Assembly: GCA_017459945.1 (NCBI GenBank) | Contig: JAFUBZ010000021.1 | Coordinates: forward strand, 62,001 to 126,000 | Reading direction: 5' to 3' | DNA length: 64,000 nt | Source of the DNA: Eubacterium sp. | GTDB lineage: Bacteria > Bacillota > Clostridia > Lachnospirales > Lachnospiraceae | Shown here: one piece after another, positions 1 to 64,000 of the stretch | Layout: every line of letters starts with the position of its first letter | Numbering within the stretch: position 1 is the first letter of the stretch | The notes under the pieces: model-generated | What the model was told of the DNA's origin: nothing | The model's input: the letters and a program-made list of their open reading frames with translations, nothing else | Databases searched by the model: none | Program-made: the position numbers and the translations under genes

Positions 1-399
1 TCCAATGATCATTCCGGTCAGATCGATCCATTTCTTTCCATTCGATCTTGTGATAAAAACACCTGCGATCCAGATCATCAGTAAAAACCCGATGAGATAG
101 CCGCCTGTCGGTCCTGCAAGCTTTGCGGGGCCGCCGGTAAATCCGGAAAAAACCGGAAGGCCGACCAGACCGAGCAGCAGGTAGATCACATAACTGACCA
201 ATGCAAACTTCGTTCCGATCAGATAGATTGAAAAATACAAAACCAGATTGGTCAGAGAAATGGGAACCGGGCCGATCGGGATCGCCATTGGTGCCAGCAC
301 ACAGGTCACTGCGGTTATCAGACCGATCATCGCCATATCTCTGGTCGTAAACTTCTGATTCTGTCTCCCGACTGATGCCGGTTCATTTGTCAGTGTCAT
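1..399 (-). CDS. bioY: Biotin transporter BioY (3' part cut by window edge)
   Basis: The frame reads leftwards from an ATG at 399 and is still open at base 1, so only the N-terminal ~133 residues are present. It encodes a hydrophobic protein with several membrane segments and the family signature GLPVFSGFTGGPAKLAGPTG followed by GGYLIGF, typical of BioY, the substrate-binding S component for biotin uptake (alone or with an ECF energizing module). The start has a GGGGAG ribosome site 5 bases upstream and lies 18 bases after the bioB stop, so bioB and bioY form one operon behind the BirA operator at 1371-1405. Uptake and the last synthesis step are therefore co-regulated. Confidence 0.9.
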   Translation of the reverse strand, partial: MTLTNEPASVGRQNQKFTTRDMAMIGLITAVTCVLAPMAIPIGPVPISLTNLVLYFSIYLIGTKFALVSYVIYLLLGLVGLPVFSGFTGGPAKLAGPTGGYLIGFLLMIWIAGVFITRSNGKKWIDLTGMIIG

Positions 400-417
400 T
401 TTTATCTCCCCTGTTGT

Positions 418-1368
418 CTATATTTCAAACCCCATACTTGTAAGCATTTCTTTGTCCTGGGCTGTGTTATTGCCGACAGTCGTAAGCATATCCCCCGTGA
501 TCGTGGCATTTGCACCTGACTGAAAGATCTTCTTTCCGCCATCCGGAAAATAGCCGCGGCCTGCCGCCATTCTGATGTATGCCGTGGGATTGATGTATCG
601 GAACATCGCGATCGTACGAAGGATCTCATCCTCAGTCAAATGCGGCAGGTCTTCAAGCGGTGTTCCTGCAACGGGCATCAGCGCATTGATCGGAATCGAT
701 GTGATCTCCAGTTTGGCAAGCGACAATGCCATATCGACCCGGTCTGCAAATGTCTCTCCCATGCCGATGATCCCGCCGGAGCATACCGTAAGTCCCGCTT
801 CTTTTGCCAGACGGATTTCTTCTAGTTTATCCTCCCAGGTATGTGTTGTGCAGATCTTGGGGAAATAACGTTTTGATGTCTCAATATTACTATGATACAT
901 CTCAACTCCAGCATCTTTCAGACGCGCAAATGCTTCTGCACTCAACAGGCCGTGTGATGCACAAAGCCGCATGGATGTATTCTTCCGCAGGATCTGATAG
1001 GTTTGGACCAATTGATCCAGATCATCACCGTCTACTTTTCTTCCGGCCGTAACGATTGAATAGGCATGTACGCCGTCTGCTTCTCTCTTTCTGCAATCTG
1101 CAAGGACTGTCTGCGTATCAAGCATTGGGAATTCCGCACAGGAAGTGTGATGGTGCGCGGACTGTGCACAGAATTTACAGTCCTCCGAACACCGTCCTCC
1201 GCGACCGTTGATAATGGTACAAAGATCGATCTTATTATCACATAATGCCCTTCGGATCAGATCTGCGCCCTCACACAGTTCTTCTAACGGTGCTGTCTCA
1301 AAAACCGTTAAATCATCATTTTCAGTAAGTCGATATCCTTCTATAATACGTTTTGCCAGTTCTCGCAC
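418..1368 (-). CDS. bioB: Biotin synthase BioB
   Basis: Radical-SAM enzyme that inserts sulfur into dethiobiotin. The 316-residue product has the cluster motif CSEDCKFCAQS (Cx3Cx2C) near residue 60, the GxGE-like segment GGIIGMGET, and the family length (about 320-345). The start is a GTG at 1366-1368 with a GAGAGG ribosome site that lies inside the BirA operator, so the repressor would cover the translation start region too. First gene of bioB-bioY. No bioA, bioD or bioF lies in the window, so the cell may take up dethiobiotin/biotin or encode the rest elsewhere. Confidence 0.96.
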   Translation of the reverse strand: MRELAKRIIEGYRLTENDDLTVFETAPLEELCEGADLIRRALCDNKIDLCTIINGRGGRCSEDCKFCAQSAHHHTSCAEFPMLDTQTVLADCRKREADGVHAYSIVTAGRKVDGDDLDQLVQTYQILRKNTSMRLCASHGLLSAEAFARLKDAGVEMYHSNIETSKRYFPKICTTHTWEDKLEEIRLAKEAGLTVCSGGIIGMGETFADRVDMALSLAKLEITSIPINALMPVAGTPLEDLPHLTEDEILRTIAMFRYINPTAYIRMAAGRGYFPDGGKKIFQSGANATITGDMLTTVGNNTAQDKEMLTSMGFEI

Positions 1369-1370
1369 AA

Positions 1371-1405
1371 ATTGTTAACCTCTCTTATCTGTTCTGGTTT
1401 ACAAT
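1371..1405 (-). promoter_or_regulatory. BirA operator of the bioB-bioY operon
   Basis: Inverted repeat ATTGTTAACC - 15 bases - GGTTTACAAT. Both half-sites and the spacing agree with the known BirA-type biotin operator of Firmicutes. It starts 5 bases downstream of the -10 box and overlaps the bioB ribosome site. A BirA protein with an N-terminal winged helix is encoded at 33587-34564 in this window. Confidence 0.92.
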
Positions 1406-1409
1406 CAGA

Positions 1410-1438
1410 AGAATACTCTCTTTTCATCTGGCTGTCAA
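1410..1438 (-). promoter_or_regulatory. Promoter of bioB-bioY
   Basis: On the minus strand TTGACA (1433-1438), 17 bases, TATTCT (1410-1415). The predicted start falls at the edge of the BirA operator, as expected for a repressible promoter. Confidence 0.85.
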
Positions 1439-1488
1439 GTAAACCATAACTATTCTAATATAGGCATAACAAATACAAATTCCCATAA

Positions 1489-1517
1489 TTGACGAATCGC
1501 ATATCTGTTGATAGAAT
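1489..1517 (+). promoter_or_regulatory. Promoter of the MATE exporter gene
   Basis: TTGACG (1489-1494), 17 bases, TAGAAT (1512-1517), 35 bases before the ATG at 1553. Confidence 0.7.
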
Positions 1518-1552
1518 AATCTGGATTTACGCAGAAAGGCAGCGAAGAAACG

Positions 1553-2908
1553 ATGGCATCTCAGACAGCCGGGAAGGATACCTCTCTCGGACGTACGTTT
1601 TTTTCATATGTGTTCCCAAACATCCTGGGAATGATCGGCATATCCGCATATATCCTGGCGGATACTTTTTTTATTTCTGTCGCAGAAGGTGCGAATGGTC
1701 TGACGGCACTCAATCTGGTCCTGCCGGTTTACAGCATCATCTTTGCGATCGGCAATATGATCGCCGTTGGTTCTGCGACCCGTTTTCGGATTTTCAAAGC
1801 ACAGGAAAACCCTGAAGCAGACCATTATTTCACCAATGCCGTTGTCTTTTGTTTCCTGTTCAGTATTCCGTTTCTACTCATCGGGTTATTGTTTCCGCAG
1901 GGCCTGGTTACACTTCTAGGTGCGGATGAAGTAATCATCCCTCTGGCCGCTCCGTATTCTAGGATCTTCATGCTGTTCACCCCGTTTTTTATGTGGACTT
2001 ATGTGGCAAATGCCTTTGTCAGAAATGACAATGCGCCAAAAGTTGCGATGGCTGCTACACTCATCAGCAGTCTCTTTAACATCGTCATGGACTATGTCCT
2101 GATGTTCCCGCTTCATTTGGGTATGCGCGGTGCGGCACTTGCGACCGCGATCTCTCCAATCATCGGGATCATCATCTGTGCTACCCACATTTTTTCAAAA
2201 AGGAGCTCGATCCGATTCATAAAAACACGTCCGTCTTTGATCAGACTGTTCCGCTCCTGTCAGCTCGGTGTATCCGCCATGATCGGTGAGCTGGCACAGG
2301 GTGTGACCACGCTTTCATTTAATTTCCTGATCCTGTCGATCACCGGAAATGTCGGTGTGGCAGCTTACGGCGTGATTGCCAATATCGCTTTTGTCGGGAA
2401 TGCGATCTTTAACGGTCTTTCCCAGGGTTCACAGCCTCTTTTCTCATACTATTACGGCAAAAAAAGAACCGGCGATGTCGGCCGTCTTTTGCGGCTTACC
2501 ATCCTGACCGGTCTTGTTCTTGCTGTACTTGTACTTCTGGTAACAAATCTCTTTGCAGATCCGCTGGTTGCCATCTTTAATTCGGAAAACAACCCTGCCA
2601 TGGCAGATCTGGCAGTTGTCGGCATGCATCTTTACTTTATCGGATATCTTTTTGCTGCAGTCAACATTGTCGCCTGTGGTTATCTCGGGGCAACGGAAGC
2701 TGCTACATGGTCTTTTATCACATCTCTTTCAAGAGGTCTGATCGCCATTCTCCTTTTTGCGTTTATCCTGTCAAAGCTTTTTGCGATGACCGGCATCTGG
2801 CTGGCGTTCCCGGCCGCAGAGGCTGTGACGCTGATCCTTTCTGTCATTGCCATGGGGCATTGGCGAAAACACCTTTTTCTTTCCCTTTTTTCTTCTCCAA
2901 CTCCTTAA
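1553..2908 (+). CDS. MATE family efflux transporter
   Basis: 451-residue polytopic membrane protein with about twelve hydrophobic segments arranged in two similar halves, the size and pattern of MATE Na+/H+-coupled exporters. Visible family-like stretches are ADTFFISVAEGANGLTALNL near residue 40 and FNGLSQGSQPLFSYYYGKKR near residue 285, where the second half repeats the Q-P...Y-G pattern. Exports cationic drugs or metabolites; the substrate cannot be read from sequence. Monocistronic behind its own promoter. Its last 65 bases overlap, on the opposite strand, the end of the LysR gene at 2844-3788. Confidence 0.9.
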   Translation: MASQTAGKDTSLGRTFFSYVFPNILGMIGISAYILADTFFISVAEGANGLTALNLVLPVYSIIFAIGNMIAVGSATRFRIFKAQENPEADHYFTNAVVFCFLFSIPFLLIGLLFPQGLVTLLGADEVIIPLAAPYSRIFMLFTPFFMWTYVANAFVRNDNAPKVAMAATLISSLFNIVMDYVLMFPLHLGMRGAALATAISPIIGIIICATHIFSKRSSIRFIKTRPSLIRLFRSCQLGVSAMIGELAQGVTTLSFNFLILSITGNVGVAAYGVIANIAFVGNAIFNGLSQGSQPLFSYYYGKKRTGDVGRLLRLTILTGLVLAVLVLLVTNLFADPLVAIFNSENNPAMADLAVVGMHLYFIGYLFAAVNIVACGYLGATEAATWSFITSLSRGLIAILLFAFILSKLFAMTGIWLAFPAAEAVTLILSVIAMGHWRKHLFLSLFSSPTP

Positions 2909-3788
2909 TCACGCGATCGAGCTGTTTCATGAAAATCGGGATTGCCGGATTATAATTGCTGCGATTCCATGCTGCCACCAGACTGGGATCCCATTTCATC
3001 TTTTCCATCTCATATGCCTTAATATACGGATTGAATCTCAGCATATTTCTCGAATCCAGAATCGTGATTCCTTTTCCCGTTTCTGTACTTAACATCATAT
3101 CATAAAGAGAAGGCGCATATTTGATATTGGGATAAAACCCCCTTTCTTTACACGCATCAATAATCAGTTCCGATGATTCCAGACAGTCTTCTCGTGAAAT
3201 CAGAATAAACACCTCATCCCGACAATCTGCCAGTGTCACACGATCTTTTGATGCCAGATGATGATAACGATTCATCATCAGATAATCACGACTGTGTTCC
3301 ACATGTTTTCTAATCAGATAATCCTTTTGCGCGACGGAAAAATGAACCGTGAATGCAATATCCAGCGCACTGCTGTACAGCTTATTCTCCAGTTCCTCAA
3401 AGGAGCAGTTTTCGAACATGATCTCCACATAAGGATGCTGCTGCTCAAAAAAAGATATGATCAAAGGCATAAAGTCGGAGACATATGTTCCGTCCAGAAT
3501 TCCTATTCTTAAGTCTCCGTTAATTCCTTTTTGAATTTGCTGTGCTGTAGAAACAGCTCCCTGATACTGCTCATATACGTCCGCCCATTGCTCCTCCAGC
3601 GACCTGCCCGCCGGTGTCAATGTAATGGAACGTCCATGCCTGATAAACAGCTGCAGATTCAGCTCTTCCTCCATATTTAAAATCTGTCTGCTCAACGTCG
3701 GCTGTGAAACACCAAGCTGGTCTGCTGCCTTTGTGAAATTCAGAGTTCTGGCAACCGTCAGAAACCATTTGATTTGTGAAATCGTCAT
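2844..3788 (-). CDS. LysR family transcriptional regulator (paralogue of the one at 8412)
   Basis: 314 residues. Residues 1-60 form the LysR winged helix (ISQIKWFLTVARTLNFTKAA, then QLGVSQPTLSRQI); the rest is a periplasmic-binding-protein-like effector domain starting about residue 90. It resembles the regulator at 8412-9326 along its whole length, for example a shared ESSELI segment and WDPS near the end, so the two arose by duplication and bracket the symporter/methyltransferase island. Transcribed away from that island's last small gene, convergent with the MATE exporter and overlapping its end by 65 bases. The effector is unknown; the likely targets are the intervening genes. Confidence 0.88.
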   Translation of the reverse strand: MTISQIKWFLTVARTLNFTKAADQLGVSQPTLSRQILNMEEELNLQLFIRHGRSITLTPAGRSLEEQWADVYEQYQGAVSTAQQIQKGINGDLRIGILDGTYVSDFMPLIISFFEQQHPYVEIMFENCSFEELENKLYSSALDIAFTVHFSVAQKDYLIRKHVEHSRDYLMMNRYHHLASKDRVTLADCRDEVFILISREDCLESSELIIDACKERGFYPNIKYAPSLYDMMLSTETGKGITILDSRNMLRFNPYIKAYEMEKMKWDPSLVAAWNRSNYNPAIPIFMKQLDRVIKELEKKKGKEKGVFANAPWQ

Positions 3789-3874
3789 TTTATATCAGAA
3801 ACCTTTCAAAAATCCAACATTCACGGGAATCCAATTTCAGTATACCACAATTCATGCCGGATGAGAGACAAGCT

Positions 3875-3898
3875 ACGGGACTGCCAAGGCAGTCCCGT
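3875..3898 (-). terminator. Hairpin at the end of the symporter operon
   Basis: Perfect 10-bp stem ACGGGACTGC / GCAGTCCCGT with a 4-base loop, 10 bases beyond the stop of the 36-residue gene. No U-tract follows, so termination is inferred from stem strength and position only. Confidence 0.55.
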
Positions 3899-3908
3899 AA
3901 ACGCAATT

Positions 3909-4019
3909 TTATTGATCATCATCTTTGTTTTTCTTCTGGAGACTCCATATTCCCTGGAGTACTACAAAGAAGACCATTGCTAAAACGATGCAAAGCATCC
4001 AGATTTGTGTCATACTCAT
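3909..4019 (-). CDS. Tiny single-span membrane protein (36 aa) of the symporter operon
   Basis: Short frame starting at ATG 4017-4019 with a GGGGGA ribosome site that lies in the end of the preceding 46-residue gene (3 bases between them). Product starts MSMTQIWMLCIVLAMVFFVV and ends in a charged tail KKNKDDDQ: one membrane helix of ~18 residues and a short cytoplasmic tail. I do not recognise the family. Its place directly behind a sodium:solute symporter, with tight spacing and good ribosome sites, suggests a small accessory subunit or regulator of that transporter, as seen for other SSS-family carriers. Confidence 0.7.
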   Translation of the reverse strand: MSMTQIWMLCIVLAMVFFVVLQGIWSLQKKNKDDDQ

Positions 4020-4022
4020 AGC

Positions 4023-4163
4023 TTATTCCCCCTTCTCATCTGCGACATCGATCAATTCGTCGCTGTCTCCAAATTTATTGACTTTCCCAATCAGAAATCC
4101 CACTGCCGTGATCGCAAAGACCATAATAGCGGCACTGACGATTGTACTAACGACCATATGCAT
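4023..4163 (-). CDS. Small single-span membrane protein (46 aa) of the symporter operon
   Basis: Starts at ATG 4161-4163 with a strong AAGGAGG 9 bases upstream; 39 bases downstream of the symporter stop. The product has one hydrophobic helix (residues about 5-26: VSTIVSAAIMVFAITAVGFL) and an acidic tail ending DVADEKGE. No family recognised. With the next gene (36 aa) it forms a pair of tiny membrane proteins transcribed after the symporter; likely accessory subunits. Too short for usual ORF length filters, so easily missed. Confidence 0.75.
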   Translation of the reverse strand: MHMVVSTIVSAAIMVFAITAVGFLIGKVNKFGDSDELIDVADEKGE

Positions 4164-4202
4164 AAAAGGCACCTCCTTAAATCTTATTCCAGGTAACACA
4201 CG

Positions 4203-5690
4203 CTACGCTTCTGCGCTTGCCTCTGCCTTTTTCCTGCCTTTCCCTTTATACAGTCCCGGTTTACCCGGCAGAACTGCGGTCAGGATGACACCAAGAACAA
4301 CTGCAAAGATTAGTGATACATAGTTAACATGGAGCTGAGCGAACGCAGGATTGCCTGCTGCCAATGTGTTTTGCAATCCGAATGTAGACCAGATACATAC
4401 TGCGATCCAGGTGATGACAAATGTAATGATCGTCGCCATCTCACTTCTCTTCCACCACATACCGATCACAGCCATGACAAAGACCGGTATACCAAAGGAG
4501 AATATCCAGTTAACCATCTCAACCGGTGCAGGCTGCAGATTACAGATTACGATCGAGATGACCGTGATGATCACGATGATGATACGGATCAGACGCGTCT
4601 GCTGCTTTTCTGTCGCATGCGGATTCTTAATGCCATACATGTCATGTGTGATAACCGTTGACGGCGCCAATGCCATAACTGCAAAACTGGAAAGGTCGAC
4701 ACCCAGGAATCCTGCTGCAAGCAGTGCCACAGCCCACGGCGGAAGCAGATCTTTTAACATTGCCGGGGTCATGTTCAGTGTACCGGCATTACGATATACG
4801 ACAATGGAGAACGCTGCTACACCGATCAATGCCGGAATAATACAGAACATACCGTTTACCGGACCTGCAAACCAAAGGGATTTCTTTACCTCTTTATTGC
4901 TCTTAGCCGTCGCAACCGGCTGATAACCTGTCTGCGCCATACCATGGAATAAAGATGCACCAACAGCTGTCGGGATCGCAAATCCGATAATCAGCTGTCC
5001 ATTTCCAAACATGCTGGTGTACCACGGTGTCTCACTCGCAAGAATGTTTGCTTCAACACCATCCCATCCTCCAGGAAGTGAAAAGCACAGGCAGACCAGA
5101 ACGACGATCAAAGATACATACATCACAACTGCATTGATCAGGTTCAGCCATGCAATCTCTTTCATGCCGGCCAGAAGCACATACAGGCATGCGATGATAC
5201 CACCAATCACTGCACATACCATATAGGACCAGCCGGTCAGGAATGCGAGGGTAACCGCGATCGTTTCGACTTCCAGTGCACACATGGAAATACCAAGTGC
5301 TGCATTGATTGAAGCCACAAGTGCTCCCGACTTCTTACCAAAAATATGTGCCAGAAACTCGCCGACCGTCTTTGCTCCAGACCGGCGGATCCATGGGCCG
5401 GTGAACTGTGTGATAACGACCATCATGACAACGCAGGCGATTGAGAACCATACTGCGATAACCCCCATTGCGCCGGCATTCTGACTGGTTCCCCAGTTGT
5501 GGGCCGATCCCAGCAATGTTAAAGCCAGCGTGACGCCCACGAGCGATGCCGGCAATCCGCTTCCCGCAAAAGCAAAGCCGCCGGCTTCTTCACTGCCTCT
5601 TTTTTTATTCTTTCGTGCGATGATCGAACTGACGATGATAATGGTCGCAAGTTCATAAATAATAACCGCTATGATTGCACCCCAATTCAT
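4203..5690 (-). CDS. Sodium:solute symporter (SSS family)
   Basis: 495-residue integral membrane protein with about 13 hydrophobic segments, beginning with a helix (MNWGAIIAVIIYELATIIIV) and ending in a basic tail rich in Lys. Contains GAKTVGEFLAHIFGKKSGAL, matching the SSS pattern around TM3 (R..T..E/D..), and the glycine-rich core GVTLALTLLGSAHNWGTSQN near residue 55. It would import a small organic solute with Na+. Divergent from the methyltransferase-like genes at 5945 and 7117 and followed by two tiny membrane proteins, so the solute is probably the substrate of those enzymes (inference). Confidence 0.88.
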   Translation of the reverse strand: MNWGAIIAVIIYELATIIIVSSIIARKNKKRGSEEAGGFAFAGSGLPASLVGVTLALTLLGSAHNWGTSQNAGAMGVIAVWFSIACVVMMVVITQFTGPWIRRSGAKTVGEFLAHIFGKKSGALVASINAALGISMCALEVETIAVTLAFLTGWSYMVCAVIGGIIACLYVLLAGMKEIAWLNLINAVVMYVSLIVVLVCLCFSLPGGWDGVEANILASETPWYTSMFGNGQLIIGFAIPTAVGASLFHGMAQTGYQPVATAKSNKEVKKSLWFAGPVNGMFCIIPALIGVAAFSIVVYRNAGTLNMTPAMLKDLLPPWAVALLAAGFLGVDLSSFAVMALAPSTVITHDMYGIKNPHATEKQQTRLIRIIIVIITVISIVICNLQPAPVEMVNWIFSFGIPVFVMAVIGMWWKRSEMATIITFVITWIAVCIWSTFGLQNTLAAGNPAFAQLHVNYVSLIFAVVLGVILTAVLPGKPGLYKGKGRKKAEASAEA

Positions 5691-5727
5691 AAAATATACC
5701 CCTTTCTTTCCATGGTACGCAGTGCTG

Positions 5728-5857
5728 CCTACTGCAAATTTCGTGCGTCGATTTCGTTTATAAAAATTCTATAAAACTATTATCTGTTTGCCAAATAAAG
5801 AAATTGCATAGGGGTATCCATCTTTACTATCGCGATTTTCTCCGCTCCTATTGCAAA
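5728..5857. repeat. Repeated CCTAYTGCAAA motif in the divergent control region
   Basis: CCTACTGCAAA at 5728-5738 and CCTATTGCAAA at 5847-5857 in direct orientation, with a related ATTGCATAGG in reverse at 5803-5812. The second copy covers the -35 of the rightward promoter. Such spaced repeats could be binding sites for one of the two LysR proteins; this is inference. Confidence 0.45.
5766..5794 (-). promoter_or_regulatory. Promoter of the symporter operon
   Basis: Minus strand TTGGCA (5789-5794), 17 bases, TAGAAT (5766-5771), 76 bases before the symporter ATG. Confidence 0.65.
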
Positions 5858-5880
5858 GAAAAACGACTATCCGATAGAAT
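5851..5880 (+). promoter_or_regulatory. Promoter of the first methyltransferase-like gene
   Basis: TTGCAA (5851-5856), 18 bases, TAGAAT (5875-5880). The -35 overlaps the CCTATTGCAAA motif and the -10 overlaps the small palindrome CTATC-C-GATAG (5867-5877), consistent with activator control. Confidence 0.6.
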
Positions 5881-5944
5881 GACAGTAGCTGATGTGAAAC
5901 ATAAAAGCAAAATCATCAACCGTGTTATAAGGAGGAAATGAACC

Positions 5945-6937
5945 ATGATGACACCGAAAGAAAACTTTTTGGCAACCATCCGCGGCGAGAATCCGGATCG
6001 TTTCGTAGACCAGTATGGATATATGCAGCTGATATTTGATCCGGTGATGTGGAAGATTACCGGTATGCCTTTCACTATGAAACCGGGTGAATGTGTCGTT
6101 AACGGTTGGGGGGTTACCGTTAACTTCAGAGAAGATGCTCCGGGGCCAATGCCGGTTCATAATGATGAACTGACCGTATTAAAGGATATTACAGAATGGA
6201 AAGATGTTGTCAAAGCTCCTGAAGTCGTACTTGGCGACGAAGCTTGGGCTGACGCTGTCAAAGAAGCCGAATCCATTGACCGAGACCAGTATCTGGTCGG
6301 TTGCTTCACAGCTCCCGGTATTTTTGAAAAGATTCATTATCTGATGGGTATGGAAGAAGCCTTTTATGCGCTTTACGATGAACCGGAAGCACTGAAGGAA
6401 TTAATTGATTTTATGGCAGACTGGGAAATCAAGCTGGCAGCGGAACAGATTAAATATTTAAAACCCGATGTCGTATTCCATCATGATGACTGGGGCAGTC
6501 AAATCAATTCCTTCATGGATCCGGAGATGTTTGATGAACTCCTTACGCCGGCTTATAAACGCGTGTACGGATTCTATAAAGAACACGGTCTTCTGGTTGT
6601 TCATCATTCCGATTCCTATGCAGCCAATCTGGTCCCATCCATGATTGAAATGGGAATCGATGTATGGCAGGGATGCTTGTCAACCAACAACCTGCCGGAG
6701 CTGATCAGGGAATACGGTGGACAGATTTCCTTCCAGGGCGGCATTGACAGCACGCGCATTGATCATGTTGACTGGACAAAAGAAGAAGTCCGTACTGTGG
6801 TAGAAGAAGCATGCCGCGCAAACGGAACCAAATTCTTTATCCCCAGCAATACTATGGGCGGTCCCGGCAGCATTTATCCGGGTGTCTATGAGACGATTTC
6901 GGAAGAAATCGACAGAATGAGTAAAATCATGTTTTAA
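5945..6937 (+). CDS. Uroporphyrinogen decarboxylase-fold methyltransferase-like protein, copy 1
   Basis: 330 residues, the length and pattern of the UroD/MtaA/CmuA superfamily, whose non-heme members move methyl groups between corrinoid proteins and thiols or folates. Visible features are HHDDWGSQ (179-186), VVHHSDSYA (218-226) and FQGGID near residue 255. The zinc ligand motif HxC of MtaA/MtbA is replaced by HHS, so it is not a standard CoM-type methylase; no other heme gene is nearby, so it is not HemE. Start has AAGGAGG 8 bases upstream. No corrinoid protein or reactivase is in the window, so the partner must be elsewhere. Distinct from, but functionally paired with, the 417-residue protein at 7117. 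Confidence 0.82.
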   Translation: MMTPKENFLATIRGENPDRFVDQYGYMQLIFDPVMWKITGMPFTMKPGECVVNGWGVTVNFREDAPGPMPVHNDELTVLKDITEWKDVVKAPEVVLGDEAWADAVKEAESIDRDQYLVGCFTAPGIFEKIHYLMGMEEAFYALYDEPEALKELIDFMADWEIKLAAEQIKYLKPDVVFHHDDWGSQINSFMDPEMFDELLTPAYKRVYGFYKEHGLLVVHHSDSYAANLVPSMIEMGIDVWQGCLSTNNLPELIREYGGQISFQGGIDSTRIDHVDWTKEEVRTVVEEACRANGTKFFIPSNTMGGPGSIYPGVYETISEEIDRMSKIMF

Positions 6938-6979
6938 ATAGTTCTTTCATATCGTTCATCAGATTCACAAGAAGCATAC

Positions 6980-7008
6980 GAGGCTCCGATTCATCGGAGC
7001 CTCTTCTA
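6980..7008 (+). terminator. Terminator-like hairpin between the two methyltransferase-like genes
   Basis: Perfect stem GAGGCTCCGA / TCGGAGCCTC (6980-6989, 6994-7003), 4-base loop, followed by TTCT only. May attenuate rather than fully stop transcription into the gene at 7117. Confidence 0.6.
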
Positions 7009-7116
7009 TACGGTTTCTGTATAATTCCATTCCTTAACTTCTATAGTTATATGAAACCGGCTTTGTTACAATGGCATCAGTAAAAACAACTCTGCTCTTT
7101 ATTCAGGAGGTCTATT

Positions 7117-8370
7117 ATGGAAGGAATGCATCCAAAATTCTTAGAGCGCACCAAATTGTTAGATGATACTGTTGCATGCAAACATACTGATCGCATCATG
7201 ACTGCTCCCTTTTATACCTATTTACCGATCCTGTTATATCAGGAAACAACTATTGCGGATACGATGCAGGACTGGCGAAATGCCATCCCTTCCTATTATC
7301 GGTATCATCGGGAATTTCAGCCGGATCTGGCTTATGGGCCCGAAGCGATCTTCCCCGGCAGCGCTTTAAAAGCATTGGACTGTAAATTTGTCCGTGTCCC
7401 GGGCGTACATTTCCCGGAAAAAAACATTGGCTTTCAGGTATTGGATCATGAGGACGGATATATGTCTCCTGATGAATACCTGGAATATGCAGAAGATCCA
7501 ACCGGATTCTTAATGAAAAAAATCCTGCCACGTCATTTCGGCAAACTGGAAGGCCTTGCTTCCCTTGATTTTTCCATGGCAATCTGGCACGGTATGCTCT
7601 ATACAACCCTTGGTGCACTGAACCCACAGGTCAAAACCGCTTTTGACGCGATCATGGACTGTGCGGGCATTATGGGCGAACAGGTTGCGGCAGACGGCGA
7701 ATTCTATGTCACCATGATGCAGGAGGGCTTCCCTTCCGGCGCGGATCTGGTTACTTCAGCTCCTTTTGATATTTTCAATGACACCCTGCGTGGATTCATG
7801 AATATCACCATGGACCTTTACGAATGTCCGGATGAAGTTCTGGAAGCCGTCAATGCCGCTACAAAAATCCAGGTCCGTTATCTGAAAAACACGATCAAAT
7901 CCAGACCGATCAAAATCATTGGCTTTATGTTACACAATGGATTTGATATGTTTATGAGCAAAGAACAATTTGAAACCTTCTACTGGCCGGGCTTAAAGGC
8001 TTGTATTGATGTTTGCGTCGAAAACAATGTCATTCCTTGGATTTATGTGGAAGACAGCTACATGAACAAGCTGGATATCATTGAGCGCGATGTTCCCGAG
8101 AAAAAAGTCATCATGACCTTCACCGGAACCAATGATATGAAAATAGTCAAAGAGCGTTTTGGCGGAAAAATCTGCTTAAAAGGCGGATTGTCCGAAAATG
8201 TTATTGAATTTGGTTCAAAAGAAGATGTTATAAAAATGGTAAAAAATGCCATTGACATCTATGCGCCGGGCGGTGGGCTGATCCTGGATGTGGATGTCAC
8301 GTTAGATAATGCACCGGCTGAAAACATTCACGCTCTGTTTGATACTGCAAGAGACTATATGAAATATTAA
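7117..8370 (+). CDS. Uroporphyrinogen decarboxylase-fold methyltransferase-like protein, copy 2
   Basis: 417 residues, longer than copy 1 and only distantly similar. The C-terminal half carries the superfamily pattern: PWIYVEDSYMNKLDII (where many members have a metal-binding His/Cys), MTFTGTND, then a glycine-rich end APGGGLILDVD. Substitution of the usual zinc ligands suggests a substrate other than methylcobalamin:thiol transfer, or a different metal site. Ribosome site AGGAGG 8 bases before the ATG. Followed after 41 bases by a LysR gene in the same direction, so regulator and enzyme are probably co-transcribed. Confidence 0.8.
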   Translation: MEGMHPKFLERTKLLDDTVACKHTDRIMTAPFYTYLPILLYQETTIADTMQDWRNAIPSYYRYHREFQPDLAYGPEAIFPGSALKALDCKFVRVPGVHFPEKNIGFQVLDHEDGYMSPDEYLEYAEDPTGFLMKKILPRHFGKLEGLASLDFSMAIWHGMLYTTLGALNPQVKTAFDAIMDCAGIMGEQVAADGEFYVTMMQEGFPSGADLVTSAPFDIFNDTLRGFMNITMDLYECPDEVLEAVNAATKIQVRYLKNTIKSRPIKIIGFMLHNGFDMFMSKEQFETFYWPGLKACIDVCVENNVIPWIYVEDSYMNKLDIIERDVPEKKVIMTFTGTNDMKIVKERFGGKICLKGGLSENVIEFGSKEDVIKMVKNAIDIYAPGGGLILDVDVTLDNAPAENIHALFDTARDYMKY

Positions 8371-8411
8371 GTTTCGGATATATTTGCATTATCACCACAG
8401 GAGACAAGATT

Positions 8412-9326
8412 ATGACCTTTGCGCAGATTAAGTATTTTATTACAGTCGCAAAATGTTTGAGCTTTACCAAGGCTGCTGAACAATTGTTCTTAACGCAGCC
8501 TGCACTAAGTCGTCATATCAGCAGGATGGAAGAAGAGCTCAATGTACAGTTGTTTATCCGTACCGGCAGCGGCATCCGCCTTACACCGGCAGGAAGCGCG
8601 CTTTATCTTGGTATGACAGATTTGTATGAACAGTATCAGGAACAGGTCAGAAAGGCACATAAGATTCAGGAAGGCATGATCGGAAGCTTATCGATCGGAT
8701 TCCTGAACAATATGAACCTGGCTGATTTTATGCCACTCGTCTACCGGGAACTAAAAGAGAAATATCCGAATGTAGACATTCTCCCCGTCAGGGCAAGCTT
8801 TGATGACCTGATCAGCGGCGTCTATTCCGGTAAATACGATCTGATCTTCACCGTTCAATTCGAAGTGGTTGATAAGGAAAGTCTGTTGTATCAATATGTG
8901 CATCATTCAAAAGATCACATTGTGATGAGCCGTTTTCATCCCCTTGCAGGCAAAGCGCATGTCACGCTGGATGATGTAAAAGATGAACTGTTTGTCATGA
9001 TCTCCCCGGAAGACAATCCGGAATCATCTGAACTCATTTTTAATATCTGTAAGGAACATGGTTTTGTCCCCACTGTAAAATTTGCAAGAACCATGGAGGA
9101 ACAGGCTCTCTGGATTGAATCCGGCATGGGTGTAACTATCCTGGATTCCTGCTGCACTCTTCGTATGAATCCGGACATTCTATTCTTTGAAATAGACAGC
9201 AACTGGGATCCTTCTATGGTCGTTTGCTGGAACCAGCAAAACTATAACCCCATGATTTCTGTATTTGTCAAAAAGATGAATGAAGTCTTAAATCTGACTG
9301 ATGAAGAATTACATGGCATTTCATAA
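8412..9326 (+). CDS. LysR family transcriptional regulator (paralogue of the one at 2844)
   Basis: 304 residues. N-terminal winged helix (AQIKYFITVAKCLSFTKAAE, LTQPALSRHI) and a C-terminal effector-binding domain. Clearly homologous to the protein at 2844-3788 throughout (ESSELIF, GVTILDS, NWDPS, NYNP all shared or nearly so). Last gene of the rightward methyltransferase-like operon. The presence of two related regulators around one transporter and two enzymes suggests that each senses a different intermediate or that they act together on the 5691-5944 control region. Confidence 0.88.
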   Translation: MTFAQIKYFITVAKCLSFTKAAEQLFLTQPALSRHISRMEEELNVQLFIRTGSGIRLTPAGSALYLGMTDLYEQYQEQVRKAHKIQEGMIGSLSIGFLNNMNLADFMPLVYRELKEKYPNVDILPVRASFDDLISGVYSGKYDLIFTVQFEVVDKESLLYQYVHHSKDHIVMSRFHPLAGKAHVTLDDVKDELFVMISPEDNPESSELIFNICKEHGFVPTVKFARTMEEQALWIESGMGVTILDSCCTLRMNPDILFFEIDSNWDPSMVVCWNQQNYNPMISVFVKKMNEVLNLTDEELHGIS

Positions 9327-9331
9327 AAAAA

Positions 9332-9366
9332 CTGACGCAGGCGTTTACTCCTGCGTCAGCTTTTCG
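9332..9366. terminator. Bidirectional terminator between convergent genes
   Basis: Perfect 10-bp stem CTGACGCAGG / CCTGCGTCAG (9332-9341, 9350-9359). Leftwards it is followed by seven T; rightwards by CTTTT. The stem also encodes the last residues (L-T-Q-E-stop) of the minus-strand RyR gene. Confidence 0.85.
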
Positions 9367-10052
9367 ATCTCTTCTTTCAGGACGGCATCCCAGATGCCGT
9401 CCTTTTCTTTTTCATTCTGCGGCAGATCCGCATACGGGATCAGAAGGTGATGGCGGCGTTTTGCATCATCACGCACCGGATCATACTTCCAGTGATTGAT
9501 GTAGTGGAAACGGCACCAGCGGATGTGCTCAAGCTCCCACAAAACATGCTCATCTGTCCCACTTTCGGAAAGCCGTTTTTCAATCCAGTAATGATCAGCC
9601 CTCGCGATGTTCGATCCCTTTTTAAAGCCATCCAAAGCAACCCATTCCTTTTCCATTTCCACTTCATAGTCACCGGATACATGCCGATTACCATATCGAA
9701 GCGCATAGTCATAGTTAAACAGCTTTGCTTTCCGGTAAATCGCTTCTCTTTTGATCTGATCCTCTGTCAGGATCTCATCCAGCATTCCAAACACCACGAC
9801 AGCGTTTCCGGCATAGATCCGGTCAAGCTCCATTGGCTGCGGACTCCAGCAGTGAACCTTACCGTCCGGATTCCTATAAAGGATCTCCTGCAGCAATTCA
9901 ATATACGGCTCTTTTGTCAGGATCACGCGGTTCATCCCGGCGATCAGATCCAGCGATTCTCTGCAATCCTCTTCATGAACGATCACACGATCCTGATTTT
10001 CAAACTGCAGCTCTTTCAGGAATTCCTTCTGTACAATATCACAGCCCCACAC
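9345..10052 (-). CDS. TrkA-N/RyR domain protein (C-terminal half of split channel-like gene)
   Basis: 235 residues if the GTG at 10050-10052 is used, but the frame is open up to 10199 and the missing 49 codons encode the nucleotide-binding beta-alpha-beta unit (AIIGYEKVGQAIF), so this start would give a damaged domain; a CTG at 10182-10184 with GGAGGG 8 bases upstream is the only other candidate. The C-terminal third (about residues 165-215: LWELEHIRWCRFHYINHWKY followed by DPVRDDAKRRHHLLIPY) is a RyR domain, the ~50-residue fold first seen in ryanodine receptors and found in bacteria next to TIR and RCK domains. Middle part is a second RCK/TrkA-N-like region. Third gene of the TIR-nSTAND operon. 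Confidence 0.72.
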   Translation of the reverse strand: MWGCDIVQKEFLKELQFENQDRVIVHEEDCRESLDLIAGMNRVILTKEPYIELLQEILYRNPDGKVHCWSPQPMELDRIYAGNAVVVFGMLDEILTEDQIKREAIYRKAKLFNYDYALRYGNRHVSGDYEVEMEKEWVALDGFKKGSNIARADHYWIEKRLSESGTDEHVLWELEHIRWCRFHYINHWKYDPVRDDAKRRHHLLIPYADLPQNEKEKDGIWDAVLKEEIEKLTQE

Positions 10053-10199
10053 ATGATATTCGATCTTCTGATCCAGGCGATAAATATTGTTCAGATACGC
10101 ATAGCGAAAAATCGCCTGTCCGACTTTTTCATATCCAATGATCGCAATCTGTACCGGTTCTGCGTTCTCTGTCTCCTCAAACAGATTCTGGTCCCTCCA

Positions 10200-10751
10200 T
10201 TATTTTCTTGCCGTCAGATAAAATACATTGAAAAAATGCACATTTCCGCTTGCCTCGAGCAGAAACGGATCGATCTCATTCAATAAAATGTAAACAGGTT
10301 TCCCGGAAAATGCATCCTTCTGACCCGAATACAACCGGATGTTCTGCAGATCATCCTGATACATGATGATGTGATTTTCTGTTTTTTCTGCCTTTTTCCC
10401 CGGTGCGAAATAACCATGGCGAAGTGATTTTGCCAATCGCATTCCTTCTTCGGTATCACTATAGACTGCTGTTGAATCCTTATATCTGCGGGCAAAAAAA
10501 CGATCGATTGCACCAGCCAGGCTGCTTAGGATCACGATCAGGACACTCGTTGTAACGACCACAGCCGTGATCTTCGCAAGCAAGATTATGATATTACTGT
10601 TGTCTGTGACAGGATTGACAAAATACAGGGCGCCGGATGCATAGATCGATTCCCAGAAGCCCATATGCGAAAGTCCGAAGTATCCGATCATGCCAAGCAC
10701 AAAAGGTACCCAGAAAAACCGTTTGATCACCTGTTTAAAAATCTCAGCCAT
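10200..10751 (-). CDS. Two-TM channel-like protein (N-terminal half of split RCK/RyR gene)
   Basis: 183 residues ending at the TAA 10200-10202. Hydrophobic helices at about residues 13-30 and 53-80 bracket a pore-loop-like stretch (ESIYASGALYFVNPVTDNSN), as in 2-TM K+-channel-like proteins; after a basic segment (FFARRYKD) follows a cytosolic domain with TAVYSDTEEG and HIIMYQDD, resembling an RCK/TrkA-N fold. Start ATG has GGAGAA 8 bases upstream and lies 18 bases after the NTPase stop. Its C-terminus runs in frame, through the stop, into the RyR protein, so it is probably a fragment of one gene. Confidence 0.68.
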   Translation of the reverse strand: MAEIFKQVIKRFFWVPFVLGMIGYFGLSHMGFWESIYASGALYFVNPVTDNSNIIILLAKITAVVVTTSVLIVILSSLAGAIDRFFARRYKDSTAVYSDTEEGMRLAKSLRHGYFAPGKKAEKTENHIIMYQDDLQNIRLYSGQKDAFSGKPVYILLNEIDPFLLEASGNVHFFNVFYLTARK

Positions 10752-10769
10752 ATCTGTTTTCTCCTGAAC

Positions 10770-13028
10770 TTACTCCTGCAGGGTACGCTCGCTCGACGCG
10801 TCCATCAGTCTGCCGTACAGATTCTCTCTGGTCATATGTGCCATAAACGCATATCCGATCAGGATGCAGGTCATGATCATTTCCACCACGATCAGATACC
10901 GCGGGATCACCGGGTTAAACGCCCAGATCACCAGATGGAAAAAGATAAATGCAATCCCCATCAGTGCACATTTCAACCCGTAATTGCGCAGTTCCATCCG
11001 GCTCGCGCGCTGATAGGTACCATCCAGAAGAAATGCACCGAAAAATCCCATCACTGCAAGGAACGCGCCAATACACAGCATGTTATGCGGATATGCAAAC
11101 ATCGTGATCAGCGTTCCGAACATGATGATCACATAGGTGATCTTACAGCCCTTTTCTTTTTTGCCGCGGCAAAACCGGAACACTTTATTGTACATGCAGA
11201 AGAGGTAGATCAGGCTCATCTCGGTTCCGAACAGCGGGAACAGACTTCTGACATCGCCGTATGCATTCCAGGCGCTCAGCCCATGTGTCCAGGGATTGTA
11301 TCCCAGATTGACAAATGCATACGCGATCACTGCCAGGATCGCAAACGTGATCGTCAGATTGCGGTAAAAGCCGGACTGATGCACTCTCTTAAAGAATTCC
11401 CGTTTCGCCCGGATTCCTTCCGCCTTGCTGGTATCAAGATATTCCGAAAGATAGATATCCAATGCACCTCTGACATTCCGGTCGATATTCGAACTGCTGT
11501 AGTTTAAGTATGACTGAGCGATAAAATCATGCGCGATCTCATATTCCAGATCCGAATCCTTCACGGTCTGTCTGATCAGCTGCAGATCAACAAGCTCCTC
11601 AAGGACCTTTGTCAGCTGCTTATGACCTTCTGGCGAAAGGTAGTCAGGATTCAGACCAAAAATCAGGTCTGTCTTCTTCATGACCACCTGGTGCATCCGC
11701 GCCGTCGAAAGAAGATAGAGAATCCGCGACGCGTTATAATAATCATCGGTTGACGTCAGCTGAATGTCAAAGTACTGGTTTAAAAGCTCATAGCTTTCCA
11801 GATCATACATTTCCAAAAGCATCTCATCCGTAGCATTTTTTCTTTTTCTTTCATACTCTGCCATATGATAGAAGATCTGCTGCTCGATCAAAGGCTCCGT
11901 CTTGTGCTTTTCATAATAGTGTTTACCGTCTTCGCCAAGCTGCAGCTCACACTTGCGCTCAAGCTTTGTCATGCCAAAACGATCGTCGGCATTTTCCTGC
12001 GTATGCGCATCATTCTGATTTTCACAATAAAAAATGGTATTCCCGACCTGTTCGAGTACTGCATCTTCAAATGCTGCACCGATATGTTCTAAATGAATGT
12101 GCTGGTTGGTCTTGATCAAACCACCATTCCACTCATCCGCTGCCTTCTCCTGGCTCTTATCCGACAGGATAAAATAATTCTTATCCGAATCCTTGATCGT
12201 GCTGACCAGATCATTCAGAATGCCGGATTCATTCCCATTCTGACGGTCTCTTCCGAGTGCCTTCAGGTTGTTGACATTGAATTCCTTCATGAAATCTGCC
12301 AGATACTCTTCGCGCATCGACAGGATCAGCGCAGTGTTTTTACGCGCAATGAGCATGATCAGGTCACGAACTTCCCGCTTCTTTTGTTCATCCAGAAAGA
12401 AGTAGCGTTCAAACTGGTCCAGGATAAATACGACCTTCTTATTCCTGACTTTTTCTTCCAGACTGTTTTTTACATTTTCACCAAGATGTGTTTCCAGGAT
12501 CATTTTGAAATTCGGATAGTTATCGGTCATATCGTAGATCAGATAATCATCCCCGTACATCTTTCTGAAAAACGACAGAATCGTCGATTTTCCACATCCT
12601 GATGTTCCAGTCAAACAGACCGCCTGTTTAATCGTTTTCTGCGGAAAAACGAGATCCTCCAGTGTCTGCCTGATATAAGCAGCTTCTGCTTCGCGGGAAA
12701 GAATGTCGTCACTTTCAAGGTCCTTTACAACCGCGATGTTATACAAGCCCAGAAACGAAAACCCTTCCGTCCTGCGATAGGCTTCGATCCGATTCTTTGT
12801 CGCCCGACTTTTCAACAGAAGCACACCTACTACCAGGATCACAAGCACTGCCTCCGGGATCAGGCGCAGCCCCTGGGGTACAAATGGAAGCATGGTATCT
12901 AAGACAGATGCTGCCGTCACTCCGACAAGGAGTCCTGCCAGAATGTGAAAGGTTTTATCCTTCACTCCATATACATTGTATCCCGTCTTCTTTTTTGCCT
13001 GTACTTTCTTTTTTTCAATCGCCTGCAT
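10770..13028 (-). CDS. Membrane-anchored nSTAND-like P-loop NTPase
   Basis: 752 residues. Two membrane helices near residues 28-48 and 57-73, then a P-loop NTPase: Walker A GTSGCGKST (141-149), Walker B VVFILDQFE (199-207), and SMREEYLADF about residue 235, the Arg-containing motif that follows Walker B in STAND-like (nSTAND) ATPases. A helical/winged-helix region follows (about 400-530, LIRQTVKDSDLEYEIAHDFI resembles STAND C-terminal winged helices), then about six membrane helices (560-735). Architecture: membrane-bound signal switch. It overlaps the upstream TIR gene by 14 bases and is followed after 18 bases by the channel-like gene, so the three are translated as an operon. Best guess: sensor/relay of a defence or nucleotide-signalling system; not a characterised family to my knowledge. 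Confidence 0.8.
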   Translation of the reverse strand: MQAIEKKKVQAKKKTGYNVYGVKDKTFHILAGLLVGVTAASVLDTMLPFVPQGLRLIPEAVLVILVVGVLLLKSRATKNRIEAYRRTEGFSFLGLYNIAVVKDLESDDILSREAEAAYIRQTLEDLVFPQKTIKQAVCLTGTSGCGKSTILSFFRKMYGDDYLIYDMTDNYPNFKMILETHLGENVKNSLEEKVRNKKVVFILDQFERYFFLDEQKKREVRDLIMLIARKNTALILSMREEYLADFMKEFNVNNLKALGRDRQNGNESGILNDLVSTIKDSDKNYFILSDKSQEKAADEWNGGLIKTNQHIHLEHIGAAFEDAVLEQVGNTIFYCENQNDAHTQENADDRFGMTKLERKCELQLGEDGKHYYEKHKTEPLIEQQIFYHMAEYERKRKNATDEMLLEMYDLESYELLNQYFDIQLTSTDDYYNASRILYLLSTARMHQVVMKKTDLIFGLNPDYLSPEGHKQLTKVLEELVDLQLIRQTVKDSDLEYEIAHDFIAQSYLNYSSSNIDRNVRGALDIYLSEYLDTSKAEGIRAKREFFKRVHQSGFYRNLTITFAILAVIAYAFVNLGYNPWTHGLSAWNAYGDVRSLFPLFGTEMSLIYLFCMYNKVFRFCRGKKEKGCKITYVIIMFGTLITMFAYPHNMLCIGAFLAVMGFFGAFLLDGTYQRASRMELRNYGLKCALMGIAFIFFHLVIWAFNPVIPRYLIVVEMIMTCILIGYAFMAHMTRENLYGRLMDASSERTLQE

Positions 13029-14280
13029 TCGCTTTGTCCTCTAAATCCCAGATCGTGTTTCTGCATCGTTCCAGAGAAACGCCGGCTTCTCTGACCCCGT
13101 GTGCAAATGCCTGCTCATAACAGACGATCGCATTTCTAAGTTCCTTTTTTTCTTCGTAGATCCATCCGAGTGCATAGGTCGCAAGCGGGATCGCATCTTC
13201 GCCATAGGCAACCTGTCTGAGCAGCTTCTCTGCCTCTTCTTCTTTATCTTCCTCAGATCTGATCAACATTGCATAATTATAGATGGCTGCAGGATACTTC
13301 TTGTCTTTTGCTCTTTTGTAATAATATTTTGCCTTTTCTCTGTCTGCTTCAATTCCGCCGAATCCGTTGTGATAAATCCAGCCAAGCGCATTCAGAGCGG
13401 GCAGATAATTCTTTTGGGCGGCTTTCTCATATTCCTGTATTGCCGCTTCATAATCTCCGTCATTTTCCCTGAGATTCCCCAGACGATACTGTGCCGGTGC
13501 CAGCTCTGCAGTTGCTGTCTTCTCATAATATTCCCGTGCCTTTGCAAGAAAAAACTGCCTGATCTCTTCCGGTTCTTTTCTGCCTTCCGTATCCAGTCCA
13601 TATTCTGTGATCAAAGTCAGATCTTTTGCGCATCGCTCAAAAATGTCTCCAAGATTGTACCCTGCATGCAGATAACCGCCTTCAAATGCTTCCTGATACA
13701 AAAGATACGCTTTTGCCAGATTCTGCGGTTCGGAATACATGCCCTGCTCATAGATCAGTGCCAGTTCGTTGGTCGCCGCCTGGGAACCCTCCTGGCTTTT
13801 TCGTTCCACTTCCTCTACATAATCTCTGTCAGATGGATATTCTACCTTGCTTTGCAGCATTTGATCGGCCATTTTCGTCAGCACCGCATCAAAATACTCC
13901 ATGTTTGCAGACACACCATTATACCGGGGCAGCATTGCCATGCTTTCCGGCAGATCCTCCGGAAAGACAAAATTGCGCATCAACACCGGGATGATGTTTT
14001 TCCCGCATTGCATCGCATGCTCAATCTCTCTGCGCACCCAATCTTCCGGATCCCCGATACAGCGGTCCAGTCCGTTCGGCGGCAAAACTACAAGGACATC
14101 CTCACACTTTTCGATCACACCTAAAAGCTTTTCATTGAAGTCTCCGGAGCGCAGGGATTCCACATCATAAAAGACACGGTATCCCATACGGGTAAGCCGC
14201 TCATACAAAAGTGCCGCCAGACTTTCCCCGCCTTCGCGGCGGTAACTGACAAATATCTGATAATCAAGATTGTAGTCCAT
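13015..14280 (-). CDS. TIR domain protein with Sel1-like repeats
   Basis: 421 residues from the ATG at 14278-14280, chosen because AAGAGG lies 6 bases upstream; a longer frame to 14310 has no ribosome site. Residues 1-140 form a TIR domain: YQIFVSYRRE at the start, GYRVFYDVESLRSGDF as box-like strand/loop, and WVRREIEHA with Glu85 at the position of the catalytic Glu of NAD-cleaving TIRs. Residues about 150-410 hold Sel1-like/TPR helical repeats (for example NALGWIYHNG, YALGWIYEEK), a common sensor or scaffold region. Enzyme role (NADase or cyclic ADP-ribose maker) is inference from the retained Glu. First gene of the TIR-NTPase-channel operon, 46 bases after an Rrf2 gene. Confidence 0.87.
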   Translation of the reverse strand: MDYNLDYQIFVSYRREGGESLAALLYERLTRMGYRVFYDVESLRSGDFNEKLLGVIEKCEDVLVVLPPNGLDRCIGDPEDWVRREIEHAMQCGKNIIPVLMRNFVFPEDLPESMAMLPRYNGVSANMEYFDAVLTKMADQMLQSKVEYPSDRDYVEEVERKSQEGSQAATNELALIYEQGMYSEPQNLAKAYLLYQEAFEGGYLHAGYNLGDIFERCAKDLTLITEYGLDTEGRKEPEEIRQFFLAKAREYYEKTATAELAPAQYRLGNLRENDGDYEAAIQEYEKAAQKNYLPALNALGWIYHNGFGGIEADREKAKYYYKRAKDKKYPAAIYNYAMLIRSEEDKEEEAEKLLRQVAYGEDAIPLATYALGWIYEEKKELRNAIVCYEQAFAHGVREAGVSLERCRNTIWDLEDKANAGD

Positions 14281-14326
14281 ATCAATCCTCTTAAAAAAAT
14301 GAAAGCTCAAAAAGATGTCTTATAGC

Positions 14327-14761
14327 CTAGATCATATACATCCCGATCTCTGCCGCATTCTGATCCAAAACATCCTGCAATGTGATCCCTGAAAGATAGT
14401 CAATGATCAGATCCCGCAGGCCCTCCCAGATCGGCAGTGTCCTGCAATAGGACGCTCTCGGACACTGGTTCTCTTCATCCTCAAGGCAGTCGATCACATT
14501 CAGGCCGCCTTCCGCGCAGGAAACGATTTCCGCAATTGTGATCTCAGAAGGATGACGCGCAAGCTTATATCCGCCCTTTTGTCCTTTTGCAGTCCGTAAA
14601 AGATGTGCCTGGTTCAAAAGCGGTATGATCTGCTCCATATACTTCTTGGAGATTCCCTGTCTTTTTGTGATCTCTTTTAACGCAATAAATTCTTCTCCGT
14701 CATGCTCTGCGAGATCGACCATCATTCTAAGGGCATAACGTCCGCGTGTTGATATTTTCAT
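14327..14761 (-). CDS. Rrf2 family regulator, copy 1 (CymR/IscR-like)
   Basis: 144 residues from the ATG at 14759-14761, with AAGGAG 5-6 bases upstream (a GTG two codons earlier sits on the ribosome site). Winged helix in residues 1-80 (STRGRYALRMMVDLAEH, GISKKYMEQIIPLL, GGYKLARHP), then the cysteine motif C-x7-C-x5-C (CLEDEENQCPRASYC) that in IscR-type members binds an Fe-S cluster. Lies downstream of cysK and separated from it by a terminator, so it likely controls cysteine synthesis like CymR or Fe-S genes like IscR. A paralogue sits at 19698. Runs in the same direction as the TIR operon. Confidence 0.88.
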   Translation of the reverse strand: MKISTRGRYALRMMVDLAEHDGEEFIALKEITKRQGISKKYMEQIIPLLNQAHLLRTAKGQKGGYKLARHPSEITIAEIVSCAEGGLNVIDCLEDEENQCPRASYCRTLPIWEGLRDLIIDYLSGITLQDVLDQNAAEIGMYMI

Positions 14762-14871
14762 AGCCACTCCTTTTTTATGTAAAAGCCTACTTCTTCCGTA
14801 TACTTATATGTTCATTATACGTGTTTCCTGTCAAAAAACAACTCTTAGCATATCGGCATAATCACGAAAAA

Positions 14872-14897
14872 GCAGGTCCTGCTTTCACAGAACCTGC
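14872..14897 (-). terminator. Terminator after cysK
   Basis: Minus strand stem GCAGGTTCTG / CAGGACCTGC (one mismatch), followed by TTTTT; begins 34 bases after the cysK stop. Confidence 0.85.
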
Positions 14898-14930
14898 CCA
14901 CTCATGGTAACAGAAGAAATGGTTTCATGA

Positions 14931-15863
14931 TCAATCTAAAAACAGAGGGGTAGAGTAGTATCTGTCACCACTGTCCGGAAGCAGTGCTACAATCACTTTT
15001 CCTTTGTTCTCGGGGCGTTTTGCCAGTTCAATCGCGCCATACAGCGCTGCGCCGGAGGAAATACCTACAGAAATACCTTCTTTGGTTGCCAGAAGTCTGG
15101 CTGCTTCAAATGCATCTTCGCTTTCTGCCTTGTATACTTCATCATATACCTTTGTGTTCAACACATCCGGTACAAATCCGGCACCGATTCCCTGGATCTT
15201 ATGCGCACCGGCTTTTCCTTCTGAGAGCACAGGTGAATCTGCCGGTTCCAGAGCCACTACCTTGATATCCGGATTCTGCTCTTTTAAATACTCTCCGGTG
15301 CCCGTAACCGTGCCGCCGGTGCCGACACCTGCGATAAAGATGTCGACTTTGCCGTCCGTGTCATTCCAGATCTCCGGACCGGTCGTTGCTTTATGGATCG
15401 CCGGGTTTGCCGGATTGACAAACTGTCCAGGGATAAAGCTGTCCGGAATCTCTGCAGCAAGCTCTTCTGCCTTGGCGATCGCACCTTTCATACCCTTTGC
15501 GCCTTCTGTCAGTACGATCTCCGCACCATAGGCTTTCAGGATGTTTCTTCTTTCCACGCTCATGGTCTCAGGCATTGTCAGAATGATACGGTATCCTTTT
15601 GCGGCAGAGATCGCTGCCAGGCCGATGCCGGTATTTCCTGAAGTCGGTTCGATGATCACAGAGCCTTCTTTTAAAATGCCCTTTTCTTCCGCATCGTCGA
15701 TCATCGCCTTTGCGATTCTGTCTTTGACACTTCCTGCCGGATTGAAATATTCCAGTTTGACCAGGATGGTCGCTTCCAGGCCAAGTTCTTTTTCAATGTT
15801 TGTAACCTCTACCAGTGGTGTATTGCCGATGAGCCCAACCGCTCCTTTATAAATATTTGCCAT
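14931..15863 (-). CDS. cysK: Cysteine synthase (O-acetylserine sulfhydrylase) CysK
   Basis: 310 residues from the ATG at 15861-15863 (MANIYKG..., the usual CysK beginning); a GTG two codons upstream is possible. PLP enzyme making cysteine from O-acetylserine and sulfide. Key motifs: [18 protein letters not shown] with the PLP Lys, the substrate loop [11 protein letters not shown], the phosphate loop [12 protein letters not shown] and SSGAAL near the end. Preceded by metY with an 85-base gap holding a TATAAT, and followed by a terminator and an Rrf2 regulator gene, forming a sulfide-fixing group. Confidence 0.96.
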
Positions 15864-15954
15864 TTTCACATGTCCTTTCCATTGATTTCTCTATTTCAAA
15901 TGATGTTTCGATGCAATAAAACCGTTTCTATTATAAATAGTTTCGTCTGATTTC

Positions 15955-17241
15955 TCAACGTGCAGCTGCCGCAAATCCTTTTTCCAGATCCGCAATGATA
16001 TCATCGATATGTTCTGTTCCGATGGATAACCGGATCGTATTCGGATAGATATTCTGATCTGCCAGTTCTTCCGCTGACAGCTGGGAATGTGTCGTCGATG
16101 CCGGATGGATCACCAGACTCTTCACATCCGCAACGTTTGCCAGCAGTGAGAAGATCTCCAGGCCGTCAATAAACTTCCACGCTTCTTCCTGTCCGCCTTT
16201 GATCTCAAAAGTAAAGATCGTTGCGCCGCCATTCGGGAAATAGTGCTCATACAGTGCATGGTTCGGATGATCCGGAAGTGACGGATGATTGACCTTTTCC
16301 ACCTGCGGATGATCTTTTAAGAAGTCGATGACTTTCTTTGTGTTTTCCGCATGCCGCTCAAGACGAAGGGAAAGGGTTTCCACTCCCTGCAGCAGCAGGA
16401 ATGCGTTAAACGGCGACAATGTCGCGCCGGTATCCCGAAGCAGGATCGCACGGATATAGGTCACGAACGCTGCCGGTCCGACTGCGTCATAGAAGGAAAC
16501 GCCATGATAGCTCGGGTTCGGCGCCGCAATGTTCGGATACTTTCCGCTTGCGGACCAGTCAAATTTGCCGGCTTCCACGATCACGCCGCCAAGTGTCGTA
16601 CCGTGTCCGCCGAGGAATTTGGTAGCCGAATGAACGACGATGTCTGCGCCATGCTCGATCGGTCGGATCAGATAAGGTGTACCGAAGGTGTTATCGATCA
16701 CGAGCGGAAGGCCATGCTTGTGGGCAATGTCCGCGATCGTATCGATATCCGGAATATCGCTGTTCGGATTTCCAAGGGTCTCCAGATAGATCGCTCTTGT
16801 ATCCTCTTCGATCGCCGCTTCTACCTCTGAAAGGTCATGTGCATCTACGAAAGTTGTACGGATACCATACTGTGGAAGAGTATGTGCCAGGAGGTTGTAG
16901 CTGCCGCCGTAGATCGTCTTCTGTGCAACGATATGCCCGCCGTTTGCTGCGAGTGCCTGGATCGTATAGGTGATCGCTGCCGCACCTGATGCAAGCGCAA
17001 GACCTGCGCTGCCGCCCTCAAGCGCTGCAACTCTGTCTTCAAACACGCCCTGTGTCGAGTTGGTCAGTCTGCCGTAGATATTTCCCGGGTCTGCCAGGCC
17101 AAACCGGTCTGCCGCATGCTGACTGTTGTGAAATACATATGATGTGGTCTGATAGATCGGTACCGCACGTGCGTCAGTGGCCGGATCTGCCTGCTCCTGT
17201 CCGACATGCAGCTGTAATGTTTCAAATCTGTATTTACTCAT
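15955..17241 (-). CDS. metY: O-acetylhomoserine aminocarboxypropyltransferase, copy 1
   Basis: 428-residue Cys/Met-metabolism PLP enzyme; condenses O-acetylhomoserine with sulfide to homocysteine. Opening FETLQLHVGQEQADPATDAR, then VPIYQTTSYVF, and the PLP Lys in VVHSATKFLGGHG; the length and these blocks fit MetY rather than MetB/MetC (about 380-400 residues). Has a strong promoter (17299-17327) whose spacer carries the ACCTA...TAGGT repeat shared with the Rrf2/Fe-S promoter at 19.6 kb. A second, only moderately similar MetY is encoded at 60130 in the thiocarboxylate cluster. Confidence 0.93.
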   Translation of the reverse strand: MSKYRFETLQLHVGQEQADPATDARAVPIYQTTSYVFHNSQHAADRFGLADPGNIYGRLTNSTQGVFEDRVAALEGGSAGLALASGAAAITYTIQALAANGGHIVAQKTIYGGSYNLLAHTLPQYGIRTTFVDAHDLSEVEAAIEEDTRAIYLETLGNPNSDIPDIDTIADIAHKHGLPLVIDNTFGTPYLIRPIEHGADIVVHSATKFLGGHGTTLGGVIVEAGKFDWSASGKYPNIAAPNPSYHGVSFYDAVGPAAFVTYIRAILLRDTGATLSPFNAFLLLQGVETLSLRLERHAENTKKVIDFLKDHPQVEKVNHPSLPDHPNHALYEHYFPNGGATIFTFEIKGGQEEAWKFIDGLEIFSLLANVADVKSLVIHPASTTHSQLSAEELADQNIYPNTIRLSIGTEHIDDIIADLEKGFAAAAR

Positions 17242-17298
17242 GATTGATCCTCCCTTTGGTTCTTAAGAATCTATGCTGATTCCCTTTTGATGGAGCCT

Positions 17299-17332
17299 AA
17301 TATACTATATATCACCTAGTTTGTCAATAGGT
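17299..17332 (-). promoter_or_regulatory. metY promoter with putative Rrf2 operator
   Basis: Minus strand TTGACA (17322-17327), 17 bases, TATATT (17299-17304). Inverted repeat ACCTA (17314-17318) / TAGGT (17328-17332) spans the -35. The reading ACCTATTGACA recurs exactly at the MOSC-nifS-nifU promoter, suggesting a common Rrf2 regulator. Confidence 0.72.
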
Positions 17333-17358
17333 ATTATGAGTTTTATTTTCAAAAAATT

Positions 17359-17383
17359 AGAAGCTGCCAAAATGACAGCTTCT
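17359..17383 (-). terminator. Terminator after the NifU-like gene
   Basis: Stem AGAAGCTG / CAGCTTCT with a 9-base loop, followed on the minus strand by AATTTTTT; 38 bases past the stop of the gene at 17421. Confidence 0.85.
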
Positions 17384-17420
17384 TTTCTCAAGTATGTTTC
17401 TATAAAATTATAAGGAATGA

Positions 17421-17795
17421 CTATTCCTGATTCTCGTAGTAATTGTCCAACGCAGACTTGATGGCTTCTTCGGCCAGGACTGAACAGTGCATCTTATATC
17501 CCGGAAGTCCGTCAAGCGCCTCTGCAACCGCTTCATTCGTCAGTTTCTTTACTTCTGACAGCGGCTGACCCTTGATCAGCTCTGTTGCCATGGAGCTTGA
17601 CGCGATCGCGCTGCCGCATCCGAATGTCTCGAATTTCACATCCTTTACGATATCATCTTCGATCTTCATATACATCTTCATGATATCTCCGCACTTTGCG
17701 TTCCCGACTTCACCGACTGCATTTGCATCCTCGATGATTCCGACATTTCTGGGGTTTCTGAAATGATCCATCACTTTTTCACTATATAATGCCAT
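17421..17795 (-). CDS. nifU: Fe-S cluster scaffold protein, NifU/IscU N-terminal type
   Basis: 124 residues from the ATG at 17793-17795 (MALYSEKVMDHFRNPRN), chosen for its GGAGG site and because the family starts here; the frame itself is open further upstream. The three cluster-ligand cysteines are visible: NAKCGD, FGCGSAIASSS and KMHCSVLA. Assembles Fe-S clusters with sulfur from the NifS-like desulfurase encoded just upstream (58 bases). Last gene of MOSC-nifS-nifU. Confidence 0.94.
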   Translation of the reverse strand: MALYSEKVMDHFRNPRNVGIIEDANAVGEVGNAKCGDIMKMYMKIEDDIVKDVKFETFGCGSAIASSSMATELIKGQPLSEVKKLTNEAVAEALDGLPGYKMHCSVLAEEAIKSALDNYYENQE

Positions 17796-17853
17796 TTTGC
17801 TTTCCTCCGATTTAAAACAATCCTCATCTGTAAAACTTCCTGTGTCACAGGCC

Positions 17854-19041
17854 TTACAGAATAAACTCCTTCTTTCCATTCATGAGGTCTCTCCAGATTG
17901 GCGAGAAGCCTCTCAGATATTCGACAACTTCTTTTACGGACTGGATCAGGTACTCGACTTCTTCATCTGTCGTCGCCGCATCCATGCTCAGTCTCAAGGA
18001 GCCGTGTGCCACGTCATGTACGCGGCCGATCGCAAGCAGCACATGACTCGGATCAAGTGATCCTGATGTACATGCGCTTCCGGAAGAAGCGCTGATCCCC
18101 TTATCATCCAGCAGGAGCAACAGCGATTCTCCTTCGATGCCTTCAAAGCAGAAATTCGCATTTCCCGGCAGGCGCTTCACTGCGTCTCCATTTAAAGCCG
18201 TATGCGGGATCTCAAGGATTCCCTCAATCAGACGATTCCGGATCTCTAACTGACGCTTTGTATTGGCCTCAAGATTGGCAACAGCCTCCTTCAATGCTTC
18301 GGTCATGGCTGCGATCGCCGGGACATTTTCCGTACCCGCACGTTTCCCTCTTTCCTGTGCACCGCCTTCGATCAGATTGGTGACCGGGATTCCCTTTTTC
18401 ACATACAGGAAACCGGCGCCCTTCGGGCCGTGGAATTTATGACCGGAAGCAGACAGCATATCGATGTTTTCCGCTTCCACATCGATCGGCAGATGTCCAA
18501 CCGCCTGCACTGCATCCGTGTGGAAGAGTACCTGATGCGCTCTGCAGATCGCTCCGATCTCTGCGATCGGCTGTATCGTCCCAATCTCATTGTTGGCATA
18601 CATGATCGTGACGAGGCAGGTATCTTCACGAATCGCTGCTTCAAGCTCCTCTGGCCGGACCAGGCCGTCCTCATGCACATCCAGAAGGGTTACTTCAAAA
18701 CCATCTTTTTCGAGTCTCTGCAGGGTATGCAGGATCGCATGATGCTCAAATGCAGAAGAGATGATATGCATCTTTCCCTTCTTTTTCCCGATCTGCGCTG
18801 CTGTCAGAAGCGCCTGGTTATCCGCTTCGCTTCCGCCGGAGGTAAAATAGATCTCCCGGGGTGACGCATTGATAACCGCAGCCACATCCTCTCTTGCCAG
18901 TTCTAATGTTTCCTTTGCTTTCTGTCCAATGGTATAAAGGCTGGACGGATTTCCATAGTCTTCCTCCATGCAGCGGATCATCACCTGCACTGCGGCAGGA
19001 CTCATCTTTGTGGTCGCTGCATTATCTGCATATATTTTCAT
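17854..19041 (-). CDS. nifS: Cysteine desulfurase NifS/IscS family
   Basis: 395 residues. PLP enzyme that takes sulfur from cysteine as persulfide. Motifs: YADNAATT at the start, SGGSEADNQAL, HTDAVQAVGHLPID, the PLP Lys in SASGHKFHGPKG, and the sulfur-carrying Cys in SSGSACTSGSL (the SSGSAC(T/S) loop of the NifS/IscS group I). Middle gene of MOSC-nifS-nifU; operon is driven from a promoter that overlaps an Rrf2-type operator, so it is probably repressed when Fe-S supply is sufficient. Confidence 0.95.
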   Translation of the reverse strand: MKIYADNAATTKMSPAAVQVMIRCMEEDYGNPSSLYTIGQKAKETLELAREDVAAVINASPREIYFTSGGSEADNQALLTAAQIGKKKGKMHIISSAFEHHAILHTLQRLEKDGFEVTLLDVHEDGLVRPEELEAAIREDTCLVTIMYANNEIGTIQPIAEIGAICRAHQVLFHTDAVQAVGHLPIDVEAENIDMLSASGHKFHGPKGAGFLYVKKGIPVTNLIEGGAQERGKRAGTENVPAIAAMTEALKEAVANLEANTKRQLEIRNRLIEGILEIPHTALNGDAVKRLPGNANFCFEGIEGESLLLLLDDKGISASSGSACTSGSLDPSHVLLAIGRVHDVAHGSLRLSMDAATTDEEVEYLIQSVKEVVEYLRGFSPIWRDLMNGKKEFIL

Positions 19042-19068
19042 CTTGTCTTCTCCTCATCTCAATCAATA

Positions 19069-19509
19069 TCAACAATCAGTCGCTTCCATTATGATCTCAT
19101 CCCCTTTATGGATGATACCGCCATGGAGTACTCTGGCAAACACACCTTCTCTTGGCATGATGCAGTCGCCCATGACCTTATAGATCTGGCAATGACTATG
19201 ACACTCTTTTCCGATCTGCGTCATTTCCAGCAGCACATCCCCGATGCGGAATCTGGTCCCGATTGGAAGCTCCTTAAAATTAAATCCTTCCACGATCAGA
19301 TTCTCGCCGAATGCGCCAAAATCGACTTTGGCGCCTCTCGCACGAAACTCTTCAATCTGTCCAAGGCCCAACAGACTCACCTGTCTGTGCCATTTTCCAG
19401 CATGTGCATCGTCTTTGATGCCCCACTCTTCTATCAGCTCAGCTTCCGGAACTTCATGCTTCTGCGTTCCCTTTTTTTCACTGATGCAGATTCCCTGTAT
19501 GATTCCCAT
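19069..19509 (-). CDS. MOSC domain protein
   Basis: 146 residues, essentially one MOSC domain, the beta-rich fold of molybdenum-cofactor sulfurase C-termini and YiiM-type proteins. Visible blocks: DDAHAGKWHRQVSLL, FGENLIVEGF and the cysteine-rich GKECHSHCQIYKVMGDCIMP, the likely sulfur-transfer site. First gene of an operon with nifS and nifU, which suggests it accepts sulfur from the desulfurase and passes it to a cofactor or metabolite. ATG at 19507-19509; long shared leader with the divergent Rrf2 gene. Confidence 0.88.
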   Translation of the reverse strand: MGIIQGICISEKKGTQKHEVPEAELIEEWGIKDDAHAGKWHRQVSLLGLGQIEEFRARGAKVDFGAFGENLIVEGFNFKELPIGTRFRIGDVLLEMTQIGKECHSHCQIYKVMGDCIMPREGVFARVLHGGIIHKGDEIIMEATDC

Positions 19510-19593
19510 GATACCTCCTGCTACGTTTCAAAATATGTCACACAGAAAAACTCCCTATTTTTCTGTTTGATTCACATGTCTCCTACCTGTACG

Positions 19594-19676
19594 AGAATAA
19601 CACCTATTTACCCATCGTGTCAATAGGTAATTAGTTTTTTACTTGATTTACCCATCTACCCTGCGGTATAATGGGT
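19594..19676. promoter_or_regulatory. Divergent control region between MOSC-nifS-nifU and Rrf2 copy 2
   Basis: Leftward promoter: TTGACA (19618-19623), 18 bases, TATTCT (19594-19599). Rightward promoter: TTGATT (19643-19648), 18 bases, TATAAT (19667-19672). Perfect inverted repeat ACCTATT (19602-19608) / AATAGGT (19622-19628) covers the leftward promoter; a second pair ACCCAT (19650-19655) / ATGGGT (19671-19676) covers the rightward one; ATTTACCCATC occurs twice, at 19606-19616 and 19646-19656. This fits autoregulation by the Rrf2 protein. Confidence 0.72.
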
Positions 19677-19697
19677 CGAAAAGGAGGCGCAACTGAT

Positions 19698-20096
19698 ATG
19701 ATTTCAACCAAAGGACGCTATGCACTCCGGGTGATGATCGATCTTGCCGAGCATGAAGCAGATGGTCATATCCCGTTAAAAGACATTGCCGATCGTCAGC
19801 AGATCTCAAAAAAGTATCTGGAAAGTATTGTAAAAGAACTGGTCCGCGGAAAGCTGGTGACCGGTGTGAGCGGAAAAGGTGGCGGCTATCAGTTATGCCG
19901 TCCCGCAGAAGATTACAGCGTCGGAGAGATCCTCGAGCTCTTAGAGGGCCCGCTCTCATCCGTTGCCTGTCTGCTCGATGACGCGGCAGAATGCCCGCGG
20001 GCAGACAGCTGTCAGACACTCCCCATGTGGGCAGAATTCGACCATATGGTACATGATTTTTTCTATGGTAAAAAGCTTACGGATTTAATTGCGTAA
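19698..20096 (+). CDS. Rrf2 family regulator, copy 2 (IscR-like)
   Basis: 132 residues from ATG 19698, with AAGGAGG 10 bases upstream; the longer frame from 19671 begins inside the promoter. Winged helix (STKGRYALRVMIDLAEHE, QISKKYLESIVKEL, GGGYQLCRPAEDY) and cysteine triad C-x7-C-x5-C (CLLDDAAECPRADSC) as in cluster-binding Rrf2 members. Divergent from MOSC-nifS-nifU; operator-like repeats lie in the shared region, so it likely senses Fe-S status and controls that operon, itself, and perhaps metY. Confidence 0.9.
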   Translation: MISTKGRYALRVMIDLAEHEADGHIPLKDIADRQQISKKYLESIVKELVRGKLVTGVSGKGGGYQLCRPAEDYSVGEILELLEGPLSSVACLLDDAAECPRADSCQTLPMWAEFDHMVHDFFYGKKLTDLIA

Positions 20097-20119
20097 AAAC
20101 GATAACAGGTGCAAGTATA

Positions 20120-20151
20120 CAAGGTGCCAGGCATCCCTGCCTGGCACCTTG
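20120..20151. terminator. Strong hairpin between convergent genes
   Basis: Perfect 14-bp stem (CAAGGTGCCAGGCA / TGCCTGGCACCTTG) with a 4-base loop between the Rrf2 stop (20096) and the stop of the minus-strand gene at 20152. No long U-tract on either side. Confidence 0.75.
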
Positions 20152-20862
20152 TTACGTTAATACACTCACGATCTTCCGATCGATCTCTTCACTTTTTAAT
20201 ATCTCAGCATCCGGCGCATTTGGATCCGGTTCCCCGCAGACATCAACGCCAATCACGTCGAAATGGCTGACCAGATACTGCAGGCAGTTAAGCAATCCGT
20301 CTGCCGACAGTTCGCCCTGATCCCAGTTGGTATCAACCTCTTCTTTCGAAAGAACATCCTTATCCACCGAGATGTAAAGGAGCGTTTCGGCATCCAGTCC
20401 GCAAAAAGCGCTTTCCGGATCAGAGAGATCCTCCTCAGAAAGCAGCTGAATCTTCTCCTTCAATCCTTCCAGATAAGCCTCTTCTCTTGATCCTGCCAGC
20501 CACACCTTCTGCAGGCGTAGATCCTGCTCCAATGCCGTTTTGATCCAGGAGCCGCAGCTGATCAGATCATCTCCCCATGCAGAGGGCTGCATATCGGTAT
20601 GATGATCAAATACAACCAGCTGATAAGGCTGATCCACTTTTTCAAGCCAGAAAAGGGTCGCATAATGGTAATTCCCGGAGTCCAGAAAATGAATGCCTTC
20701 TGCAGGAAACGGTCTCAACGTTTCTCTGATCGTATCTCTCGCTTCATCGCTTAAATACCCGTTTGTTCCCGGCAGATCAGACAGTCCGATCGTCGTCTCT
20801 GACAAGCGATCCCTTCGTTGATATACACCGGAAAAATTCATATCGATCTTGTGCATAAGCAT
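20152..20862 (-). CDS. Arginase/ureohydrolase-fold protein
   Basis: About 236 residues; start placed at ATG 20860-20862 (AGAGG 5 bases upstream), though ATG 20854-20856 is as likely and the frame extends to 20883. Metal-site motifs of the arginase superfamily appear in order but altered: GNYHYAT (for GGDHS), VVFDHHTDMQ (for DAHxD), and LYISVDKDVLS (for SxDxD). The enzyme would cleave an amidine-type or deacetylate a substrate with Mn or Fe; the substrate is unknown. Third gene of a CYTH - histidine phosphatase - arginase-fold operon. Confidence 0.75.
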   Translation of the reverse strand: MLMHKIDMNFSGVYQRRDRLSETTIGLSDLPGTNGYLSDEARDTIRETLRPFPAEGIHFLDSGNYHYATLFWLEKVDQPYQLVVFDHHTDMQPSAWGDDLISCGSWIKTALEQDLRLQKVWLAGSREEAYLEGLKEKIQLLSEEDLSDPESAFCGLDAETLLYISVDKDVLSKEEVDTNWDQGELSADGLLNCLQYLVSHFDVIGVDVCGEPDPNAPDAEILKSEEIDRKIVSVLT

Positions 20863-20897
20863 CCTGTCCTCTGATATTCCCATGAGCAGTATCCGGG

Positions 20898-21497
20898 CTA
20901 AACACCTTCTTTGATCCCGCCCTGGCTGTACACTTCTATTACTTCACCAAATCTGCCATCCGTCCGCTCCACAGCATAAATACCGCAGGTGCTGATATAC
21001 TTTGCCCAATAGCTGCCGTTTGATGAGGTGGAAAGGTATTCGAGTCCGCCCTTCATCGCGACCGCATGCGTCGCGATCAGGATATTCCCTTCCGTTTCTT
21101 CCAGGTCCTCTAAAAAGTCCCCCATTCTGCCAACGACAGAAGAAAGCGGTTCCATTCCATCCGGTGCCGGATTGTTTACAAAATCGCTGAAAAACGTAAT
21201 GATCTCAGGGGCCGGATTGGTCAGATCCATCCCCTCATACGGACCGTAATCCATTTCCAGAAGCCGTTCGTCCGTTGTTACTTCCTGTCCCTGTGTCGCA
21301 AGCTCTGCCGTCTGCATCGCACGGATCATCGGGCTGGCATAAACACGGTCAAATGTAATGCCCTGCTTTTGCAGCCATTCGCCAGCTGCCTTTGCTTCCA
21401 AAACGCCTGTTTCATTTAAAGGAATATCACTTCTTCCCTGTAACAGTTTTGCCTGGTTTTTATCCGTCTGACCATGACGCATGATATAGATCATCAT
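20898..21497 (-). CDS. Histidine phosphatase family protein
   Basis: 199 residues from the ATG at 21495-21497 (GAGGGT site upstream; the frame reaches a TTG at 21518). Starts MIYIMRHGQTDKN, the RHG phosphohistidine motif of the phosphoglycerate-mutase-like superfamily, with the second catalytic His in ILIATHAVAMKG near residue 150. Small-molecule phosphatase; substrate not evident. Lies 21 bases after the CYTH gene, so probably co-expressed with it. Confidence 0.9.
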   Translation of the reverse strand: MMIYIMRHGQTDKNQAKLLQGRSDIPLNETGVLEAKAAGEWLQKQGITFDRVYASPMIRAMQTAELATQGQEVTTDERLLEMDYGPYEGMDLTNPAPEIITFFSDFVNNPAPDGMEPLSSVVGRMGDFLEDLEETEGNILIATHAVAMKGGLEYLSTSSNGSYWAKYISTCGIYAVERTDGRFGEVIEVYSQGGIKEGV

Positions 21498-21518
21498 ACC
21501 TGTACCCTCATCTTTCAA

Positions 21519-22079
21519 CTACGCATCGCTTGTTCCCTGCAAAAGCGCAAGATAGGAATTCCGGATCGTATCCGACAGCGAATATCCCAGCTTCTCTAAT
21601 ATCTGCGAAATCTTTGCAAGCGCAGCGTCTTTTTCTCCTTCATCGGCGATTACGATCTCAAGTTCTAAGAATGCACCAAGCCCGTCGATCCGGTCGATAC
21701 AGGCTGTCATATCTTCCCATGTCAGTTCCTGTCTGACCTTGATCACGGACGGAGAAACCTTGCAGAAACCGATCGCCTCAAAAATCTGCTCTGCCAGCTT
21801 CCCGTCAGAAACACCGGTTTCGAGTTCCTTTCTGCTTTTTGAGACCGTATCCATCTTTTTCCCTTTAAAGGTGATCACAGACTCCGATTCGCCGCTTTCA
21901 AGATCCGTGATGTGGCGCACACGCAGTGCTTCGCCGTTTGTTTTGATCTGCGACAGCGCATTGTCGTAATAGTGATCCTCTTCCCGGATTCTTTGCCGCA
22001 TACAGAACCCGATCTTCTGAAGATGTGCTGTCGTCTCTTCTACATTCTTTAACGGTACTTTGACTTCAATCTCAAACAT
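21519..22079 (-). CDS. CYTH domain protein (class IV adenylate cyclase / triphosphatase-like)
   Basis: 186 residues. N-terminal signature FEIEVKVPL (ExExK), EEDHYYDN, alternating charged strands (EALRVRH, ITFKGKK, SRKELET) and FLELEIV near residue 145, the charged tunnel of CYTH enzymes. Members act on triphosphates: thiamine triphosphatase, inorganic triphosphatase or class IV adenylate cyclase; similarity in length is closest to the CyaB-like group. First gene of its operon; a terminator of glmM lies just upstream. Confidence 0.88.
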   Translation of the reverse strand: MFEIEVKVPLKNVEETTAHLQKIGFCMRQRIREEDHYYDNALSQIKTNGEALRVRHITDLESGESESVITFKGKKMDTVSKSRKELETGVSDGKLAEQIFEAIGFCKVSPSVIKVRQELTWEDMTACIDRIDGLGAFLELEIVIADEGEKDAALAKISQILEKLGYSLSDTIRNSYLALLQGTSDA

Positions 22080-22139
22080 GTTCTGTCTCCTACGTGTTGA
22101 TTCGCAAGTGTTCCTGATCCCGCCTCTTCAATGATACAA

Positions 22140-22163
22140 CAGGGAGCCCCAAAAGGCTCCCTG
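22140..22163 (-). terminator. Terminator after glmM
   Basis: Stem CAGGGAGCC / GGCTCCCTG with a 6-base loop, 23 bases beyond the glmM stop; weak T-run (TTGT) downstream. Confidence 0.75.
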
Positions 22164-22185
22164 CTCCATACTGTTTTTGTTTTTC

Positions 22186-23532
22186 CTATGCCAGGTGACC
22201 TTTCTGTTCGATCACATCGATCACAGAATCCACGTACTTCTCACAGATCTCTTCGGTATCTGCTTCTACCATGACACGGATCACCGGCTCTGTGCCGCTT
22301 TCTCTAACCAGAATTCGTCCTGTGTCGCCAAGCTCCTCAGAAACTTTTGCAACAGCTGCCTGTACATCCGGATCATTCTGTGCATCCGGTTTGCTCTTTA
22401 CTCTGACATTTTTGAGAACCTGCGGATAGAATACAACCGGTGCTGCCAGTTCGCTCATTGGCTTCTCTTCAGCAAGCATCGCTTCCATCATTTTCAGACT
22501 GGTCAGGATACCGTCACCGGTCGTTGCATATTTGGTAAAGATGATATGACCGGACTGCTCACCGCCGATCCTGTGGCCATTCTGAACCATGTTCTCATAC
22601 ACGTATTTGTCGCCGACTTTTGTCTTCTCATACTCGATCCCTACCGCATCCAGTGCTTTGTAAAGACCGAAGTTGCTCATAACGGTCGTAACGACTTTGT
22701 TGTTCAAAAGCTTTCCGCGCTCTTTCATGTACAGACCATAGATGTAGAGGATATGATCGCCTGTAACAACGTTACCCTTCTCATCTACACAAAGGCAGCG
22801 GTCAGCATCTCCGTCATAAGCAAAACCGACATCCAGGCCATTGTCAACGACGAACTTCTGCAGATGTTCGATATGTGTACTTCCGCAGTCCGTATTGATG
22901 TTGTAGCCATCCGGCTCCGCGTTCATCACATAGGTCTTTGCGCCGAGTGCGTCAAACACACTCTTTGCGATCGACCATGCTGCGCCGTTTGCGCAGTCCA
23001 GTCCGACCTTGACATCTTTGAAGCTGTACTTTGACAGGGAGATTAGATAACCGATGTAACGGTTACGTCCTGCTACATAATCTACCGTGCGGCCGATCTT
23101 TTCCCGCTCAGCGAGCGGCACATCGATCTTGCCGTCAATGTAATCTTCAATCTTCAGCAGGGTTTCCTCATCCATCTTCTCGCCGTTGTCATTGACGATT
23201 TTAATACCGTTGTCATAAAACGGATTGTGGGAAGCAGAGATCATGATACCGCAGTCAAAATCATCTGTCCGCGCAATGTAGGAAACGGACGGTGTAGTGG
23301 TAACATGCATAATGTAAGCATCTGCGCCGGAAGCCATCAGGCCTGTGCAAAGCGCATACTCAAACATGTAGCTGGAACGTCTGGTGTCCTTTCCGATGAT
23401 GACTTTTGCTTTTTTGTCTAATCTTGCACCATAATACCAGCCGATATAGCGGCCGATCTTGATCGAATGTTCAACATTCAGTACCTTATTTGCTTCCCCG
23501 CGGAAGCCGTCTGTACCAAAATATTTACCCAT
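22186..23532 (-). CDS. glmM: Phosphoglucosamine mutase GlmM
   Basis: 448 residues from ATG 23530-23532 (MGKYFGTDGFRGEAN) with GGAGAG 4 bases upstream. Converts glucosamine-6-P to glucosamine-1-P for cell-wall UDP-GlcNAc. Catalytic phosphoserine loop GIMISASHNPFYDNG, metal loop DGDADRCL, sugar loop GEQSGHI and phosphate-binding RESGTEPVIRVM near the end; full family length. Third gene after the hexapeptide protein and nagB, all downstream of a glmS ribozyme, so its expression is likely lowered by glucosamine-6-P. Confidence 0.96.
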   Translation of the reverse strand: MGKYFGTDGFRGEANKVLNVEHSIKIGRYIGWYYGARLDKKAKVIIGKDTRRSSYMFEYALCTGLMASGADAYIMHVTTTPSVSYIARTDDFDCGIMISASHNPFYDNGIKIVNDNGEKMDEETLLKIEDYIDGKIDVPLAEREKIGRTVDYVAGRNRYIGYLISLSKYSFKDVKVGLDCANGAAWSIAKSVFDALGAKTYVMNAEPDGYNINTDCGSTHIEHLQKFVVDNGLDVGFAYDGDADRCLCVDEKGNVVTGDHILYIYGLYMKERGKLLNNKVVTTVMSNFGLYKALDAVGIEYEKTKVGDKYVYENMVQNGHRIGGEQSGHIIFTKYATTGDGILTSLKMMEAMLAEEKPMSELAAPVVFYPQVLKNVRVKSKPDAQNDPDVQAAVAKVSEELGDTGRILVRESGTEPVIRVMVEADTEEICEKYVDSVIDVIEQKGHLA

Positions 23533-23564
23533 TGTTCTCTCCAATCAATTGTTTTTATTCGTTC

Positions 23565-24356
23565 CTACAGTCTTTCCTTTTTCTCGATATCGAGGAAATA
23601 TTTGTAGGTATCTACTGTCAGCTCGCCACAGGCTTCTTCATCGCAGGCGATGATTGCTGCATTGTGCATCTGCAGAGCACTGCAGGTCCATTTCTGGCTT
23701 ACACCGCCTTCTACGGTTGCTGCCAGTGCGCGTGCCTTATTATGACCGCTGATCAGGACAAGAACTTCCTTGGAATCTGTAACAGTACCGATTCCTACAG
23801 AAAGTGCCTGTGCCGGTACTTTTTCCGGATCATTTCCGAAGAAACGGGAGTTTACGATACGGGTGTCTGTCGTCAGATCTCTGACGCCTGTTCTGGAAGC
23901 CAGTGATGTATACGGCTCATTGAATGCAAGGTGTCCGTCAACACCGATACCGCCCATGAACAGATCGATGCCGCCATAGGAAGCGATCTTCTCTTCGTAT
24001 GCTGCACACTCACCTTCCGGATCATCTGTCATACCGTTTAAGATATTGATGTTTTCCGGCTTCATGTCTACCAGATGATCAAACAGATTGTCATGCATGA
24101 AATACCAGTAGCTCTGGTCATGCTCATGCGGAAGACCAAGGTACTCATCCATATTGAATGTTACAACATTCGCAAAGGACACCTCTCCGGCCTTGTTCAT
24201 TCTAACCAGCTCCTGATAAACACCGATCGGTGAAGAACCTGTCGGCAGACCCAGTACGAACGGACGGTCTTCCTTATGCCCATTGATCTTTGCAGCAATG
24301 TAATCTGCTGCCCATTTACACATTTTTTCATAGTTATCCTGAATTACAACTCTCAT
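23565..24356 (-). CDS. nagB: Glucosamine-6-phosphate deaminase NagB
   Basis: 263 residues. Interconverts glucosamine-6-P and fructose-6-P plus ammonia. Motifs: LGLPTGSSPIGVY, NMDEYLGLPHEHDQSY with the catalytic Asp, MGGIGVDGHLAFNEP, and the allosteric/catalytic SLASRTGVR. Normally catabolic and induced by amino sugars; here it sits in a biosynthetic operon between a hexapeptide protein and glmM and behind a ribozyme that responds to its own substrate, which suggests a balancing or even reverse (amination) role. Confidence 0.95.
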   Translation of the reverse strand: MRVVIQDNYEKMCKWAADYIAAKINGHKEDRPFVLGLPTGSSPIGVYQELVRMNKAGEVSFANVVTFNMDEYLGLPHEHDQSYWYFMHDNLFDHLVDMKPENINILNGMTDDPEGECAAYEEKIASYGGIDLFMGGIGVDGHLAFNEPYTSLASRTGVRDLTTDTRIVNSRFFGNDPEKVPAQALSVGIGTVTDSKEVLVLISGHNKARALAATVEGGVSQKWTCSALQMHNAAIIACDEEACGELTVDTYKYFLDIEKKERL

Positions 24357-24392
24357 GCTATTCTCCTTTTTATAATATTTGAATTGCGTAAT

Positions 24393-25049
24393 TTATCTTT
24401 TTGTCACGATCTCGCCGTCATTTTTATAAATGCTGTTTTCCGGCACAACGCCTCTGACGCAGGAAGTCGGATAAACATTGGAGTTTCTGCCAATCACGGT
24501 TCCCGGATTGCAGACTGCGTTGCATCCTACTTCAACATGATCACCGAGCATCGCACCAAACTTTTTGATGCCTGTCTCAATCTGCTCTGTTCCGTTATGA
24601 ACGATAACGAGCTGCTTATCCGCTTTTACATTGGATGTGATGGAACCGGCTCCCATATGAGAGTAGTATCCAAGGATCGAATCGCCAACATAGTTATAAT
24701 GTGGTGTCTGTACATGATCGAACAGGATCACATTTTTGAGTTCTACGGAATTGCCTACGACACAGTTCGCGCCGACCAGCGCGGAGCTGCGGATGAACGC
24801 ACCATGACGAACTTCTGTCTCCGGTCCGATGATACACGGAGCACCAAGGTAAGCTGACGGAAATACCGTTGCTGTCTTATGTACCCAGACATGCTCCTGT
24901 ACTTCTTCATAGTCATCTCCAAGTGTCGGTCCGAGAGAAAGGATCATGTCCTTGATCCCTTTTAACGCTTCCCAGGGATAGGTAAACTGTGACAGATAGT
25001 CTGCTGCCAGTGTATGATCCAGATCATATAAGTCTTTTATTGTATACAT
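24393..25049 (-). CDS. Left-handed beta-helix (hexapeptide) acyl/nucleotidyltransferase-like protein
   Basis: 218 residues from ATG 25047-25049 (MYTIKDLYDLD), with AAAGGAG 6 bases upstream. An open frame continues to 25217 but that part is the ribozyme. Hexapeptide repeats run through the middle (HKTATVFPSAYLGAPCIIG, SALVGANCVVGNSVELKNVI, GAMLGDHVEVGCNAVCNPGT), the LbH fold of GlmU C-terminal acetyltransferases. Lacks the N-terminal uridylyl domain of GlmU. In an operon with nagB and glmM it could acetylate glucosamine-1-P or handle UDP-GlcNAc; function is inferred from context. Confidence 0.82.
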   Translation of the reverse strand: MYTIKDLYDLDHTLAADYLSQFTYPWEALKGIKDMILSLGPTLGDDYEEVQEHVWVHKTATVFPSAYLGAPCIIGPETEVRHGAFIRSSALVGANCVVGNSVELKNVILFDHVQTPHYNYVGDSILGYYSHMGAGSITSNVKADKQLVIVHNGTEQIETGIKKFGAMLGDHVEVGCNAVCNPGTVIGRNSNVYPTSCVRGVVPENSIYKNDGEIVTKR

Positions 25050-25109
25050 ATATTCTCCTTTATGTGCAATCTGATCTGACGATGAGAGAACCTTTGTTAC
25101 AGTGTTGAT

Positions 25110-25240
25110 TCTGCTTTTTTCTTTCTCTCTGACGACCCGTCGTGACATCCTGTCTTTCCGATGCCTTTGGCCGTGGCAGCACCCGCCGAATCTTTCGATC
25201 ACTGCCAACCTCGTCAACCCGTCAGGGTCCTGGCGCTAAT
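25110..25240 (-). ncRNA. glmS ribozyme (riboswitch), in front of hexapeptide-nagB-glmM
   Basis: Self-cleaving RNA cofactored by glucosamine-6-P. On the minus strand the conserved core is plain: cleavage site A25237 | G25236 in TTAGCGCCAGGACC, then GACGAGG, a stem-loop with ATCGAA, and TTCGGCGGGTGC followed by a P4-like region. The 3' end (~25110) is approximate. It lies between the glmS stop (25351) and the start of the hexapeptide gene (25049), so it heads that operon; the 5' region of glmS itself (27220-27370) shows no such core. Cleavage would destabilise the hexapeptide-nagB-glmM transcript when glucosamine-6-P is high. Confidence 0.92.
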
Positions 25241-25281
25241 AGCTTCCTTTTCCTCCTTAAAAACAGGAACCTATTTTAAAA

Positions 25282-25319
25282 AATAACCCGAATGTGTAAA
25301 TTTTCACATTCGAGTTATT
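25282..25319 (-). terminator. Terminator of glmS
   Basis: Minus strand stem AATAACTCGAATGTG / CACATTCGGGTTATT (one mismatch), 8-base loop, followed by TTTTTAAAA. It lies between glmS and the ribozyme and partly overlaps the promoter of the ribozyme operon. Confidence 0.8.
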
Positions 25320-25345
25320 ATAACCTACGGTCTTACTTTTTGCAA
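25317..25345 (-). promoter_or_regulatory. Promoter of the ribozyme-controlled operon
   Basis: Minus strand TTGCAA (25340-25345), 17 bases, TATAAT (25317-25322), just past the glmS stop. Transcripts would start inside the glmS terminator stem (about 25310), so a transcript from here could fold only a shortened version of that hairpin at its 5' end before entering the ribozyme. The -35 lies in a duplicated piece of the glmS 3' end. Confidence 0.68.
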
Positions 25346-25380
25346 GATTTTCACTCTACGGTGACACTTTTTGCAAGATT
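25325..25380 (-). repeat. Tandem imperfect duplication of the glmS 3' end
   Basis: AATCTTGCAAAAAGT + 3 variable bases + ACCGTAG occurs at the true gene end (25380 to about 25356) and again immediately after the stop (25350 to about 25326). The second copy supplies the TTGCAA -35 box of the next operon. Confidence 0.7.
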
Positions 25381-27219
25381 ACGCGGTTTATCAACATCAA
25401 GGCCGCGCGCAACACTTAAGTAATAGCCAAGCAGCTGCAGCGGAACGACTGCAAGTGAAGCCGCAAAATGCTCATCCGTTTTCGGAATGTAAACCGTAAA
25501 ATCAGCATTGTCTTCCACGGAATAATTCCCGTAGCTGGTCACACCCAGAAGATATGCGCCACGCGAACGGCACTCGAGCATATTGGAAATCGTTTTTTCA
25601 AACAATCCGGACTGCGTCAGGATACCGATCACAAAGGTTCCTTCCTCGATCAGACTGATCGTGCCATGCTTCAACTCTCCTGCCGCATAAGCTTCGCTGT
25701 GGATATAGGAAATCTCCTTCATCTTAAGACTGCCTTCCATACTGATCGCGTAATCAATGCCTCGTCCGATAAAGAATGCATCGGAAGCATTTGCGAATTT
25801 TGCCGCGAACCACTGAATCCGCTCTTTCTCTTCCAGGATTCTTGCGATCTTGTCAGGCAGGGCAAACAGCTCCTGTGCCATTTCATCATAACACTCCTGT
25901 GTCAGTGTTCCTCTTACAAGGCCAAACTGCATCGCGATGATATAGCAGGCGATCAACTGGGACGAATATGCTTTTGTGGTTGCAACAGAGATCTCCGGAC
26001 CTGCCATCGTGTAGAATACACTGCCTGCTTCTCTGGCAATACTGCTGCCGATCACGTTGACGATCGCAAGGGTTTTTACCCCCTGTGCATTCGATTCTCG
26101 TAACGCTGCAAGCGTATCGGCCGTCTCCCCGGACTGGCTGATCACGATCACAAGTGCGTTCGGGTCAAACAGCATCTTTCTGTAGCGGAACTCCGACGCC
26201 AGTTCAACGCGAACAGGAATGCCCGCGATATCCTCAATCGCATACTGCGCTGCAACTGCGACATGATAAGCGGATCCGCATGCCGTAATATAGATCTGAG
26301 AGAATCCGGAAATCTCTTCATCCGTCAGACCGATCTCCGAGAAATCAAACCGGTTCTCCTTCCAGACAGAATTCAATGTATCCCGCACAGCCTTTGGCTG
26401 CTCATGGATTTCCTTCATCAGGAAATGCTCAAAGCCGTCTTTTTCTGCCGCCTGCGCGTCCCACTTGACCTCGGTGAGCTCTTTTTCCACCACGTCACCG
26501 TTCAGATCATAAAAAGTGGCTTCGCCGCCGGCAAGTCTTGCCATCTCAAGGTTGCCGATATAATACACATTTCTGGTATATTTCAGAATGGCCGGCACAT
26601 CAGAAGCGACATACGTATCTTCATCCGTAACACCGATGATCATCGGGCTGTCTTTTCTGGCCACATAGATCTCGCCCGGATAATCTTTAAACATCACTGC
26701 CAGTGCATATGAGCCGCGGACACGGACCATGGTCTTTGCGATCGCATCGATCGGGCCGACCTTGTATTTCTTATAGTAATAATCCACCAGCTTGATTACA
26801 ACCTCTGTATCCGTCTGGCTGTAAAACTTATATCCATGACGAAGCAGCTTATCGGTCAGCTCCTGATAGTTTTCGATGATCCCATTATGGACACCGACGA
26901 CTTCCGATTCCACTTCACCGGAACCGGATCCGGTACAGTTACCGCTCACATGCGGGTGCGCATTCACCTTGCTCGGCTCACCATGTGTTGCCCAGCGGGT
27001 ATGTCCGATCCCACATGTTCCGGGCACCGCTCTGCCCTCATCCGTCATCTCAGAAAGGTTGACCAGCTTTCCGGTCGACTTGACGACTTCCGCCAGGTTT
27101 TCACCGTCTCTGACGGCAATACCTGCCGAATCGTATCCTCTGTATTCAAGTTTGGAAAGCCCTTCCAGAAGAATCGGTGCTGCCTGTTTTTTTCCTATGT
27201 ATCCTACGATTCCACACAT
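25351..27219 (-). CDS. glmS: Glutamine-fructose-6-phosphate aminotransferase GlmS
   Basis: 622 residues (family about 600-610). Makes glucosamine-6-P from fructose-6-P and glutamine. N-terminal Ntn amidotransferase with catalytic Cys2 (MCGIVGYIG), GHTRWATHGEP, and two SIS domains (ISQSGETADT, GPEISVATTKAYSSQ) ending ...NLAKSVTVE, the usual C-terminus. A short Gly/Ser insertion (GNCTGSGSGEVESE) lies between HPH and VGVHNG, where most relatives pass directly; it explains the extra length. GGAGG site 6 bases upstream. No ribozyme core in its leader. Confidence 0.97.
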   Translation of the reverse strand: MCGIVGYIGKKQAAPILLEGLSKLEYRGYDSAGIAVRDGENLAEVVKSTGKLVNLSEMTDEGRAVPGTCGIGHTRWATHGEPSKVNAHPHVSGNCTGSGSGEVESEVVGVHNGIIENYQELTDKLLRHGYKFYSQTDTEVVIKLVDYYYKKYKVGPIDAIAKTMVRVRGSYALAVMFKDYPGEIYVARKDSPMIIGVTDEDTYVASDVPAILKYTRNVYYIGNLEMARLAGGEATFYDLNGDVVEKELTEVKWDAQAAEKDGFEHFLMKEIHEQPKAVRDTLNSVWKENRFDFSEIGLTDEEISGFSQIYITACGSAYHVAVAAQYAIEDIAGIPVRVELASEFRYRKMLFDPNALVIVISQSGETADTLAALRESNAQGVKTLAIVNVIGSSIAREAGSVFYTMAGPEISVATTKAYSSQLIACYIIAMQFGLVRGTLTQECYDEMAQELFALPDKIARILEEKERIQWFAAKFANASDAFFIGRGIDYAISMEGSLKMKEISYIHSEAYAAGELKHGTISLIEEGTFVIGILTQSGLFEKTISNMLECRSRGAYLLGVTSYGNYSVEDNADFTVYIPKTDEHFAASLAVVPLQLLGYYLSVARGLDVDKPRNLAKSVTVE

Positions 27220-27323
27220 AAAAAACCTCCATGAAAACGTAATCTAAGTCACTCTGATAAAGCATCATAGTAAATATCATAATGAAAAATGGTGAAATTT
27301 CAATATACAATTTTGATATAGAA

Positions 27324-27352
27324 TTGAGAATTCTCAAAAAATGAGATATAGT
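27324..27352 (+). promoter_or_regulatory. Promoter with perfect 14-bp palindrome before the unknown gene at 27375
   Basis: TTGAGA (27324-27329), 17 bases, TATAGT (27347-27352). The -35 lies in the perfect palindrome TTGAGAATTCTCAA (27324-27337), a probable operator. It is only about 100 bases from the divergent glmS start. Confidence 0.6.
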
Positions 27353-27374
27353 TAGAGCAGTTTGGAGGACGCAT

Positions 27375-28163
27375 ATGGAATATATCAAGCACAGCAAACT
27401 GAACGGTCAATACACAGCCTTTTTAAACGGCGGGTGTCTGAACTATCAGGATGAGAAAGGCGCCTACAAGATCCTGGTCGGAAAACGCGCCTGGTTTCAT
27501 CTGCTTACGTTAGAAGAAAATGAACAGGTAACACGCAGTCTGGATATCGATCTTTTAACAGGCAACGTCTACTACTCTGTCGACAATCATACCGGCACCG
27601 GTCTGGCGTATTATTATGATATGAACACCACCAAGGTCTGGAATAACCGGATCTTAAGGCTGATCAAAAACATCCGGGATGAGGACCTGAAACCTGAACT
27701 TCCGCTCAAAAGAGCACTCCAAAAGCTTCCATGTAATGACTGGGCAGAGGTGCTTTCCATCATACCTGGCTTTGATATGGCTATGGAAAGACGCTATGAC
27801 GATCTGTTCCTGCCGCACCAGGAAGTGACATTTGTCAAATTCAACGGTTCTGACGATTCCTTACCCGAACTGCCGGAAGCCATCGAACTGCATCTGCCGT
27901 CTCAAGTCACAACGAGCGCTGATCTGTCCTATACATTTCAGATCTTGATGGAAGGCGACACTTACACACTTCATTATGAAAACAATACCATCGGTGCGGA
28001 ATTCTTTAATGAGGACGAAGTCTATGAACGGCTCTTAAGCCCGAAGGAGCAGGGCTGGGTCGCATCACTTGCCAAAGAAGCCGGCAAATCTGATGCGGAT
28101 CATGAACAGATCCGCCAGCTTTTGATGCTGTTTTTACGAAGAGAGCTGGAGATCATTTCATAA
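27375..28163 (+). CDS. Unrecognised 262-residue protein
   Basis: Start ATG 27375 has GGAGG 6 bases upstream and a promoter in front, so expression is likely. No signal peptide, membrane helix or catalytic motif is evident. The sequence is acidic with beta-rich aromatic stretches (YKILVGKRAWFHLLTLEENE; YTFQILMEGDTYTLHYENNT) and a leucine-rich helical end (QIRQLLMLFLRRELEIIS). It could be a small sensor or binding protein. Monocistronic: terminator 30 bases downstream, glmS divergent. I cannot assign a function. Confidence 0.7.
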   Translation: MEYIKHSKLNGQYTAFLNGGCLNYQDEKGAYKILVGKRAWFHLLTLEENEQVTRSLDIDLLTGNVYYSVDNHTGTGLAYYYDMNTTKVWNNRILRLIKNIRDEDLKPELPLKRALQKLPCNDWAEVLSIIPGFDMAMERRYDDLFLPHQEVTFVKFNGSDDSLPELPEAIELHLPSQVTTSADLSYTFQILMEGDTYTLHYENNTIGAEFFNEDEVYERLLSPKEQGWVASLAKEAGKSDADHEQIRQLLMLFLRRELEIIS

Positions 28164-28193
28164 TATATCCTGTTTTCAATTTTTCAATAAAAA

Positions 28194-28232
28194 ACGCAGA
28201 CGTGTCCTTTTAGACACGCCTGCGTGATTTTT
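28194..28232. terminator. Bidirectional terminator between the unknown gene and lysS
   Basis: Stem ACGCAGACGTGTC / GACACGCCTGCGT (one mismatch, 28194-28206 and 28213-28225), flanked by A-run on the left and seven T on the right, serving both the plus-strand gene and lysS. Confidence 0.88.
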
Positions 28233-28246
28233 TTCAATTTCTATTC

Positions 28247-29737
28247 TTATTTATCCAGACTCTTCAGTGTCGGGAATGCGATGACATCCCTGATCGCCTC
28301 GGAATCCGTCAGCAGCATAACCAGCCGGTCGATACCGTAGCCGATTCCGCCGGTCGGCGGCATACCGACTTCCAGAGCATTCAGGAAGTCTTCATCAGTG
28401 TGCTGCGCTTCCTCATCGCCAGCTTCCGCATTTGCATCCTGTGCTGCAAAGCGCTCGCGCTGATCGATCGGATCGTTTAACTCAGAGTATGCGTTACACA
28501 TCTCCCAGCCGTTGATGTAAAGCTCAAAACGCTCTACCTTCGTCGGGTCATCCGGCTTTTTCTTTGTCAGCGGAGAGATCTCGATCGGATGGTCCATGAT
28601 GAAGACCGGCTGGATCAGCTTCTCCTCACAGTATTCATCGAAGAACAGATTGATGATGTCACCGCGCTTATGGTGCGGTTCGATCTCAATGCCTTTCTCT
28701 TTTGCGAGTGCACGCGCTTCTTCATCGGTTTTGATCTCTTCGAAATCAATCCCTGCGTATTTCTTGATGGCATCATTCATGGTCAGACGGCCAAACGGTT
28801 TGCCCAGATCGATCTCGGTTCCCTTGTAGGTGATCTTGGTATCACCGCAGACTTTCTTTGCCAGATGACGGAACATGCTCTCGGTCAGCTCCATCATGCC
28901 ATAATAATCTGTGTAAGCCTGATACAGCTCCATCAGCGTAAATTCCGGATTGTGACGGGTATCGACGCCCTCGTTACGGAATACACGGCCAATCTCATAG
29001 ACACGCTCTAATCCGCCAACGATCAGACGCTTTAAGTAAAGTTCCAGAGAGATACGAAGCTTTACATCCTCATCAAGCGCATTGTAGTGCGTCTCAAACG
29101 GACGTGCTGCTGCACCGCCCGCATTGGAAACGAGCATCGGTGTCTCGACTTCCATGAAATCGCGCTCGTCTAAGAAGTTCCGGATCTCTTTGATGATCTG
29201 GGAACGCTTGATGAATGTATCGCGCACTTCCTCGTTCATGATCAGATCCACGTAACGCTGACGATAACGCAGGTCCGTATCTGTCAGACCGTGGAACTTC
29301 TCCGGAAGCACCTGCAGGCTCTTTGAAAGAAGTGTTACTTCAACAGCATGAACAGAGATCTCGCCTGTCTTTGTCTTAAATACTTCTCCACGGATTCCGA
29401 CGATATCGCCGATATCATACTTTTTGAAATCCTTATAGCTGTCTTCTCCGACATTGTCTCTTGCAACATATGCCTGAATGTCGCCCTGCTTATCGCGGAT
29501 ATGGCAAAAAGAAGCCTTACCCATCACGCGTTTGAGCATGATACGTCCGGCAACAGATACTTCCTTGCCTTCCAGCGCATCATAGTTGTCCTTGATCTCC
29601 TTACTATGATGGGTCATGTTGTACTTTGTGATCTGGAACGGGTCCTTGCCGGCTTCCTGAAGGTTTTTTAACTTTTCACGCCGGTTTTTCAAGATCTGAT
29701 TCAGATCCGGCTCCTGTCCGTTGTTTGGCTTTGCCAT
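28247..29737 (-). CDS. lysS: Lysyl-tRNA synthetase, class II
   Basis: 496 residues. N-terminal OB-fold anticodon domain ([20 protein letters not shown]), then the class II core: motif 2-like [39 protein letters not shown] and motif 3 [17 protein letters not shown]. Complete at both ends. Follows greA with 30 bases between, the common Firmicutes pair greA-lysS, at the end of a long operon starting at pgi or at greA's own promoter. No T-box leader is present. Confidence 0.97.
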
Positions 29738-29767
29738 TGATTCTTTTCCTCCGCAAATATTCTACGT

Positions 29768-30241
29768 CTATCCCTGAATGGCCAGTACCTTATACTGGAA
29801 AACGCCTGTCTGGGTCTCCACATCTACGGTCTCGCCTACTTTTCTGCCTAATAATGCCTGTCCGACCGGAGATTCGTTGGAAATCTTACCCCTCAGACTG
29901 TTTGCCTCTGTTGAACCCACCAGCTGATACTCCAGTTCCTCGTCAAATTCACAATCAAGGATTTTAACAGTACATCCGACACTGACTTTCTCTGTGTCGA
30001 TCGCATCATTGCTGACAACCTCAGCATTCTTGAGAAGCTCTTCGATCGTTTCGATTCTGGTCTCGATCTCACGCTGCTCATCTTTCGCTGCATCATATTC
30101 CGCATTCTCAGAGAGATCACCCTGTTCTCTTGCTTCTTTGATCTTCTGTGCAATCTCTTTACGACGGACTACCTTGAGTTCATGCAGCTCATCCTGCAGT
30201 TTCTGATGACCTTCCTGGGTCAACAGTGTCTTTTTTTCCAT
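29768..30241 (-). CDS. greA: Transcription elongation factor GreA
   Basis: 157 residues from ATG 30239-30241 (MEKKTLLTQEGHQKLQ). N-terminal coiled coil with the tip acidic pair in DLSENAEYDAAKDEQ that reaches the RNA polymerase active site to rescue backtracked complexes; C-terminal FKBP-like domain (SPVGQALLGRKVGETVDVET). GGAGG lies 12 bases upstream. Own promoter at 30304-30332 with a small hairpin (TGTCGAT / ATCGACA, 30274-30295) in the leader. Confidence 0.96.
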   Translation of the reverse strand: MEKKTLLTQEGHQKLQDELHELKVVRRKEIAQKIKEAREQGDLSENAEYDAAKDEQREIETRIETIEELLKNAEVVSNDAIDTEKVSVGCTVKILDCEFDEELEYQLVGSTEANSLRGKISNESPVGQALLGRKVGETVDVETQTGVFQYKVLAIQG

Positions 30242-30303
30242 TTCCAATTTCCTCCACAAAAAACAAAAGAAAATGTCGATCGTAAGGCATCGACACGGAG
30301 TGT

Positions 30304-30332
30304 ATTATAACGATTTCTTCTAATAAAGTCAA
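30304..30332 (-). promoter_or_regulatory. Promoter of greA-lysS
   Basis: Minus strand TTGACT (30327-30332), 17 bases, TATAAT (30304-30309); the -35 overlaps the stop codon of the preceding gene, so greA-lysS can be expressed apart from the upstream operon. Confidence 0.85.
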
Positions 30333-31492
30333 TCTTTTTCATACGTATCCAGAAAGCTGTGCTTTACGCCATCTTCTTTATAGGCGATGATCGTTTTCAG
30401 ATTGACATTTTCGACACTGCGGAAAATATTTTTTTCAATATACGGACTCTTCTTTGCCAGTTCACGGATCAGCGCTTTCACTTCTGCGCGCTTCGATCCG
30501 CTTTCTGTCCCCCCTTCCAGAGAACAGCTGTCAGTAAACCGGCAGGCACATTGAATAAAATGCAATTTGTTGTAATCCCTCCAGTGTCTGATATCGTCTT
30601 CACGGATCAGATACATGGGGCGGATCAGCTCCATTCCTTCAAAATTCGTGCTGTGCAGCTTTGGCATCATCGTCTGGATCTGTCCGCCATAGAGCATCCC
30701 CATCAAAATGGTCTCGATGACATCGTCGAAATGATGCCCCAGAGCGATCTTGTTGCACCCCAGCTCCTTTGCTTTTGCATACAAATGGCCGCGCCGCATC
30801 CGGGCGCAAAGATAGCATGGCGAATCCTCAATATCCGTCACGATGTCAAAAATATCTGATGAGAAGACCGTGATCGGCACATGTAAAAGCTTCGCATTGT
30901 TTTTTACCGCCAGTGCGTTCTCCTCATTATATCCGGGATCCATCACCAGAAAGACCGTCTCAAAATTCTTTTTCCCATGGCGCTCCAGCTCCTGAAAGAG
31001 CTTAGCCATCAGCATGGAATCCTTGCCACCGGAAATACATACAGCGATCCGGTCTCCGTCTTTGATCAGCTCATACTCATTGATTGCTTTGGTAAACTTT
31101 CTCCAGATCTCCTTCCGGAATTTTTTCACAATGCTGCGCTCAATATCGGCACAAATCTGGTCTGCTTCCGGAAGATATGCCTTGTGTCTGCGAAGGCAGA
31201 TACGAAGCCATGACAGATACCCGCCGTCAATGCTGTAAGCCTGATATCCCGCATCATTCAGCTCTTCCGCCAGTTCCCGGCTTTGCCTTCCGCTTCTGCA
31301 AAACAGATAGATCGGCGCATCATGCGGGAGCTCTGCTTTGTGCTCTGCAATAAAATCATCCGTATTTTGCCACTCCATATTGACGGCCCCCGGATAACTG
31401 TCTTTTTCAAATTCATCTGCACGGCGCATATCGATAACAAGTTTTCTGCCGATATCCGCCTCCAGCTCTTCTATAGTCTTTTGAACGATCAT
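30329..31492 (-). CDS. Rhodanese - TtcA-like fusion (tRNA thiolation PP-loop ATPase)
   Basis: 387 residues from ATG 31490-31492. Residues 1-100 are a rhodanese domain with the active-site Cys loop YLFCRSGRQSRE. Residues 120-387 form a PP-loop ATPase with CISGGKDSMLMA and paired Cys motifs CYLCARMRRG and CACRFTDSC as in the TtcA/TtuA group, which add sulfur to tRNA bases. The fusion places sulfur donor and thiolase in one chain. Located between dusB and greA, consistent with a tRNA-modification role. Confidence 0.87.
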   Translation of the reverse strand: MIVQKTIEELEADIGRKLVIDMRRADEFEKDSYPGAVNMEWQNTDDFIAEHKAELPHDAPIYLFCRSGRQSRELAEELNDAGYQAYSIDGGYLSWLRICLRRHKAYLPEADQICADIERSIVKKFRKEIWRKFTKAINEYELIKDGDRIAVCISGGKDSMLMAKLFQELERHGKKNFETVFLVMDPGYNEENALAVKNNAKLLHVPITVFSSDIFDIVTDIEDSPCYLCARMRRGHLYAKAKELGCNKIALGHHFDDVIETILMGMLYGGQIQTMMPKLHSTNFEGMELIRPMYLIREDDIRHWRDYNKLHFIQCACRFTDSCSLEGGTESGSKRAEVKALIRELAKKSPYIEKNIFRSVENVNLKTIIAYKEDGVKHSFLDTYEKD

Positions 31493-31526
31493 TTTACCTT
31501 CCACACTTTTCTGTCTTTACGTTTTT

Positions 31527-32495
31527 TTACACAGCCAGCAGCTGCATCATGACCTCTTCCAGTTCGTCCCTGGTCTGAACCTCATTGATCCGTCCCCTGA
31601 TATGAGAAGCATTCCTTAAACCTGCCGTATACCATGCAGCATGTTTTCGCATTTCGCGGATCCCGATGTATTCTCCTTTGTTTTCCAGAATCAGGTCCGC
31701 ATGCCGGAGGATCATTTCTACGACCTCCTTCGCGGGAGGTTTGGGCAGATCTTCTCCTGTTTCGATCTTATGTTTGATCTGTGCAAAGATCCAGGGATTC
31801 CCCCGTACCGCACGCCCGATCATAAAGCCGTCACATCCGGTTTCTTTTTGCATGCGTAAAACATCCTCTGCGCAGGACAGGTCTCCGTTCCCGATGACAG
31901 GAATTGAAATCGCTTCCTTTACCTGTCTGATGATCTCCCAGTCTGCCTTTCCGGAATAGTACTGCTGCCTTGTTCTTCCATGAACTGCAACCGCAGCCAC
32001 CCCGCAGTCCTCCGCGATCTTTGCGATCTCCACGGCATTGACATGGTCTTCGTCAAATCCTTTGCGGATCTTTACCGTGACAGGCTTTTTGCTGGCTTTG
32101 ACCAGTTTTGCAAGGATTTCCCGTACGAGCTTCGGATCTTTCATAAGCGCCGACCCCTCACCATTGTTGACGACCTTCGGGACCGGACACCCCATATTAA
32201 AATCCAGGATGTCAAACGGCTGATCCTGAATCTGTGACGCGACTTCTGCTATGATATCCGGATCTGATCCGAACAGCTGGAGGGAAACAGGATGCTCTGT
32301 TGCAGATGTTTCCATCAGCTTCTGCGTGTTCTTGTTCCGGAAATGGATCGCCTTTGCACTGACCATTTCCATACAAACAAGTCCGGCTCCCTGCTCTTTG
32401 CAGAGAAGCCGGAACGAAAGATCTGTCACACCTGCCATCGGCGCAAGGATCAGGTTATTCTCTAATGTTACATTTCCTACGTTAAGCTGCTTCAC
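31527..32495 (-). CDS. dusB: tRNA-dihydrouridine synthase DusB-like
   Basis: 322 residues. FMN-dependent TIM barrel that reduces uridines in tRNA: start [20 protein letters not shown], catalytic Cys in [23 protein letters not shown] contacts [12 protein letters not shown] and [22 protein letters not shown] near residue 230. Begins with GTG at 32493-32495, overlapping the coaX stop by four bases (GTGA), so translation is coupled. Confidence 0.95.
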
Positions 32496-33265
32496 TTTTT
32501 CCCCTGTTTCTCAAACACGATCCGCAGTCCGTAAAGTGTCAGATTCGGATCATAGATGTCGATCACATCGGTCTCTTTGTTGATCAGAACACCAAGGCCG
32601 CCGGTCGCAACGACTTTAATGTTTTCCAAACCGGATTCCTTTTTCATCTGATTGACGATATATTCCGTCTGTCCGATCTGTCCGTAAACGACACCTGCCT
32701 GCATACTTGTGATGGTATCCTGTGCCAGGATGCTTTCCGGCTTTACGATCTCAAACTCCGGTAGCTTTGCCGTATTGCTCCACAGTGACTGTGCGGAGGA
32801 ACGGATTCCCGGAGCAGTCACACCGGCGATAAAAGCGCCGTCCTCTGTGATCAGGTCAAATGTCGTCGCTGTGCCGTAATCGATCACGATCACAGGGCCG
32901 CCATAAAGGCCATATGCCGCAGCAGCATCCACGATACGGTCTGCGCCGACACTCTGTGGATTTTTATTGCAGACACGGATTCCTGTCCGGATCCCTGCCT
33001 GCACGATGATCGGTGTCGCATTTAAATATTTGACACATGCACTTGTCATGGAATGCATGATATTCGGCACAACAGAGGCAATGATCACATCCGAGATGTC
33101 TTCCATAGCCACATTGTTGTAACTTAAAAGATCCAGCATGATCATCGCATATTCATCTGAAGTACGGGCTGATTTTGTCGTCATGCGAAAGGTTGTAACC
33201 AACTCCTCCCCTTTAAATACACCTAGTGTGAAGTTGGTATTTCCGATATCAATCGTTAAAAGCAT
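32492..33265 (-). CDS. coaX: Type III pantothenate kinase CoaX
   Basis: 257 residues. First step of CoA synthesis, phosphorylating pantothenate. ASKHA-fold signatures: [14 protein letters not shown] at the N-terminus, [21 protein letters not shown] and [11 protein letters not shown] in the middle, APGIRSS. Complete length for type III enzymes. Its start (33265) overlaps the preceding DUF6145-like gene by 10 bases and its end overlaps dusB by 4, part of a tightly packed run. Confidence 0.95.
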
Positions 33266-33600
33266 CTGTCATCCCCCTGTCTCCAAACAATCTGATAATA
33301 CATTTCCAGACCTTCTAAAAGATCTCGTTTCTCTGTCCGCATCTGCTTAACCTTCAGCGCGCTTCCGATCTCATCATACAAAATATCTTCTTCCGCTGCA
33401 TCTGTTTCGATCTGAAGGTTTCCTTCTTCGTCAAAATACAAAGATACGATACCGCCCACATCCTCCGTAAACAGTACGCACATGATCTGCAGATCCTCTT
33501 TTACGCCCTGCGGCAATCCGTCAAACTGCGGATTCAGATAATATTTTTTGTCATATGCACTGGCCGCACATAAAACGACTCGTGAATCATACATATCCAT
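33256..33600 (-). CDS. DUF6145-like conserved protein
   Basis: 114 residues from ATG 33598-33600 (a GTG two codons earlier is possible; CGGGG precedes). Resembles a small conserved protein of Lachnospiraceae that I recall as DUF6145: opening [20 protein letters not shown], then an acidic strand-rich middle and an end [12 protein letters not shown]. No catalytic motif visible. Overlaps birA by 14 bases upstream and coaX by 10 downstream, so it is translated with the biotin ligase and CoA kinase genes; function unknown. Confidence 0.75.
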
Positions 33601-34564
33601 ATACACCCCGCACCGACACTTCGCCGGATATGATCTCTTTTCTCATCCCGTCTTTTTCGACGATGAGTGCACCGCTTGCATTGATCCCTTCTGCAACGGC
33701 TTCATATTCTCCTGCCGGATCCAGCACACGAACCTTTTGTCCGCGGTTGATGAGTGCCGCATTATAATCCTCCAGCAGCGCAGACATGTCACCATTTTGC
33801 AGATACCGGTCAAAAAATAACTCAAACTGTTTTAAGATCTCTGCGATCAGCTCTGCCCGCCGGATCTTCTGTCCACAGATCTGCCAGATAGAAATGGCTC
33901 TGTCGCAGATTTCTTCCGGGAAAGAATCATCTGTCACGTTGATCCCGACACCGATCACGATATGATTGATCCGGTCTGGCTCTGCACTCATTTCTGTCAG
34001 GATCCCGCAGACCTTCCTGCCCTCGGAAACGATGTCATTCGGCCACTTGATCCCGCACGCCGCACCGGTCATCGTTACGATCGCTTCTCTGACTGCAAGT
34101 GCCATCACCAGTGTCAAACCGGAGGCCTGTATCGGTGCCAGTGCCGGCCGCAGCAAAAGTGACATCCAGATTCCGCTTCCGGCAGGAGAACTCCATGGGC
34201 GCCCCATTCTGCCTCTGCCTGCAGTCTGTACTTCTGACACGGCAAGCAGTCCGTGTCCGGCAGCGGCTTCTGCCCTGCGTTTTACCTCGTTATTGGTCGA
34301 ATCGATCTCGTCAAAGGAAAGGATCTCCTGCCCGGCCCATTTCGTGCACAGCCTTGCAGAGATCGCTTCCGCCGTCAAAAGATCCGGTTCTGATACAAGC
34401 CGGTACCCTTTGTTGCGGACCGCTTCGATCTCATACCCCGCTTCTTCAAGCTGGCGGATCGCTTTCCAGACAGCTGTCCTTGAAACACCAAGGAGTTCTG
34501 AAAGTTCCTGGCCGGAAACAAACCCACCTCTTTCCATCAGGATCGTCCGAATCTTTTCTTTCAA
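33587..34564 (-). CDS. birA: Bifunctional biotin ligase / biotin operon repressor BirA
   Basis: 325 residues. N-terminal winged helix (residues 1-60: [35 protein letters not shown]), then the ligase core with [16 protein letters not shown], the biotin/AMP loop [16 protein letters not shown] and KWPNDIV, and a C-terminal SH3-like domain. Having the HTH, it can repress DNA when holding biotinyl-AMP; the operator at 1371-1405 before bioB is its obvious target. Starts with TTG overlapping the argF stop (TTGA). Confidence 0.95.
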
Positions 34565-35568
34565 TCTTCACTCTCCGGTTCACCAAGTGTCGCAAGCATC
34601 ACTGCCTTGATCGTATGCATGCGGTTTTCCGCTTCGTCAAATACGATCGACTGCGGGCTCTCAAACACTTCATCTGTGACTTCCATCGCATCCAGTCCGA
34701 ACTTTTCATTGATCTTTTGTCCGATCCCTGTGTTCAGATCATGGAATGCCGGAAGACAATGCATAAACTTCACCTGCGGTCCTGCCGCTTCCATCAGTGC
34801 GCGGTTGACCTGATACGGCAAAAGGTCCTTGATCCGCTCTTCCCAGACTTCATCCGGCTCACCCATTGAAACCCAGACATCCGTATAGATGATATCCGCG
34901 CCCTTAACGCCTTCCATGGCATCCTCTGTCAATGTGATGCTGCCGCCTGTCTCTTTTGCGATCTCACGGCACTGCGCAACCAGTGCCTCGTCCGGAAAAT
35001 ACTTTTTGCTGGTGCATGCAGTAAAATGCATGCCGAGCTTTGCGCTTACGACCATCAGGGAATTCCCCATGTTGTAGCGGGCATCTCCCATATACGCAAG
35101 CTTAATGCCTTTGATCTTTCCGCAATGCTCCCTGATCGTCAACACATCCGCCAGCATCTGCGTCGGATGGAACTCATTCGTCAGGCCGTTCCAGACAGGA
35201 ACGCCTGCATATTTTGCCAGTTCTTCAACGATCTCCTGACCGTATCCGCGATATTCGATGCCATCATACATCCGGCCCAGTACACGTGCCGTATCCGCGA
35301 TGCTTTCTTTTTTGCCAATCTGTGAAGCAGTCGGATCAAGAAAAGTGCTGTGCATGCCCAGATCGCTGGCTGCCACTTCAAAGGAACAGCGTGTTCTGGT
35401 ACTTGTCTTTTCAAAGATCAGTGCAACGTTTTTTCCGCGATGGTACGCGTGCAGCGTTCCTTCTTTTTTCTTTTTCTTTAAATCTGCTGCCAGATCGATC
35501 ATGTGCAGGATCTCATCCGGTGTGAAATCCAACAGTTTCAAAAAATGTCTGCCTTTTAAACTACTCAT
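34561..35568 (-). CDS. argF: Ornithine carbamoyltransferase
   Basis: 335 residues. Makes citrulline from ornithine and carbamoyl phosphate (arginine synthesis, or reverse in arginine fermentation). Signatures: carbamoyl-P site [29 protein letters not shown], and the ornithine loop MHCLPAFHD; full length. Its start overlaps the SPFH gene by 8 bases. No other arg gene is adjacent, so anabolic versus catabolic role cannot be decided. Confidence 0.95.
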
Positions 35569-36502
35569 GGTTCTCCTCTTGTGGTTCTTTTACAATTTCA
35601 ACGACTGACTTAGCCAGCCCTGCAATGCCCTGGATCTCTGACGGAATGATGATCTTTGAAGATCTGCCGTCAGCTGCTTTTGCAAATGCTTCCAGACTCT
35701 TTAACCGAAGGACTGCTTCATCCGGCTGGGCTTCTCTTAAGAAACGCAGACCGTCTGCATTTGCCTGCTGGATCTTGATGATCGCCTCCGACTGTCCTTC
35801 TGCTTCTTTGATCGTTGCTTCTTTTTTCGCTTCCGCGCGTAGGATCGCAGCCTGCTTTTCTGCCTCTGCATCCAGGATCGCGGATTCTTTCTTTCCTTCC
35901 GCAACAAGGATCGTTGACTTCTTTTCACCCTCTGCGCGAAGGATCGCCTCACGGCGCTCACGCTCCGCCTTCATCTGCTTCTCCATCGCATCCTGGATCG
36001 CCTGCGGCGGTATGATGTTTTTCAGCTCAACACGGTTTACCTTGATGCCCCACGGGTCCGTCGCTTCATCCAGCGTCGCACGCATCTTCGTGTTGATCGT
36101 CTCTCTCGAAGTCAGTGTTTCATCAAGCTCAAGATCACCGATGATATTACGAAGTGTCGTCGCGGTCAGATTCTCGATCGCGGAGATCGGATTTTCTACA
36201 CCATATGCATAAAGCTTCGGATCTGTGATCTGGAAAAAGACAACCGTATCGATCCGCATCGTAACGTTATCCTTCGTGATCACCGGCTGCGGTGCGAAAT
36301 CCACCACCTGCTCTTTTAACAGCACACGCTTCGCCACACGGTCGATAAACGGAACCTTAAAGTGTAGCCCGACATCCCATGTCGCCTGATAAGCACCGAG
36401 CCGCTCCAGGACAAACGCATGTGCCTGTGGAACGATCTTGATACAGGATGCAAGAATAATGATAATGATAATGACAATAATGATAACAGCAACCATTGGC
36501 AT
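35561..36502 (-). CDS. SPFH/Band 7 (stomatin-like) membrane protein
   Basis: 313 residues. One N-terminal membrane helix ([20 protein letters not shown]), a Band 7 domain (about 25-180, with [23 protein letters not shown]) and a long Ala/Glu/Lys coiled coil (190-260, repeated [28 protein letters not shown]), as in QmcA/stomatin proteins that form membrane-associated cages. One base follows the NfeD gene, the classic NfeD-SPFH pair involved in membrane domain organisation. Confidence 0.93.
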
Positions 36503-36503
36503 T

Positions 36504-36983
36504 CTATTCTCCTCCTTCTTTCTTCCGAACGATAACTTTCACACCCTCTACACGATCAACGATAACCTCTTCTCCGGGCGCAATGGTTTCACCGGAATAC
36601 ATGCTCCGTGCAGTCCATTCCTGCCCGCCGATCTTGACCAGTCCCTGCGACTGCAGATTGTCGATCTCATTGATCACAATTCCTGTCTGCCCGAGGATAC
36701 TGTCAACATTTGTTGCAACCCGTCTGTTATTGAACCTCTTTTTTGCATAAGGACGGATCAGGATCATTAATACGACCGATACGATGATAAACAGTATGAT
36801 CTGCAGCCAGATACTGCCGCCGGCGATGGATGTCCCCAATGCTACAGCTGCGCCGCCGGCAAACCAAATGGTTGTCAGGCCAAGCGTAGCGATCTCCGCG
36901 ATTATGCTTCCTGCGATAATAACGACCCAAATCCAGAGCATCGGATTGGATGATATATCGGAAAACAACGTTGCATCTGTCAT
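36504..36983 (-). CDS. NfeD family membrane protein
   Basis: 159 residues: membrane helices over about 15-75, then a C-terminal OB-fold (GQTGIVINEIDNLQSQGLVK, ARSMYSGETIAPGEEVIVDR). This is the short NfeD1b-type protein without the ClpP-like protease domain. It precedes the SPFH gene by one base, matching the widely conserved pair. 29 bases after pgi. Confidence 0.9.
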   Translation of the reverse strand: MTDATLFSDISSNPMLWIWVVIIAGSIIAEIATLGLTTIWFAGGAAVALGTSIAGGSIWLQIILFIIVSVVLMILIRPYAKKRFNNRRVATNVDSILGQTGIVINEIDNLQSQGLVKIGGQEWTARSMYSGETIAPGEEVIVDRVEGVKVIVRKKEGGE

Positions 36984-37012
36984 GACAGTTCCTCCTTTAC
37001 GGAAAACAAAAC

Positions 37013-38359
37013 CTAGATCCGTTCACGAAGGGCATCTCCCATCTCTTCGTATCCCGGCTTGCCAAGTAATGCGAACATGTTTTTCTTGTAACTTTCAACG
37101 CCTGGCTGGTTGAACGGATTCACAGCGAGCAGATAGCCACTGACGCCAACAGCAAATTCAAAGAAATAGAACAGCTGGCCAAGCGATTTCTCGCACATAT
37201 CCGGAATGTGAACCAGAAGGTTCGGAGTCGCGCCGTCTGTATGCGCAAGCATCGTTCCATTCATCGCACATTCATTGACAAATGCCATATCTTTTCCTGC
37301 CAGATAATTCAGTCCGTCAAGATCCTTTGCTTCTTCGCGGATCTCTACATGTCCGTCCGGGTTCTCTACGTGAAGTACGGTTTCAAACATGATCCGGCTG
37401 CCGTCCTGGATAAACTGGCCCATGGAATGCAGGTCTGTCGTCAGATCAACGGATGCCGGGAAGATACCCTTCTGATCCTTTCCTTCACTTTCTCCCATCA
37501 GCTGCTTCCACCACTCTGCCACATAATGCAGACGCGGCTCATAGTTTGCCAGAATCTCAATATTCTTTCCTTTTTTGTTCAAGATCGTACGGACAGCAGC
37601 ATATTTCATCGCATCATTTTCTTCAAACGGGAGCTCCATTGCACGCTTTCTGCCCTCTGCTGCGCCTTCCATCAGTTTTGTAATATCTGCACCGCTGACA
37701 GCGATCGGTAAAAGGCCTACTGCTGTCAGAACAGAGAACCGGCCGCCGATGTCATCCGGCACAACAAAGGTCTCATAGCCTTCTTCATCAGCCAGACCTT
37801 TCAGTGCGCCCCTTGCCTTGTCTGTCGTCGCATAGATTCGCTTCGCTGCCTCTTCTTTTCCGTATTTTTCTTCGAGTTTCTCTTTAAAGATACGGAACGC
37901 GATCGCAGGTTCTGTGGTCGTACCTGATTTTGAGATCACATTAACGGAATAATCCCTGTCACCGATGACGGCAAGAAGGTTCTCCAGATAAGAACCGCTG
38001 ATGTTGTTTCCTGCAAAATAGATCTCCGGTGTCTTGCGCACTTCTTTTGGAAGATTATTATAAAAATCCGGACGAAGGAACTCGATCGCTGCGCGCGCGC
38101 CAAGATAAGAACCGCCGATTCCGATCACAACAAGCACCTCAGAATCCTGTTTGATCCGCTCTGCTGCAGCAAGGATTCTGTCAAACTCTTCTTTATCATA
38201 ATCAACTGGCAGGTTGATCCAGCCGATGTAATCATTACCGGCGCCCTTACCGGAAAGCAGAAGCTCCCGTGCCGCCTCCGTCTGCCCTTTGATAAAGCCC
38301 ATTTCATCTTCGCTGATGAACGGTGCTGTTTTCGAATAATCAAATCTTACATTTCCCAT
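37013..38359 (-). CDS. pgi: Glucose-6-phosphate isomerase
   Basis: 448 residues from ATG 38357-38359 ([16 protein letters not shown]) with AAGGGGG 6 bases upstream; the frame extends to 38431 over the promoter. Interconverts glucose-6-P and fructose-6-P. Two SIS folds with [36 protein letters not shown] and the signature [20 protein letters not shown]-terminal [12 protein letters not shown]. Length typical of the Firmicutes type. First gene of the long leftward operon. Confidence 0.96.
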
Positions 38360-38443
38360 TATTGTCCCCCTTGTCCGGGCATTTTTGCCTCTGAATCTGT
38401 TATGGCCATGTTTGTGCTTCCCAATCAGCACATATGTGTAAAT

Positions 38444-38472
38444 AGTATAACAGAGGATTCCTTTTTTCGCAA
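38444..38472 (-). promoter_or_regulatory. Promoter of the pgi operon
   Basis: Minus strand TTGCGA (38467-38472), 17 bases, TATACT (38444-38449). It overlaps the divergent murG promoter region, whose TATAAT lies at 38481-38486. Confidence 0.65.
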
Positions 38473-38480
38473 AAAAAGAG

Positions 38481-38486
38481 TATAAT
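38481..38486 (+). promoter_or_regulatory. murG -10 box
   Basis: TATAAT 44 bases before the murG ATG; the -35 region (about 38458-38463, TTCCTT) is weak, so only the -10 is annotated. Confidence 0.5.
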
Positions 38487-38529
38487 CCCTTTAACTATTA
38501 TTCAAACCACAAAAAAGGATGGATTTTCC

Positions 38530-39630
38530 ATGAAAAAAATATTGCTTACAGGCGGTGGAACCGCCGGACATGTTACACCGAATATCGCACTGATCCCACA
38601 GTTGAAAGAAGCCGGCTATAAGATCTACTATGTCGGTTCTTATGAGGGAATTGAAAAAACACTGATCCAGGATATCGGCATCCCGTACGCCGGTATCTCT
38701 TCCGGAAAGCTGCGTCGCTATATCGATCTGAAAAACATGTCAGATCCCTTCCGGGTCTTAAAAGGATACGGACAGGCACGCCGTCTTCTGCGGAAGCTCA
38801 AACCCGACATTGTCTTTTCCAAAGGCGGCTATGTCAGCGTTCCCGTTGTGCTTGCCGCAAAGCATAAGCACATCCCCGTCATCATTCATGAGTCTGATCT
38901 GACTCCCGGGCTTGCCAATAAGATCGCCTTCCCGGCAGCTTCCTGGGTCTGCTGCAATTTCCCGGAAACGATTCCCTACCTTCCGGAAGGCCGTGCCATC
39001 TTATCCGGTTCTCCGATCCGGAAAGAGCTGTTTGAAGGAAGTCCTGCGCGCGCAAAAGAATTCACCGGACTGACAGGTAACAAGCCGACGCTGCTTGTGA
39101 TCGGCGGAAGTCTGGGCTCTGCGTTCTTAAACCAGACCGTCCGCAGTCTGCTTCCCGAACTTCTGGCACATTTCCAGATCATCCACCTTTGCGGAAAAGG
39201 GCATCTGGATCCGTCTCTTGACGGCACAGAAGGCTATCGCCAGTATGAATATCTCGGCAAAGAGCTCCCCGACGTGATGGCACTTTCAGAGATTGTGATT
39301 TCCCGTGCCGGTGCCAATTCGATCTGTGAGCTTTTAGCACTCCATAAACCAAATATCCTGATCCCGCTTTCAAAGGCAGCAAGCCGCGGTGACCAGATCC
39401 TGAACGCAAGATCTTTTGAAAAACAGGGCTTTAGTGTTGTGATCGAGGAAGATGAGATGACAGACGAAAAGCTCCTGACTGCGATCCGGTCTCTCTGGGA
39501 AAACAAACAGTCCTACATCGATGCGATGTCACAGAGCGCACAGCTTGATGCCATCTCAACGATCGTAGAACTGATTGAAAAAACAATCGGCACCGGCGAA
39601 GAAAAAGACGCCGGCACCGGGAACGCATAA
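38530..39630 (+). CDS. murG: UDP-N-acetylglucosamine transferase MurG
   Basis: 366 residues. Adds GlcNAc to lipid I to give lipid II at the inner face of the membrane. GT-B fold with the N-terminal loop LLTGGGTAGHVTPNIAL, IIHESDLTPGLANK, the second domain VIGGSLGSAFLNQ and the sugar-nucleotide site VISRAGANSICELLAL. Full length. It is alone, away from other mur/fts genes, which is common in Clostridia; divergent from pgi. Followed by the palindromic elements at 39664-40199. Confidence 0.95.
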   Translation: MKKILLTGGGTAGHVTPNIALIPQLKEAGYKIYYVGSYEGIEKTLIQDIGIPYAGISSGKLRRYIDLKNMSDPFRVLKGYGQARRLLRKLKPDIVFSKGGYVSVPVVLAAKHKHIPVIIHESDLTPGLANKIAFPAASWVCCNFPETIPYLPEGRAILSGSPIRKELFEGSPARAKEFTGLTGNKPTLLVIGGSLGSAFLNQTVRSLLPELLAHFQIIHLCGKGHLDPSLDGTEGYRQYEYLGKELPDVMALSEIVISRAGANSICELLALHKPNILIPLSKAASRGDQILNARSFEKQGFSVVIEEDEMTDEKLLTAIRSLWENKQSYIDAMSQSAQLDAISTIVELIEKTIGTGEEKDAGTGNA

Positions 39631-39663
39631 GAACAACTTATACTTTTTGAGAATACTAATATA

Positions 39664-39901
39664 GCGTCATTCTCAACCATGTTTATTTTTCAAGTCTCCT
39701 GCGCAGAGTGTTTTTGATAAGCTGTTCACATTCTCCAAAGGGTACCGCTTTATTCGACGAGTTCTTTGATAACAACTCGTCTCATCACGCTTCAGAATTT
39801 GTGTCGGATCACAAATTCTGCCCCTTTTCCGAATTTGACACCTTACCAAAACACTAACTGCTCGTCGCAAAAGAAAAACAAACATGGCTGAGAATTGACG
39901 C
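39664..39901 (+). repeat. Large palindromic three-way-junction element A
   Basis: Long outer stem: GCGTCATTCTCAACCATG... (from 39664) pairs with ...CATGGCTGAGAATTGACGC (to 39901), about 28 bp with few mismatches and further imperfect pairing inwards. Inside are two perfect hairpins: GACGAGTT/AACTCGTC (39756-39781) and CAGAATTTGTG/CACAAATTCTG (39793-39820). No ORF. Its inner right flank (CCCCTT...ACACTAACTGCTCGTC) resembles element B in reverse. Together A and B fill the 593-base gap 39631-40223. Either a non-autonomous mobile element or a structured RNA. Confidence 0.72.
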
Positions 39902-39941
39902 TTTAATTATTATCTTCAAAAAACATTATTGTCTTTGTATG

Positions 39942-40199
39942 AAAAAATACCACAACAGATTGCTGTATCATTGCTTTTCACGTAGCGAGAGCATTAGTGT
40001 TTCCGCAAGGTTACACGGCTTCTAAGGGGGCAATATTTATTATCCGCTATAAATATTGGACGAATAGGAGTGGTGTTTTTATCAAAAAACACCAACGACT
40101 ATGAGACGTACCCCTTAGAAACCGCAGAAAACTTGTTTGGAAACACTTTGCAAACGGCAAGTGAAAACAATGTGCAGCAACTGTGTGGTATCTTATTTT
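39942..40199 (-). repeat. Large palindromic three-way-junction element B (inverted relative to A)
   Basis: Outer stem: AATACCACAACAGATTGCTG... (from about 39945) pairs with ...GCAGCAACTGTGTGGTATC (to about 40192), continuing inwards through CATTGCTTTTCAC and CTTCTAAGGGG / CCCCTTAGAA. Two perfect inner hairpins: CAATATTTAT/ATAAATATTG (40031-40058) and GGTGTTTTT/AAAAACACC (40072-40093). On the minus strand the order of conserved bits (GGGGTAC, hairpin, hairpin, CCCCTT, ACACTAATGCTCTCG) matches element A. No ORF. Confidence 0.72.
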
Positions 40200-40223
40200 A
40201 GCAATAGCAAAAAAGTATATTTT

Positions 40224-40643
40224 TTAATCGAGCTTCAACGCCGTCTGCACGGCGTCAAGTTCCGCATCGGAAGGCGATGTTGGATTCCATACAAAGCGAT
40301 CCATATTGGCATCGCCTTTATAACGCGGGATCAGGTGCATATGAAAATGGAAGACCGTCTGCCCGGCGATCTCGCCGTTGTTCTGAACGACATTAAAACC
40401 GTCGCAGCCAAGCTTTTCTGTCATATGCGTCGCCATCTTCTTTGCCAGGATCAATGCCTTCCCGGCCGTCTCTTCAGGCAGTTCATAAAGATTTGCCGCA
40501 TGATCCTTTGGAACTATGAGCGCATGCCCTTTTGTCGCCGGTGCCGCATCCAGGAAGACACGGAACGTATCGTCTTCATAGATCGAACGTGTCGGAATAT
40601 CTCCGTTTGCCAGTTTACAGAAAATACAATTGTCATCTTTCAT
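40224..40643 (-). CDS. HIT family (histidine triad) nucleotide hydrolase, HinT-like
   Basis: 139 residues from ATG 40641-40643 (MKDDNCIFCKLANG) with AGGAGG 9 bases upstream. Purine nucleoside phosphoramidase fold with zinc-type CIFC start and the histidine triad HFHMHLIPR near residue 100. Ubiquitous HinT-like protein. Promoter: TATAAT (40729-40734) with TTTGCT 17 bases further up, inside the end of the FHA gene. Confidence 0.93.
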   Translation of the reverse strand: MKDDNCIFCKLANGDIPTRSIYEDDTFRVFLDAAPATKGHALIVPKDHAANLYELPEETAGKALILAKKMATHMTEKLGCDGFNVVQNNGEIAGQTVFHFHMHLIPRYKGDANMDRFVWNPTSPSDAELDAVQTALKLD

Positions 40644-40744
40644 CGCTTCCATCCTCCTGTTGCTTCCTCTACAGATTACGCATCAGTTCTCTCCACATAT
40701 TTCTAAAACATTTGGAACTGCTATCTGAATTATACCAAAATCTT

Positions 40745-41947
40745 TTACGGAAGCAAAGCGACCTGATACTCCTGATCACCAAATATAACCCTGTCTGCCT
40801 GGCGCAGCGGATATGAGGTATGGCAGGGCAATAGTTCTCCATTCACATATGTACCGTTTGTGGAATTCGCATCCTCAAGATAAAAACTACTATCTTCTTT
40901 GTAGATTTTTGCGTGTACCCTGCTTACGGTTCGTGCACGAATCAGCCCATCGGCGTTCCCTTCTTTTTTACCGATCAGGAAAGGAAACGTCTGCGGCTTC
41001 AGGTCCTGTTCATGTCCGTCGCCCCGATAGATCAAACGGATCCTGCCCGGTCCTGTCGCTTCTGAAAACAATTCTGTCGGATGATCCTCCTGAACATGTC
41101 TGATAACAGGCGGTGACTGTTTGACGGCGGGCGAAGGAGGCTTGTCCCATCTTCCGATTTCCTTCATCTGTGCAAAATCATCTTCTGTCCAGAAATCCGA
41201 ATCCTCTTGTACCTCTTTTTTTCGTTTCCGTCTCCCCGTAAATGGCTTTTTTGATTTATGTGATTCCTCAGAGACAGGCCAGGCCATTTCTTCCCTGGCC
41301 TGCATGACGGGTTTCTTCACCGGATCCGTGAAGAGGTTCGGCCCGTTTTCAGCTCGTTCCGGATATATATGTCCTGTTTCCGGGATTATCGGGAGCGATG
41401 TCCTTGTCTCCTGTGATTGCAGACATTGGAGCATCTTCTCAACACCGGCTTCTCCTTCGGCACACGACTCATATAATTCATACCCCGCACGTACCACTCT
41501 CGGATCATTATGATCCAGACGTTCCAGGATGGTTTCAAGAAGAGAAAGCATTCCGTTTGTCTGCTGACCTTTCAGTCCCGGCACATAGCAAAACAGAAGC
41601 TTCTCTGTTTTTCGGTCCCGGAAGAACCGCTTACTGTCATAGATCAGATCATCCGCATCCAGAAGATATTTTTCAAGTGTCAGTTTGACATCACAAATAC
41701 CGCGGATGATCATACAAAGCTGCTCCCAGCCGATCTTCCCCTTTTCCGTCAGAAAGTCCAAAGGCTGCAGCCCCGTAATGTCATACCAGTATTCCGATAT
41801 GCCATTCTCCGATATCACTTTCATATCAAGCAGTCCAGGGATCTTATTGTTCAAAAGCATTTGCATTTTATAGGGTTCATATGTATATCCGGCATCCTTT
41901 AATGTCATATAACTGCAGGATGCTGTCCGTGTATATTTAAAATCCAT
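40745..41947 (-). CDS. FHA domain protein with DUF6382-like N-terminus (Tad operon)
   Basis: 400 residues. N-terminal ~180 residues match a Firmicutes Tad-associated domain I recall as DUF6382 (GISEYWYDITGLQPLDFL, YLLDADDLIYDSKRFF); a low-complexity Pro/Lys linker follows; residues about 300-400 are an FHA phosphothreonine-binding domain (FLIGKKEGNADGLI, RTVSRVHAKIY, LEDANSTNGTYVNGE). Last gene of the Tad operon, overlapping the small TadE-like gene by 13 bases. Likely scaffolds the pilus assembly machine or links it to a Ser/Thr kinase. Confidence 0.85.
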   Translation of the reverse strand: MDFKYTRTASCSYMTLKDAGYTYEPYKMQMLLNNKIPGLLDMKVISENGISEYWYDITGLQPLDFLTEKGKIGWEQLCMIIRGICDVKLTLEKYLLDADDLIYDSKRFFRDRKTEKLLFCYVPGLKGQQTNGMLSLLETILERLDHNDPRVVRAGYELYESCAEGEAGVEKMLQCLQSQETRTSLPIIPETGHIYPERAENGPNLFTDPVKKPVMQAREEMAWPVSEESHKSKKPFTGRRKRKKEVQEDSDFWTEDDFAQMKEIGRWDKPPSPAVKQSPPVIRHVQEDHPTELFSEATGPGRIRLIYRGDGHEQDLKPQTFPFLIGKKEGNADGLIRARTVSRVHAKIYKEDSSFYLEDANSTNGTYVNGELLPCHTSYPLRQADRVIFGDQEYQVALLP

Positions 41948-42149
41948 CTGTCAGTCCTTCCATCAGTTCTTTTCCTGTAGACAATCCGCGAAATGTTTTT
42001 ACAGAATCCAGTTTTTCTACACTCGTTATATTTTCCGCTGCTTCCGATACGTTCTCATACAGACCGATCGTAAGATGCAGCATAAAGATCAACAGGATAA
42101 TAACCACCGGCATGATCATAGCCGCTTCTACCGTAAATGAAGCTCTCAC
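41937..42149 (-). CDS. Small TadE-like pseudopilin
   Basis: 70 residues from GTG 42147-42149, chosen for GGAGGG 5 bases upstream (another GTG at 42161 is in frame). Starts with RASFTVEAAMIMPVVIILLI, the TadE-like signature: short basic leader, then a helix with Glu at +5. Lacks the extracellular part of the larger TadE proteins. Part of the Tad pilus operon; overlaps the FHA gene. Confidence 0.8.
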   Translation of the reverse strand: MRASFTVEAAMIMPVVIILLIFMLHLTIGLYENVSEAAENITSVEKLDSVKTFRGLSTGKELMEGLTDGF

Positions 42150-42199
42150 TTTTCCCTCCACAAACTGTTTGTTTCACCACTTGGTCAAAATGGCCGTGG

Positions 42200-42637
42200 C
42201 TATCCCGCCAGGCTTTTCAGATGCAAAACGAATCCGGTCATATATACCAGAAAAATGCAGGGCACAAAAGGAAACGTATCCGTTTTTGCTTTCTTCCTGA
42301 CGATAAGAAGGAACACCGCTGTCATCAAAGACACCAAAAATGCCCCGGCCATCAGACTGATGACCTGATCAAATGTGCAGTAAAGACCGATCGCCAGAAA
42401 CACCATACCGTCTCCCTCCCCGACTTTCCCCCGTGACACTGCGGCAAACAATAAAAGTGCCGCGCCCGGAAGCAAACGGAACAACAGGTCGGGCCAGCCT
42501 GCAAAGGTCTGACTGATCAAAACGATCAGACCGGTTCCCGCTGCTGCCCCCAACAGATAGAAAGAAACCTCTTTCTTTTTCAAATCCTCCAGCGAAAGCA
42601 GACCCAGGAATGCGCCCAATATGATTTCTGCTGCCAT
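42200..42637 (-). CDS. Prepilin peptidase (A24 family), second copy
   Basis: 145 residues, about five membrane helices. Catalytic Asp pair of A24 aspartic prepilin peptidases: SLEDLKKKEV near residue 18 and KVGEGDGMVFLAIG (GxGD-like) near residue 73, with FVPCIFLVY near the end. Cuts the leaders of Flp pilin and TadE-like proteins. The operon also has a first A24 peptidase at 49516, so two are encoded; they may serve different substrates. Confidence 0.86.
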   Translation of the reverse strand: MAAEIILGAFLGLLSLEDLKKKEVSFYLLGAAAGTGLIVLISQTFAGWPDLLFRLLPGAALLLFAAVSRGKVGEGDGMVFLAIGLYCTFDQVISLMAGAFLVSLMTAVFLLIVRKKAKTDTFPFVPCIFLVYMTGFVLHLKSLAG

Positions 42638-42680
42638 ATATCTATCCTCTATCTATACTCTGCTCAACTGTCCCGATCAC

Positions 42681-43616
42681 TTATTTTTCATTCCCCCCGC
42701 CTGCACACTTCGGGCAGGCATGCAGACCGCCCGCATTGCCTTCTTCCACCCTGTGGATGGATCTTACAAGATGGCTGCAGGAAAGCTTGCTGTGATATTC
42801 CGTCCCATAATCTGTGACATATACTGTGCTCTCATTTCCGTTACAGCAGCCACACGCATAGTATTTTCCCCCATCCAGATTGCGGTTCTTCGATACACCT
42901 GCCGCCGAAACCGCACGGATACTCAGATCCAGATATGGACAGCTCAGATCCTTATGGTAGGCAGTCCCGTATTCTGTCACGTAAACGTATCCGTCATCAG
43001 CATCTGCTCCCGTCCCCGAACCATCTGTCTCTCCGATCCATTTTCTGGCAGACACACACTGCGTGACCGGCAAAGACCTGATCCTCCAGAACGTAATCGG
43101 CAGCTTCACCTGGTAGGAAGCGCACAGATGCACATATTCACCGGAAAGATCTGATCCCCGAAAAGAGATTCCGGCCATTCCGCCTGCGATCACATCTGAC
43201 CAGCCATCGTTTTTCTGAAAATAGCGGATCGCGATCAGCCTTGCTCCCGTTAACGGTATGCCTTTTTGCAGATCCTCCGCATCCATATATGAAACCGCTG
43301 TTTTTCTTGCAGAATACTGCAGCGCCTGTGACATACAGCTCTGTACCTGGAGAGATGTAAATATCCCAAGCATCACAAGGATCGCAAACAAAAAGAGCGG
43401 GAGTACAAAAGCAGCTTCTACCGTAAAGGAGGCGCCGGGGCGTGCCTTTGTGCATTTGACACGACAGCCCGGCAAATGAGTTCTTCGTATAACACAGGGG
43501 TGGTGGAATAAAAGATCAGAATGCATGTGTCTGATAGAGAGAGCTTTTATACGATTGATTAAACAGTTGCTATGTCTTCTTTCCCGATGCTTTCTGCATT
43601 TTTTGTACAAAAGCAC
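42681..43616 (-). CDS. TadE-like protein with twin YGxxYHxxLSC cysteine modules
   Basis: 311 residues from GTG 43614-43616 (AAGGAGG 9 bases upstream). A basic 60-residue N-terminus precedes the pseudopilin signature ARPGASFTVEAAFVLPLFLF (membrane helix about 65-90). The extracellular part carries two matching modules: VYVTEYGTAYHKDLSC (211-226) with CGCC at 255-258, and VYVTDYGTEYHSKLSC (265-280) with CPKC at 301-304. Each has one Cys after a YH motif and a CxxC ~25-30 later, which looks like a metal or disulfide site repeated in tandem. Likely a tip or adhesion minor pilin; family of the modules not recognised. Confidence 0.78.
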   Translation of the reverse strand: MLLYKKCRKHRERRHSNCLINRIKALSIRHMHSDLLFHHPCVIRRTHLPGCRVKCTKARPGASFTVEAAFVLPLFLFAILVMLGIFTSLQVQSCMSQALQYSARKTAVSYMDAEDLQKGIPLTGARLIAIRYFQKNDGWSDVIAGGMAGISFRGSDLSGEYVHLCASYQVKLPITFWRIRSLPVTQCVSARKWIGETDGSGTGADADDGYVYVTEYGTAYHKDLSCPYLDLSIRAVSAAGVSKNRNLDGGKYYACGCCNGNESTVYVTDYGTEYHSKLSCSHLVRSIHRVEEGNAGGLHACPKCAGGGNEK

Positions 43617-43650
43617 GCCCCGACACCTCCTTACAATATGGTTCGCCTAT

Positions 43651-45168
43651 TCAGTTTTGCTCTCCCGGGAAAAAGGAAATCGTTCTGTCTGTCTGATTTG
43701 CGAATCCCGAAAAAGTATGATCGCCGATCGTAACAAATCGCCAGAACAGTGGCGGTGCTTCAAACAGGTAGCTGCACTTCATCCGCGAGATCATCTGATC
43801 CATCCTGATTCCCTCTCTTTGTTCGACCATATCCATTGTCCGATAGGTGACCTTATCCTTCTTTTCCGCCATCAAAAGCAGCTGCAGATACTGCGTATAA
43901 GTCAGACCCTTGCTGTTTTCCGGATTCCCTTCTTCTCCATGATATGATCCGGACAGATCAGACAAATCGGTCCGCCATTGTGCTTTTGTCTTGACCGGCC
44001 AAAGCTTTCCGCCATCCAGCAAAATTCTGACATCACTGATTGATTCTGCATATGCCCATGCCAGCAAAATGGCATGCTTTACGGGCTCTGCAAGCTCCGG
44101 CTGACCAAACGCAGAAGCGATCGCCGTTGCTAAAAGAAGGGCCTCGCCGCTTTTTTCGCTATCATGCAAAAGGTAAATATAATTGACACCCTCACGCATC
44201 AGCAGCAGGCGGTTGACGACTGATTTCAGGTTGTCAGCATCCTTTGGCTTCCCCGCAATCAGATATTCCAGTTCATAATCGAAAACGCCTCCCATGCTTT
44301 CTCTTGACGCATCCGAAAAATGCTGCTGCAGATACAACAGAAACCATAATTCATCTGCAGATCCACCTGTTTTTTCATGAATGAAATTCCCCGCCTGCAA
44401 AGTCCGTTTTTCAAGCATGTCAGGATGTTCCATTTCTTTTTCCGAGACGGGTTTGTCCTGCATGACGACTGCCAGAATTCCTTCTTTTTTCATCCGGATC
44501 ATCCACTTGATCGGATTGTCCTTTTTCAATGCATGCTTCTGCTGCAGGGAAAGCGTTTCTGACGTATCTGCATCTGATGATTCCGCTTCCTCTAAATCCT
44601 CTCCTTCAGATGCTTCCGTATTTTCCGCGCCTGCTTCCAGCTTTTGGTCCAATTCCCCCGCTTCCTCTTCCATCTGTTCAATCGTTTCTTCCTGCACGGA
44701 ATCCTCTTCTTTTTGTGAAAATGCATCGGACAGTTCTTTTACAGCAGTCTCTGCAAGCCCTTCTTTTGCCGCAAGCACAGCCTGTTCCCGAAACGGTTCT
44801 CCGCCTCTGTCTGTCGCGTATTCATATGCATCCACGACGATTCTGCTTGCCTCCAGTTCAAGAAACGGATATTCCAATCGCATTCGTTTTTCTTCCGTAA
44901 CGGACCGGTTCTGATCCAGAAACTGTTTCTGCCGGAGTGCCGCTCCATCCGCGCCGCTTTTGGAAGCGTCCCAAAGCAGCACATCATAATCTTTCCATAG
45001 TCCCGGTTGATACTCTGACAAAAGTGAATCTGCCGCCTGCATGGTTTGCATCTGTGCGTTTGACTTTAACCCGCTGACTCTTGCAGCCTCCAAAAATCCA
45101 AAAACCACTGCGATCATCATGCCGATCAATAGTGCCAGAAACACCGTCAGGCCGGCTTTCACTTTCAT
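43651..45168 (-). CDS. Tad-associated DUF5702-like exported protein
   Basis: 505 residues. N-terminal helix (GLTVFLALLIGMMIAVVFGF) then a long extracellular domain with an acidic Glu-rich linker (about 165-205). Length and position match the Firmicutes Tad-locus protein I recall as DUF5702, replacing the TadG of Gram-negatives. ATG at 45166-45168 overlaps the Flp pilin stop (ATGA). Probably a minor structural or assembly component. Confidence 0.78.
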   Translation of the reverse strand: MKVKAGLTVFLALLIGMMIAVVFGFLEAARVSGLKSNAQMQTMQAADSLLSEYQPGLWKDYDVLLWDASKSGADGAALRQKQFLDQNRSVTEEKRMRLEYPFLELEASRIVVDAYEYATDRGGEPFREQAVLAAKEGLAETAVKELSDAFSQKEEDSVQEETIEQMEEEAGELDQKLEAGAENTEASEGEDLEEAESSDADTSETLSLQQKHALKKDNPIKWMIRMKKEGILAVVMQDKPVSEKEMEHPDMLEKRTLQAGNFIHEKTGGSADELWFLLYLQQHFSDASRESMGGVFDYELEYLIAGKPKDADNLKSVVNRLLLMREGVNYIYLLHDSEKSGEALLLATAIASAFGQPELAEPVKHAILLAWAYAESISDVRILLDGGKLWPVKTKAQWRTDLSDLSGSYHGEEGNPENSKGLTYTQYLQLLLMAEKKDKVTYRTMDMVEQREGIRMDQMISRMKCSYLFEAPPLFWRFVTIGDHTFSGFANQTDRTISFFPGEQN

Positions 45169-45341
45169 TCCAGGCTTCCCGCTTTATTCGAGATCCCTTT
45201 AAACGCATTATTGACCAGCGTGGTCAGCTGCTTTTTAAAGATCACGATCAGTCCCACGAGCACCACTAAGATCAAAATGATCTCAACAACACCGATTCCT
45301 TCTTCTTCCTCGATAAACCGCATTCCCTCTTCTCTTAACAT
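45165..45341 (-). CDS. flp: Flp-type (type IVb) pilin
   Basis: 58 residues, below usual ORF cut-offs. ATG 45339-45341 with AGGAGGAG 5-12 bases upstream. Acidic leader MLREEGMRFIEEEEGIGVVE followed by a helix IILILVVLVGLIVIFKKQL; the G-I/G-V-V-E junction is the prepilin cleavage site with Glu at +5 region, then a short tail. This is the pattern of Firmicutes Flp1 pilins. Stop overlaps the next gene's start (ATGA). Main structural subunit of the pilus. Confidence 0.88.
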   Translation of the reverse strand: MLREEGMRFIEEEEGIGVVEIILILVVLVGLIVIFKKQLTTLVNNAFKGISNKAGSLE

Positions 45342-45364
45342 GTTTCTCCTCCTTTATTCTTACT

Positions 45365-46576
45365 TTAAAAGTTTTCCAGCGCCGGAAAGATCACGGCTGC
45401 CAAAATGACCAAAAACATGATCAGCATCGGTCCCAGCAGTTTCGTGCTGGCTTCCTCTCCCAGACGCAGTGCCGTATTTTTTCGCATCGTCATTGCCTGT
45501 CCGGCTTCTTCTTCGAGCAGCCGGCGGATATCCGCATTTCCCTTCGCAAGATTTCTCGTAAGGATTGCGGCAAACCGCCGGTATGGTTCCAGACCGATCC
45601 GCGTTCCAAACCGTTCATAGCACTCTCTTTCACTGCGTCCCTTTCTCATTTCATATTCCGTGAGCGTCATCTCTTCCATAAAGAGCCTGTCAGGGATCCG
45701 GTCCCGTTCTTTTTGTCTGCAGTAGGCAGACACCATCCGTTCCCAGGCCCGTCGGATCGTCATCCCGCTTCCCAGCAAAAGACAGATCTGTTCGATCATC
45801 TGCGGATATTCAAAGAGCAGCTGATCTTCTTTTTCCTTTTTTTGCTTTCTTATCTGCTCTTTTTCTCTGAAATAAACAGTCGCCAGTAATGCTGTGCCAA
45901 GCAAAAGGACCATTGCCCAGTGTCCGGTTTTTTGTTTTCCCCATTGAATCGAATGACCATCCACTGTCTTCGGGAGCAAAAGTGTCTTCTCTTCTCTCCC
46001 GGTCTCCTCAGCTTTCGATACGGCTTCTGAGATCTTTTCAGCAAGCATCTGCTCACTGCTTTCTTTCGGCCGACAGACATGTACAGATCTGACATCTGTC
46101 AGCTCATAGCTTTCATAAGAAAACACCGTCTCTAACGAGATCACCATCCCCTCTTTGGGGATATTTCCGACATCCAGTCTGCCTTCCTCATCGATCACCG
46201 TCAGCTGATCGGAGGTAGTCCTTGCCGTTACCAATCCGTCTGCCAGCTGCATGGAAAAGACAAGATCCGAATCGACCTGCTCGGCTGAAGCATTTTGTCC
46301 AAGATATGAATTCTCCCATTCTGTCCTGGCTTCTTCTAAGAGGTCCATTGCCTCGGCTTCTGAAAGGATCTGCGGAGAGACCTCCAGTGAGAGTTCCTTT
46401 TTCTCCTGTCCGTCAATCCGATACCAAAACGCCTCTGTCCGTTCTGTCCCGCCAACCGGATCCCGCTCTATACCGTTTTCGGCAACTGCCGCCGCTTCCA
46501 TATGCTCAGATACCGCAGCCGCAGCAGATAATAACAGGATCACCACTATGATCCATATCACTTTTTTCTTTTCCAT
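45365..46576 (-). CDS. TadC-like pilus platform protein (T2SSF domain)
   Basis: 403 residues. N-terminal signal-anchor helix and an extracellular ~170-residue part, then a membrane helix (TGHWAMVLLLGTALLATVYF), a T2SSF/GSPII_F cytosolic domain (QICLLLGSGMTIRRAWERMV, YRRFAAILTRNLAKGNADIR) and C-terminal helix. The extra outer domain is longer than in classic TadC. Inner-membrane platform for Flp pilus assembly. Starts 3 bases after the TadB gene ends. Confidence 0.85.
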   Translation of the reverse strand: MEKKKVIWIIVVILLLSAAAAVSEHMEAAAVAENGIERDPVGGTERTEAFWYRIDGQEKKELSLEVSPQILSEAEAMDLLEEARTEWENSYLGQNASAEQVDSDLVFSMQLADGLVTARTTSDQLTVIDEEGRLDVGNIPKEGMVISLETVFSYESYELTDVRSVHVCRPKESSEQMLAEKISEAVSKAEETGREEKTLLLPKTVDGHSIQWGKQKTGHWAMVLLLGTALLATVYFREKEQIRKQKKEKEDQLLFEYPQMIEQICLLLGSGMTIRRAWERMVSAYCRQKERDRIPDRLFMEEMTLTEYEMRKGRSERECYERFGTRIGLEPYRRFAAILTRNLAKGNADIRRLLEEEAGQAMTMRKNTALRLGEEASTKLLGPMLIMFLVILAAVIFPALENF

Positions 46577-46579
46577 CTG

Positions 46580-47410
46580 CTATACCCGTATCGTAACGAT
46601 CCTTCTTCCCCACCATGCCGCGAACAGATATCCGAGAAGACACCCTGTCATCAAAACGATCCCCGGCAGAGCGTGGTACAATGACTTTGCATACTCCGGC
46701 GAACTGACCGTTACAAACAGCAGTACCCCCGGCACCAGCAAAAGCATGAGTTTCTGCTCCATACGTTTTGCAGATACCATTGTTCTGATATTTTCGAGGA
46801 TCATCTCTTTTTCGCTGACTCTGTCAACGACTGTCCTGATCATATGCGGCATGTCTGCGCCACTCCGTTTGGCATAGCGAAAAGATTCCGCAAAGCTGAT
46901 GATCTCAGGCGCCTGTGTTCGATAGGCAAACTTCAAAAACACTTCTTCAAGCGGTTCGTTCATCTGCACCCGTTTGTTCACGACCGCCAAACCGCATGCA
47001 AATTCCGTGTCATTCCCATACATCCGCGCGACTTCCTTCTGTCCATCCAAAAATGCCCGCTCTATCGATGCGCCTGTCCGAAGCGAAGCAGATACTGCCT
47101 GCATCGCGTCACAAAACTGCTTTGTCAGCGTTTGCTCTCTTCTCTCCTTCCGTTCCGCTTCCCGCATCTTGTGATAAAACGGAATGATCAGTACCGCAGA
47201 CGCCAGTCCGAATACCGACCGGTAACATAAAAACGCGGCACATGCTGCATATCCGACTCCCAAAACCCAGTCAAACCTTCTGCTGTAAAAGTCAAAGGAT
47301 AAGTCCCTGATTTTTAAGTTTTTCTGTATTCTGAAGCGTTCCCGTCTTTTCCCAGGTTCCTTTGATAATGCCGTCCTTTTCTTCTGTTTCATGAAATGTG
47401 AATAACGCAT
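46580..47410 (-). CDS. TadB-like pilus platform protein (T2SSF domain)
   Basis: 276 residues. Basic N-terminus, two helices near 50-80, a T2SSF domain (FCDAMQAVSASLRTGASIERA, ISFAESFRYAKRSGADMPHM) and C-terminal helices. Although the start lies 119 bases inside the 3' end of the ATPase gene, ATG 47408-47410 has a strong GGAGGGAGGG 10 bases upstream and no ATG, GTG or TTG start lies between the ATPase stop and the first helix, so the long overlap is real. Partner of TadC. Confidence 0.86.
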   Translation of the reverse strand: MRYSHFMKQKKRTALSKEPGKRRERFRIQKNLKIRDLSFDFYSRRFDWVLGVGYAACAAFLCYRSVFGLASAVLIIPFYHKMREAERKERREQTLTKQFCDAMQAVSASLRTGASIERAFLDGQKEVARMYGNDTEFACGLAVVNKRVQMNEPLEEVFLKFAYRTQAPEIISFAESFRYAKRSGADMPHMIRTVVDRVSEKEMILENIRTMVSAKRMEQKLMLLLVPGVLLFVTVSSPEYAKSLYHALPGIVLMTGCLLGYLFAAWWGRRIVTIRV

Positions 47411-48518
47411 TCAATACGATCCCTCCCTCCTTTAATCCGCATACCTCTCTGATATCCAAAACCTTTCTGCTGTGATCCCTGAGTCTTCCGAGATGAACAA
47501 ACAGATCCAGGCCATGCGCGATCTGTCCGCGTATCGCCGCAAGCGGAAGATCCATTCCCATCAGAACCATCGTTTCGAGTCTCGAGAGCATATCAGGAAT
47601 GCTGTTTGCATGTCCTGTGCTCATGCTGCCGTTATGTCCCGTATTGATGGCCTGCAGCATATCGAGGGCTTCTGCGCCCCTGACTTCTCCGACGATGATG
47701 CGATCCGGTCTCATTCTCAGAGAGGTCCGGATCAGATCTCTTATGGAAATTTCATGCGCACCATTATTGTTGCCCTGTCTGGTCTCGAGCCGGACCAGAT
47801 TCTGAACGGAACGCATCTGCAGCTCTGCGGAATCTTCGATCGTGATCACCCGCTGATCCTGCGGAATAAATCGGGAGAGCGCATTCAGGAATGTAGTCTT
47901 TCCCGATCCTGTCCCGCCCGAAACAAAAATGTTATATCCGCTTTTCACCATGGTCTTAAGGAAATCCGCAATCTCTTCCGACAGCGCTCCCATGGAAACC
48001 AGATTCTCCATGGAAAGCGGCTGTTTCGGGAATTTGCGGATGGAAAGACACGGACCGGTCACCGCAACCGGCGCAAGTACTACATTGACACGTGATCCGT
48101 CCGGCAGGCGGGTATCTACGATCGGTTCCGATGCATTCACACTCCGGTTGGCCCGTCCGACAATGTTCTGGATCATGGTGTTTAACCGTTCTTCCGAAAT
48201 AAAGGTTTTTTCCCACGGATACAGGCTGCCATGCTTTTCGTAAAAAATGTGTTTTGGACCATTGACCAGGATTTCCGTCACCTCCGGATCATCAAGAAGG
48301 TCCTGCAAGATATCCAGACCGCGAAAGGAATGGAACAATTCCAGCTCCATCTGTTCCCGTTCTGAAATAGAGCACATCCTGCTGTCCGCATCCTGCATCG
48401 CAGTTCTCCGGATCATCTCCAGCAGTTCTTCATCACTGACTTCATATGCATCATCCAGATATGTCAGGATCTGTTCCCGGAGTTTCCCATACTTTTCTTC
48501 TGCTACCGTTTCTCTCAT
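47292..48518 (-). CDS. tadA: Tad pilus assembly ATPase CpaF/TadA
   Basis: 408 residues from ATG 48516-48518 in TAATG overlap with the TadZ-like gene. Secretion ATPase of the VirB11/GspE family: N1 region VTEILVNGPKHIFYEKHG, GSRVNVVLAPVAVTGPCLSIR, Walker A VSGGTGSGKTTFLNAL, Asp box VITIEDSAELQM, and RPDRIIVGEVRGAEALDML (Walker B), GHNGSMSTGHANS. Powers Flp pilus assembly. C-terminal 40 residues are encoded in the segment shared with tadB. Confidence 0.94.
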   Translation of the reverse strand: MRETVAEEKYGKLREQILTYLDDAYEVSDEELLEMIRRTAMQDADSRMCSISEREQMELELFHSFRGLDILQDLLDDPEVTEILVNGPKHIFYEKHGSLYPWEKTFISEERLNTMIQNIVGRANRSVNASEPIVDTRLPDGSRVNVVLAPVAVTGPCLSIRKFPKQPLSMENLVSMGALSEEIADFLKTMVKSGYNIFVSGGTGSGKTTFLNALSRFIPQDQRVITIEDSAELQMRSVQNLVRLETRQGNNNGAHEISIRDLIRTSLRMRPDRIIVGEVRGAEALDMLQAINTGHNGSMSTGHANSIPDMLSRLETMVLMGMDLPLAAIRGQIAHGLDLFVHLGRLRDHSRKVLDIREVCGLKEGGIVLNALFTFHETEEKDGIIKGTWEKTGTLQNTEKLKNQGLIL

Positions 48519-49534
48519 TACAATAGTTCCTGCCTTACCTGTTCTCCGTTTTTCTGGTTTCTCCATTCAAAAAGCAGATGCTCTCCCATCTCCCTGCAGG
48601 CACAGGCCTCTTCGTGCGACAGGATCAGGTCTTTCCATCGCTCCTGTGTTCCGCCGCTGTATCGATAAAACGTTTCCAGGGACGTTCTCCTGCAGGCAGA
48701 ATAGCTGCTGTCATCCTGCAGACAAACGGTCCTTCCCGCCGCCGAAAACAAATATCCGATTCCGGGCATTGGTGTTCCTGCCAGAATGACGGTTGCATCA
48801 TAACCGTTGATCTGCGTTACCTGTGACAAAAACAATTTGAAATCCTCCTCCGAAAGCTCATACAGCACCGAAGGATTGCAGGCTGCCGGCAAAATATCCA
48901 TATTGCCGCTCCGCACGATATATTCCGACAGATGAACCGGTTTTTTTCGCCGCAAGCTCAGGATCAGATCCGCAAAATCCTTTTCCGGTTCCGGAAGCGA
49001 AAGCAGTCCGGTCAGCGCACTGCACGGGATCATATCTACGAGCAGGACCTTCTTGGCGTCTCCTCTTTCCTGTGCATAAACCGCCCCGCAGGAGAGGAGG
49101 CTTCTTTTCATGCTGATATCAACAAACACCTCCACGCCGGCGCCCACTTCCGTCACTGTTACTGTCTGGTTTTGATACTGTTCCATGTGACGCAGGATGA
49201 AATCCAGTATGACCTCTGCCGACTGATAGGCATAGATTTCATCTGCCCGTCCCGAGACGCGTTCTGTTGAAAGCACCAGATAACAGCTTGGATCACGCAT
49301 ATCCTGCTTCATATCAGCAGCCTTTGATTCTCCTGCCATCATCGCATGAATGCTTTCCTTTCCGCCAAGCCACAAGCTCACGCTTCCATTCTCCGGCCCG
49401 GTCGGCAGCTCTTCCGGGACTATGTCCCATATGCCGATCTGTACCTCTTCTCCCATCTTCTTTTTCAAATAAAGCGATAGCTTCTGCAAATAAGTTTTCT
49501 CAAATCCACACAGATTTAACCGATAAGCGTCCAA
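48518..49534 (-). CDS. TadZ/CpaE-like localisation protein
   Basis: 338 residues if started at TTG 49532-49534 (GGGGGTAGG upstream); the frame runs further to 49981 but that part overlaps the prepilin peptidase out of phase and is rejected. N-terminal receiver-like part (LQKLSLYLKKKMGEEVQIGI), then a P-loop-type ATPase region with degenerate Walker A (VGAGVEVFVDISM instead of GxxGKS), DAKKVLLVDMIPCSALTG and LPAACNPSVLYELSEEDFK, as in CpaE/TadZ. Directs the Tad machine to its site. TAATG coupled to the ATPase gene. Confidence 0.76.
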   Translation of the reverse strand: MDAYRLNLCGFEKTYLQKLSLYLKKKMGEEVQIGIWDIVPEELPTGPENGSVSLWLGGKESIHAMMAGESKAADMKQDMRDPSCYLVLSTERVSGRADEIYAYQSAEVILDFILRHMEQYQNQTVTVTEVGAGVEVFVDISMKRSLLSCGAVYAQERGDAKKVLLVDMIPCSALTGLLSLPEPEKDFADLILSLRRKKPVHLSEYIVRSGNMDILPAACNPSVLYELSEEDFKLFLSQVTQINGYDATVILAGTPMPGIGYLFSAAGRTVCLQDDSSYSACRRTSLETFYRYSGGTQERWKDLILSHEEACACREMGEHLLFEWRNQKNGEQVRQELL

Positions 49535-50031
49535 AGACCTACCCCCATTAGCGAACCAAAATAACCCAAAACAATAGCAGGTGAAAAATGCATTTTCCTG
49601 ACGACAGCTGCATATGACCGGTAGGAACGCAGGCGCTTTTGTGCCAACGTGTGTTCCGCATAGTAAAAAAGATCTGAGAACGCTGCAAACAGCTGTCTGT
49701 TTTTCACAAGATAGAAAAATGCATATCCGGCGGCGACCAGAATCGCGCCGATCATCGTATTGACCACAGTCTCTGTCCCGTTTAAGCATCCGACCACGGA
49801 AAACAGCTTGATATCTCCTGCGCCAAGCGCACGGATCCGAAACAGTACCCAGCAGACCATGACCGGTAAAACCATTGCTAAGATCACATCCTTCCATTCG
49901 TGTGTCTTCAGCACGCAGATCTGAAAACCGATCCCTGTCAGAAGACCGAATGCGATCAGACGGTTGCTGATCTTTTCGCAAAGCATGTCTGACCGGACTG
50001 CCGCAAGCAGGATCAGAGAGGTCAATACCAT
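49516..50031 (-). CDS. Prepilin peptidase TadV/CpaA (A24 family), first copy
   Basis: 171 residues from ATG 50029-50031; the frame reaches 50145 but without homology. Membrane helices throughout; catalytic motifs SDMLCEKISNRLIA (first Asp) and IRALGAGDIKLFSVVG (GxGD). First gene of the Tad operon. Its ATG lies inside an 8-codon leader frame (50022-50048) that has the only good ribosome site (GGAGG 50057-50061), so its translation is probably coupled to that leader. Confidence 0.85.
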   Translation of the reverse strand: MVLTSLILLAAVRSDMLCEKISNRLIAFGLLTGIGFQICVLKTHEWKDVILAMVLPVMVCWVLFRIRALGAGDIKLFSVVGCLNGTETVVNTMIGAILVAAGYAFFYLVKNRQLFAAFSDLFYYAEHTLAQKRLRSYRSYAAVVRKMHFSPAIVLGYFGSLMGVGLWTLIG

Positions 50032-50048
50032 CCGCAATGTTGTTCCAT
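50022..50048 (-). CDS. Possible 8-residue leader peptide (MEQHCGWY) overlapping tadV start
   Basis: ATG 50046-50048 has GGAGG at an ideal 8-base spacing and stops after eight codons, overlapping the tadV ATG by nine bases or more. Either a coupling leader peptide or an accident next to a weakly initiated gene. Confidence 0.45.
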   Translation of the reverse strand: MEQHCGWY

Positions 50049-50080
50049 TTTCATCACCTCCGTTCGACTTTGTGGCATGA

Positions 50081-50109
50081 ATTATATGTTGTCTATAACA
50101 TGTCTGCAA
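50081..50109 (-). promoter_or_regulatory. Promoter of the Tad pilus operon
   Basis: Minus strand TTGCAG (50104-50109), 17 bases, TATAAT (50081-50086). Immediately upstream lies the palindrome GCCCGAATTTTCGGGC (50110-50125), followed on the plus strand by GTTTTTT; it may bind a regulator or stop antisense transcription. The 312-base gap 50032-50343 holds only these elements and the terminator at 50267. Confidence 0.8.
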
Positions 50110-50266
50110 GCCCGAATTTTCGGGCGTTTTTTCAGCTTTCGTCATTTTTTATGAATGTTATTTTACGTAAATGCCGGATTCTTTTTTACTTTTGCAAAAT
50201 GAAGATTTCGGTCATGCCGGGATTGCTGTTTTTAGATGAACAATTTGCTGAGAAGAGCATGAAAAA

Positions 50267-50304
50267 AGCCTTTTCCCTTCGGTACGATTCAAAGGAAAAA
50301 GGCT
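50267..50304 (-). terminator. Terminator of the exported-protein gene at 50344
   Basis: Minus strand stem AGCCTTTTTCC / GGGAAAAGGCT with an 11-15 base loop, followed by TTTTT; 40 bases beyond the stop. Confidence 0.85.
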
Positions 50305-50343
50305 GTGAAATTTTGTGAAATCTGACGGCTCGTAAAAACCGCT

Positions 50344-52860
50344 TTATATCTGTTTTTGATATACAAAAAAGATATTCCCCTCTGCCGCAAACAGGTCAGA
50401 GGCTTCCTGTAATGACATCTCTGCTGTCGTATCATCTGACGGATGATAAATCTTAACCTTTGTACTGTCATAGCCGAACACCAGAACCGGGGTCTGGTCC
50501 GTTCCGACGGCATATGCAGGATACCCCCGGCCGATATAATACAGGATCTCATCCAGTGAGCATCCCGACAGGTTCAGTACCAGGCCGTTCCCCTGCGCTT
50601 CCTGTAAAATCTCAAACGGCTGCGCCCCGGACGCAAGCTGCGCATCCACATCCGATGCCTGTACGCCCATTGCCGCAAGCATCACATTCAGCGCCTGGGC
50701 AGTTTCGGAAGATCCGCCCGCAGGCTGCAGCTTGATCTTGTTTTGTGAAAGCATTTTCGCGCGGTTCCAGACATAACGCTGGCCGCTGTCTACTACAACG
50801 CCTGCATTTTCATCAGCAATGCGAACCGCTGTGGCTGCATTTTCTGTTCCCTGAATGACTTTTCCTTTTGCATAAATATAATAACTGCTGGCAAAAAGGT
50901 CTTCAGGCAGTTCTGTAACAACTGCATCTGCCGAAGCATATAAGGATGCCGTCACCTTCTCAGGTGCTTCCACCACCTGTCCCGTCAGGCTCAGTCCGAT
51001 CTCCACCTGCTTATCCTGCGAATCCAGATACACAACACTTGTCTTACCTTCCCGCAGCAGATCGTTGTTTTTGATACTGAGCGGTTCCGATGTGATATAC
51101 GCGCTTCCGTTATCTGTCACGCGTTCGAGCGTTACAGAACCCTCAGAGGAGATCTGTACCGCAGAAAAGAACATGCCGTCCCCTTCATATGTTTTGATGA
51201 CTGTCTCAGGAGCAGATGCATCTGCGATCGCAACCGTATCCATCGGGAAAATATTTTGCCATGCACCTTTGTCTGCATCCTCTGCATAAGCCGTTCCGTA
51301 CAAAAGGTCTGTACCCAGGAACCCGACCGGCTGGATGTATTTTCCATCTCCTGCCTGTATGTCTGTCGTCGTCTCTGTCTCCAGGTCTGTTACATGCATC
51401 ACCTCTGCATTGATTCCTGCGGACAGTTCTGTCCACGCAAAAAATCTGCCCCTGTCTGAGATCTGGAGATTGGTCTTTACATTGTCAAACAACACCGTAT
51501 CTTTTCCGGAATCCAGATCGATCTGATGAATCTCACTTCCGACGGAAAAATAGAACATTCCCGCATCGGAAAGATACATCAGGCTGCCGACATTTTCCTT
51601 TAACTGCTGATAAGATTCGGTTTGCGGAAGGAACAAAAGCTCACTGACCCCGTGCCCCACATTATCATAGTGGCAGACACTGATCCCGACTTCACCAGCA
51701 TGCCAGCCGCTGTTCATATATCCATAGACGATAAAATCGATACTGCCGTTTTCATCCACACGGATCGTACGGATCTCATGCTCTCCATAGGTTTGCTGTG
51801 CATTCAGGATCGCATCCTGTGTCTGTATTGCCGGATCCCGGAAGCTGAACACACAGATCATCTCTCCGGATGCCGCATCAAAGCTCCATAGATCTCCTTC
51901 CTGTACAAAGCAGACCACGCTTCCCGTTTCATTCGTAGCATAATCCACCTCCGATTCCCGGATCCCGAGATTGATGCTGTCCGCACCTGCTGCAAGATCG
52001 CCGGAACCAATCCGCGAGATGGTCCGTTCGAAATCAAGGAGATAGAGCTTTTCCTTTGAATACCGGACACGGTAATACTCCCTGACGGAATAGTATTCAT
52101 CGGTTTCTGCCTGATGTACAACCGGATAATCCAGAACATAGACGGAATAGGAATTGGTGATCTCCTTGATCGAGATCTTTGGCTCCTGTAATTCCTTACA
52201 TGCAAAGTCCGCCCAGCAGATCTGGTCGAGTGTGCTGTTGATCGTAACCCTGGACAGACCTCCGCCGGCACCGGTACCGACAGGCTCCATTTTCCCCTGC
52301 AGTTCATTGCTCCTTGTCGCATCACGCGTGATCGCATGCAGTTCCTTTACAAACGCCATGCATTCCGTCACATGCGCATCGGAAAAGCTTGCAAGCCGGG
52401 AATAATAATACAGATCCTCACCACCCACATTCAGGCAAAGCACAAGGATATTATCCACGCCCTGCGCAAGATTGTCCGTCACCGAAATGCTCGCCTCATA
52501 TCCTTCTTCCGTCTCAGATACACTGCCTTTTCCTCTGGCGACCTCTGCCGAACCGTCGAGTGTGATGATCTCATAGGAAACCGATTTTACCTCATCTTTG
52601 GTATCGATCAGAAGATGTAAGATATCGTCTGCAGGCATTTCCAGGATCGTATCGCGCATGCTGACTTCAGACATCTCTGTCCGGTATCCGTGCAGCTCAT
52701 TGATCCAGGTTCCGTCCTGCTGCATATAAACAACCGGAAGCGCAGCCTGCTCCTCAAACATATCTTCTGTTTTGGTCTCTCTGTTAAACAGAAAGAAAAA
52801 AAACGCAACTGCTGCAATAAAGATGATAACAAGCAGCAGAATCCGTAATACTAATTTCAT
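50344..52860 (-). CDS. Large membrane-anchored extracellular protein, C39-like C-terminus
   Basis: 838 residues from ATG 52858-52860 (AGGA 7 bases upstream). N-terminal anchor helix KLVLRILLLVIIFIAAVAFF, then a long extracellular part rich in beta strands with repeated propeller-like units (for example GSEIHQIDLDSGKDTVLFDN, TDLETETTTDIQAGDGKYIQ) between about residues 320 and 560. The last ~130 residues (LDEILYYIGRGYPAYAVGTD, VFGYDSTKVKIYHPSD) resemble a C39-like peptidase domain without an evident catalytic Cys. No family recognised for the whole. Monocistronic with its own terminator. Confidence 0.75.
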   Translation of the reverse strand: MKLVLRILLLVIIFIAAVAFFFFLFNRETKTEDMFEEQAALPVVYMQQDGTWINELHGYRTEMSEVSMRDTILEMPADDILHLLIDTKDEVKSVSYEIITLDGSAEVARGKGSVSETEEGYEASISVTDNLAQGVDNILVLCLNVGGEDLYYYSRLASFSDAHVTECMAFVKELHAITRDATRSNELQGKMEPVGTGAGGGLSRVTINSTLDQICWADFACKELQEPKISIKEITNSYSVYVLDYPVVHQAETDEYYSVREYYRVRYSKEKLYLLDFERTISRIGSGDLAAGADSINLGIRESEVDYATNETGSVVCFVQEGDLWSFDAASGEMICVFSFRDPAIQTQDAILNAQQTYGEHEIRTIRVDENGSIDFIVYGYMNSGWHAGEVGISVCHYDNVGHGVSELLFLPQTESYQQLKENVGSLMYLSDAGMFYFSVGSEIHQIDLDSGKDTVLFDNVKTNLQISDRGRFFAWTELSAGINAEVMHVTDLETETTTDIQAGDGKYIQPVGFLGTDLLYGTAYAEDADKGAWQNIFPMDTVAIADASAPETVIKTYEGDGMFFSAVQISSEGSVTLERVTDNGSAYITSEPLSIKNNDLLREGKTSVVYLDSQDKQVEIGLSLTGQVVEAPEKVTASLYASADAVVTELPEDLFASSYYIYAKGKVIQGTENAATAVRIADENAGVVVDSGQRYVWNRAKMLSQNKIKLQPAGGSSETAQALNVMLAAMGVQASDVDAQLASGAQPFEILQEAQGNGLVLNLSGCSLDEILYYIGRGYPAYAVGTDQTPVLVFGYDSTKVKIYHPSDDTTAEMSLQEASDLFAAEGNIFFVYQKQI

Positions 52861-53023
52861 ATTGATATCCTGTTCTCCTGTCAGGTTGATTATTGTCTGT
52901 TTTATACAACTGACTTGAAGTGTTTTTGTACAATCTTTCATCAGTGTTTTTCATTCTAAGTCCATTTTGAAAAAAGCTCAATAACTTTTCGAATTTTATC
53001 TGTTTTTTCAATAAGTAAAGTGC

Positions 53024-53064
53024 TATAATACTTTCGTACGTGCAAAAACAGCTGATTTTGCACG
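53024..53064 (+). promoter_or_regulatory. ctfA promoter -10 and leader palindrome
   Basis: TATAAT at 53024-53029 with a T-rich -35 region (about 53001-53006, TGTTTT). Just past the predicted start is the perfect inverted repeat CGTGCAAAA (53039-53047) / TTTTGCACG (53056-53064), an operator or 5' stabilising hairpin. Confidence 0.6.
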
Positions 53065-53101
53065 ACCAAAATGTATTCTGAAATAATAGGAGGGACAGGA
53101 A

Positions 53102-53797
53102 ATGGCAAGAACAAAGATTGTTTCTGCAGCAGAAGCAGCTTCTGTGATCAAAGACGGCATGACCGTTATGATCGGCGGCTTTATGACAAACGGAACAGCA
53201 GAATCGGTCATCAAGGCAGCAGTTGAAGGCGGTGCTAAGCATCTGACCGTTATCTGCAACGACGGTGGATTCCAGGGAGAAGGAACCGGTGCACTTCTGG
53301 CAAACGGCCAGATCGACGTACTGATTGCTTCTCATGTAGGTCTTAACAAGGAAGTTGCAGAGCGCATGAACAACGGCACATTAAAGTGCATCCTTCAGCC
53401 GCAGGGTACTCTGGCTGAGCAGATCCGTGCAGGCGGCGCAGGCCTCGGCGGATTCTTAACACCTACCGGTATCGGCAGCACGATCGTAGAAGAAGGCGAT
53501 CCGCTCGTTAACCTCGACGGCGCTGACAAGAAACCGATCATCGAAGTTGGCGGAAAGAAATACATCCTTGAAGCTCCGCTGCATGCAGACGTAGCAATCG
53601 TTCAGGGTTATGAAGCAGATGAGACCGGTAACGTTCGTTATCTTGGTTCCACACGTAACTTCAATCAGCTGATCGCATCTGCAGCTGACACTGTCATCGT
53701 TGAAGTTGAGAAGATCGGTCCGGCTGGCTGCATCGGCCCGGACAATGTTGAGACTCCTCACATCTTCGTTGATTATCTGGTAAAGAAGGAGGACTAA
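53102..53797 (+). CDS. ctfA: CoA transferase subunit A (acetate/acetoacetyl-CoA type)
   Basis: 231 residues, alpha subunit of a two-subunit CoA transferase (AtoD/CtfA/3-oxoacid family). Blocks: DGMTVMIGGFMTNGTAE, ICNDGGFQGEGTGALL, the glycine loop GGAGLGGFLTPTGIGS and YLGSTRNFNQL. Moves CoA between acetate and acyl-CoA (butyryl- or acetoacetyl-CoA) in fermentation. Strong AGGAGG site; codon use is biased (GCA, GGC, CTG), as in highly expressed genes. Four bases separate it from subunit B. Confidence 0.93.
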   Translation: MARTKIVSAAEAASVIKDGMTVMIGGFMTNGTAESVIKAAVEGGAKHLTVICNDGGFQGEGTGALLANGQIDVLIASHVGLNKEVAERMNNGTLKCILQPQGTLAEQIRAGGAGLGGFLTPTGIGSTIVEEGDPLVNLDGADKKPIIEVGGKKYILEAPLHADVAIVQGYEADETGNVRYLGSTRNFNQLIASAADTVIVEVEKIGPAGCIGPDNVETPHIFVDYLVKKED

Positions 53798-53800
53798 ATC

Positions 53801-54460
53801 ATGGAAAGAAGCGAGATTAAACCGTTTATCGCAAAACGTGTTGCAAAAGAATTACACGACGGCGACGTTGTAAACCTTGGTATCGGTCTTCCGACCATGG
53901 TTCCGGATTTCTTAGATCCCTCTATCAGCATTACTCTGCAGTCTGAGAACGGCTTCATTGGCCTGGCAGCTGTAGATGAAGACAATCCGGAAAAAGACTA
54001 TATCGTTAACGCAGGCGGACAGCCGGCAGGCATCGCAAAAGACGGTATGTTCTTTGACAGTGCTACATCCTTCCAGATTATCCGCGGCGGACATGTAGAC
54101 GCTACAGTTCTTGGTTCTCTGCAGGTTGCAGAAAACGGCGACATTGCAAACTGGATCATTCCGGGCAAGATGGTTCCGGGTATGGGCGGCGCAATGGACC
54201 TCGTTGTAGGCGCTAAGAAAGTTATCGTAGCGATGGAGCATACACAGAAGGGCAATCCGAAAATCCTTAAGGAGTGCACACTTCCGCTGACAGCTCAGGG
54301 CCAGGTTAACATGATCATCACAGAGATGGGCGTTATGGAAGTAACAGACAAAGGTCTGGTACTGACAGAGTACAACCCGGAATTCACAGTAGAAGAAATC
54401 CAGGCTGCTACAGAAGCACAGCTCATCATCGCTGATGACCTCAAAGACATGACCAAATAA
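53801..54460 (+). CDS. ctfB: CoA transferase subunit B
   Basis: 219 residues, beta subunit. Contains VNLGIGLPTMVPDFL, the catalytic Glu in LQSENGFIGL (the SENG motif that forms the glutamyl-CoA ester), and GMGGAMDLVVGAKKVIV. Works with the product of the preceding gene. The physiological substrate (acetoacetyl-CoA versus butyryl-CoA) cannot be read from sequence; no thiolase or decarboxylase is adjacent. Confidence 0.94.
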   Translation: MERSEIKPFIAKRVAKELHDGDVVNLGIGLPTMVPDFLDPSISITLQSENGFIGLAAVDEDNPEKDYIVNAGGQPAGIAKDGMFFDSATSFQIIRGGHVDATVLGSLQVAENGDIANWIIPGKMVPGMGGAMDLVVGAKKVIVAMEHTQKGNPKILKECTLPLTAQGQVNMIITEMGVMEVTDKGLVLTEYNPEFTVEEIQAATEAQLIIADDLKDMTK

Positions 54461-54483
54461 GAGTTACGATTTGCAGAGCAAAC

Positions 54484-54676
54484 AGAGTTACGCTTCGCAG
54501 ACGAAAATAATAAAATGCCTCTTTCCGTACTTGTACGAGAAAGAGGCATTTTTATTTTTGGATGAGATGCAGGAACCGCCCCCGACATAAGAAAATCAGC
54601 CGCGAAGCGGTGGTAGAGCTGCTTTTAAGCAGCGGGATTTTCGCATGCTCGGGTGGTTTCTGCGAAGCGTAACTCT
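54484..54676. repeat. Nested palindromic element after ctfB, containing its terminator
   Basis: Outer perfect 18-bp inverted repeat: AGAGTTACGCTTCGCAGA (54484-54501) / TCTGCGAAGCGTAACTCT (54659-54676). Inside lies the terminator hairpin ATGCCTCTTTC/GAAAGAGGCAT (about 54515-54549, T-rich after it), then an imperfect stem (54574-54597 with 54636-54659) closing two perfect hairpins, CCGC-GAA-GCGG (54600-54610) and GCTGCTTTTAAGCAGC (54618-54633). The right end reaches the stop codon of the minus-strand gene. Confidence 0.78.
54512..54553 (+). terminator. Terminator of ctfAB
   Basis: Stem AAAATGCCTCTTTC / GAAAGAGGCATTTT with flanking A- and T-runs, so it can act in both directions; 51 bases past the ctfB stop. 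Confidence 0.88.
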
Positions 54677-55683
54677 TATTCTATGATCTCCAGATCATCA
54701 TCCAGATCTTCTTCCGGCTTTGCCTTACCGCAGGTCTCACAGAACTTCCCTGTATTTCCTGCAGCACCACATTCACAGGTCCATGCGTCCGGTGCCGGCA
54801 ACGCACCTGCGTCATTTTGCGGAAGCTCTGATACCACTTCTGCTTCGACATCTTCTTCAACGACTTCTACTGCCGTGATTGGATTATCAATCTCAGTTAC
54901 GACACCATTTTCTTCAATGATCTTCCCGATCAGACGGAAAATCTCTTTGACTTCAGCACCTTCATCTTCTTCATAGCGCTTCTTGACAAAAACCACACTC
55001 GCGTCTTCCAGATACAATACAAGATCATAGTATTCTACAAAGGTCTCGCTGTTTGATTCCTGATTTCCCCTTGCACCATTATCTCCGTAAGTTCCGGAAA
55101 CCAATGCACGTCCGAGATGGGATTTTTCCGTCGCGATCGTCCTTGTTGTCGTATCCAGGTCCGCGCCGATGATATCCTCATAACGGATAAAGCGCGCCTT
55201 TTTACCTTCATCAAACTTCAGAACACGATCCGTATTGTCAAACGCGATCTCACGGAAAGATTTTTCCGGTGTAAAGAAGATCATCTGTCCATCCAGACAG
55301 CTCTTGATGTCATGGAAAAGATGGAAGAATTTATCACTCTCTTTTTTCGAAAATGAAATGCTGCCGTCGATCTTATAGGACGCATGGATGCCACTCTTTT
55401 TGTCCTTCATATTCTGGCACCAGATCGCCAGCTCTTTCGTTGCCATCAGGCCTTCGCCACAGATATAGCTGATTGCTGTCGTATCGTCCAGCGTATACTC
55501 CTGATGCTTACGGCCGTGCTCATAGATCAGTGTATCCTCATCATACGCCACAACATACTTCATCTTTTCATCTGTAAAAATATGGTCTGCAAGTTCGTCA
55601 ATGCGCTCCCACTCCAGTTCAAAATCTTCCTGCTTCTGAATCTGCCGCTCAGACGGTTCAGAGTTACGATTGAATAATCCCAT
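54676..55683 (-). CDS. Cytosolic protein with C-terminal zinc ribbon, PH-like middle
   Basis: 335 residues, no membrane helix. Residues about 150-260 (RVLKFDEGKKARFIRYEDII, GADLDTTTRTIATEKSHLGR) look like a bacterial PH-like/SHOCT-associated beta domain; near the end DAWTCECGAAGNTGKFCETCGK is a zinc ribbon (CxC...CxxC), followed by an acidic tail. Strong AGGAGG start site. The 12-mer AGAGTTACGATT occurs both in its first codons (55660-55671) and 1200 bases away just behind ctfB (54460-54471). Function unknown; perhaps a stress or envelope-linked regulator. Confidence 0.72.
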   Translation of the reverse strand: MGLFNRNSEPSERQIQKQEDFELEWERIDELADHIFTDEKMKYVVAYDEDTLIYEHGRKHQEYTLDDTTAISYICGEGLMATKELAIWCQNMKDKKSGIHASYKIDGSISFSKKESDKFFHLFHDIKSCLDGQMIFFTPEKSFREIAFDNTDRVLKFDEGKKARFIRYEDIIGADLDTTTRTIATEKSHLGRALVSGTYGDNGARGNQESNSETFVEYYDLVLYLEDASVVFVKKRYEEDEGAEVKEIFRLIGKIIEENGVVTEIDNPITAVEVVEEDVEAEVVSELPQNDAGALPAPDAWTCECGAAGNTGKFCETCGKAKPEEDLDDDLEIIE

Positions 55684-55754
55684 TTCGTATTCCTCCTGTA
55701 AAAAACATCTATTTTAAATGATTTAAGTTTTTCTGATGCCATCATCTTACCACC

Positions 55755-55797
55755 AAAAAAGAGCAGGTTCAACGGCACATTTCCCGTTTTCCTGCTC
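55755..55797 (-). terminator. Terminator after the ECF S component gene
   Basis: Minus strand stem GAGCAGG / CCTGCTC enclosing an inner AACGGG / CCGTT helix, followed by TTTTTT; 23 bases past the gene stop. Confidence 0.8.
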
Positions 55798-55820
55798 CTT
55801 TTAAAAAATTCAGACTTTGG

Positions 55821-56507
55821 TCACATTTTCGCCTGTGTCTGTAGCTTTGCAAACAGCGGTGCCAGCAGTGAAGCAAGTACGATTCCGACCGCGCCCTGTA
55901 CGATATTAAACGGAATCTCCGTGACAGAGAGTGTCACAGCTGATGCAAGTCCCGCGCCGGTAAAGGAACCGTTCGTCAAAGAGATGATCAGAATATTATA
56001 CAGAAAATATCCGAAGATCATCACGATTTCACCGATGATTCCGGAAATAACCACAGACGGAATCGAAACAGCAAACTTTGTCTTTTTGACCCTTTTTTTC
56101 AAAACCCGGTACAATACTGCTGCGATCAGCGCCGTCAGGAATTTGATGAAAAAGGTGCCAGGCACCCAGATTGCGTATCCGCCAACAAGATCTGAAAGTG
56201 CAGAACCGATCCCGGCTGCCAGCGCACCGAGCCCCGGCCCCAAAAAGATTCCTGCAAGCAGCACAAACCCATCACCGACATGAATGTATCCGAATGTCGG
56301 TGTCGGAATCTTAAACACATATGTAGCCATCAGTACCAATGCCGCAAACATTGCGGTAAAGGCCAACTGTCTGGTCGTGATCTTCTGTTTTTCAGAGATC
56401 GCCTGTTTGGTTGTAACGTTTTGTTTATCCAATGAAACAGCCTTTCTTACAGAAACAGTTTTTACTTCTCCTGACAGGTTTTCCTGTTTTCTCTGCTTTC
56501 CCATATT
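55821..56507 (-). CDS. ECF transporter S component
   Basis: 228 residues from ATG 56505-56507 (AGGAGGAAGGAG upstream). After a polar N-terminus of about 50 residues come six membrane helices; signatures FGYIHVGDGFVLLAGIFLGP and LSDLVGGYAIWVPGTFFIKF are typical of ECF vitamin-uptake S components (ThiW/PanT/HmpT group). Substrate cannot be fixed by sequence; the shared energizing module is not in the window. Lies 20 bases after a LysR gene at the end of the sulfur cluster, so a sulfur-containing vitamin such as thiamine precursor is possible (inference). Confidence 0.88.
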   Translation of the reverse strand, partial: NMGKQRKQENLSGEVKTVSVRKAVSLDKQNVTTKQAISEKQKITTRQLAFTAMFAALVLMATYVFKIPTPTFGYIHVGDGFVLLAGIFLGPGLGALAAGIGSALSDLVGGYAIWVPGTFFIKFLTALIAAVLYRVLKKRVKKTKFAVSIPSVVISGIIGEIVMIFGYFLYNILIISLTNGSFTGAGLASAVTLSVTEIPFNIVQGAVGIVLASLLAPLFAKLQTQAKM

Positions 56508-56527
56508 ACTAGCTCCTTCCTCCTTCG

Positions 56528-57463
56528 TCAATAGCACACGCCCTGCAGCTGATTCAGATATTTCTTCAGCTCCTCCAGATACACTTCGCCCACTTCACTG
56601 CGTAGGCTTTGTTTTTTTACAATATATCCGATGGTCATGTTTTCATTCAGGTATTCATCCTCTTCCCGGAATGGCACCGTGACAAAATCATCTCCATTCA
56701 ATTCCTCGCAAACAATACCGGAACAAAGCGTATAGCCATTCAGGCCCACCATCAGATTGATCATCGATGCGCGGTCATTTGCCTTGATCCGCCTCGGGTA
56801 TTCATAATCCGGCAGAAGCTCTTCTGAATAATAAGAAGAACTTTCCTCTCCCTGCTCAAACAAAAGGCACGGATAGGGCTCAAGCTGTGAGATAGAAATC
56901 GATTCCTCACCCGCCAGCGGATGCTCTTTCCACAGATATACATTCGCGTGACACTCTATCAGCGGATAGAAAACAAGATCCTTTTCTTTCAGGAGACGTG
57001 TGATCACCTTTGTATTATAACTGTTCTGGTACAGAATACCGATCTCGCTGCGCAGCTCGGCGACATCAAGAATCACATCTTTTGTCTTTGTTTCCTGTAT
57101 GGAAAAATCAAACTGCAGCGAATCAAAACGCTTCACAGTATCTACAAATGCCTTCACCGCAAAGGAGTAATGCTGTGTGGAAACACTGAATTTTTTCTTT
57201 CGCAGGGAGCTGTCACTATAGCGGGAGATCAATAGCTCATACTGCTCATAAAGCTGCCTCGCATAAGCCAGAAATTCAGATCCTTCCGTCGTCGTCACCA
57301 TGCCGCGGCTGGTGCGGTGAAAAATACTGATTTCCAGTTCATTTTCCAGTTCATGAATCGCACTGCTGAGAGATGGCTGTGTCATATATAATTGCTCTGC
57401 TGCTTTATTCAGCGATCCCGCTTCTGAAATTGTCAAAGCATATCGCAACTGCTGTAATGTCAT
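56528..57463 (-). CDS. LysR family regulator of the sulfur cluster
   Basis: 311 residues. Winged helix (QQLRYALTISEAGSLNKAAE, MTQPSLSSAI, RTSRGMVTTTEG) then effector domain. Different from the paralogous pair at 2844/8412. It is in line with and 22 bases after the JAMM peptidase gene, hence probably transcribed with the thiocarboxylate/sulfate genes; by analogy with CysB/CysL it may sense O-acetyl-amino acids or cysteine supply. Confidence 0.88.
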   Translation of the reverse strand: MTLQQLRYALTISEAGSLNKAAEQLYMTQPSLSSAIHELENELEISIFHRTSRGMVTTTEGSEFLAYARQLYEQYELLISRYSDSSLRKKKFSVSTQHYSFAVKAFVDTVKRFDSLQFDFSIQETKTKDVILDVAELRSEIGILYQNSYNTKVITRLLKEKDLVFYPLIECHANVYLWKEHPLAGEESISISQLEPYPCLLFEQGEESSSYYSEELLPDYEYPRRIKANDRASMINLMVGLNGYTLCSGIVCEELNGDDFVTVPFREEDEYLNENMTIGYIVKKQSLRSEVGEVYLEELKKYLNQLQGVCY

Positions 57464-57485
57464 CCCGGTTATCCTTCCCGCATAC

Positions 57486-57914
57486 CTATAAGATAATCAG
57501 TTCCTCAATTCTTACCGTTCTGTTATCCTGTTCCCCTTCTATATGAAATGCCCGCAGAACAGGATGATCCGGTACCTCTAGTGACAGAATCAGATAACTC
57601 GCTTTTGCATCGTTTGCCAGACGTTTATCTTCTTCTGAAGGCCGTGAAGGCGTCTCCGGATGCGAATGCCAGTTGCCAAGCGGGCGCAGTCCCGCCTTTC
57701 GCATATCTTTGATTGCCTGCAGCTGCCGGATTGGGTCGATCGAAAAATGTTCATTCGTATGATCTGTGTTTTCCATCAGATAAACTTTTTGGATCTCTCT
57801 GGTTCCGTCCTCTCTGTCGGTGCCTGCAATCAGTCCGCAGGCTTCCTCCGGGCAGACACTTACCGCATGCCGGATCATTGTATCATAATCTTCTTTTCGT
57901 ATGGTTATTCTCAT
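57486..57914 (-). CDS. JAMM/MPN+ metallopeptidase, HcyD-like
   Basis: 142 residues from ATG 57912-57914 (GGAGAG upstream). JAMM zinc site visible: Glu in CPEEACGLIAG and NWHSHPETPSRPSEED (HxH-x7-S-x2-D). Such prokaryotic Mec/HcyD peptidases trim residues after the Gly-Gly of a ThiS-like sulfur carrier or release the amino acid bound to it. Here the carrier gene two positions upstream ends Gly-Gly-Gly-Arg, so removal of Arg is the obvious job. Confidence 0.9.
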   Translation of the reverse strand: MRITIRKEDYDTMIRHAVSVCPEEACGLIAGTDREDGTREIQKVYLMENTDHTNEHFSIDPIRQLQAIKDMRKAGLRPLGNWHSHPETPSRPSEEDKRLANDAKASYLILSLEVPDHPVLRAFHIEGEQDNRTVRIEELIIL

Positions 57915-57958
57915 TTTCTCTCCAGTCATTCCGATTATGCGTGATTGGCTTCGTTTCC

Positions 57959-58768
57959 TTATGAACGCTTCAGCTCACAGGCCGCCTGTTCATAGTCGAT
58001 CAGTTCTGTAATCTCGGGCGTATCGCTGCAGACACCGCAATGCGCGTCTTTTGCAATACGGATCTTTCGAAACTCCATTTTCAATGCGTCATACGTCAGC
58101 AAAGATCCTGTCAGCAGTTCTCCCGCTCCCGTTAGGTATTTTACTGCCTCCATCGCCTGCAGACATCCGATGACGCCTGCCATCGCGCCGATTACACCCG
58201 CTTCCTTACAGGTCGGCACGGCATCCTTTGGCGGCGGATTTTTGAACACGCACCGGTAGCACGGTCCCTCACCCGGCACATACGTCATCAGCTGTCCCTG
58301 AAAACGGATGATTCCTGCATGTGAAAATGGTTTTTTTGCCATAACACATGCATCATTGATCAGAAACTTTGCAGGGAAATTATCTGTACCGTCCAGAATA
58401 AAATCATAATCTTTGATAATATCTGCAATATTATAAGATGAGATGTAATCCTGATACGTATGCACCGTTACATCCGGGTTGATCGCCTGCATGCTTTCCT
58501 TTGCTGACTCCACCTTCGGCTTGCCGATATCGGGCGTAGAGTGGATCACCTGCCGCTGCAGATTGGACAGATCCACGACATCTGCATCCGCTATGCCGAT
58601 CGTACCGACGCCGGCTGCAGCCAGGTACAATGCCGCAGGTGCGCCCAGCCCGCCTGCTCCGATGATCAGCACCTTTCCGTCCAGCAATTTCTTTTGGCCT
58701 TTTACGCCAATCTCTTTTAATATGATATGTCTGGAATAACGTTCCAGCTGTTCATTTGTAAATGCCAT
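57959..58768 (-). CDS. ThiF/MoeB/HesA E1-like adenylyltransferase, HcyF-like
   Basis: 269 residues. Adenylates the C-terminal glycine of the carrier protein. ATP site GAGGLGAPAALYLAAAGVGT, DVVDLSNLQRQVIHS, DGTDNFPAKFLINDA; zinc cysteines CYRC and CGVC present. Length of the ThiF/MoeB type without a C-terminal rhodanese domain. Its ATG overlaps the carrier stop (TGATG), so both are made together. Confidence 0.93.
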   Translation of the reverse strand: MAFTNEQLERYSRHIILKEIGVKGQKKLLDGKVLIIGAGGLGAPAALYLAAAGVGTIGIADADVVDLSNLQRQVIHSTPDIGKPKVESAKESMQAINPDVTVHTYQDYISSYNIADIIKDYDFILDGTDNFPAKFLINDACVMAKKPFSHAGIIRFQGQLMTYVPGEGPCYRCVFKNPPPKDAVPTCKEAGVIGAMAGVIGCLQAMEAVKYLTGAGELLTGSLLTYDALKMEFRKIRIAKDAHCGVCSDTPEITELIDYEQAACELKRS

Positions 58769-58974
58769 CAGCGTCCGCCTCCCATAAAATACAGGAATTC
58801 CACCTCGTCACCATCCGCCAGTTCTCTGGAATCAAAGTCCTCACTGCGGATAAATTCATCATTGACCGATACGGTCACATAAAGCGGATTCTCGACCTGT
58901 TCCGCCTCGATCAGTTCTCTGACTGTCAGTGTCTTATCATATGTCTTCTTTTCTCCGGTTACGATCAGTTCCAT
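58768..58974 (-). CDS. ThiS/MoaD-like sulfur carrier protein, HcyS-like
   Basis: 68 residues from ATG 58972-58974 (MELIVTGEKKTYDK). Beta-grasp fold of ThiS type. It ends FLYFMGGGR: the diglycine is followed by an extra Arg, so the tail must be cut before adenylation. That is the hallmark of the HcyS/CysO-type carriers that work with a JAMM peptidase, as opposed to ThiS, which ends in GG. Carries sulfur as thiocarboxylate to the MetY of the same operon. Confidence 0.88.
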   Translation of the reverse strand: MELIVTGEKKTYDKTLTVRELIEAEQVENPLYVTVSVNDEFIRSEDFDSRELADGDEVEFLYFMGGGR

Positions 58975-59038
58975 GGTTTTTCTTCTCCTTATATTTCTGC
59001 CGGCAAGCAAGTTCTCTTGTCTGCCATTTTTATATCAA

Positions 59039-59293
59039 CTATTCCCCGGCCTTTTCTACGATCAGATCATAGGTGCCGTCCTGATTGTCGATCAGCTTTT
59101 TGATCTTATGCCCTTCCTCTTTGATGCTTCTGGGCACATTCTGCACCGGTTCCCCGTCATTCATATGAACAGAAAGAATCTGGCCAACTTCCAGTTCCTC
59201 CAGCGCCACCTTCGCTTTCACAAAGGTCACCGGACAAACCACATCCGTAATGTCCACCGTTTCATCAATCCTGATTTCCTCATTTGCCGCCAT
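59039..59293 (-). CDS. TusA/SirA-family sulfur transfer protein
   Basis: 84 residues from ATG 59291-59293. Contains ITDVVCPVTFVKAKVALEEL, the CPxx motif with the persulfide Cys of TusA/YeeD proteins, and the family end TYDLIVEKAG. Probably passes sulfur from the sulfite reductase step to the carrier protein. AGGAGG site 3-6 bases upstream; overlaps the sulfite reductase stop by 14 bases. Confidence 0.9.
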   Translation of the reverse strand: MAANEEIRIDETVDITDVVCPVTFVKAKVALEELEVGQILSVHMNDGEPVQNVPRSIKEEGHKIKKLIDNQDGTYDLIVEKAGE

Positions 59294-60146
59294 CATACGC
59301 CTCCTTTACTTTTTTCTGAAGGGCATCCCATCCGGTTCTTTGAATCGTCTTTGCAAATCGTTCTCCGGCCTGCCCGTGTTCTGTAAAGAACTCTACTGCC
59401 GCATCCGTCACACGAAACAGCGTCTCCTCATCCGAAATGATCGGCAGAAGTTCCTGCCCCTTTTGAATCTCATTTCCAAATGTGCCTCCAAAAGAAAGTA
59501 GATATCCCGGCTTGCCGGTCCATGCGCCTGTTGAACAGGATCGGACACACCGTCCGCAGTGATTACACTTATCCTCCTCTACTGTGATCTCATCATCCGA
59601 CATCGTAATCGCTCCGCTTCTGCATGCTTTCACACAGACGCCGCAAAAGATGCAGTCATCCTTATTCCATGTGATCGTCTCACCGCCCTTGATACCAACA
59701 TCATTTTCTTCTGCCTTCAGGCAGTTATTCTGACATCCTGTAATACCGAATTTAAACTTATGCGGAAGCTCTTTTCCGAAATAGTGCGCATCCACTTTTT
59801 CCGCAAGGGAAAGTGTATCAAAGCATCCGCTTGCACATACACGGCCGCCCTGACAGGCTGTCACGGTACGTACCCTCGGCCCGCAGACACCGGTCTCCAC
59901 ACCTGCTTCTTCCAGCTCCTTCTTGATATCTTCAATATCTTCCAGTTTTACAAACGGGATCTCAACGCCCTGTCTCGATGTCAGGTGAACATAACCGCTC
60001 CCGTACTTATCAGCGGCCGCCTGAATAGCCTTCAGCTGCGTCGTCGTGACCGTTCCTCCGATCACCTTCAAACGCATTGAAAACATATCTTTTTGCTTCT
60101 GCCGCATGAATCCACCGGCTTTCAAAGCCTTATAATCCACTGCCAT
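59280..60146 (-). CDS. Siroheme sulfite/nitrite reductase-like protein with ferredoxin domain
   Basis: 288 residues from ATG 60144-60146 (GGAGAGGGG upstream; a longer frame to 60194 lacks a site). N-terminal ferredoxin-like part, then siroheme-[4Fe-4S] ligands CQGGRVCASGC and GITGCQNNCLKAEENDVG (Cx5C...Cx3C), with a 2[4Fe-4S] ferredoxin insert CIFCGVCVKACRSGA / CNHCGRCVRSCSTGA. This is the small single-chain assimilatory-type sulfite reductase of anaerobes (Fsr/AsrC-like). Supplies sulfide-level sulfur to the carrier pathway. Overlaps metY by 17 bases. Confidence 0.9.
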   Translation of the reverse strand: MAVDYKALKAGGFMRQKQKDMFSMRLKVIGGTVTTTQLKAIQAAADKYGSGYVHLTSRQGVEIPFVKLEDIEDIKKELEEAGVETGVCGPRVRTVTACQGGRVCASGCFDTLSLAEKVDAHYFGKELPHKFKFGITGCQNNCLKAEENDVGIKGGETITWNKDDCIFCGVCVKACRSGAITMSDDEITVEEDKCNHCGRCVRSCSTGAWTGKPGYLLSFGGTFGNEIQKGQELLPIISDEETLFRVTDAAVEFFTEHGQAGERFAKTIQRTGWDALQKKVKEAYDGGK

Positions 60147-61422
60147 CCTGCCCCTCTCCTTTCCGGCATTTCTCCAATGCCTGTTCAAAATCATGAATCA
60201 GATCTCCGATGTCCTCAAGCCCCACACTGACCCGGATCAGATCTTCATAAACCCCTGCTGCCTTTTTTTTCGCTGCAGATGCATGTGAAAAAATCGTCGA
60301 TGACGGATGTACGACCAGCGTCTTGCTGTCTCCGACATTCGACAGATTCAGCGCATACTGCAGATGATTGATCACCGAAAACGCCTTTTCCTTTGAACCT
60401 GTCCGGAATGTCAGGATTCCGCCGGCAAGCCCATTGTCAAACTGACGCTCCACCAGCTCCTTCCAGGGGCTTTTTGGCAGCCCCGGATAGTGAACGTCAA
60501 AAGCCCCCCGCATCTCCATGAGCGCCTCTGCCAGACGGCTGGCATTGTAGCAGATCTTCTTCATCCGCAGCCCCAGCGTCTCCAGCCCGGCATTGTTCAG
60601 CCATGCATGCATTGGCGCCAGACATGGACCGGTGTCACGCCAGATCGTATTTTTTAATCTTGCCGAAAAAGCACCTTTTTTATATTTTTGATATTCGCCC
60701 ATCACAGCGTATTTCTCATCGCTCCAGTCAAAGCTGCCGCCGTCTATGATGACCCCGCTGATCGCGCTCCCGTTTCCGTTGATATACTTCGACGCAGAAT
60801 GGATGACAATATCCGCGCCAAGGGACAGCGGTCTGATGAGAACCGGTGTCGCAGTCGTATTGTCTACGATGAACGGCAGTCCCAGCCGATGCGCACAATC
60901 CGCTATTTCCCGAATGTCAATGACATTCAGCTTTGGGTTCCCGATCGTCTCCGCAAAAACCGCCTTCGTGTGCTGCGTCACCGCCGCTTCGACATTTTCC
61001 GGTGTAAACGGATCCACATAGACAGCGTGAATCCCAAATGCTTCCAGATCCCGGAACAGATCAATCGTCCCGCCGTATAAGCCCGTAGGCAGGATGATCT
61101 CATCTCCGCTCCTGAAAATCGTCAGAACCGTGCTGGTAATCGCTGCAGATCCGGACGCAGTAGCCGTGGCAAACATACCACCCTCTGCCCGCCGGATCCG
61201 TTCCTCAAAGCTATTGACGGTCGGATTGCCGATCCTTGAATAGGCAAATCCCGCCGCCCGGTTCGCAAAGATGGCTTCCAGCTCTTCTGCTGTCCGATGG
61301 GCAAACGCGCTGTTTTGAAACAGCGGCATACAGGTCGCCCCCAGATGTCCGGCCGGATCATATGCCTCATGAAGCATCACCGTACTGATATCCGGTTGTA
61401 TCTTCTTTTCTCCCATAGTCAT
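60130..61422 (-). CDS. metY: O-acetylhomoserine sulfhydrylase, copy 2 (thiocarboxylate-linked MetY)
   Basis: 430 residues from ATG 61420-61422, overlapping the cysN stop (ATGA). PLP enzyme of the MetY group: VMLHEAYDPAGHLGATCMPLFQNSAF, VIHSASKYINGNGSAISGVI with the PLP Lys, AGGILTFRTGS. Differs clearly from copy 1 at 15955. In Wolinella succinogenes the corresponding MetY takes sulfur from a protein thiocarboxylate (HcyS); the same neighbours here suggest the same chemistry, giving homocysteine. Confidence 0.9.
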   Translation of the reverse strand: MTMGEKKIQPDISTVMLHEAYDPAGHLGATCMPLFQNSAFAHRTAEELEAIFANRAAGFAYSRIGNPTVNSFEERIRRAEGGMFATATASGSAAITSTVLTIFRSGDEIILPTGLYGGTIDLFRDLEAFGIHAVYVDPFTPENVEAAVTQHTKAVFAETIGNPKLNVIDIREIADCAHRLGLPFIVDNTTATPVLIRPLSLGADIVIHSASKYINGNGSAISGVIIDGGSFDWSDEKYAVMGEYQKYKKGAFSARLKNTIWRDTGPCLAPMHAWLNNAGLETLGLRMKKICYNASRLAEALMEMRGAFDVHYPGLPKSPWKELVERQFDNGLAGGILTFRTGSKEKAFSVINHLQYALNLSNVGDSKTLVVHPSSTIFSHASAAKKKAAGVYEDLIRVSVGLEDIGDLIHDFEQALEKCRKGEGQDGSGL

Positions 61423-63107
61423 ACCACCCAGTTGTTGCTGTTAAAGATAATCCTTCGGAATGTCTCAAAAGACATCCACTTTTCAAGAACCTGCTGCTTA
61501 TTCTTTGTCTGTACTTCTTCTAAAAAGAGCTGCAGATCATCCGCAGAGGAAAGCGCAATGGAAAAGCCGCTTTCGTTTACCACCGGAAGGCCTGCGTAAC
61601 GATAATCCGAAAACCGCTTTAACGCCTCCACCTTTCCGTCCCTGATCTCAATCGCCACGCCGGAAGGAATGGCCAGAATATCAAAGTACGGCGGATACTT
61701 ATAGCTTTCACCTGAAAGCGTGAACTGATCTCCGACATGAAATACCGGCAGCGTTGCGGAAAGATTCTCGACATTCAAACGGTCTTCATAATAAAAATAT
61801 TCATCAAACAGGGAGATTCCTGCCTCCAGATCTCCGTCTGTGACACGGGCCGTCGTCTGTTCTTCACATTCCGTCACTTCATTGATCACCCCGCAGGCAG
61901 ATGTCATATTGCTGATCCGGTCAATCAGGATCAGTTCTCCGAGCACCTTATGCTCACTGAACCGGTCCGCCGGAATTTCCGCGTCCAGTACGACAAAACA
62001 TCTCGCGATTTCGTTTTTCGTAATGCTTTCTGCCGGAATATGTTCTCCGGTATTGATATCTGTCCGGTACAATATCTCCCGGATGCGGCCGCCGATCCGC
62101 CGGGTGCCCAGTTTGATGATAAACTCCTTTCCGGGGACCAATGCAGTGTCATCCATCCACAAAAGCGTCGTATAAAACGCCTTGACCGGTTTGATGTGTG
62201 TGCCCTTTTGCAGGACGCAGCCGCGCGAGACATCTACTTCCCGGTCCAGACGGACTGTAACCGGCCATCCTGCCCGGGCAAACGAAACGCTTTTGTCACC
62301 GTTGAGGATCTCGATAACATTCGCCTTCTCCCCGCCGGGAAGAATCGTCAGTTCATCTCCGATCTGAACGGAACCGGCCGCAATCTGTCCCTGAAATCCC
62401 CGGAAGGTGTGATCCGGACGGCAGACACGCTGTATGGGCAGATAAAAGCCTTCCTCTGATTCAGCCAAGGCAGTATCCACCTCTTCTAAAAAGGTCAGCA
62501 GCGGTTCTCCCTCATACCATGACATATTCGGCGACTTTGTTGTAATATTGTCGCCCTTTGTCGCGGAGACCGGAATCAGGTGGGTGTTTTGAAGCCTTAA
62601 TTCACTCGCAAGAGCATTTACCTGGCGTTCGATTTCCAGATAGCGCGTCTGGCTGTACCCGACCAGATCCATCTTGTTAATGGCAAATACAAAATGTCGG
62701 ATCCCCATCATCTCACAGATTCTCGCATGACGCCTTGTCTGTATAAGCACGCCCTTTTCGGCATCCACCAGAATGACCGCCAGTTCCGCAAAGGATGCGC
62801 CGACTGCCATATTTCTCGTATATTCTTCATGTCCCGGTGTGTCAGCCACGATAAAAGAACGTTTCTGTGTTGTAAAATAACGATATGCCACATCGATCGT
62901 AATGCCCTGCTCGCGCTCTGCCATCAATCCGTCCAGAAGCAGGGAATAATCGATCTCGCCACCTGCGGATCCCACCTTTGAGTCCAGTAAGAGCGTCTCC
63001 TCCTGATCCGCAAACAGGAGCTTCGCGTCATATAAAATATGTCCGATCAGAGTCGATTTGCCGTCATCCACACTGCCGCATGTAATAAATTTTAAGAGAC
63101 TGTTCAA
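61419..63107 (-). CDS. cysN: Sulfate adenylyltransferase subunit 1 (GTPase) CysN, with extra C-terminal domain
   Basis: 562 residues, ~90 more than standalone CysN (about 470). EF-Tu-like GTPase: G1 GSVDDGKSTL, DTPGHEEYTRNMAVGAS, NKMDLVG; beta-barrel domains follow. The C-terminal ~110 residues (LSGESYKYPPYFDILAIPSG, ALSSADDLQLFLEEVQTKNK) are not APS kinase (no P-loop) and I do not recognise them. GTP hydrolysis drives APS formation by CysD. Overlaps metY by 4 bases; 31 bases after cysD. Confidence 0.92.
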   Translation of the reverse strand: MNSLLKFITCGSVDDGKSTLIGHILYDAKLLFADQEETLLLDSKVGSAGGEIDYSLLLDGLMAEREQGITIDVAYRYFTTQKRSFIVADTPGHEEYTRNMAVGASFAELAVILVDAEKGVLIQTRRHARICEMMGIRHFVFAINKMDLVGYSQTRYLEIERQVNALASELRLQNTHLIPVSATKGDNITTKSPNMSWYEGEPLLTFLEEVDTALAESEEGFYLPIQRVCRPDHTFRGFQGQIAAGSVQIGDELTILPGGEKANVIEILNGDKSVSFARAGWPVTVRLDREVDVSRGCVLQKGTHIKPVKAFYTTLLWMDDTALVPGKEFIIKLGTRRIGGRIREILYRTDINTGEHIPAESITKNEIARCFVVLDAEIPADRFSEHKVLGELILIDRISNMTSACGVINEVTECEEQTTARVTDGDLEAGISLFDEYFYYEDRLNVENLSATLPVFHVGDQFTLSGESYKYPPYFDILAIPSGVAIEIRDGKVEALKRFSDYRYAGLPVVNESGFSIALSSADDLQLFLEEVQTKNKQQVLEKWMSFETFRRIIFNSNNWVV

Positions 63108-63138
63108 TCTTTATTCCTCCATATACGCACTATTTACA

Positions 63139-64000
63139 CTAAAAATAGCCTTCCCGTTTTCTTTTCTCCATGCTCGCCGAACCGCCGTCTTTGTCGATCA
63201 CTCTGCTGGTCCGTTCTGATTCAACAGAAGCCAGTGTCTCCTCTATCACTTCATCTATGGTTGTCGCTGTTGATTCGACACCTCCGGACAGCGGATAACA
63301 GCCAAGCGTCCGGAACCGGACCATCTTCTCTGCGGGCGTCTCACCTGGCTCGAGACGCATCCGTTCATCATCCACAAGGATCAGGTTCCCGTCCCGTTCT
63401 ACAACGGGGCGTTTTGCCGCAAAATACAGCGGAACGATCGGAATATTTTCCTGTCTGATATATTGCCAGATATCCGTTTCTGTCCAGTTGGACAGAGGAA
63501 ATACCCGGATGGACTCTCCCTTATGAATTTCCGTATTGTACAGGTTCCACATCTCAGGGCGCTGGTTCTTCGGATCCCATGCCTGCTCGGTATTGCGGAA
63601 AGAAAAGATCCGCTCCTTCGCTCTGCTTTTCTCCTCATCCCGGCGTCCGCCTCCAAACGCTGCCGTAAACCCGTATTTGGCAAGCGCCTGCTTTAACGCC
63701 TGCGTCTTCATAATATCCGTATAAGCCGAACCGTGATCAAAAGGATTGATCCCCTGTCTGACGCCATCCTCATTGATGTATTCGAGCATCTCGATTCCCA
63801 GTTCCTTAGCCCGACGATCCCGGAATTCGATCATTTCCCGGAATTTCCATGTCGTATTAACATGAAGAAACGGGAAAGGCGGTTTTTCCGGATAAAATGC
63901 TTTCATGGCCAGATGCAGCATGACAGAGGAATCCTTGCCGATCGAATACAGCATGACCGGCTTTTCACATTCCGCGGCCACTTCCCGCATAATGTAGATC
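63139..64000 (-). CDS. cysD: Sulfate adenylyltransferase subunit 2 CysD (5' end beyond window)
   Basis: At least 287 residues; the frame is open at the right edge. The visible first Met (63990) follows IYI, and relatives have about 15 more residues upstream, so the true start lies outside. PP-loop [37 protein letters not shown], and the end [11 protein letters not shown] (the usual CysD C-terminus). Forms APS from sulfate and ATP with CysN. First visible gene of the sulfur operon; promoter not in the window. Confidence 0.95.

Follow-up and report, generated by a model that had tools for sequence, protein, structure and literature searches.

The window, by which we mean the whole 64,000-nucleotide stretch of DNA analysed, contains an operon of three genes from a gut-type bacterium. 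The ORF listing places a TIR-Sel1 gene (gene 1), a STAND gene (gene 2) and a third gene (gene 3) on the minus strand. Genes 1 and 2 overlap by 14 bases, and a gap of 18 bases lies between genes 2 and 3. The features of the locus are as follows.

14327..14767, minus strand: Rrf2-type regulator gene (Pfam Rrf2, 2.1e-37).
13015..14280, minus strand: gene 1, a TIR domain with Sel1/TPR repeats, 421 amino acids, ATG start (ORF, Pfam, phmmer).
10770..13028, minus strand: gene 2, a predicted membrane nSTAND NTPase, 752 amino acids (ORF, nSTAND1 match, hydropathy, orthologues).
10200..10751, minus strand: N-terminal part of gene 3, 183 codons, with two hydrophobic helices, a re-entrant-like segment and the first RCK fold (ORF; structure model of the L005 protein).
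10200..10202, minus strand: premature in-frame TAA, codon 184 of gene 3 (a tyrosine codon in L005 and L006).
9345..10199, minus strand: C-terminal remnant of gene 3, 284 codons in the same frame, with the second RCK fold and the RyR domain (ORF; Pfam RyR).
9332..9359, minus strand: stem-loop with a run of seven T after it where gene 3 ends, overlapping its stop codon (sequence; the stem is listed on the other strand).

The stem-loop is likely to be the terminator of the operon. At the other end, 46 bases separate the Rrf2 gene from the ATG of the TIR gene downstream, with which it is possibly co-transcribed, and it is adjacent to the TIR gene also in the related loci L005 and L006. The genes around the operon are metabolic, as are the neighbourhoods of related loci for the most part. 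A PADLOC scan of 83 neighbours, which had no control set, found restriction-modification genes at a few loci, and a search for RNA elements found none. Positions 2872-9348 of the window hold two URO-D-type genes and a LysR regulator which have no counterpart at that place in genome G230, and which form an insertion of approximately 6.5 kb relative to L098.

The TIR domain of gene 1 occupies approximately residues 8-138. The protein matches the Pfam families TIR_2 (E 1.7e-12) and Sel1 (E 2.6e-8), both above the Pfam cut-offs, and its TIR domain matches that of SARM1 with a phmmer E-value of 1.4e-26. The glutamate at residue 85, counted from the ATG, aligns with the catalytic glutamate of SARM1 and is found in a WVxxEI..A..C motif. 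As judged from these alignments, gene 1 is a SARM1-like TIR-Sel1 protein and a candidate NAD+-consuming enzyme.

The product of gene 2 matches the Pfam nSTAND1 family at 28.6 bits, against a cut-off of 27.1. It has a Walker A motif (GTSGCGKST) and a Walker B motif (VVFILDQFE), and these P-loop and Walker B motifs are invariant across six orthologues. Hydropathy indicates about two hydrophobic helices in the N-terminal part and about five to six in the C-terminal part of the protein. Orthologues are present in L005-L009 at 48-100% identity. The structure prediction of gene 2 has a mean pLDDT of 42 and is usable for secondary structure only. Gene 2 is predicted from these features to be a membrane nSTAND NTPase. 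The first-pass annotation had described three co-directional genes with the spacing given above, a TIR domain with a catalytic-type Glu85 and Sel1 repeats in gene 1, and Walker motifs with membrane helices at both ends in gene 2; all of this is confirmed.

Gene 3 starts at 10751, and the reading-frame check shows a TAA in frame at 10202-10200. In L005 and L006 gene 3 encodes an uninterrupted protein of 468 amino acids, with a tyrosine at the position of the stop (TAT in L005, TAC in L006). The structure model of the intact L005 protein shows a pair of long helices separated by a short one, two Rossmann folds and a helical end; its confidence is moderate for the RCK part and low for the pore and the RyR domain. 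The best matches of its Rossmann part among solved structures are the RCK gating rings of CASTOR, KtrA, TrkA and GsuK, with a Z-score of about 12, while unrelated dehydrogenases score lower (Z 8-10). Relatives of gene 3 in L099 and L101 match the Pfam families TrkA_N and RyR directly, and a relative in L077 matches Ion_trans_2 and RyR. Intact gene 3 is, as modelled, an ion-channel-like protein with two helices, tandem RCK domains and a C-terminal RyR domain.

Alignment and tree divide the channel family into two clades, one with the potassium filter TVGYGD (clade II) and one without it. Gene 3 belongs to the clade without GYG; at the filter position it has YASGALYFVNPVTD instead of TVGYG. None of the PADLOC and NCBIfam models matches a channel of this clade. 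The earlier proposal that the channel depolarises the cell was a guess, because the clade of gene 3 lacks the GYG potassium filter. In L084 (6835-8751) and L091 (6280-8397) large CASTOR/POLLUX-like or TrkA_N-like proteins are encoded directly upstream of RyR channels, and these form channel-like pairs.

Gene 3 had been annotated as one gene with two helices around a pore-loop-like segment, RCK-like folds and a RyR domain. The RyR domain is present and two RCK folds are supported by the model and the structure comparison, but the window does not hold them in one open frame. The TAA therefore cuts off the half with the pore helices and the first RCK fold from the half with the second RCK fold and the RyR domain in the window genome. 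Comparison of gene 3 between the window and L005 gives a dN/dS of about 0.07 in both halves, at a dS of about 0.6, so selection was maintaining the intact protein until recently. Since both halves have been under equal purifying selection, the stop is either recent or a variant of the draft assembly. Several other accounts of the stop were considered and rejected. Readthrough, recoding or a TAATG restart fails in that the sole ATG at this place is out of frame and its frame closes after seven codons. A restart further downstream fails in that the C-terminal remnant has no in-frame ATG, GTG or TTG ahead of the GTG at 10052. A natural split into two genes is found on an Arcobacter plasmid, where RCK and RyR are encoded by separate genes and the RyR gene has its own start; the remnant in the window has none, so a broken gene is favoured over a natural split.

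It may instead be that the stop arose as an artefact in the sequencing or binning of the draft genome, and that the living strain has an intact gene. The difference is a single base in an assembly that is 64%-complete, and the low dN/dS in both halves would be expected on this account as well. Substitutions are, however, not the usual assembly error, and we consider an artefact improbable, if not negligibly so. A recent disabling of the gene 3 effector in the window genome forms part of the explanation that we find just probable below.

The gene 3 remnant matches the Pfam RyR family (PF02026) with an E-value of 1.8e-6 (28.5 bits, cut-off 27.4), and the intact L005 protein scores just below the cut-off at 26.7 bits. 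RyDEP is a phage anti-Thoeris protein with a RyR domain, it cleaves TIR signals, and its ligand residues are H75, W78, H100 and D117 (PMC13232231, a 2026 preprint). RyDEP and its phage homologues have been shown experimentally to bind 2'/3'cADPR, and most conserved homologues, other phage members among them, bind without hydrolysis (PMC13232231). In animals, the R12 domains of ryanodine receptors bind adenine ligands (PMC13232231). The RyR domain of gene 3 aligns without gaps to chain 35tm_A, which we take to be RyDEP because the positions of these four residues fit. All four residues that bind 3'cADPR/ADPR in the phage protein are kept in gene 3. In the channel family, the clade of gene 3 included, the H/W/H residues are conserved in 40 of 41 members and the aspartate in 28 of 41.

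RyR domains also occur outside this channel family. Stand-alone RyR proteins of 96-97 amino acids are encoded beside or near TIR genes in L106 (about 8302-8574) and L107 (about 8234-8506), which might serve the host as signal sponges, hydrolases or adaptors. A second family of RyR-domain proteins lacks a pore and has an HD-like motif (SLFHDVGYP); it is found at L103:8019-9755, L104:9366-11102, L064:10371-12032 and L097:9557-11260, and at three of these four places a TIR gene is adjacent or close by.

The channel family was collected by similarity to gene 3 alone, whatever the context, and is present in 43 of 397 genomes of the Lachnospiraceae. TIR domains were mapped afterwards in the channel-bearing genomes, with a distance limit of 4 kb. 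A TIR domain lies within this distance of 11 of the 22 non-GYG channels, against 0.16 expected, and of ten of 21 when the seed locus is left out; the number for the GYG clade is one of 19 channels, the placement of the long-branched L091 and L092 being uncertain. The Poisson p-value of this linkage (3e-17) assumes random placement and overstates the significance, because conflict genes cluster. The excess of TIR genes beside non-GYG channels is large. Most TIR partners are co-directional with the channel, with gaps of 2-140 bases, and all of them keep the catalytic glutamate. Their repeats or sensors are varied and include Sel1, TPR, LRR, WD40-like, MORN and STAND. On the channel tree the TIR-linked label has to change at least 7-8 times, and an adjacent TIR gene is absent in L053, L054 and L055, which are the closest relatives of gene 3 outside the window genus. 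The recurrence of the RyR-channel family beside TIR genes suggests that TIR-made signals gate RyR-domain channels. In L060 (8932-13340) a RyR channel, a TIR-LRR protein and a protein of a citrate/ion-transporter family are encoded co-directionally, and the last two genes overlap.

An unbiased search for the RyR family in 398 Bacillota genomes found it in ten. In nine of the ten, a TIR or DUF4062 gene adjoins the RyR gene or lies no more than about two genes away from it, a count in which the DUF4062 of G725 was assigned by sequence motif and the window was included via its STAND gene. DUF4062 (Swarozyc) is a TIR-like NADase (PMC13174449). In L105 a channel, a TIR protein and an AAA/RyR protein are encoded in one operon of a single-contig genome. 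The gene for a RyR protein overlaps a TIR-LRR gene in L103 and L104, and in L106 the stand-alone RyR gene is beside a TIR gene. A single protein in L102 (7814-10408), encoded near a TIR gene, combines a RelA/SpoT-like domain, a prokaryotic TRPM-type SLOG domain and RyR, and it may be an effector that makes alarmones and is read out by ADP-ribose signals. The RyR channel is accompanied by a single TIR-STAND-TPR protein in L056, L063 and L101 and by a DUF4062-STAND-TPR protein in L099. These fusions suggest that the separate TIR and STAND proteins of the window may be one functional sensor split in two.

The RCK and RyR genes of the Arcobacter plasmid, which belongs to another phylum, stand in a row with a DUF4062 gene, flanked by recombinases and with a type I restriction gene close by. 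This was the one RyR locus found in the plasmid searches, which also returned one potassium channel without evidence of RyR; a plasmid search for the L105 channel gave no relatives. In viral contigs, neither gene 3 nor an alignment of 19 family sequences found any relatives.

The exact trio of TIR, STAND and channel is confined to one genus, where it is found in the window, L005 and L006. L007 has a looser arrangement, with the channel about 5 kb downstream of STAND in a tract with a conjugation gene. The TIR-STAND pair is present in L005-L009, and the channel follows it directly in the window genus only. In L008, where the flanks of the pair are complete, the genome encodes no homologue of the channel, and neither does that of L009. 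The channel is therefore not obligatory, and the pair would be workable without it, through another effector or through loss of NAD+ alone. The three-part system of the first-pass annotation is present in the window genus, but it is rare and too narrow as a definition. Tested against chance co-occurrence, as the first-pass annotation had proposed, the link between TIR genes and the channel is upheld and lies far above chance. An unnamed domain of approximately 250 amino acids is fused to TIR in L008 (5948-7984) and to a GNAT domain encoded upstream of TIR in L009 (5544-6644), and it may be a module that swaps upstream of TIR-STAND.

Positions 10900-14900 of the window, which hold the Rrf2, TIR and STAND genes, are 97-100% identical to G230, a genome of another species, while the flanks, the channel gene included, are mostly 81-89% identical. 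This difference points to a recent exchange of Rrf2-TIR-STAND between species, with its boundary at the junction of STAND and channel. Between the window and L006 the STAND protein is 91% identical and the TIR protein 59-60%. Such fast turnover is typical of conflict genes.

We consider a Thoeris-like module the best explanation of the locus: ADP-ribose signals made by TIR would act on a RyR effector, here a channel, and this effector would have been disabled recently in the window genome; on the comparative evidence we hold this to be just probable. A trigger would be sensed by the Sel1 repeats together with the membrane-bound STAND ATPase, and these would assemble the TIR domain or turn it on. 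This SARM1-like domain would then consume NAD+ and produce an ADP-ribose-type signal (2'cADPR, 3'cADPR or ADPR), to be bound by the C-terminal RyR domain of gene 3. Binding would act through the tandem-RCK gating ring to alter the state of the two-helix pore, and the disturbed ion balance of the membrane would lead to growth stop or death of the infected cell. We infer in this scheme the identity of the signal, its binding by RyR, the gating, the ion and its direction, the anti-phage purpose and the order from STAND to TIR. A role in anti-phage defence is plausible. The earlier idea that a TIR signal is read by the RyR/RCK channel gains strong comparative support from the TIR enrichment, the Bacillota neighbours, the conserved ligand residues and the binding of 2'/3'cADPR by phage RyR proteins, but in the window the channel gene is broken by a stop, and the channel can be dispensed with, as in L008.

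The strongest rival is that TIR and STAND suffice and the channel is an accessory. STAND would sense and cluster TIR, TIR would deplete NAD+, and the channel would be unrelated or optional and its break inconsequential. The conservation of the pair in L005-L009, the restriction of a directly following channel to the window genus, the two genomes without a channel homologue, and the exchange of Rrf2-TIR-STAND alone are all consistent with such a complete two-protein system. Against it stand the strong TIR linkage of the channel family, which is independent of this locus, the purifying selection on gene 3 and the conserved ligand residues, and we regard it as rather doubtful. The RyR channel could also be a housekeeping protein regulated by ADP-ribose or adenine nucleotides, responding to stress or NAD status, its TIR linkage then reflecting metabolic signalling and not immunity. 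Clade II channels, with their TVGYGD filter, do lie among ordinary genes without TIR, the RCK rings of potassium channels can bind such nucleotides (the GsuK structure entries have NAD and ADP bound), and the adenine ligands of animal R12 domains (PMC13232231) fit as well. The non-GYG clade is patchy, however, with 22 loci in the 397 family genomes, and TIR partners with many different repeat sensors are the pattern of conflict systems, which makes a housekeeping role unlikely.

A further alternative concerns the direction in which the RyR domain acts. It could be an off-switch that hydrolyses or sequesters the TIR signal in the manner of RyDEP, and so ends or buffers signalling, instead of a receptor that the signal activates. 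The RyDEP catalytic pair, H75 and D117, is conserved in gene 3, and the stand-alone RyR proteins of L106 and L107 would suit such a function. Most conserved RyDEP homologues nevertheless bind without hydrolysis (PMC13232231), and the RyR domains of the family are fused to parts that resemble outputs (channel/RCK, RelA-SLOG and AAA). An off-switch is very unlikely in our view, and we retain the Thoeris-like module with a RyR receptor as the preferred reading.

If TIR signals do act on RyR channels, these would add an ion-channel class of effector to TIR immunity, one that works via the membrane and not by NAD+ loss or proteolysis. The locus behaves as immune genes do, with the exchange of TIR-STAND, the divergence of TIR (59% identity) against STAND (91%) and an apparently recently broken effector. 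An old question is whether ryanodine receptors are a direct target of cyclic ADP-ribose, and the locus would in that case also provide a tractable system in bacteria with which to address it; the recent RyDEP structure makes the RyR binding residues directly testable. A wider reading, which we put forward tentatively but take seriously, is that bacterial RyR domains are general receptors of TIR signals on many outputs, including RCK channels with or without a potassium filter, RelA/SpoT-SLOG, AAA and HD-like proteins. The R12 domain of animal ryanodine receptors might in that case have a bacterial cADPR-sensing channel module as its ancestor, or be related to one by common descent. A TIR-RyR channel pair was undescribed in the literature that we searched, which did not include the likeliest prior art (Yirmiya et al. 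2025, doi 10.64898/2025.12.03.692087).

Each part of the locus resembles a known system and differs from it in a particular way. Gene 1 is closely similar to the NAD+ hydrolase SARM1 in its TIR domain and catalytic glutamate, but it has Sel1 repeats in place of ARM/SAM and a separate STAND partner. Gene 3 shares a predicted two-helix pore and tandem RCK gating ring with GsuK, MthK and CASTOR, but it lacks the TVGYG filter and adds a C-terminal RyR domain. This domain is the same RyR/R12 domain as in RyDEP with the same four ligand residues; RyDEP is a phage counter-defence protein, whereas gene 3 is a host gene fused to a channel and linked to the TIR protein to which it probably listens. The DUF4062 NADases (Swarozyc, PMC13174449) are also found beside RyR-channel genes, in L099, L068 and the Arcobacter plasmid, but the window has a canonical TIR domain.

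The nearest comparison for the whole locus is with Thoeris, which consists of a TIR protein (ThsB) and an effector (ThsA). Thoeris types signal by 3'cADPR, 2'cADPR and His-ADPR. As in Thoeris, a TIR protein with a catalytic glutamate adjoins an effector that carries a domain capable of reading ADP-ribose signals, the sensor repeats on the TIR protein are varied, and TIR and effector are recurrently adjacent (half of the non-GYG channels within 4 kb). None of the three proteins has a Pfam, PADLOC or NCBIfam match to a SIR2-SLOG or macro sensor. The sensor of the effector here is instead a RyR domain, carried by a two-helix RCK channel, and the window operon differs further from Thoeris in its extra membrane STAND ATPase.

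What the first reader, a model, noticed from the sequence alone, without database searches (positions are those of the whole stretch)
10182..10202. Single in-frame TAA splits the RCK/RyR channel gene
Seen directly: the frame is open on both sides of TAA (10200-10202) for 183 and 284 codons, with no ATG, GTG or TTG in the next 49 codons, and the first GTG would remove the Rossmann strand. The residues on each side (FNVFYLTARK | WRDQNLF) read like one continuous fold and TAA is one base from Tyr. So this copy is likely inactivated or the stop is read through. Loss of a toxic effector while its regulators survive would be informative about the system.
Basis: partly seen in the sequence, partly recalled or inferred. 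Interest (0 to 1): 0.75.

Follow-up and report, generated by a model that had tools for sequence, protein, structure and literature searches.

The report
Nonsense-broken TIR-partner RyR channel gene
In this gut-type bacterium a gene for a putative membrane channel, which probably opens in response to an immune signal made by its neighbour gene, is cut in two by one stop codon that none of its relatives carries, so the sensor and signal-maker look intact while the executor looks broken.

Summary
On the minus strand, TAA at 10202-10200 ends a 183-codon frame (ATG 10751) and the same frame stays open for 284 more codons. Both congeners carry one intact 468-codon gene, and 43 of 43 family rows have a sense residue there (Tyr 35, Phe 7, Leu 1), inside the conserved motif [DE]-x-x-A-R-x-[YF]-W. 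A second conserved residue of that motif is altered 20 bases upstream. Otherwise the gene shows no decay: all 26 strongly conserved columns are kept and lineage N/S equals the sister's. The stop is therefore recent, or a consensus error of this metagenome-type assembly; readthrough or restart is unlikely.

What the gene is matters more. It encodes two membrane helices, two RCK lobes (GsuK/CASTOR-like) and a RyR domain keeping the ligand residues of the cADPR-binding phage protein RyDEP. RyR proteins in Bacillota repeatedly sit beside TIR genes: 9 of 50 channel loci immediately, about 0.06 expected; 4 of 8 further genomes within 160 bases. Best reading: a Thoeris-like TIR-to-RyR-channel pathway whose executor is broken here while its TIR and STAND partners look intact on a recently recombined tract. 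Function is inferred, untested; a relevant 2025 preprint was unavailable.

The parts
10200..10751 (-). 5' part of the broken gene: 183 codons, two membrane helices plus most of the first RCK lobe
   Evidence: model of the intact sister protein
10200..10202 (-). in-frame TAA at codon 184, inside the last helix of RCK lobe 1
   Evidence: helix 176-187
10218..10220 (-). codon 178: Tyr here, Asp/Glu in 39 of 43 relatives; second altered residue of the same motif
9345..10199 (-). 3' part: 284 open codons, RCK lobe 2 and RyR domain, no canonical start in the first 49 codons
9399..9530 (-). RyR domain (PF02026), with H409, W412, H434, D451 (full-length numbering) kept
10182..10198 (-). CTG with GGAGGG 8 bases upstream: the only plausible restart signal; it lies within coding sequence in the sisters
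10770..13028 (-). nSTAND NTPase with C-terminal membrane segments, intact, 99.6% identical to the sister's
13015..14310 (-). TIR-Sel1/TPR protein, intact, 99% identical to the sister's
10640..14900 (.). tract about 98-99% identical to the sister species against roughly 77-92% around it: recent recombination; covers Rrf2, TIR, STAND and only the first about 110 bases of the channel gene

Best explanation
The window carries a recently inactivated copy of a membrane channel gene. In its relatives the gene makes one protein: two membrane helices, a tandem-RCK gating ring and a C-terminal RyR domain. The partner TIR protein most likely makes an ADP-ribose-type nucleotide when the STAND/TIR sensor is triggered; the RyR domain binds it, the RCK ring moves and the pore opens, harming or arresting the infected cell. 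In this genome a stop removes the second RCK lobe and the RyR domain, so the executor is lost while TIR and STAND stay intact. Shown: the stop, intact orthologues, domain make-up, intact partners, TIR adjacency in relatives. Inferred: nucleotide made by TIR, binding by RyR, pore opening, anti-phage role, loss of function. Stop real and inactivating: about 0.65. TIR-to-RyR signalling in the family: about 0.75.
For: Intact single gene in both congeners and 43 of 43 rows with a sense residue at the column. Stop plus an altered D/E inside one conserved motif. No other interior stop among 46 aligned ORFs. Fold of the intact sister: LjCASTOR, GsuK, KtrA and TrkA rings, VIA Z 11-13. RyR residues H, W, H, D align with H75, W78, H100, D117 of RyDEP, taking PDB 35tm to be RyDEP, and are kept in 41, 42, 42 and 36 of 43 rows. 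TIR gene immediately adjacent in 9 of 50 channel loci, in the same cluster in 3 more; in 8 of 13 loci of other RyR proteins; separate draw: TIR within 160 bases of RyR in 4 of 8 genomes.
Against: The genome is one incomplete assembly and no second strain or read data were available. The two changed bases lie 20 apart and no other conserved column is changed, which fits a local sequence error about as well as decay. The downstream frame shows no relaxed selection (N/S 12/24 against 11/39 in the sister, p 0.32). The closest relatives outside the genus (16 loci, L035-L050) have no TIR gene found in flanks of about 5 kb. The pore of this clade lacks the K+ filter. 38 of 50 channel loci show no TIR neighbour.
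Confidence: 0.55

Rival explanations
1. The stop is a consensus or strain-mixture error of the assembly; the organism has an intact channel.
For: Incomplete assembly; two altered conserved codons within 20 bases and none elsewhere among 26 strongly conserved columns; by my estimate two independent changes fall that close in a 1.4 kb gene about 3% of the time; the downstream frame is otherwise unspoilt.
Against: No other interior stop among 46 aligned ORFs and ordinary N/S in neighbouring genes (cysK and metY together 10/93 here, 10/119 in the sister), so errors are not common in this contig.
Confidence: 0.3
2. The gene still works as two proteins: translation restarts at the CTG at 10184-10182 behind GGAGGG, giving a membrane part and a separate RCK2-RyR part.
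For: SD-like GGAGGG at 8 bases; the downstream part is intact and conserved; a Thermotoga Trk gating ring is made from two separate RCK subunits (PMC4380455, start of abstract seen).
Against: The same bases are plain coding sequence in the sister species; every relative has one ORF; the break falls inside a helix of RCK lobe 1, not in the linker; CTG starts are rare (recalled).
Confidence: 0.06
3. The stop is read through.
For: Downstream frame intact.
Against: TAA is the stop least prone to readthrough (recalled); no relative has a stop there.
Confidence: 0.02
4. The channel is a housekeeping nucleotide-gated ion channel (as GsuK) with no tie to TIR; its place beside TIR here is incidental.
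For: Butyrivibrio copies stand alone among housekeeping genes; GsuK is activated by ADP and NAD+ (PMC3510474, abstract).
Against: TIR adjacency far above chance, in several RyR architectures, with unlike TIR partners (LRR, TPR, MORN, Sel1); patchy occurrence, 44 of 348 family genomes.
Confidence: 0.2

Closest known systems
Thoeris anti-phage systems (TIR signal maker plus nucleotide-gated effector)
   Same: TIR gene beside or in one operon-like run with a protein whose RyR domain type binds 2'/3'cADPR in phage proteins; patchy spread; the TIR protein has sub-threshold NCBIfam Thoeris type III and weak PADLOC ThsB matches
   Different: Effector is a two-helix dual-RCK protein with a RyR domain, not SIR2-SLOG or Macro; no thsA-type PADLOC match; defence untested
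RyDEP and phage RyR-domain sponges (PMC13232231; abstract, main-text sections, passages and part of the reference list read)
   Same: PF02026 domain; H75, W78, H100, D117 all have counterparts
   Different: There a phage anti-defence enzyme or sponge; here the host protein, joined to a gating ring, as proposed sensor
GsuK and CASTOR/DMI1 gating rings
   Same: Tandem RCK fold; GsuK is a dual-RCK, nucleotide-gated K+ channel (abstract)
   Different: Added RyR domain; this clade has YFVNP instead of the K+ filter, which 9 of 43 relatives keep
Thermotoga TM1088A/B two-subunit RCK ring (PMC4380455, start of abstract in search listing)
   Same: RCK lobes on separate chains
   Different: A regular two-gene locus, not a nonsense-split gene

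Membership tests
Pseudogene / loss-of-function allele | Intact orthologues in close relatives | tested here: met
   2 of 2 congeners, 468 codons
Pseudogene / loss-of-function allele | Further decay or relaxed selection | tested here: not met
   26 of 26 conserved columns kept; whole-gene N/S 16/47 against 22/61, p 1.0; so recent at most
Pseudogene / loss-of-function allele | Stop confirmed in reads or other strains | not testable with these tools
   no reads or second strain held
RyR domain (PF02026) | Score over the curated cut-off | tested here: met
   28.5 against 27.4 bits; the sister protein falls just under, 26.7
Dual-RCK channel (GsuK type) | Tandem RCK lobes | tested here: met
   Z 11-13 to CASTOR, GsuK, TrkA rings, on the model of the sister protein
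Dual-RCK channel (GsuK type) | K+ selectivity filter T-x-G-Y-G | tested here: not met
   absent in the window and its clade; present in 9 of 43 relatives
Thoeris | TIR gene with its effector gene | tested here: met
   TIR-STAND-channel in one strand run in window, G001, G002
Thoeris | Known effector class (SIR2-SLOG, Macro) | tested here: not met
   no PADLOC or NCBIfam effector match
Thoeris | TIR product activates the effector; phage protection | not testable with these tools
   needs biochemistry and plaque assays

The most novel reading that the evidence does not exclude
RyR-domain dual-RCK membrane proteins are the executors of a widespread TIR immune pathway in Bacillota: a TIR-made cADPR-type signal gates a channel through a RyR domain, paralleling the proposed cADPR control of animal ryanodine receptors. 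In this genome the executor was lost after the TIR-STAND half was replaced by recombination from a sister species, perhaps because the new pair misfired with the old channel.
Probability: 0.45. Interest if true: 0.8.

Novelty: new variant of a known kind. Interest (0 to 1): 0.5.

Why it matters
The stop itself is an ordinary kind of mutation. The gene it breaks points to a bacterial pathway in which TIR-made nucleotides may gate a RyR-bearing channel. That would put a host receptor beside the phage RyR proteins reported in a 2026 preprint to bind or cleave cADPR isomers, and gives a simple bacterial setting for the old question whether RyR domains sense cADPR. A natural executor-null genome with its TIR and STAND kept is a ready contrast to its intact sisters.

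Tried and rejected
Shared stop or consistently split orthologues: rejected, 43 of 43 rows open. Rows dropped before that count: L003, L004, L005, L006 (same records as L033, L034, L038, L047), L027 (only the RyR part matched, in a longer ORF), and the window's own L001, L002. Restart at ATG/GTG/TTG near the stop: none. An ATG overlaps the TAA out of frame and gives only 7 codons. Relaxed selection downstream: not seen. TIR-STAND as a fixed partner: the STAND gene is in 3 of 348 family genomes, so the common pair is TIR with the RyR protein, not STAND. PADLOC and NCBIfam name no member of the channel family. Thoeris typing papers: the preprint cited for the newer TIR systems is not held. A script failed and was redone. 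No structure was predicted for the truncated product.

Full report
What is there. The gene lies on the minus strand. Its ATG is at 10751, 18 bases after the stop of the STAND gene, and after 183 codons it meets TAA at 10202-10200; the same frame is then open for 284 codons to a natural stop at 9345. Codons 185-233 contain no ATG, GTG or TTG. The first, GTG at 10052, lies behind the nucleotide-binding strand of the second Rossmann lobe. The finding's facts are therefore correct.

Orthologues. The two other genomes of the genus held here, G001 (its region matches the record titled Lachnospiraceae bacterium SIG275) and G002 (RUG14228), each have one 468-codon gene over the same span, 92% and 84% identical to the downstream part. 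In an alignment with 43 distinct relatives from the same bacterial family and near it, the column of the stop is Tyr in 35, Phe in 7 and Leu in 1; the next column is Trp in 43 of 43. The site lies in a motif [DE]-x-x-A-R-x-[YF]-W. The window is also altered at the acidic position of that motif (codon 178, Tyr; D or E in 39 of 43). The changed bases, against the sister, lie 20 apart.

Age of the stop. Of 26 columns identical in at least 39 of 43 rows, the window keeps all 26, 23 of them after the stop. Counting changes by parsimony with G002 as outgroup, the window lineage has 16 amino-acid-changing and 47 silent changes in the gene and the G001 lineage 22 and 61 (p 1.0); downstream of the stop 12/24 against 11/39 (p 0.32). 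So either the stop is very recent, or it is an error, or the downstream part is still made. Of 46 non-overlapping sister ORFs aligned to the window, only this one has an interior stop; three others show one only in a leader before an in-frame start. That speaks against a generally error-ridden contig, but the closeness of two damaging changes keeps local error alive. The assembly is 64.4% complete in 54 contigs, and no reads or second strain were available. A second family copy, L045, is also broken, by a frameshift in its RyR domain; it too comes from an uncultured-bacterium genome record.

Protein. Pfam finds only the RyR domain (PF02026; 28.5 bits against a cut-off of 27.4). The model of the intact G001 protein (18 sequences, mean pLDDT 83.6) shows membrane helices at the start, a first Rossmann lobe (about 92-187), a second (about 200-335) and a helical RyR end. 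Foldseek and VIA-align put it next to LjCASTOR, GsuK, KtrA and TrkA gating rings (Z 11-13). Codon 184 falls in the last helix of lobe 1 (176-187). The 183-residue product would thus have the membrane part and an unfinished first lobe, and no second lobe or RyR domain. Nine of 43 relatives keep the K+ filter TTVGYG; the window's clade has YFVNP in its place. Calling this clade's protein a channel is therefore an inference from descent and architecture.

The RyR domain as sensor. A 2026 preprint (PMC13232231; abstract, the main-text sections, found passages and the first part of the reference list read) reports that phage RyR-domain proteins bind or cleave 2'cADPR and 3'cADPR, through H75, W78, H100 and D117. 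The chain 35tm_A, which I take to be that protein because these residues match with an offset of one, aligns to the window's downstream frame (E 3.6e-7), and all four residues have counterparts: H409, W412, H434, D451 in full-length numbering. They are kept in 41, 42, 42 and 36 of 43 rows and in the window.

Neighbours. In the window, G001 and G002 the order is Rrf2 regulator, TIR-Sel1 protein, nSTAND NTPase with membrane segments, channel, all on one strand. I then scanned 50 distinct loci with a full-length-like channel (profile score of at least 200 bits; L064 dropped as a copy of L047). A TIR gene is the immediate neighbour in 9 (G344, G289, G221, G265, G284, G100, G015, G037, G060), in the same cluster in 3 (G001, G002, and G023 at 7.4 kb), and was not found in 38. 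Two of the nine are in opposite orientation (G344 divergent, G037 convergent). The TIR profile was made from six TIR domains found earlier by Pfam; ten further hits were checked and all ten pass Pfam's cut-off. Partners differ: LRR, TPR, MORN, Sel1 or STAND fusions. Some flanks are short because contigs end. Among 13 loci with other RyR proteins, 8 have an adjacent TIR gene (G235, G245, G294, G178, G156, G030, G089, G090) and 5 do not (G052, G229, G167, G296, G094). With 57 TIR matches in 35 of these genomes and an assumed 2,600 genes per genome, about 0.06 neighbours would be expected among 50 (the calculation used 37 and 44 loci and 1.66 TIR genes per genome). As a separate test I drew 398 genomes from the phylum: 10 have RyR matches; leaving out G000 and G209, already used, TIR_2 lies within 160 bases of a RyR domain in 4 of 8 (G654, G638, G722, G472; G638 and G722 share a genus), within about 2 kb in 2 (G262, G445), and is not found in 2 (G558, G677). 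The pairing is therefore real and not confined to this family. Against it: the nearest relatives outside the genus, 16 loci (L035-L050, Butyrivibrio, Eubacterium and relatives), show no TIR neighbour and the ones whose neighbours I named stand among housekeeping or unrelated genes, although the genome G209, whose copy matches B. hungatei's, has four TIR matches elsewhere. The tree needs at least 7 gains or losses of the immediate-TIR label.

Recombination. Between about 10640 and 14900 the window is mostly 97-100% identical to G001, against about 77-92% on either side; the tract covers Rrf2, TIR, STAND and only the start of the channel gene. In G002 the TIR protein is only 59% identical while STAND is 90%. 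TIR and STAND thus moved between species while the channel stayed. That the newly joined parts misfired and selected for loss of the channel is speculation.

Judgement. Loss of function by a real, recent nonsense change is the best reading of the allele (about 0.65), a consensus or strain artefact next (about 0.3). The wider reading, a TIR-made signal sensed by a RyR domain that gates an RCK-type pore, rests on adjacency, conserved ligand residues and fold, not on any assay (about 0.75 that TIR and RyR proteins signal to each other). It works like Thoeris but is not filed as Thoeris: its effector class was not matched. A preprint on TIR-based systems (Yirmiya 2025, cited in PMC13232231) is not held and may already describe RyR effectors, so novelty is stated with that reserve.

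Noticed in passing
window 10640-14900: Tract mostly 97-100% identical to the sister species against about 77-92% around it, holding Rrf2, TIR and STAND genes: recent inter-species recombination.
   Followed up: partly
window 2872-9343: Block with a sodium/solute symporter, two uroporphyrinogen-decarboxylase/MtaA-like genes and a LysR regulator that has no match in the fetched sister stretches.
   Followed up: no
L045:5269-6891: A second family copy broken by a frameshift inside the RyR domain.
   Followed up: no
window 10135-10256: Only three differences from the sister in about 120 bases around the stop, two of them the altered conserved codons, while the whole gene averages 88%.
   Followed up: partly
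L058:5244-16798: G023 carries TIR-Sel1, STAND, a T4SS coupling protein and a RyR channel in one run on one strand, so the module may travel on conjugative elements.
   Followed up: no
L096, L097, L098: Free-standing RyR proteins of about 100 residues directly before TIR genes: possibly a RyR partner without a channel.
   Followed up: no
window 25074-25248: A glmS ribozyme (63.2 bits, minus strand) lies downstream of the GlmS-like gene 27219-25351 and just ahead of the gene at 25049-24396, not in front of glmS, which is an unusual place.
   Followed up: no

Follow-up and report, generated by a model that had tools for sequence, protein, structure and literature searches.

Inverted three-way-junction modules between convergent genes point to a probable family of foldback, modular mobile DNA in Lachnospiraceae

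The window analysed here, a stretch of 64,000 bp from a Lachnospiraceae genome (1.44 Mb assembly, ~64% complete), carries a murG-like gene (38530..39630, + strand) and, convergent to it, a HIT-family gene (40224..40652, − strand). Both were taken from the list of open reading frames and owe their names to a first-pass annotation of the sequence. The gap between them is filled almost entirely by a non-coding composite element of 581 bp (39639..40219, no strand assigned), which starts 8 bp after the murG-like gene and ends 4 bp from the stop-codon end of the HIT-family gene. The element contains two structured modules, A (39664..39901, + strand) and B (39942..40199, − strand), so that each is sense relative to its adjacent gene, and is bounded by terminal inverted repeats (TATACTTTTTGA.../...CAAAAAAGTATA), perfect over 10 bp (TATACTTTTT from 39639 and AAAAAGTATA to 40219). 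The left repeat, TATACTTTTTGAG (39639..39651, + strand), came from an inverted-repeat search of the window and has the family form TATRCTTTTTGAC in other copies; the right repeat (40207..40219, − strand; GCAAAAAAGTATA when read on the + strand) was identified by the same search and from other copies. The limits 39639..40219 recur in other copies, at empty sites and at inversion breakpoints. The first-pass annotation had placed A and B correctly to within a few bases and taken them as the full extent; both modules are present, and the real unit is larger. It had also reported no open reading frame, which agrees with our inspection by eye of the overlapping frames of at least 60 aa, none of which bears signs of coding.

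Module A is made up of a long closing stem of 23 nt with 91% complementarity (39669-39691/39873-39895), imperfect as first described, around a three-way-junction core. Folded as RNA, A and B give z-scores of −9.0 and −9.9, respectively; for the complete unit of 581 bases, a DNA fold gives −12.8, with both ends paired to each other. A covariance model built from 19 B copies only finds A on the + strand, opposite to B, at 103.7 bits (E 8.7e-31). The two modules are therefore inverted, diverged homologues, as had been proposed from a few shared motifs. The conserved cores, delimited by matches to the core model R2, lie at 39726..39837 in A (+ strand, 106 bits; L001 1627-1738) and at 40014..40127 in B (− strand, 121.6 bits; L001 1915-2028). 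Each core holds two inner hairpins. In A, P2 (39756..39781, + strand) has TGAT in its loop and P3 (39793..39820, + strand) has a perfect 11-bp stem and the loop TCGGAT. In B, P2 (40071..40094, − strand) and P3 (40031..40058, − strand) both have perfect 10-bp stems, with TGAT and AGCGGATA, respectively, in the loop read on the − strand. All four hairpins had been called perfect, which is true except for P2 of A with its one C-C mismatch. Across the cores, the loops TGAT(G)A and (C)GGA(A/T)A are conserved together with parts of the junction, and the arms vary. Covariation was found at 28 of 66 pairs in A (12 copies) and at 21 of 77 in B (19 copies).

A cross-genus core model, built from A, B and two copies from another genus, scored 0.421 for covariation, compared with 0.155 for shuffled and at most 0.166 for slid alignments. 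It matched 15 of 397 Lachnospiraceae genomes in 12 genera, several of them with at least nine copies; among 392 genomes drawn across the order there were three with matches, all Lachnospiraceae. Hespellia MAGs and Faecalicatena faecalis are among the named hosts. A structure conserved over diverged sequence had been anticipated from the window and is borne out by covariation across these genera. Hits in Chryseobacterium and Erwinia are probably chance pattern matches, and two weak matches outside the genus (22 and 35 bp) were likewise read as chance. The phages, plasmids and viral contigs searched yielded no element, and Rfam gave no match at gathering or permissive thresholds. These Rfam searches also gave no support to TwoAYGGAY, an identity suggested by the loop sequence.

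The family takes different forms in other hosts. In the Hespellia-type genomes G675 and G054, many copies of ~285 bp stand alone, and their arms are conserved, with 28 matches to the arms in G675. In genus g90 (L123, L135 and L146, ~1300-1850), inverted GGGGACGGTTC-type palindromes stand on either side of the cores; they end in TTTTTGACACA, which is similar at its end to the TTTTTGACAC element end of the window's genus. In G232 (L124, L137) and G044 (L129, L142), copies within one genome have very different long outer arms, each nearly perfectly self-complementary despite the differing sequence.

A structured RNA that is read from one strand is expected to tolerate G-U pairs and to reject A-C. 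Among 62 distinct cores, 1668 of the 1765 pair cells were Watson-Crick, 23 were G-U and 24 were A-C. As an RNA control we used relatives, from the same bacterial family, of a glmS ribozyme that lies in the window itself (25074-25248, − strand; RF00234, 63 bits). Aligned to its Rfam model, this control, a small one of a single RNA family and five full sequences, gave 139 Watson-Crick, 23 G-U and 1 A-C among 178 cells. The G-U share is thus 1.3% in the cores versus 13% in glmS. The cores differed from glmS in G-U fraction (p 4e-13) and in G-U:A-C ratio (p 5e-5), values to be read with the mutual non-independence of base-pair cells in mind. A tRNA control had too few cells, and a first control made with MAFFT and RNAalifold was dropped for its poor alignment. 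Full-length modules (37 G-U and 18 A-C of 1461 cells in B; 8 and 15 of 789 in A) agree with DNA-level pairing, though less cleanly than the cores. Since G-U is as rare as A-C, unlike in glmS, we conclude that folding is maintained at the DNA level rather than as RNA. Such pairing could arise either because folded DNA is recognised, as single strand or cruciform, or because the arms are homogenised by template switching. Loop orientation is preserved, none of 62 loops being inverted.

Three genomes of the window's genus have ~30 copies in all; DNA searches gave 14 matches each for the window's genome and one sister species. Where B is part of a two-module composite, it takes the right-hand place, and the left one is taken by A, C or D. 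Truncated or otherwise arranged copies occur at L011, L020 and L052, and a diverged D-A pair (L010, L031, L054) bears different ends, CAAATTCCTGTTTGTAGAT. C and D were considered as homologues of A and B and rejected as such, there being no detectable match. Module C is flanked on both sides by its own repeats, so composites may form through joining at these ends. At L043 (~1470-1950), a C relative and a diverged C-like module form another inverted pair of structured modules, with similar sequence at a contig end in L088. In the sister species G002, several contigs start or stop inside module C (L016/L037, L040, L042), from which it follows that the C repeats break this assembly.

The same chromosomal sites are occupied differently in related species. 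The murG-HIT site carries A+B in the window, only C in L033, and C plus a fragment of B in L020; at another orthologous site, C in L038 corresponds to C+B in L024. Empty sites are present in sister species, as the first-pass annotation had suggested checking. A clean TA target was seen at two of them only (L006/L087 and L052/L078/L079), and the remaining empty sites are more diverged. When neighbouring genes were estimated from the longest ORFs, at least 17 of the 30 loci fell between convergent genes, and many lay no more than 10 bp from stop codons; the estimate places the left gene of L033 wrongly, and the corrected count would be 18 of 30. Either insertion tolerance or co-option as a terminator would give this setting. 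The family shows several traits of MITEs, namely short dispersed non-coding copies, terminal inverted repeats, insertion polymorphism and target duplication, and the early suggestion of paired non-autonomous mobile elements is upheld by the copies, ends, empty sites, module swaps and the TA target at the two clean sites.

In addition, the element as a whole is found in both orientations. Relative to aligned flanks it is inverted in four orthologous pairs from two species (L002/L021, L005/L028, L007/L029 and L011/L015), and in the pair L008/L025 its orientation is the same in both. One inverted pair is 97-99% identical. In three of them the two B modules are each other's best match (92.3% for L002/L021, 95.8% for L005/L028 and 98.8% for L007/L029), indicating that the resident element flipped rather than that a second copy inserted. 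The breakpoints fall within the terminal repeats, and since assembly k-mers exceed these repeats (10-13 bp) in length, assembly error is unlikely to lie behind the flips. Between species, the four pairs share one trait of invertons, a segment bounded by inverted repeats and found in both orientations. The possibility raised at the outset of recombination or attachment sites is supported in part, to the extent that whole elements from sister species are inverted at the terminal repeats.

Several candidates for a mobilising enzyme were considered. The IS630-type DDE_3 transposase, searched with PF13358, just one model of the IS630 superfamily, was absent from all 11 carrier genomes, and an IS630 transposase was rejected as the mover on this ground. 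RAYT was rejected because many carriers have it, yet without cores nearby; none of 17 Y1 gene loci had a core match in its vicinity. In the sister species G001, the sole Y1 transposase match (L180 1261-1863, − strand), a RAYT-like gene of 200 aa, sits between its own, unrelated GGTGCCAGGCACC-type palindromes, and this gene with its GGTGCCAGGCACC palindromes is a separate REP system. No copy carrying an open reading frame between ends of the present type was found in 1.99 Mb of G001 or among the G675 and G054 matches. A search of G001 for paired ends returned nothing but non-coding elements (259-549 bp); pairs farther apart look fortuitous, and end-like sites on their own were not above a reversed-sequence control (98 versus 162).

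Taken together, we regard it as probable that the element belongs to a non-autonomous, foldback, MITE-like and modular family of mobile DNA, found so far in Lachnospiraceae, and that it is mobilised by an enzyme supplied in trans. The observed basis for this consists of the copies, the terminal repeats, the empty sites, the exchange of the left module (A, C, D), the inversion and the Watson-Crick-only helices; the family is undescribed in the literature and databases searched. Its unit is a long imperfect DNA hairpin with a conserved three-way-junction core. The enzyme would recognise the folded single strand or cruciform together with the conserved loops, cut at the TA/TATRCTTTTTG ends, insert the element into short AT-rich gaps beside stop codons and be able to re-join it in either orientation. 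Inverted homologous modules and pairing ends would bring both element ends together, and a side effect might be that transcription of both convergent neighbours is terminated. Against this proposal stand the searches through IS630, Y1 and ORF-bearing copies, which linked no enzyme to the element, and the restriction of clean TA duplications to two sites.

A possible but doubtful alternative is that replication template switching, with no dedicated enzyme, homogenised the arms and inverted the whole spacer at the terminal repeats. Both effects are known for template switching at short inverted repeats (PMC8604942). The process can also yield Watson-Crick-only arms and inversions, which weighs against the enzyme proposal; the pairing of the element ends in the DNA fold and the equal rarity of G-U and A-C would fit it as well. 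However, the spacers in PMC8604942 are a few bases long, versus ~480-540 bp here between imperfect repeats of 10-13 bp. Moreover, with their perfect stems and short loops, the inner hairpins would be expected to flip much more frequently than the entire element, but none of 62 loops is inverted, unless selection keeps them. Insertion at empty sites and module exchange are also left unexplained. From the unflipped loops and the short published spacers, we thus favour a trans-acting enzyme that works on the folded DNA and its ends, template switching being a contributing process.

It is unlikely that these are formerly mobile elements retained as bidirectional terminators, whose hairpins and T-runs would end transcription from both sides. 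Similar co-option has been proposed for the pneumococcal SPRITE repeats (PMC3049150), and elements often begin no more than 10 bp from one or both flanking stop codons, but a terminator scan returned a single terminator-like site, near chance level, and many sites in sister species are without the element. Least probable is a three-way-junction non-coding RNA or 3'UTR element, sense in both convergent mRNAs, one of the early suggestions: strong covariation, conserved loops, low folding energy, the sense orientation of the window modules and the frequent convergent setting speak for it, and against it are the missing Rfam match, a core G-U share equal to that of A-C as opposed to 23:1 in glmS, an orientation to genes that flips between species and the commonness of empty sites.

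Returning to a mobile DNA family, comparison with known systems shows partial likeness to several. ERIC, RUP and Correia are MITEs derived from IS630/Tc1-mariner elements with a TA target. The present element shares the TA target at its clean sites, the short terminal inverted repeats and the non-coding content, but it differs in the absence of DDE_3 from the 11 carriers, a far larger folded interior and whole-element inversion. Integron attC sites keep a conserved single-stranded DNA fold with little sequence conservation in the arms. The conserved fold with varying arms may be seen as analogous, unlike the size, the three-way junction and the lack of a cassette gene. BIMEs are intergenic mosaics of inverted palindromic units, and REP goes with the RAYT transposase. 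The palindromes around the RAYT-like gene of G001 differ from the element, whose units are ~240-260 bp with a three-way junction, compared with 20-40 bp for REPs (PMC3733652). BIMEs are also mentioned in PMC3049150, along with the pneumococcal repeats BOX, RUP and SPRITE. These too are small and non-coding, have terminal repeats and fold strongly; BOX shares the modular build, and SPRITE sits close to gene 3' ends. Their host is a different one, and the element is set apart from them by its facing homologous modules, left-module exchange, inversion and Watson-Crick-only pairing. Finally, invertons are phase-variable segments flipped by site-specific recombinases (PMC5903667). A short segment between inverted repeats in both orientations is common to both, whereas no internal promoter or gene was found in the element, its ends are those of a mobile element and its flips are known between species.

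A functional RNA is usually considered proven by covariation. In the present family covariation is strong over 12 genera, yet the pairing is strand-symmetric and G-U-avoiding and so points to DNA, and counting G-U against A-C offers a simple test that separates structured-RNA candidates from DNA-folding elements. By analogy with the integron integrase and its use of attC hairpins, we would tentatively entertain a family-wide system in which an enzyme reads the junction and its conserved loops in single-stranded or cruciform DNA and inserts, flips and swaps modules between convergent genes. The flips, swaps and empty sites at one locus across sister species are natural experiments on the movement and inversion of large foldable DNA in gut bacteria; part of the family can be put to the test in a cultured host, Faecalicatena faecalis.
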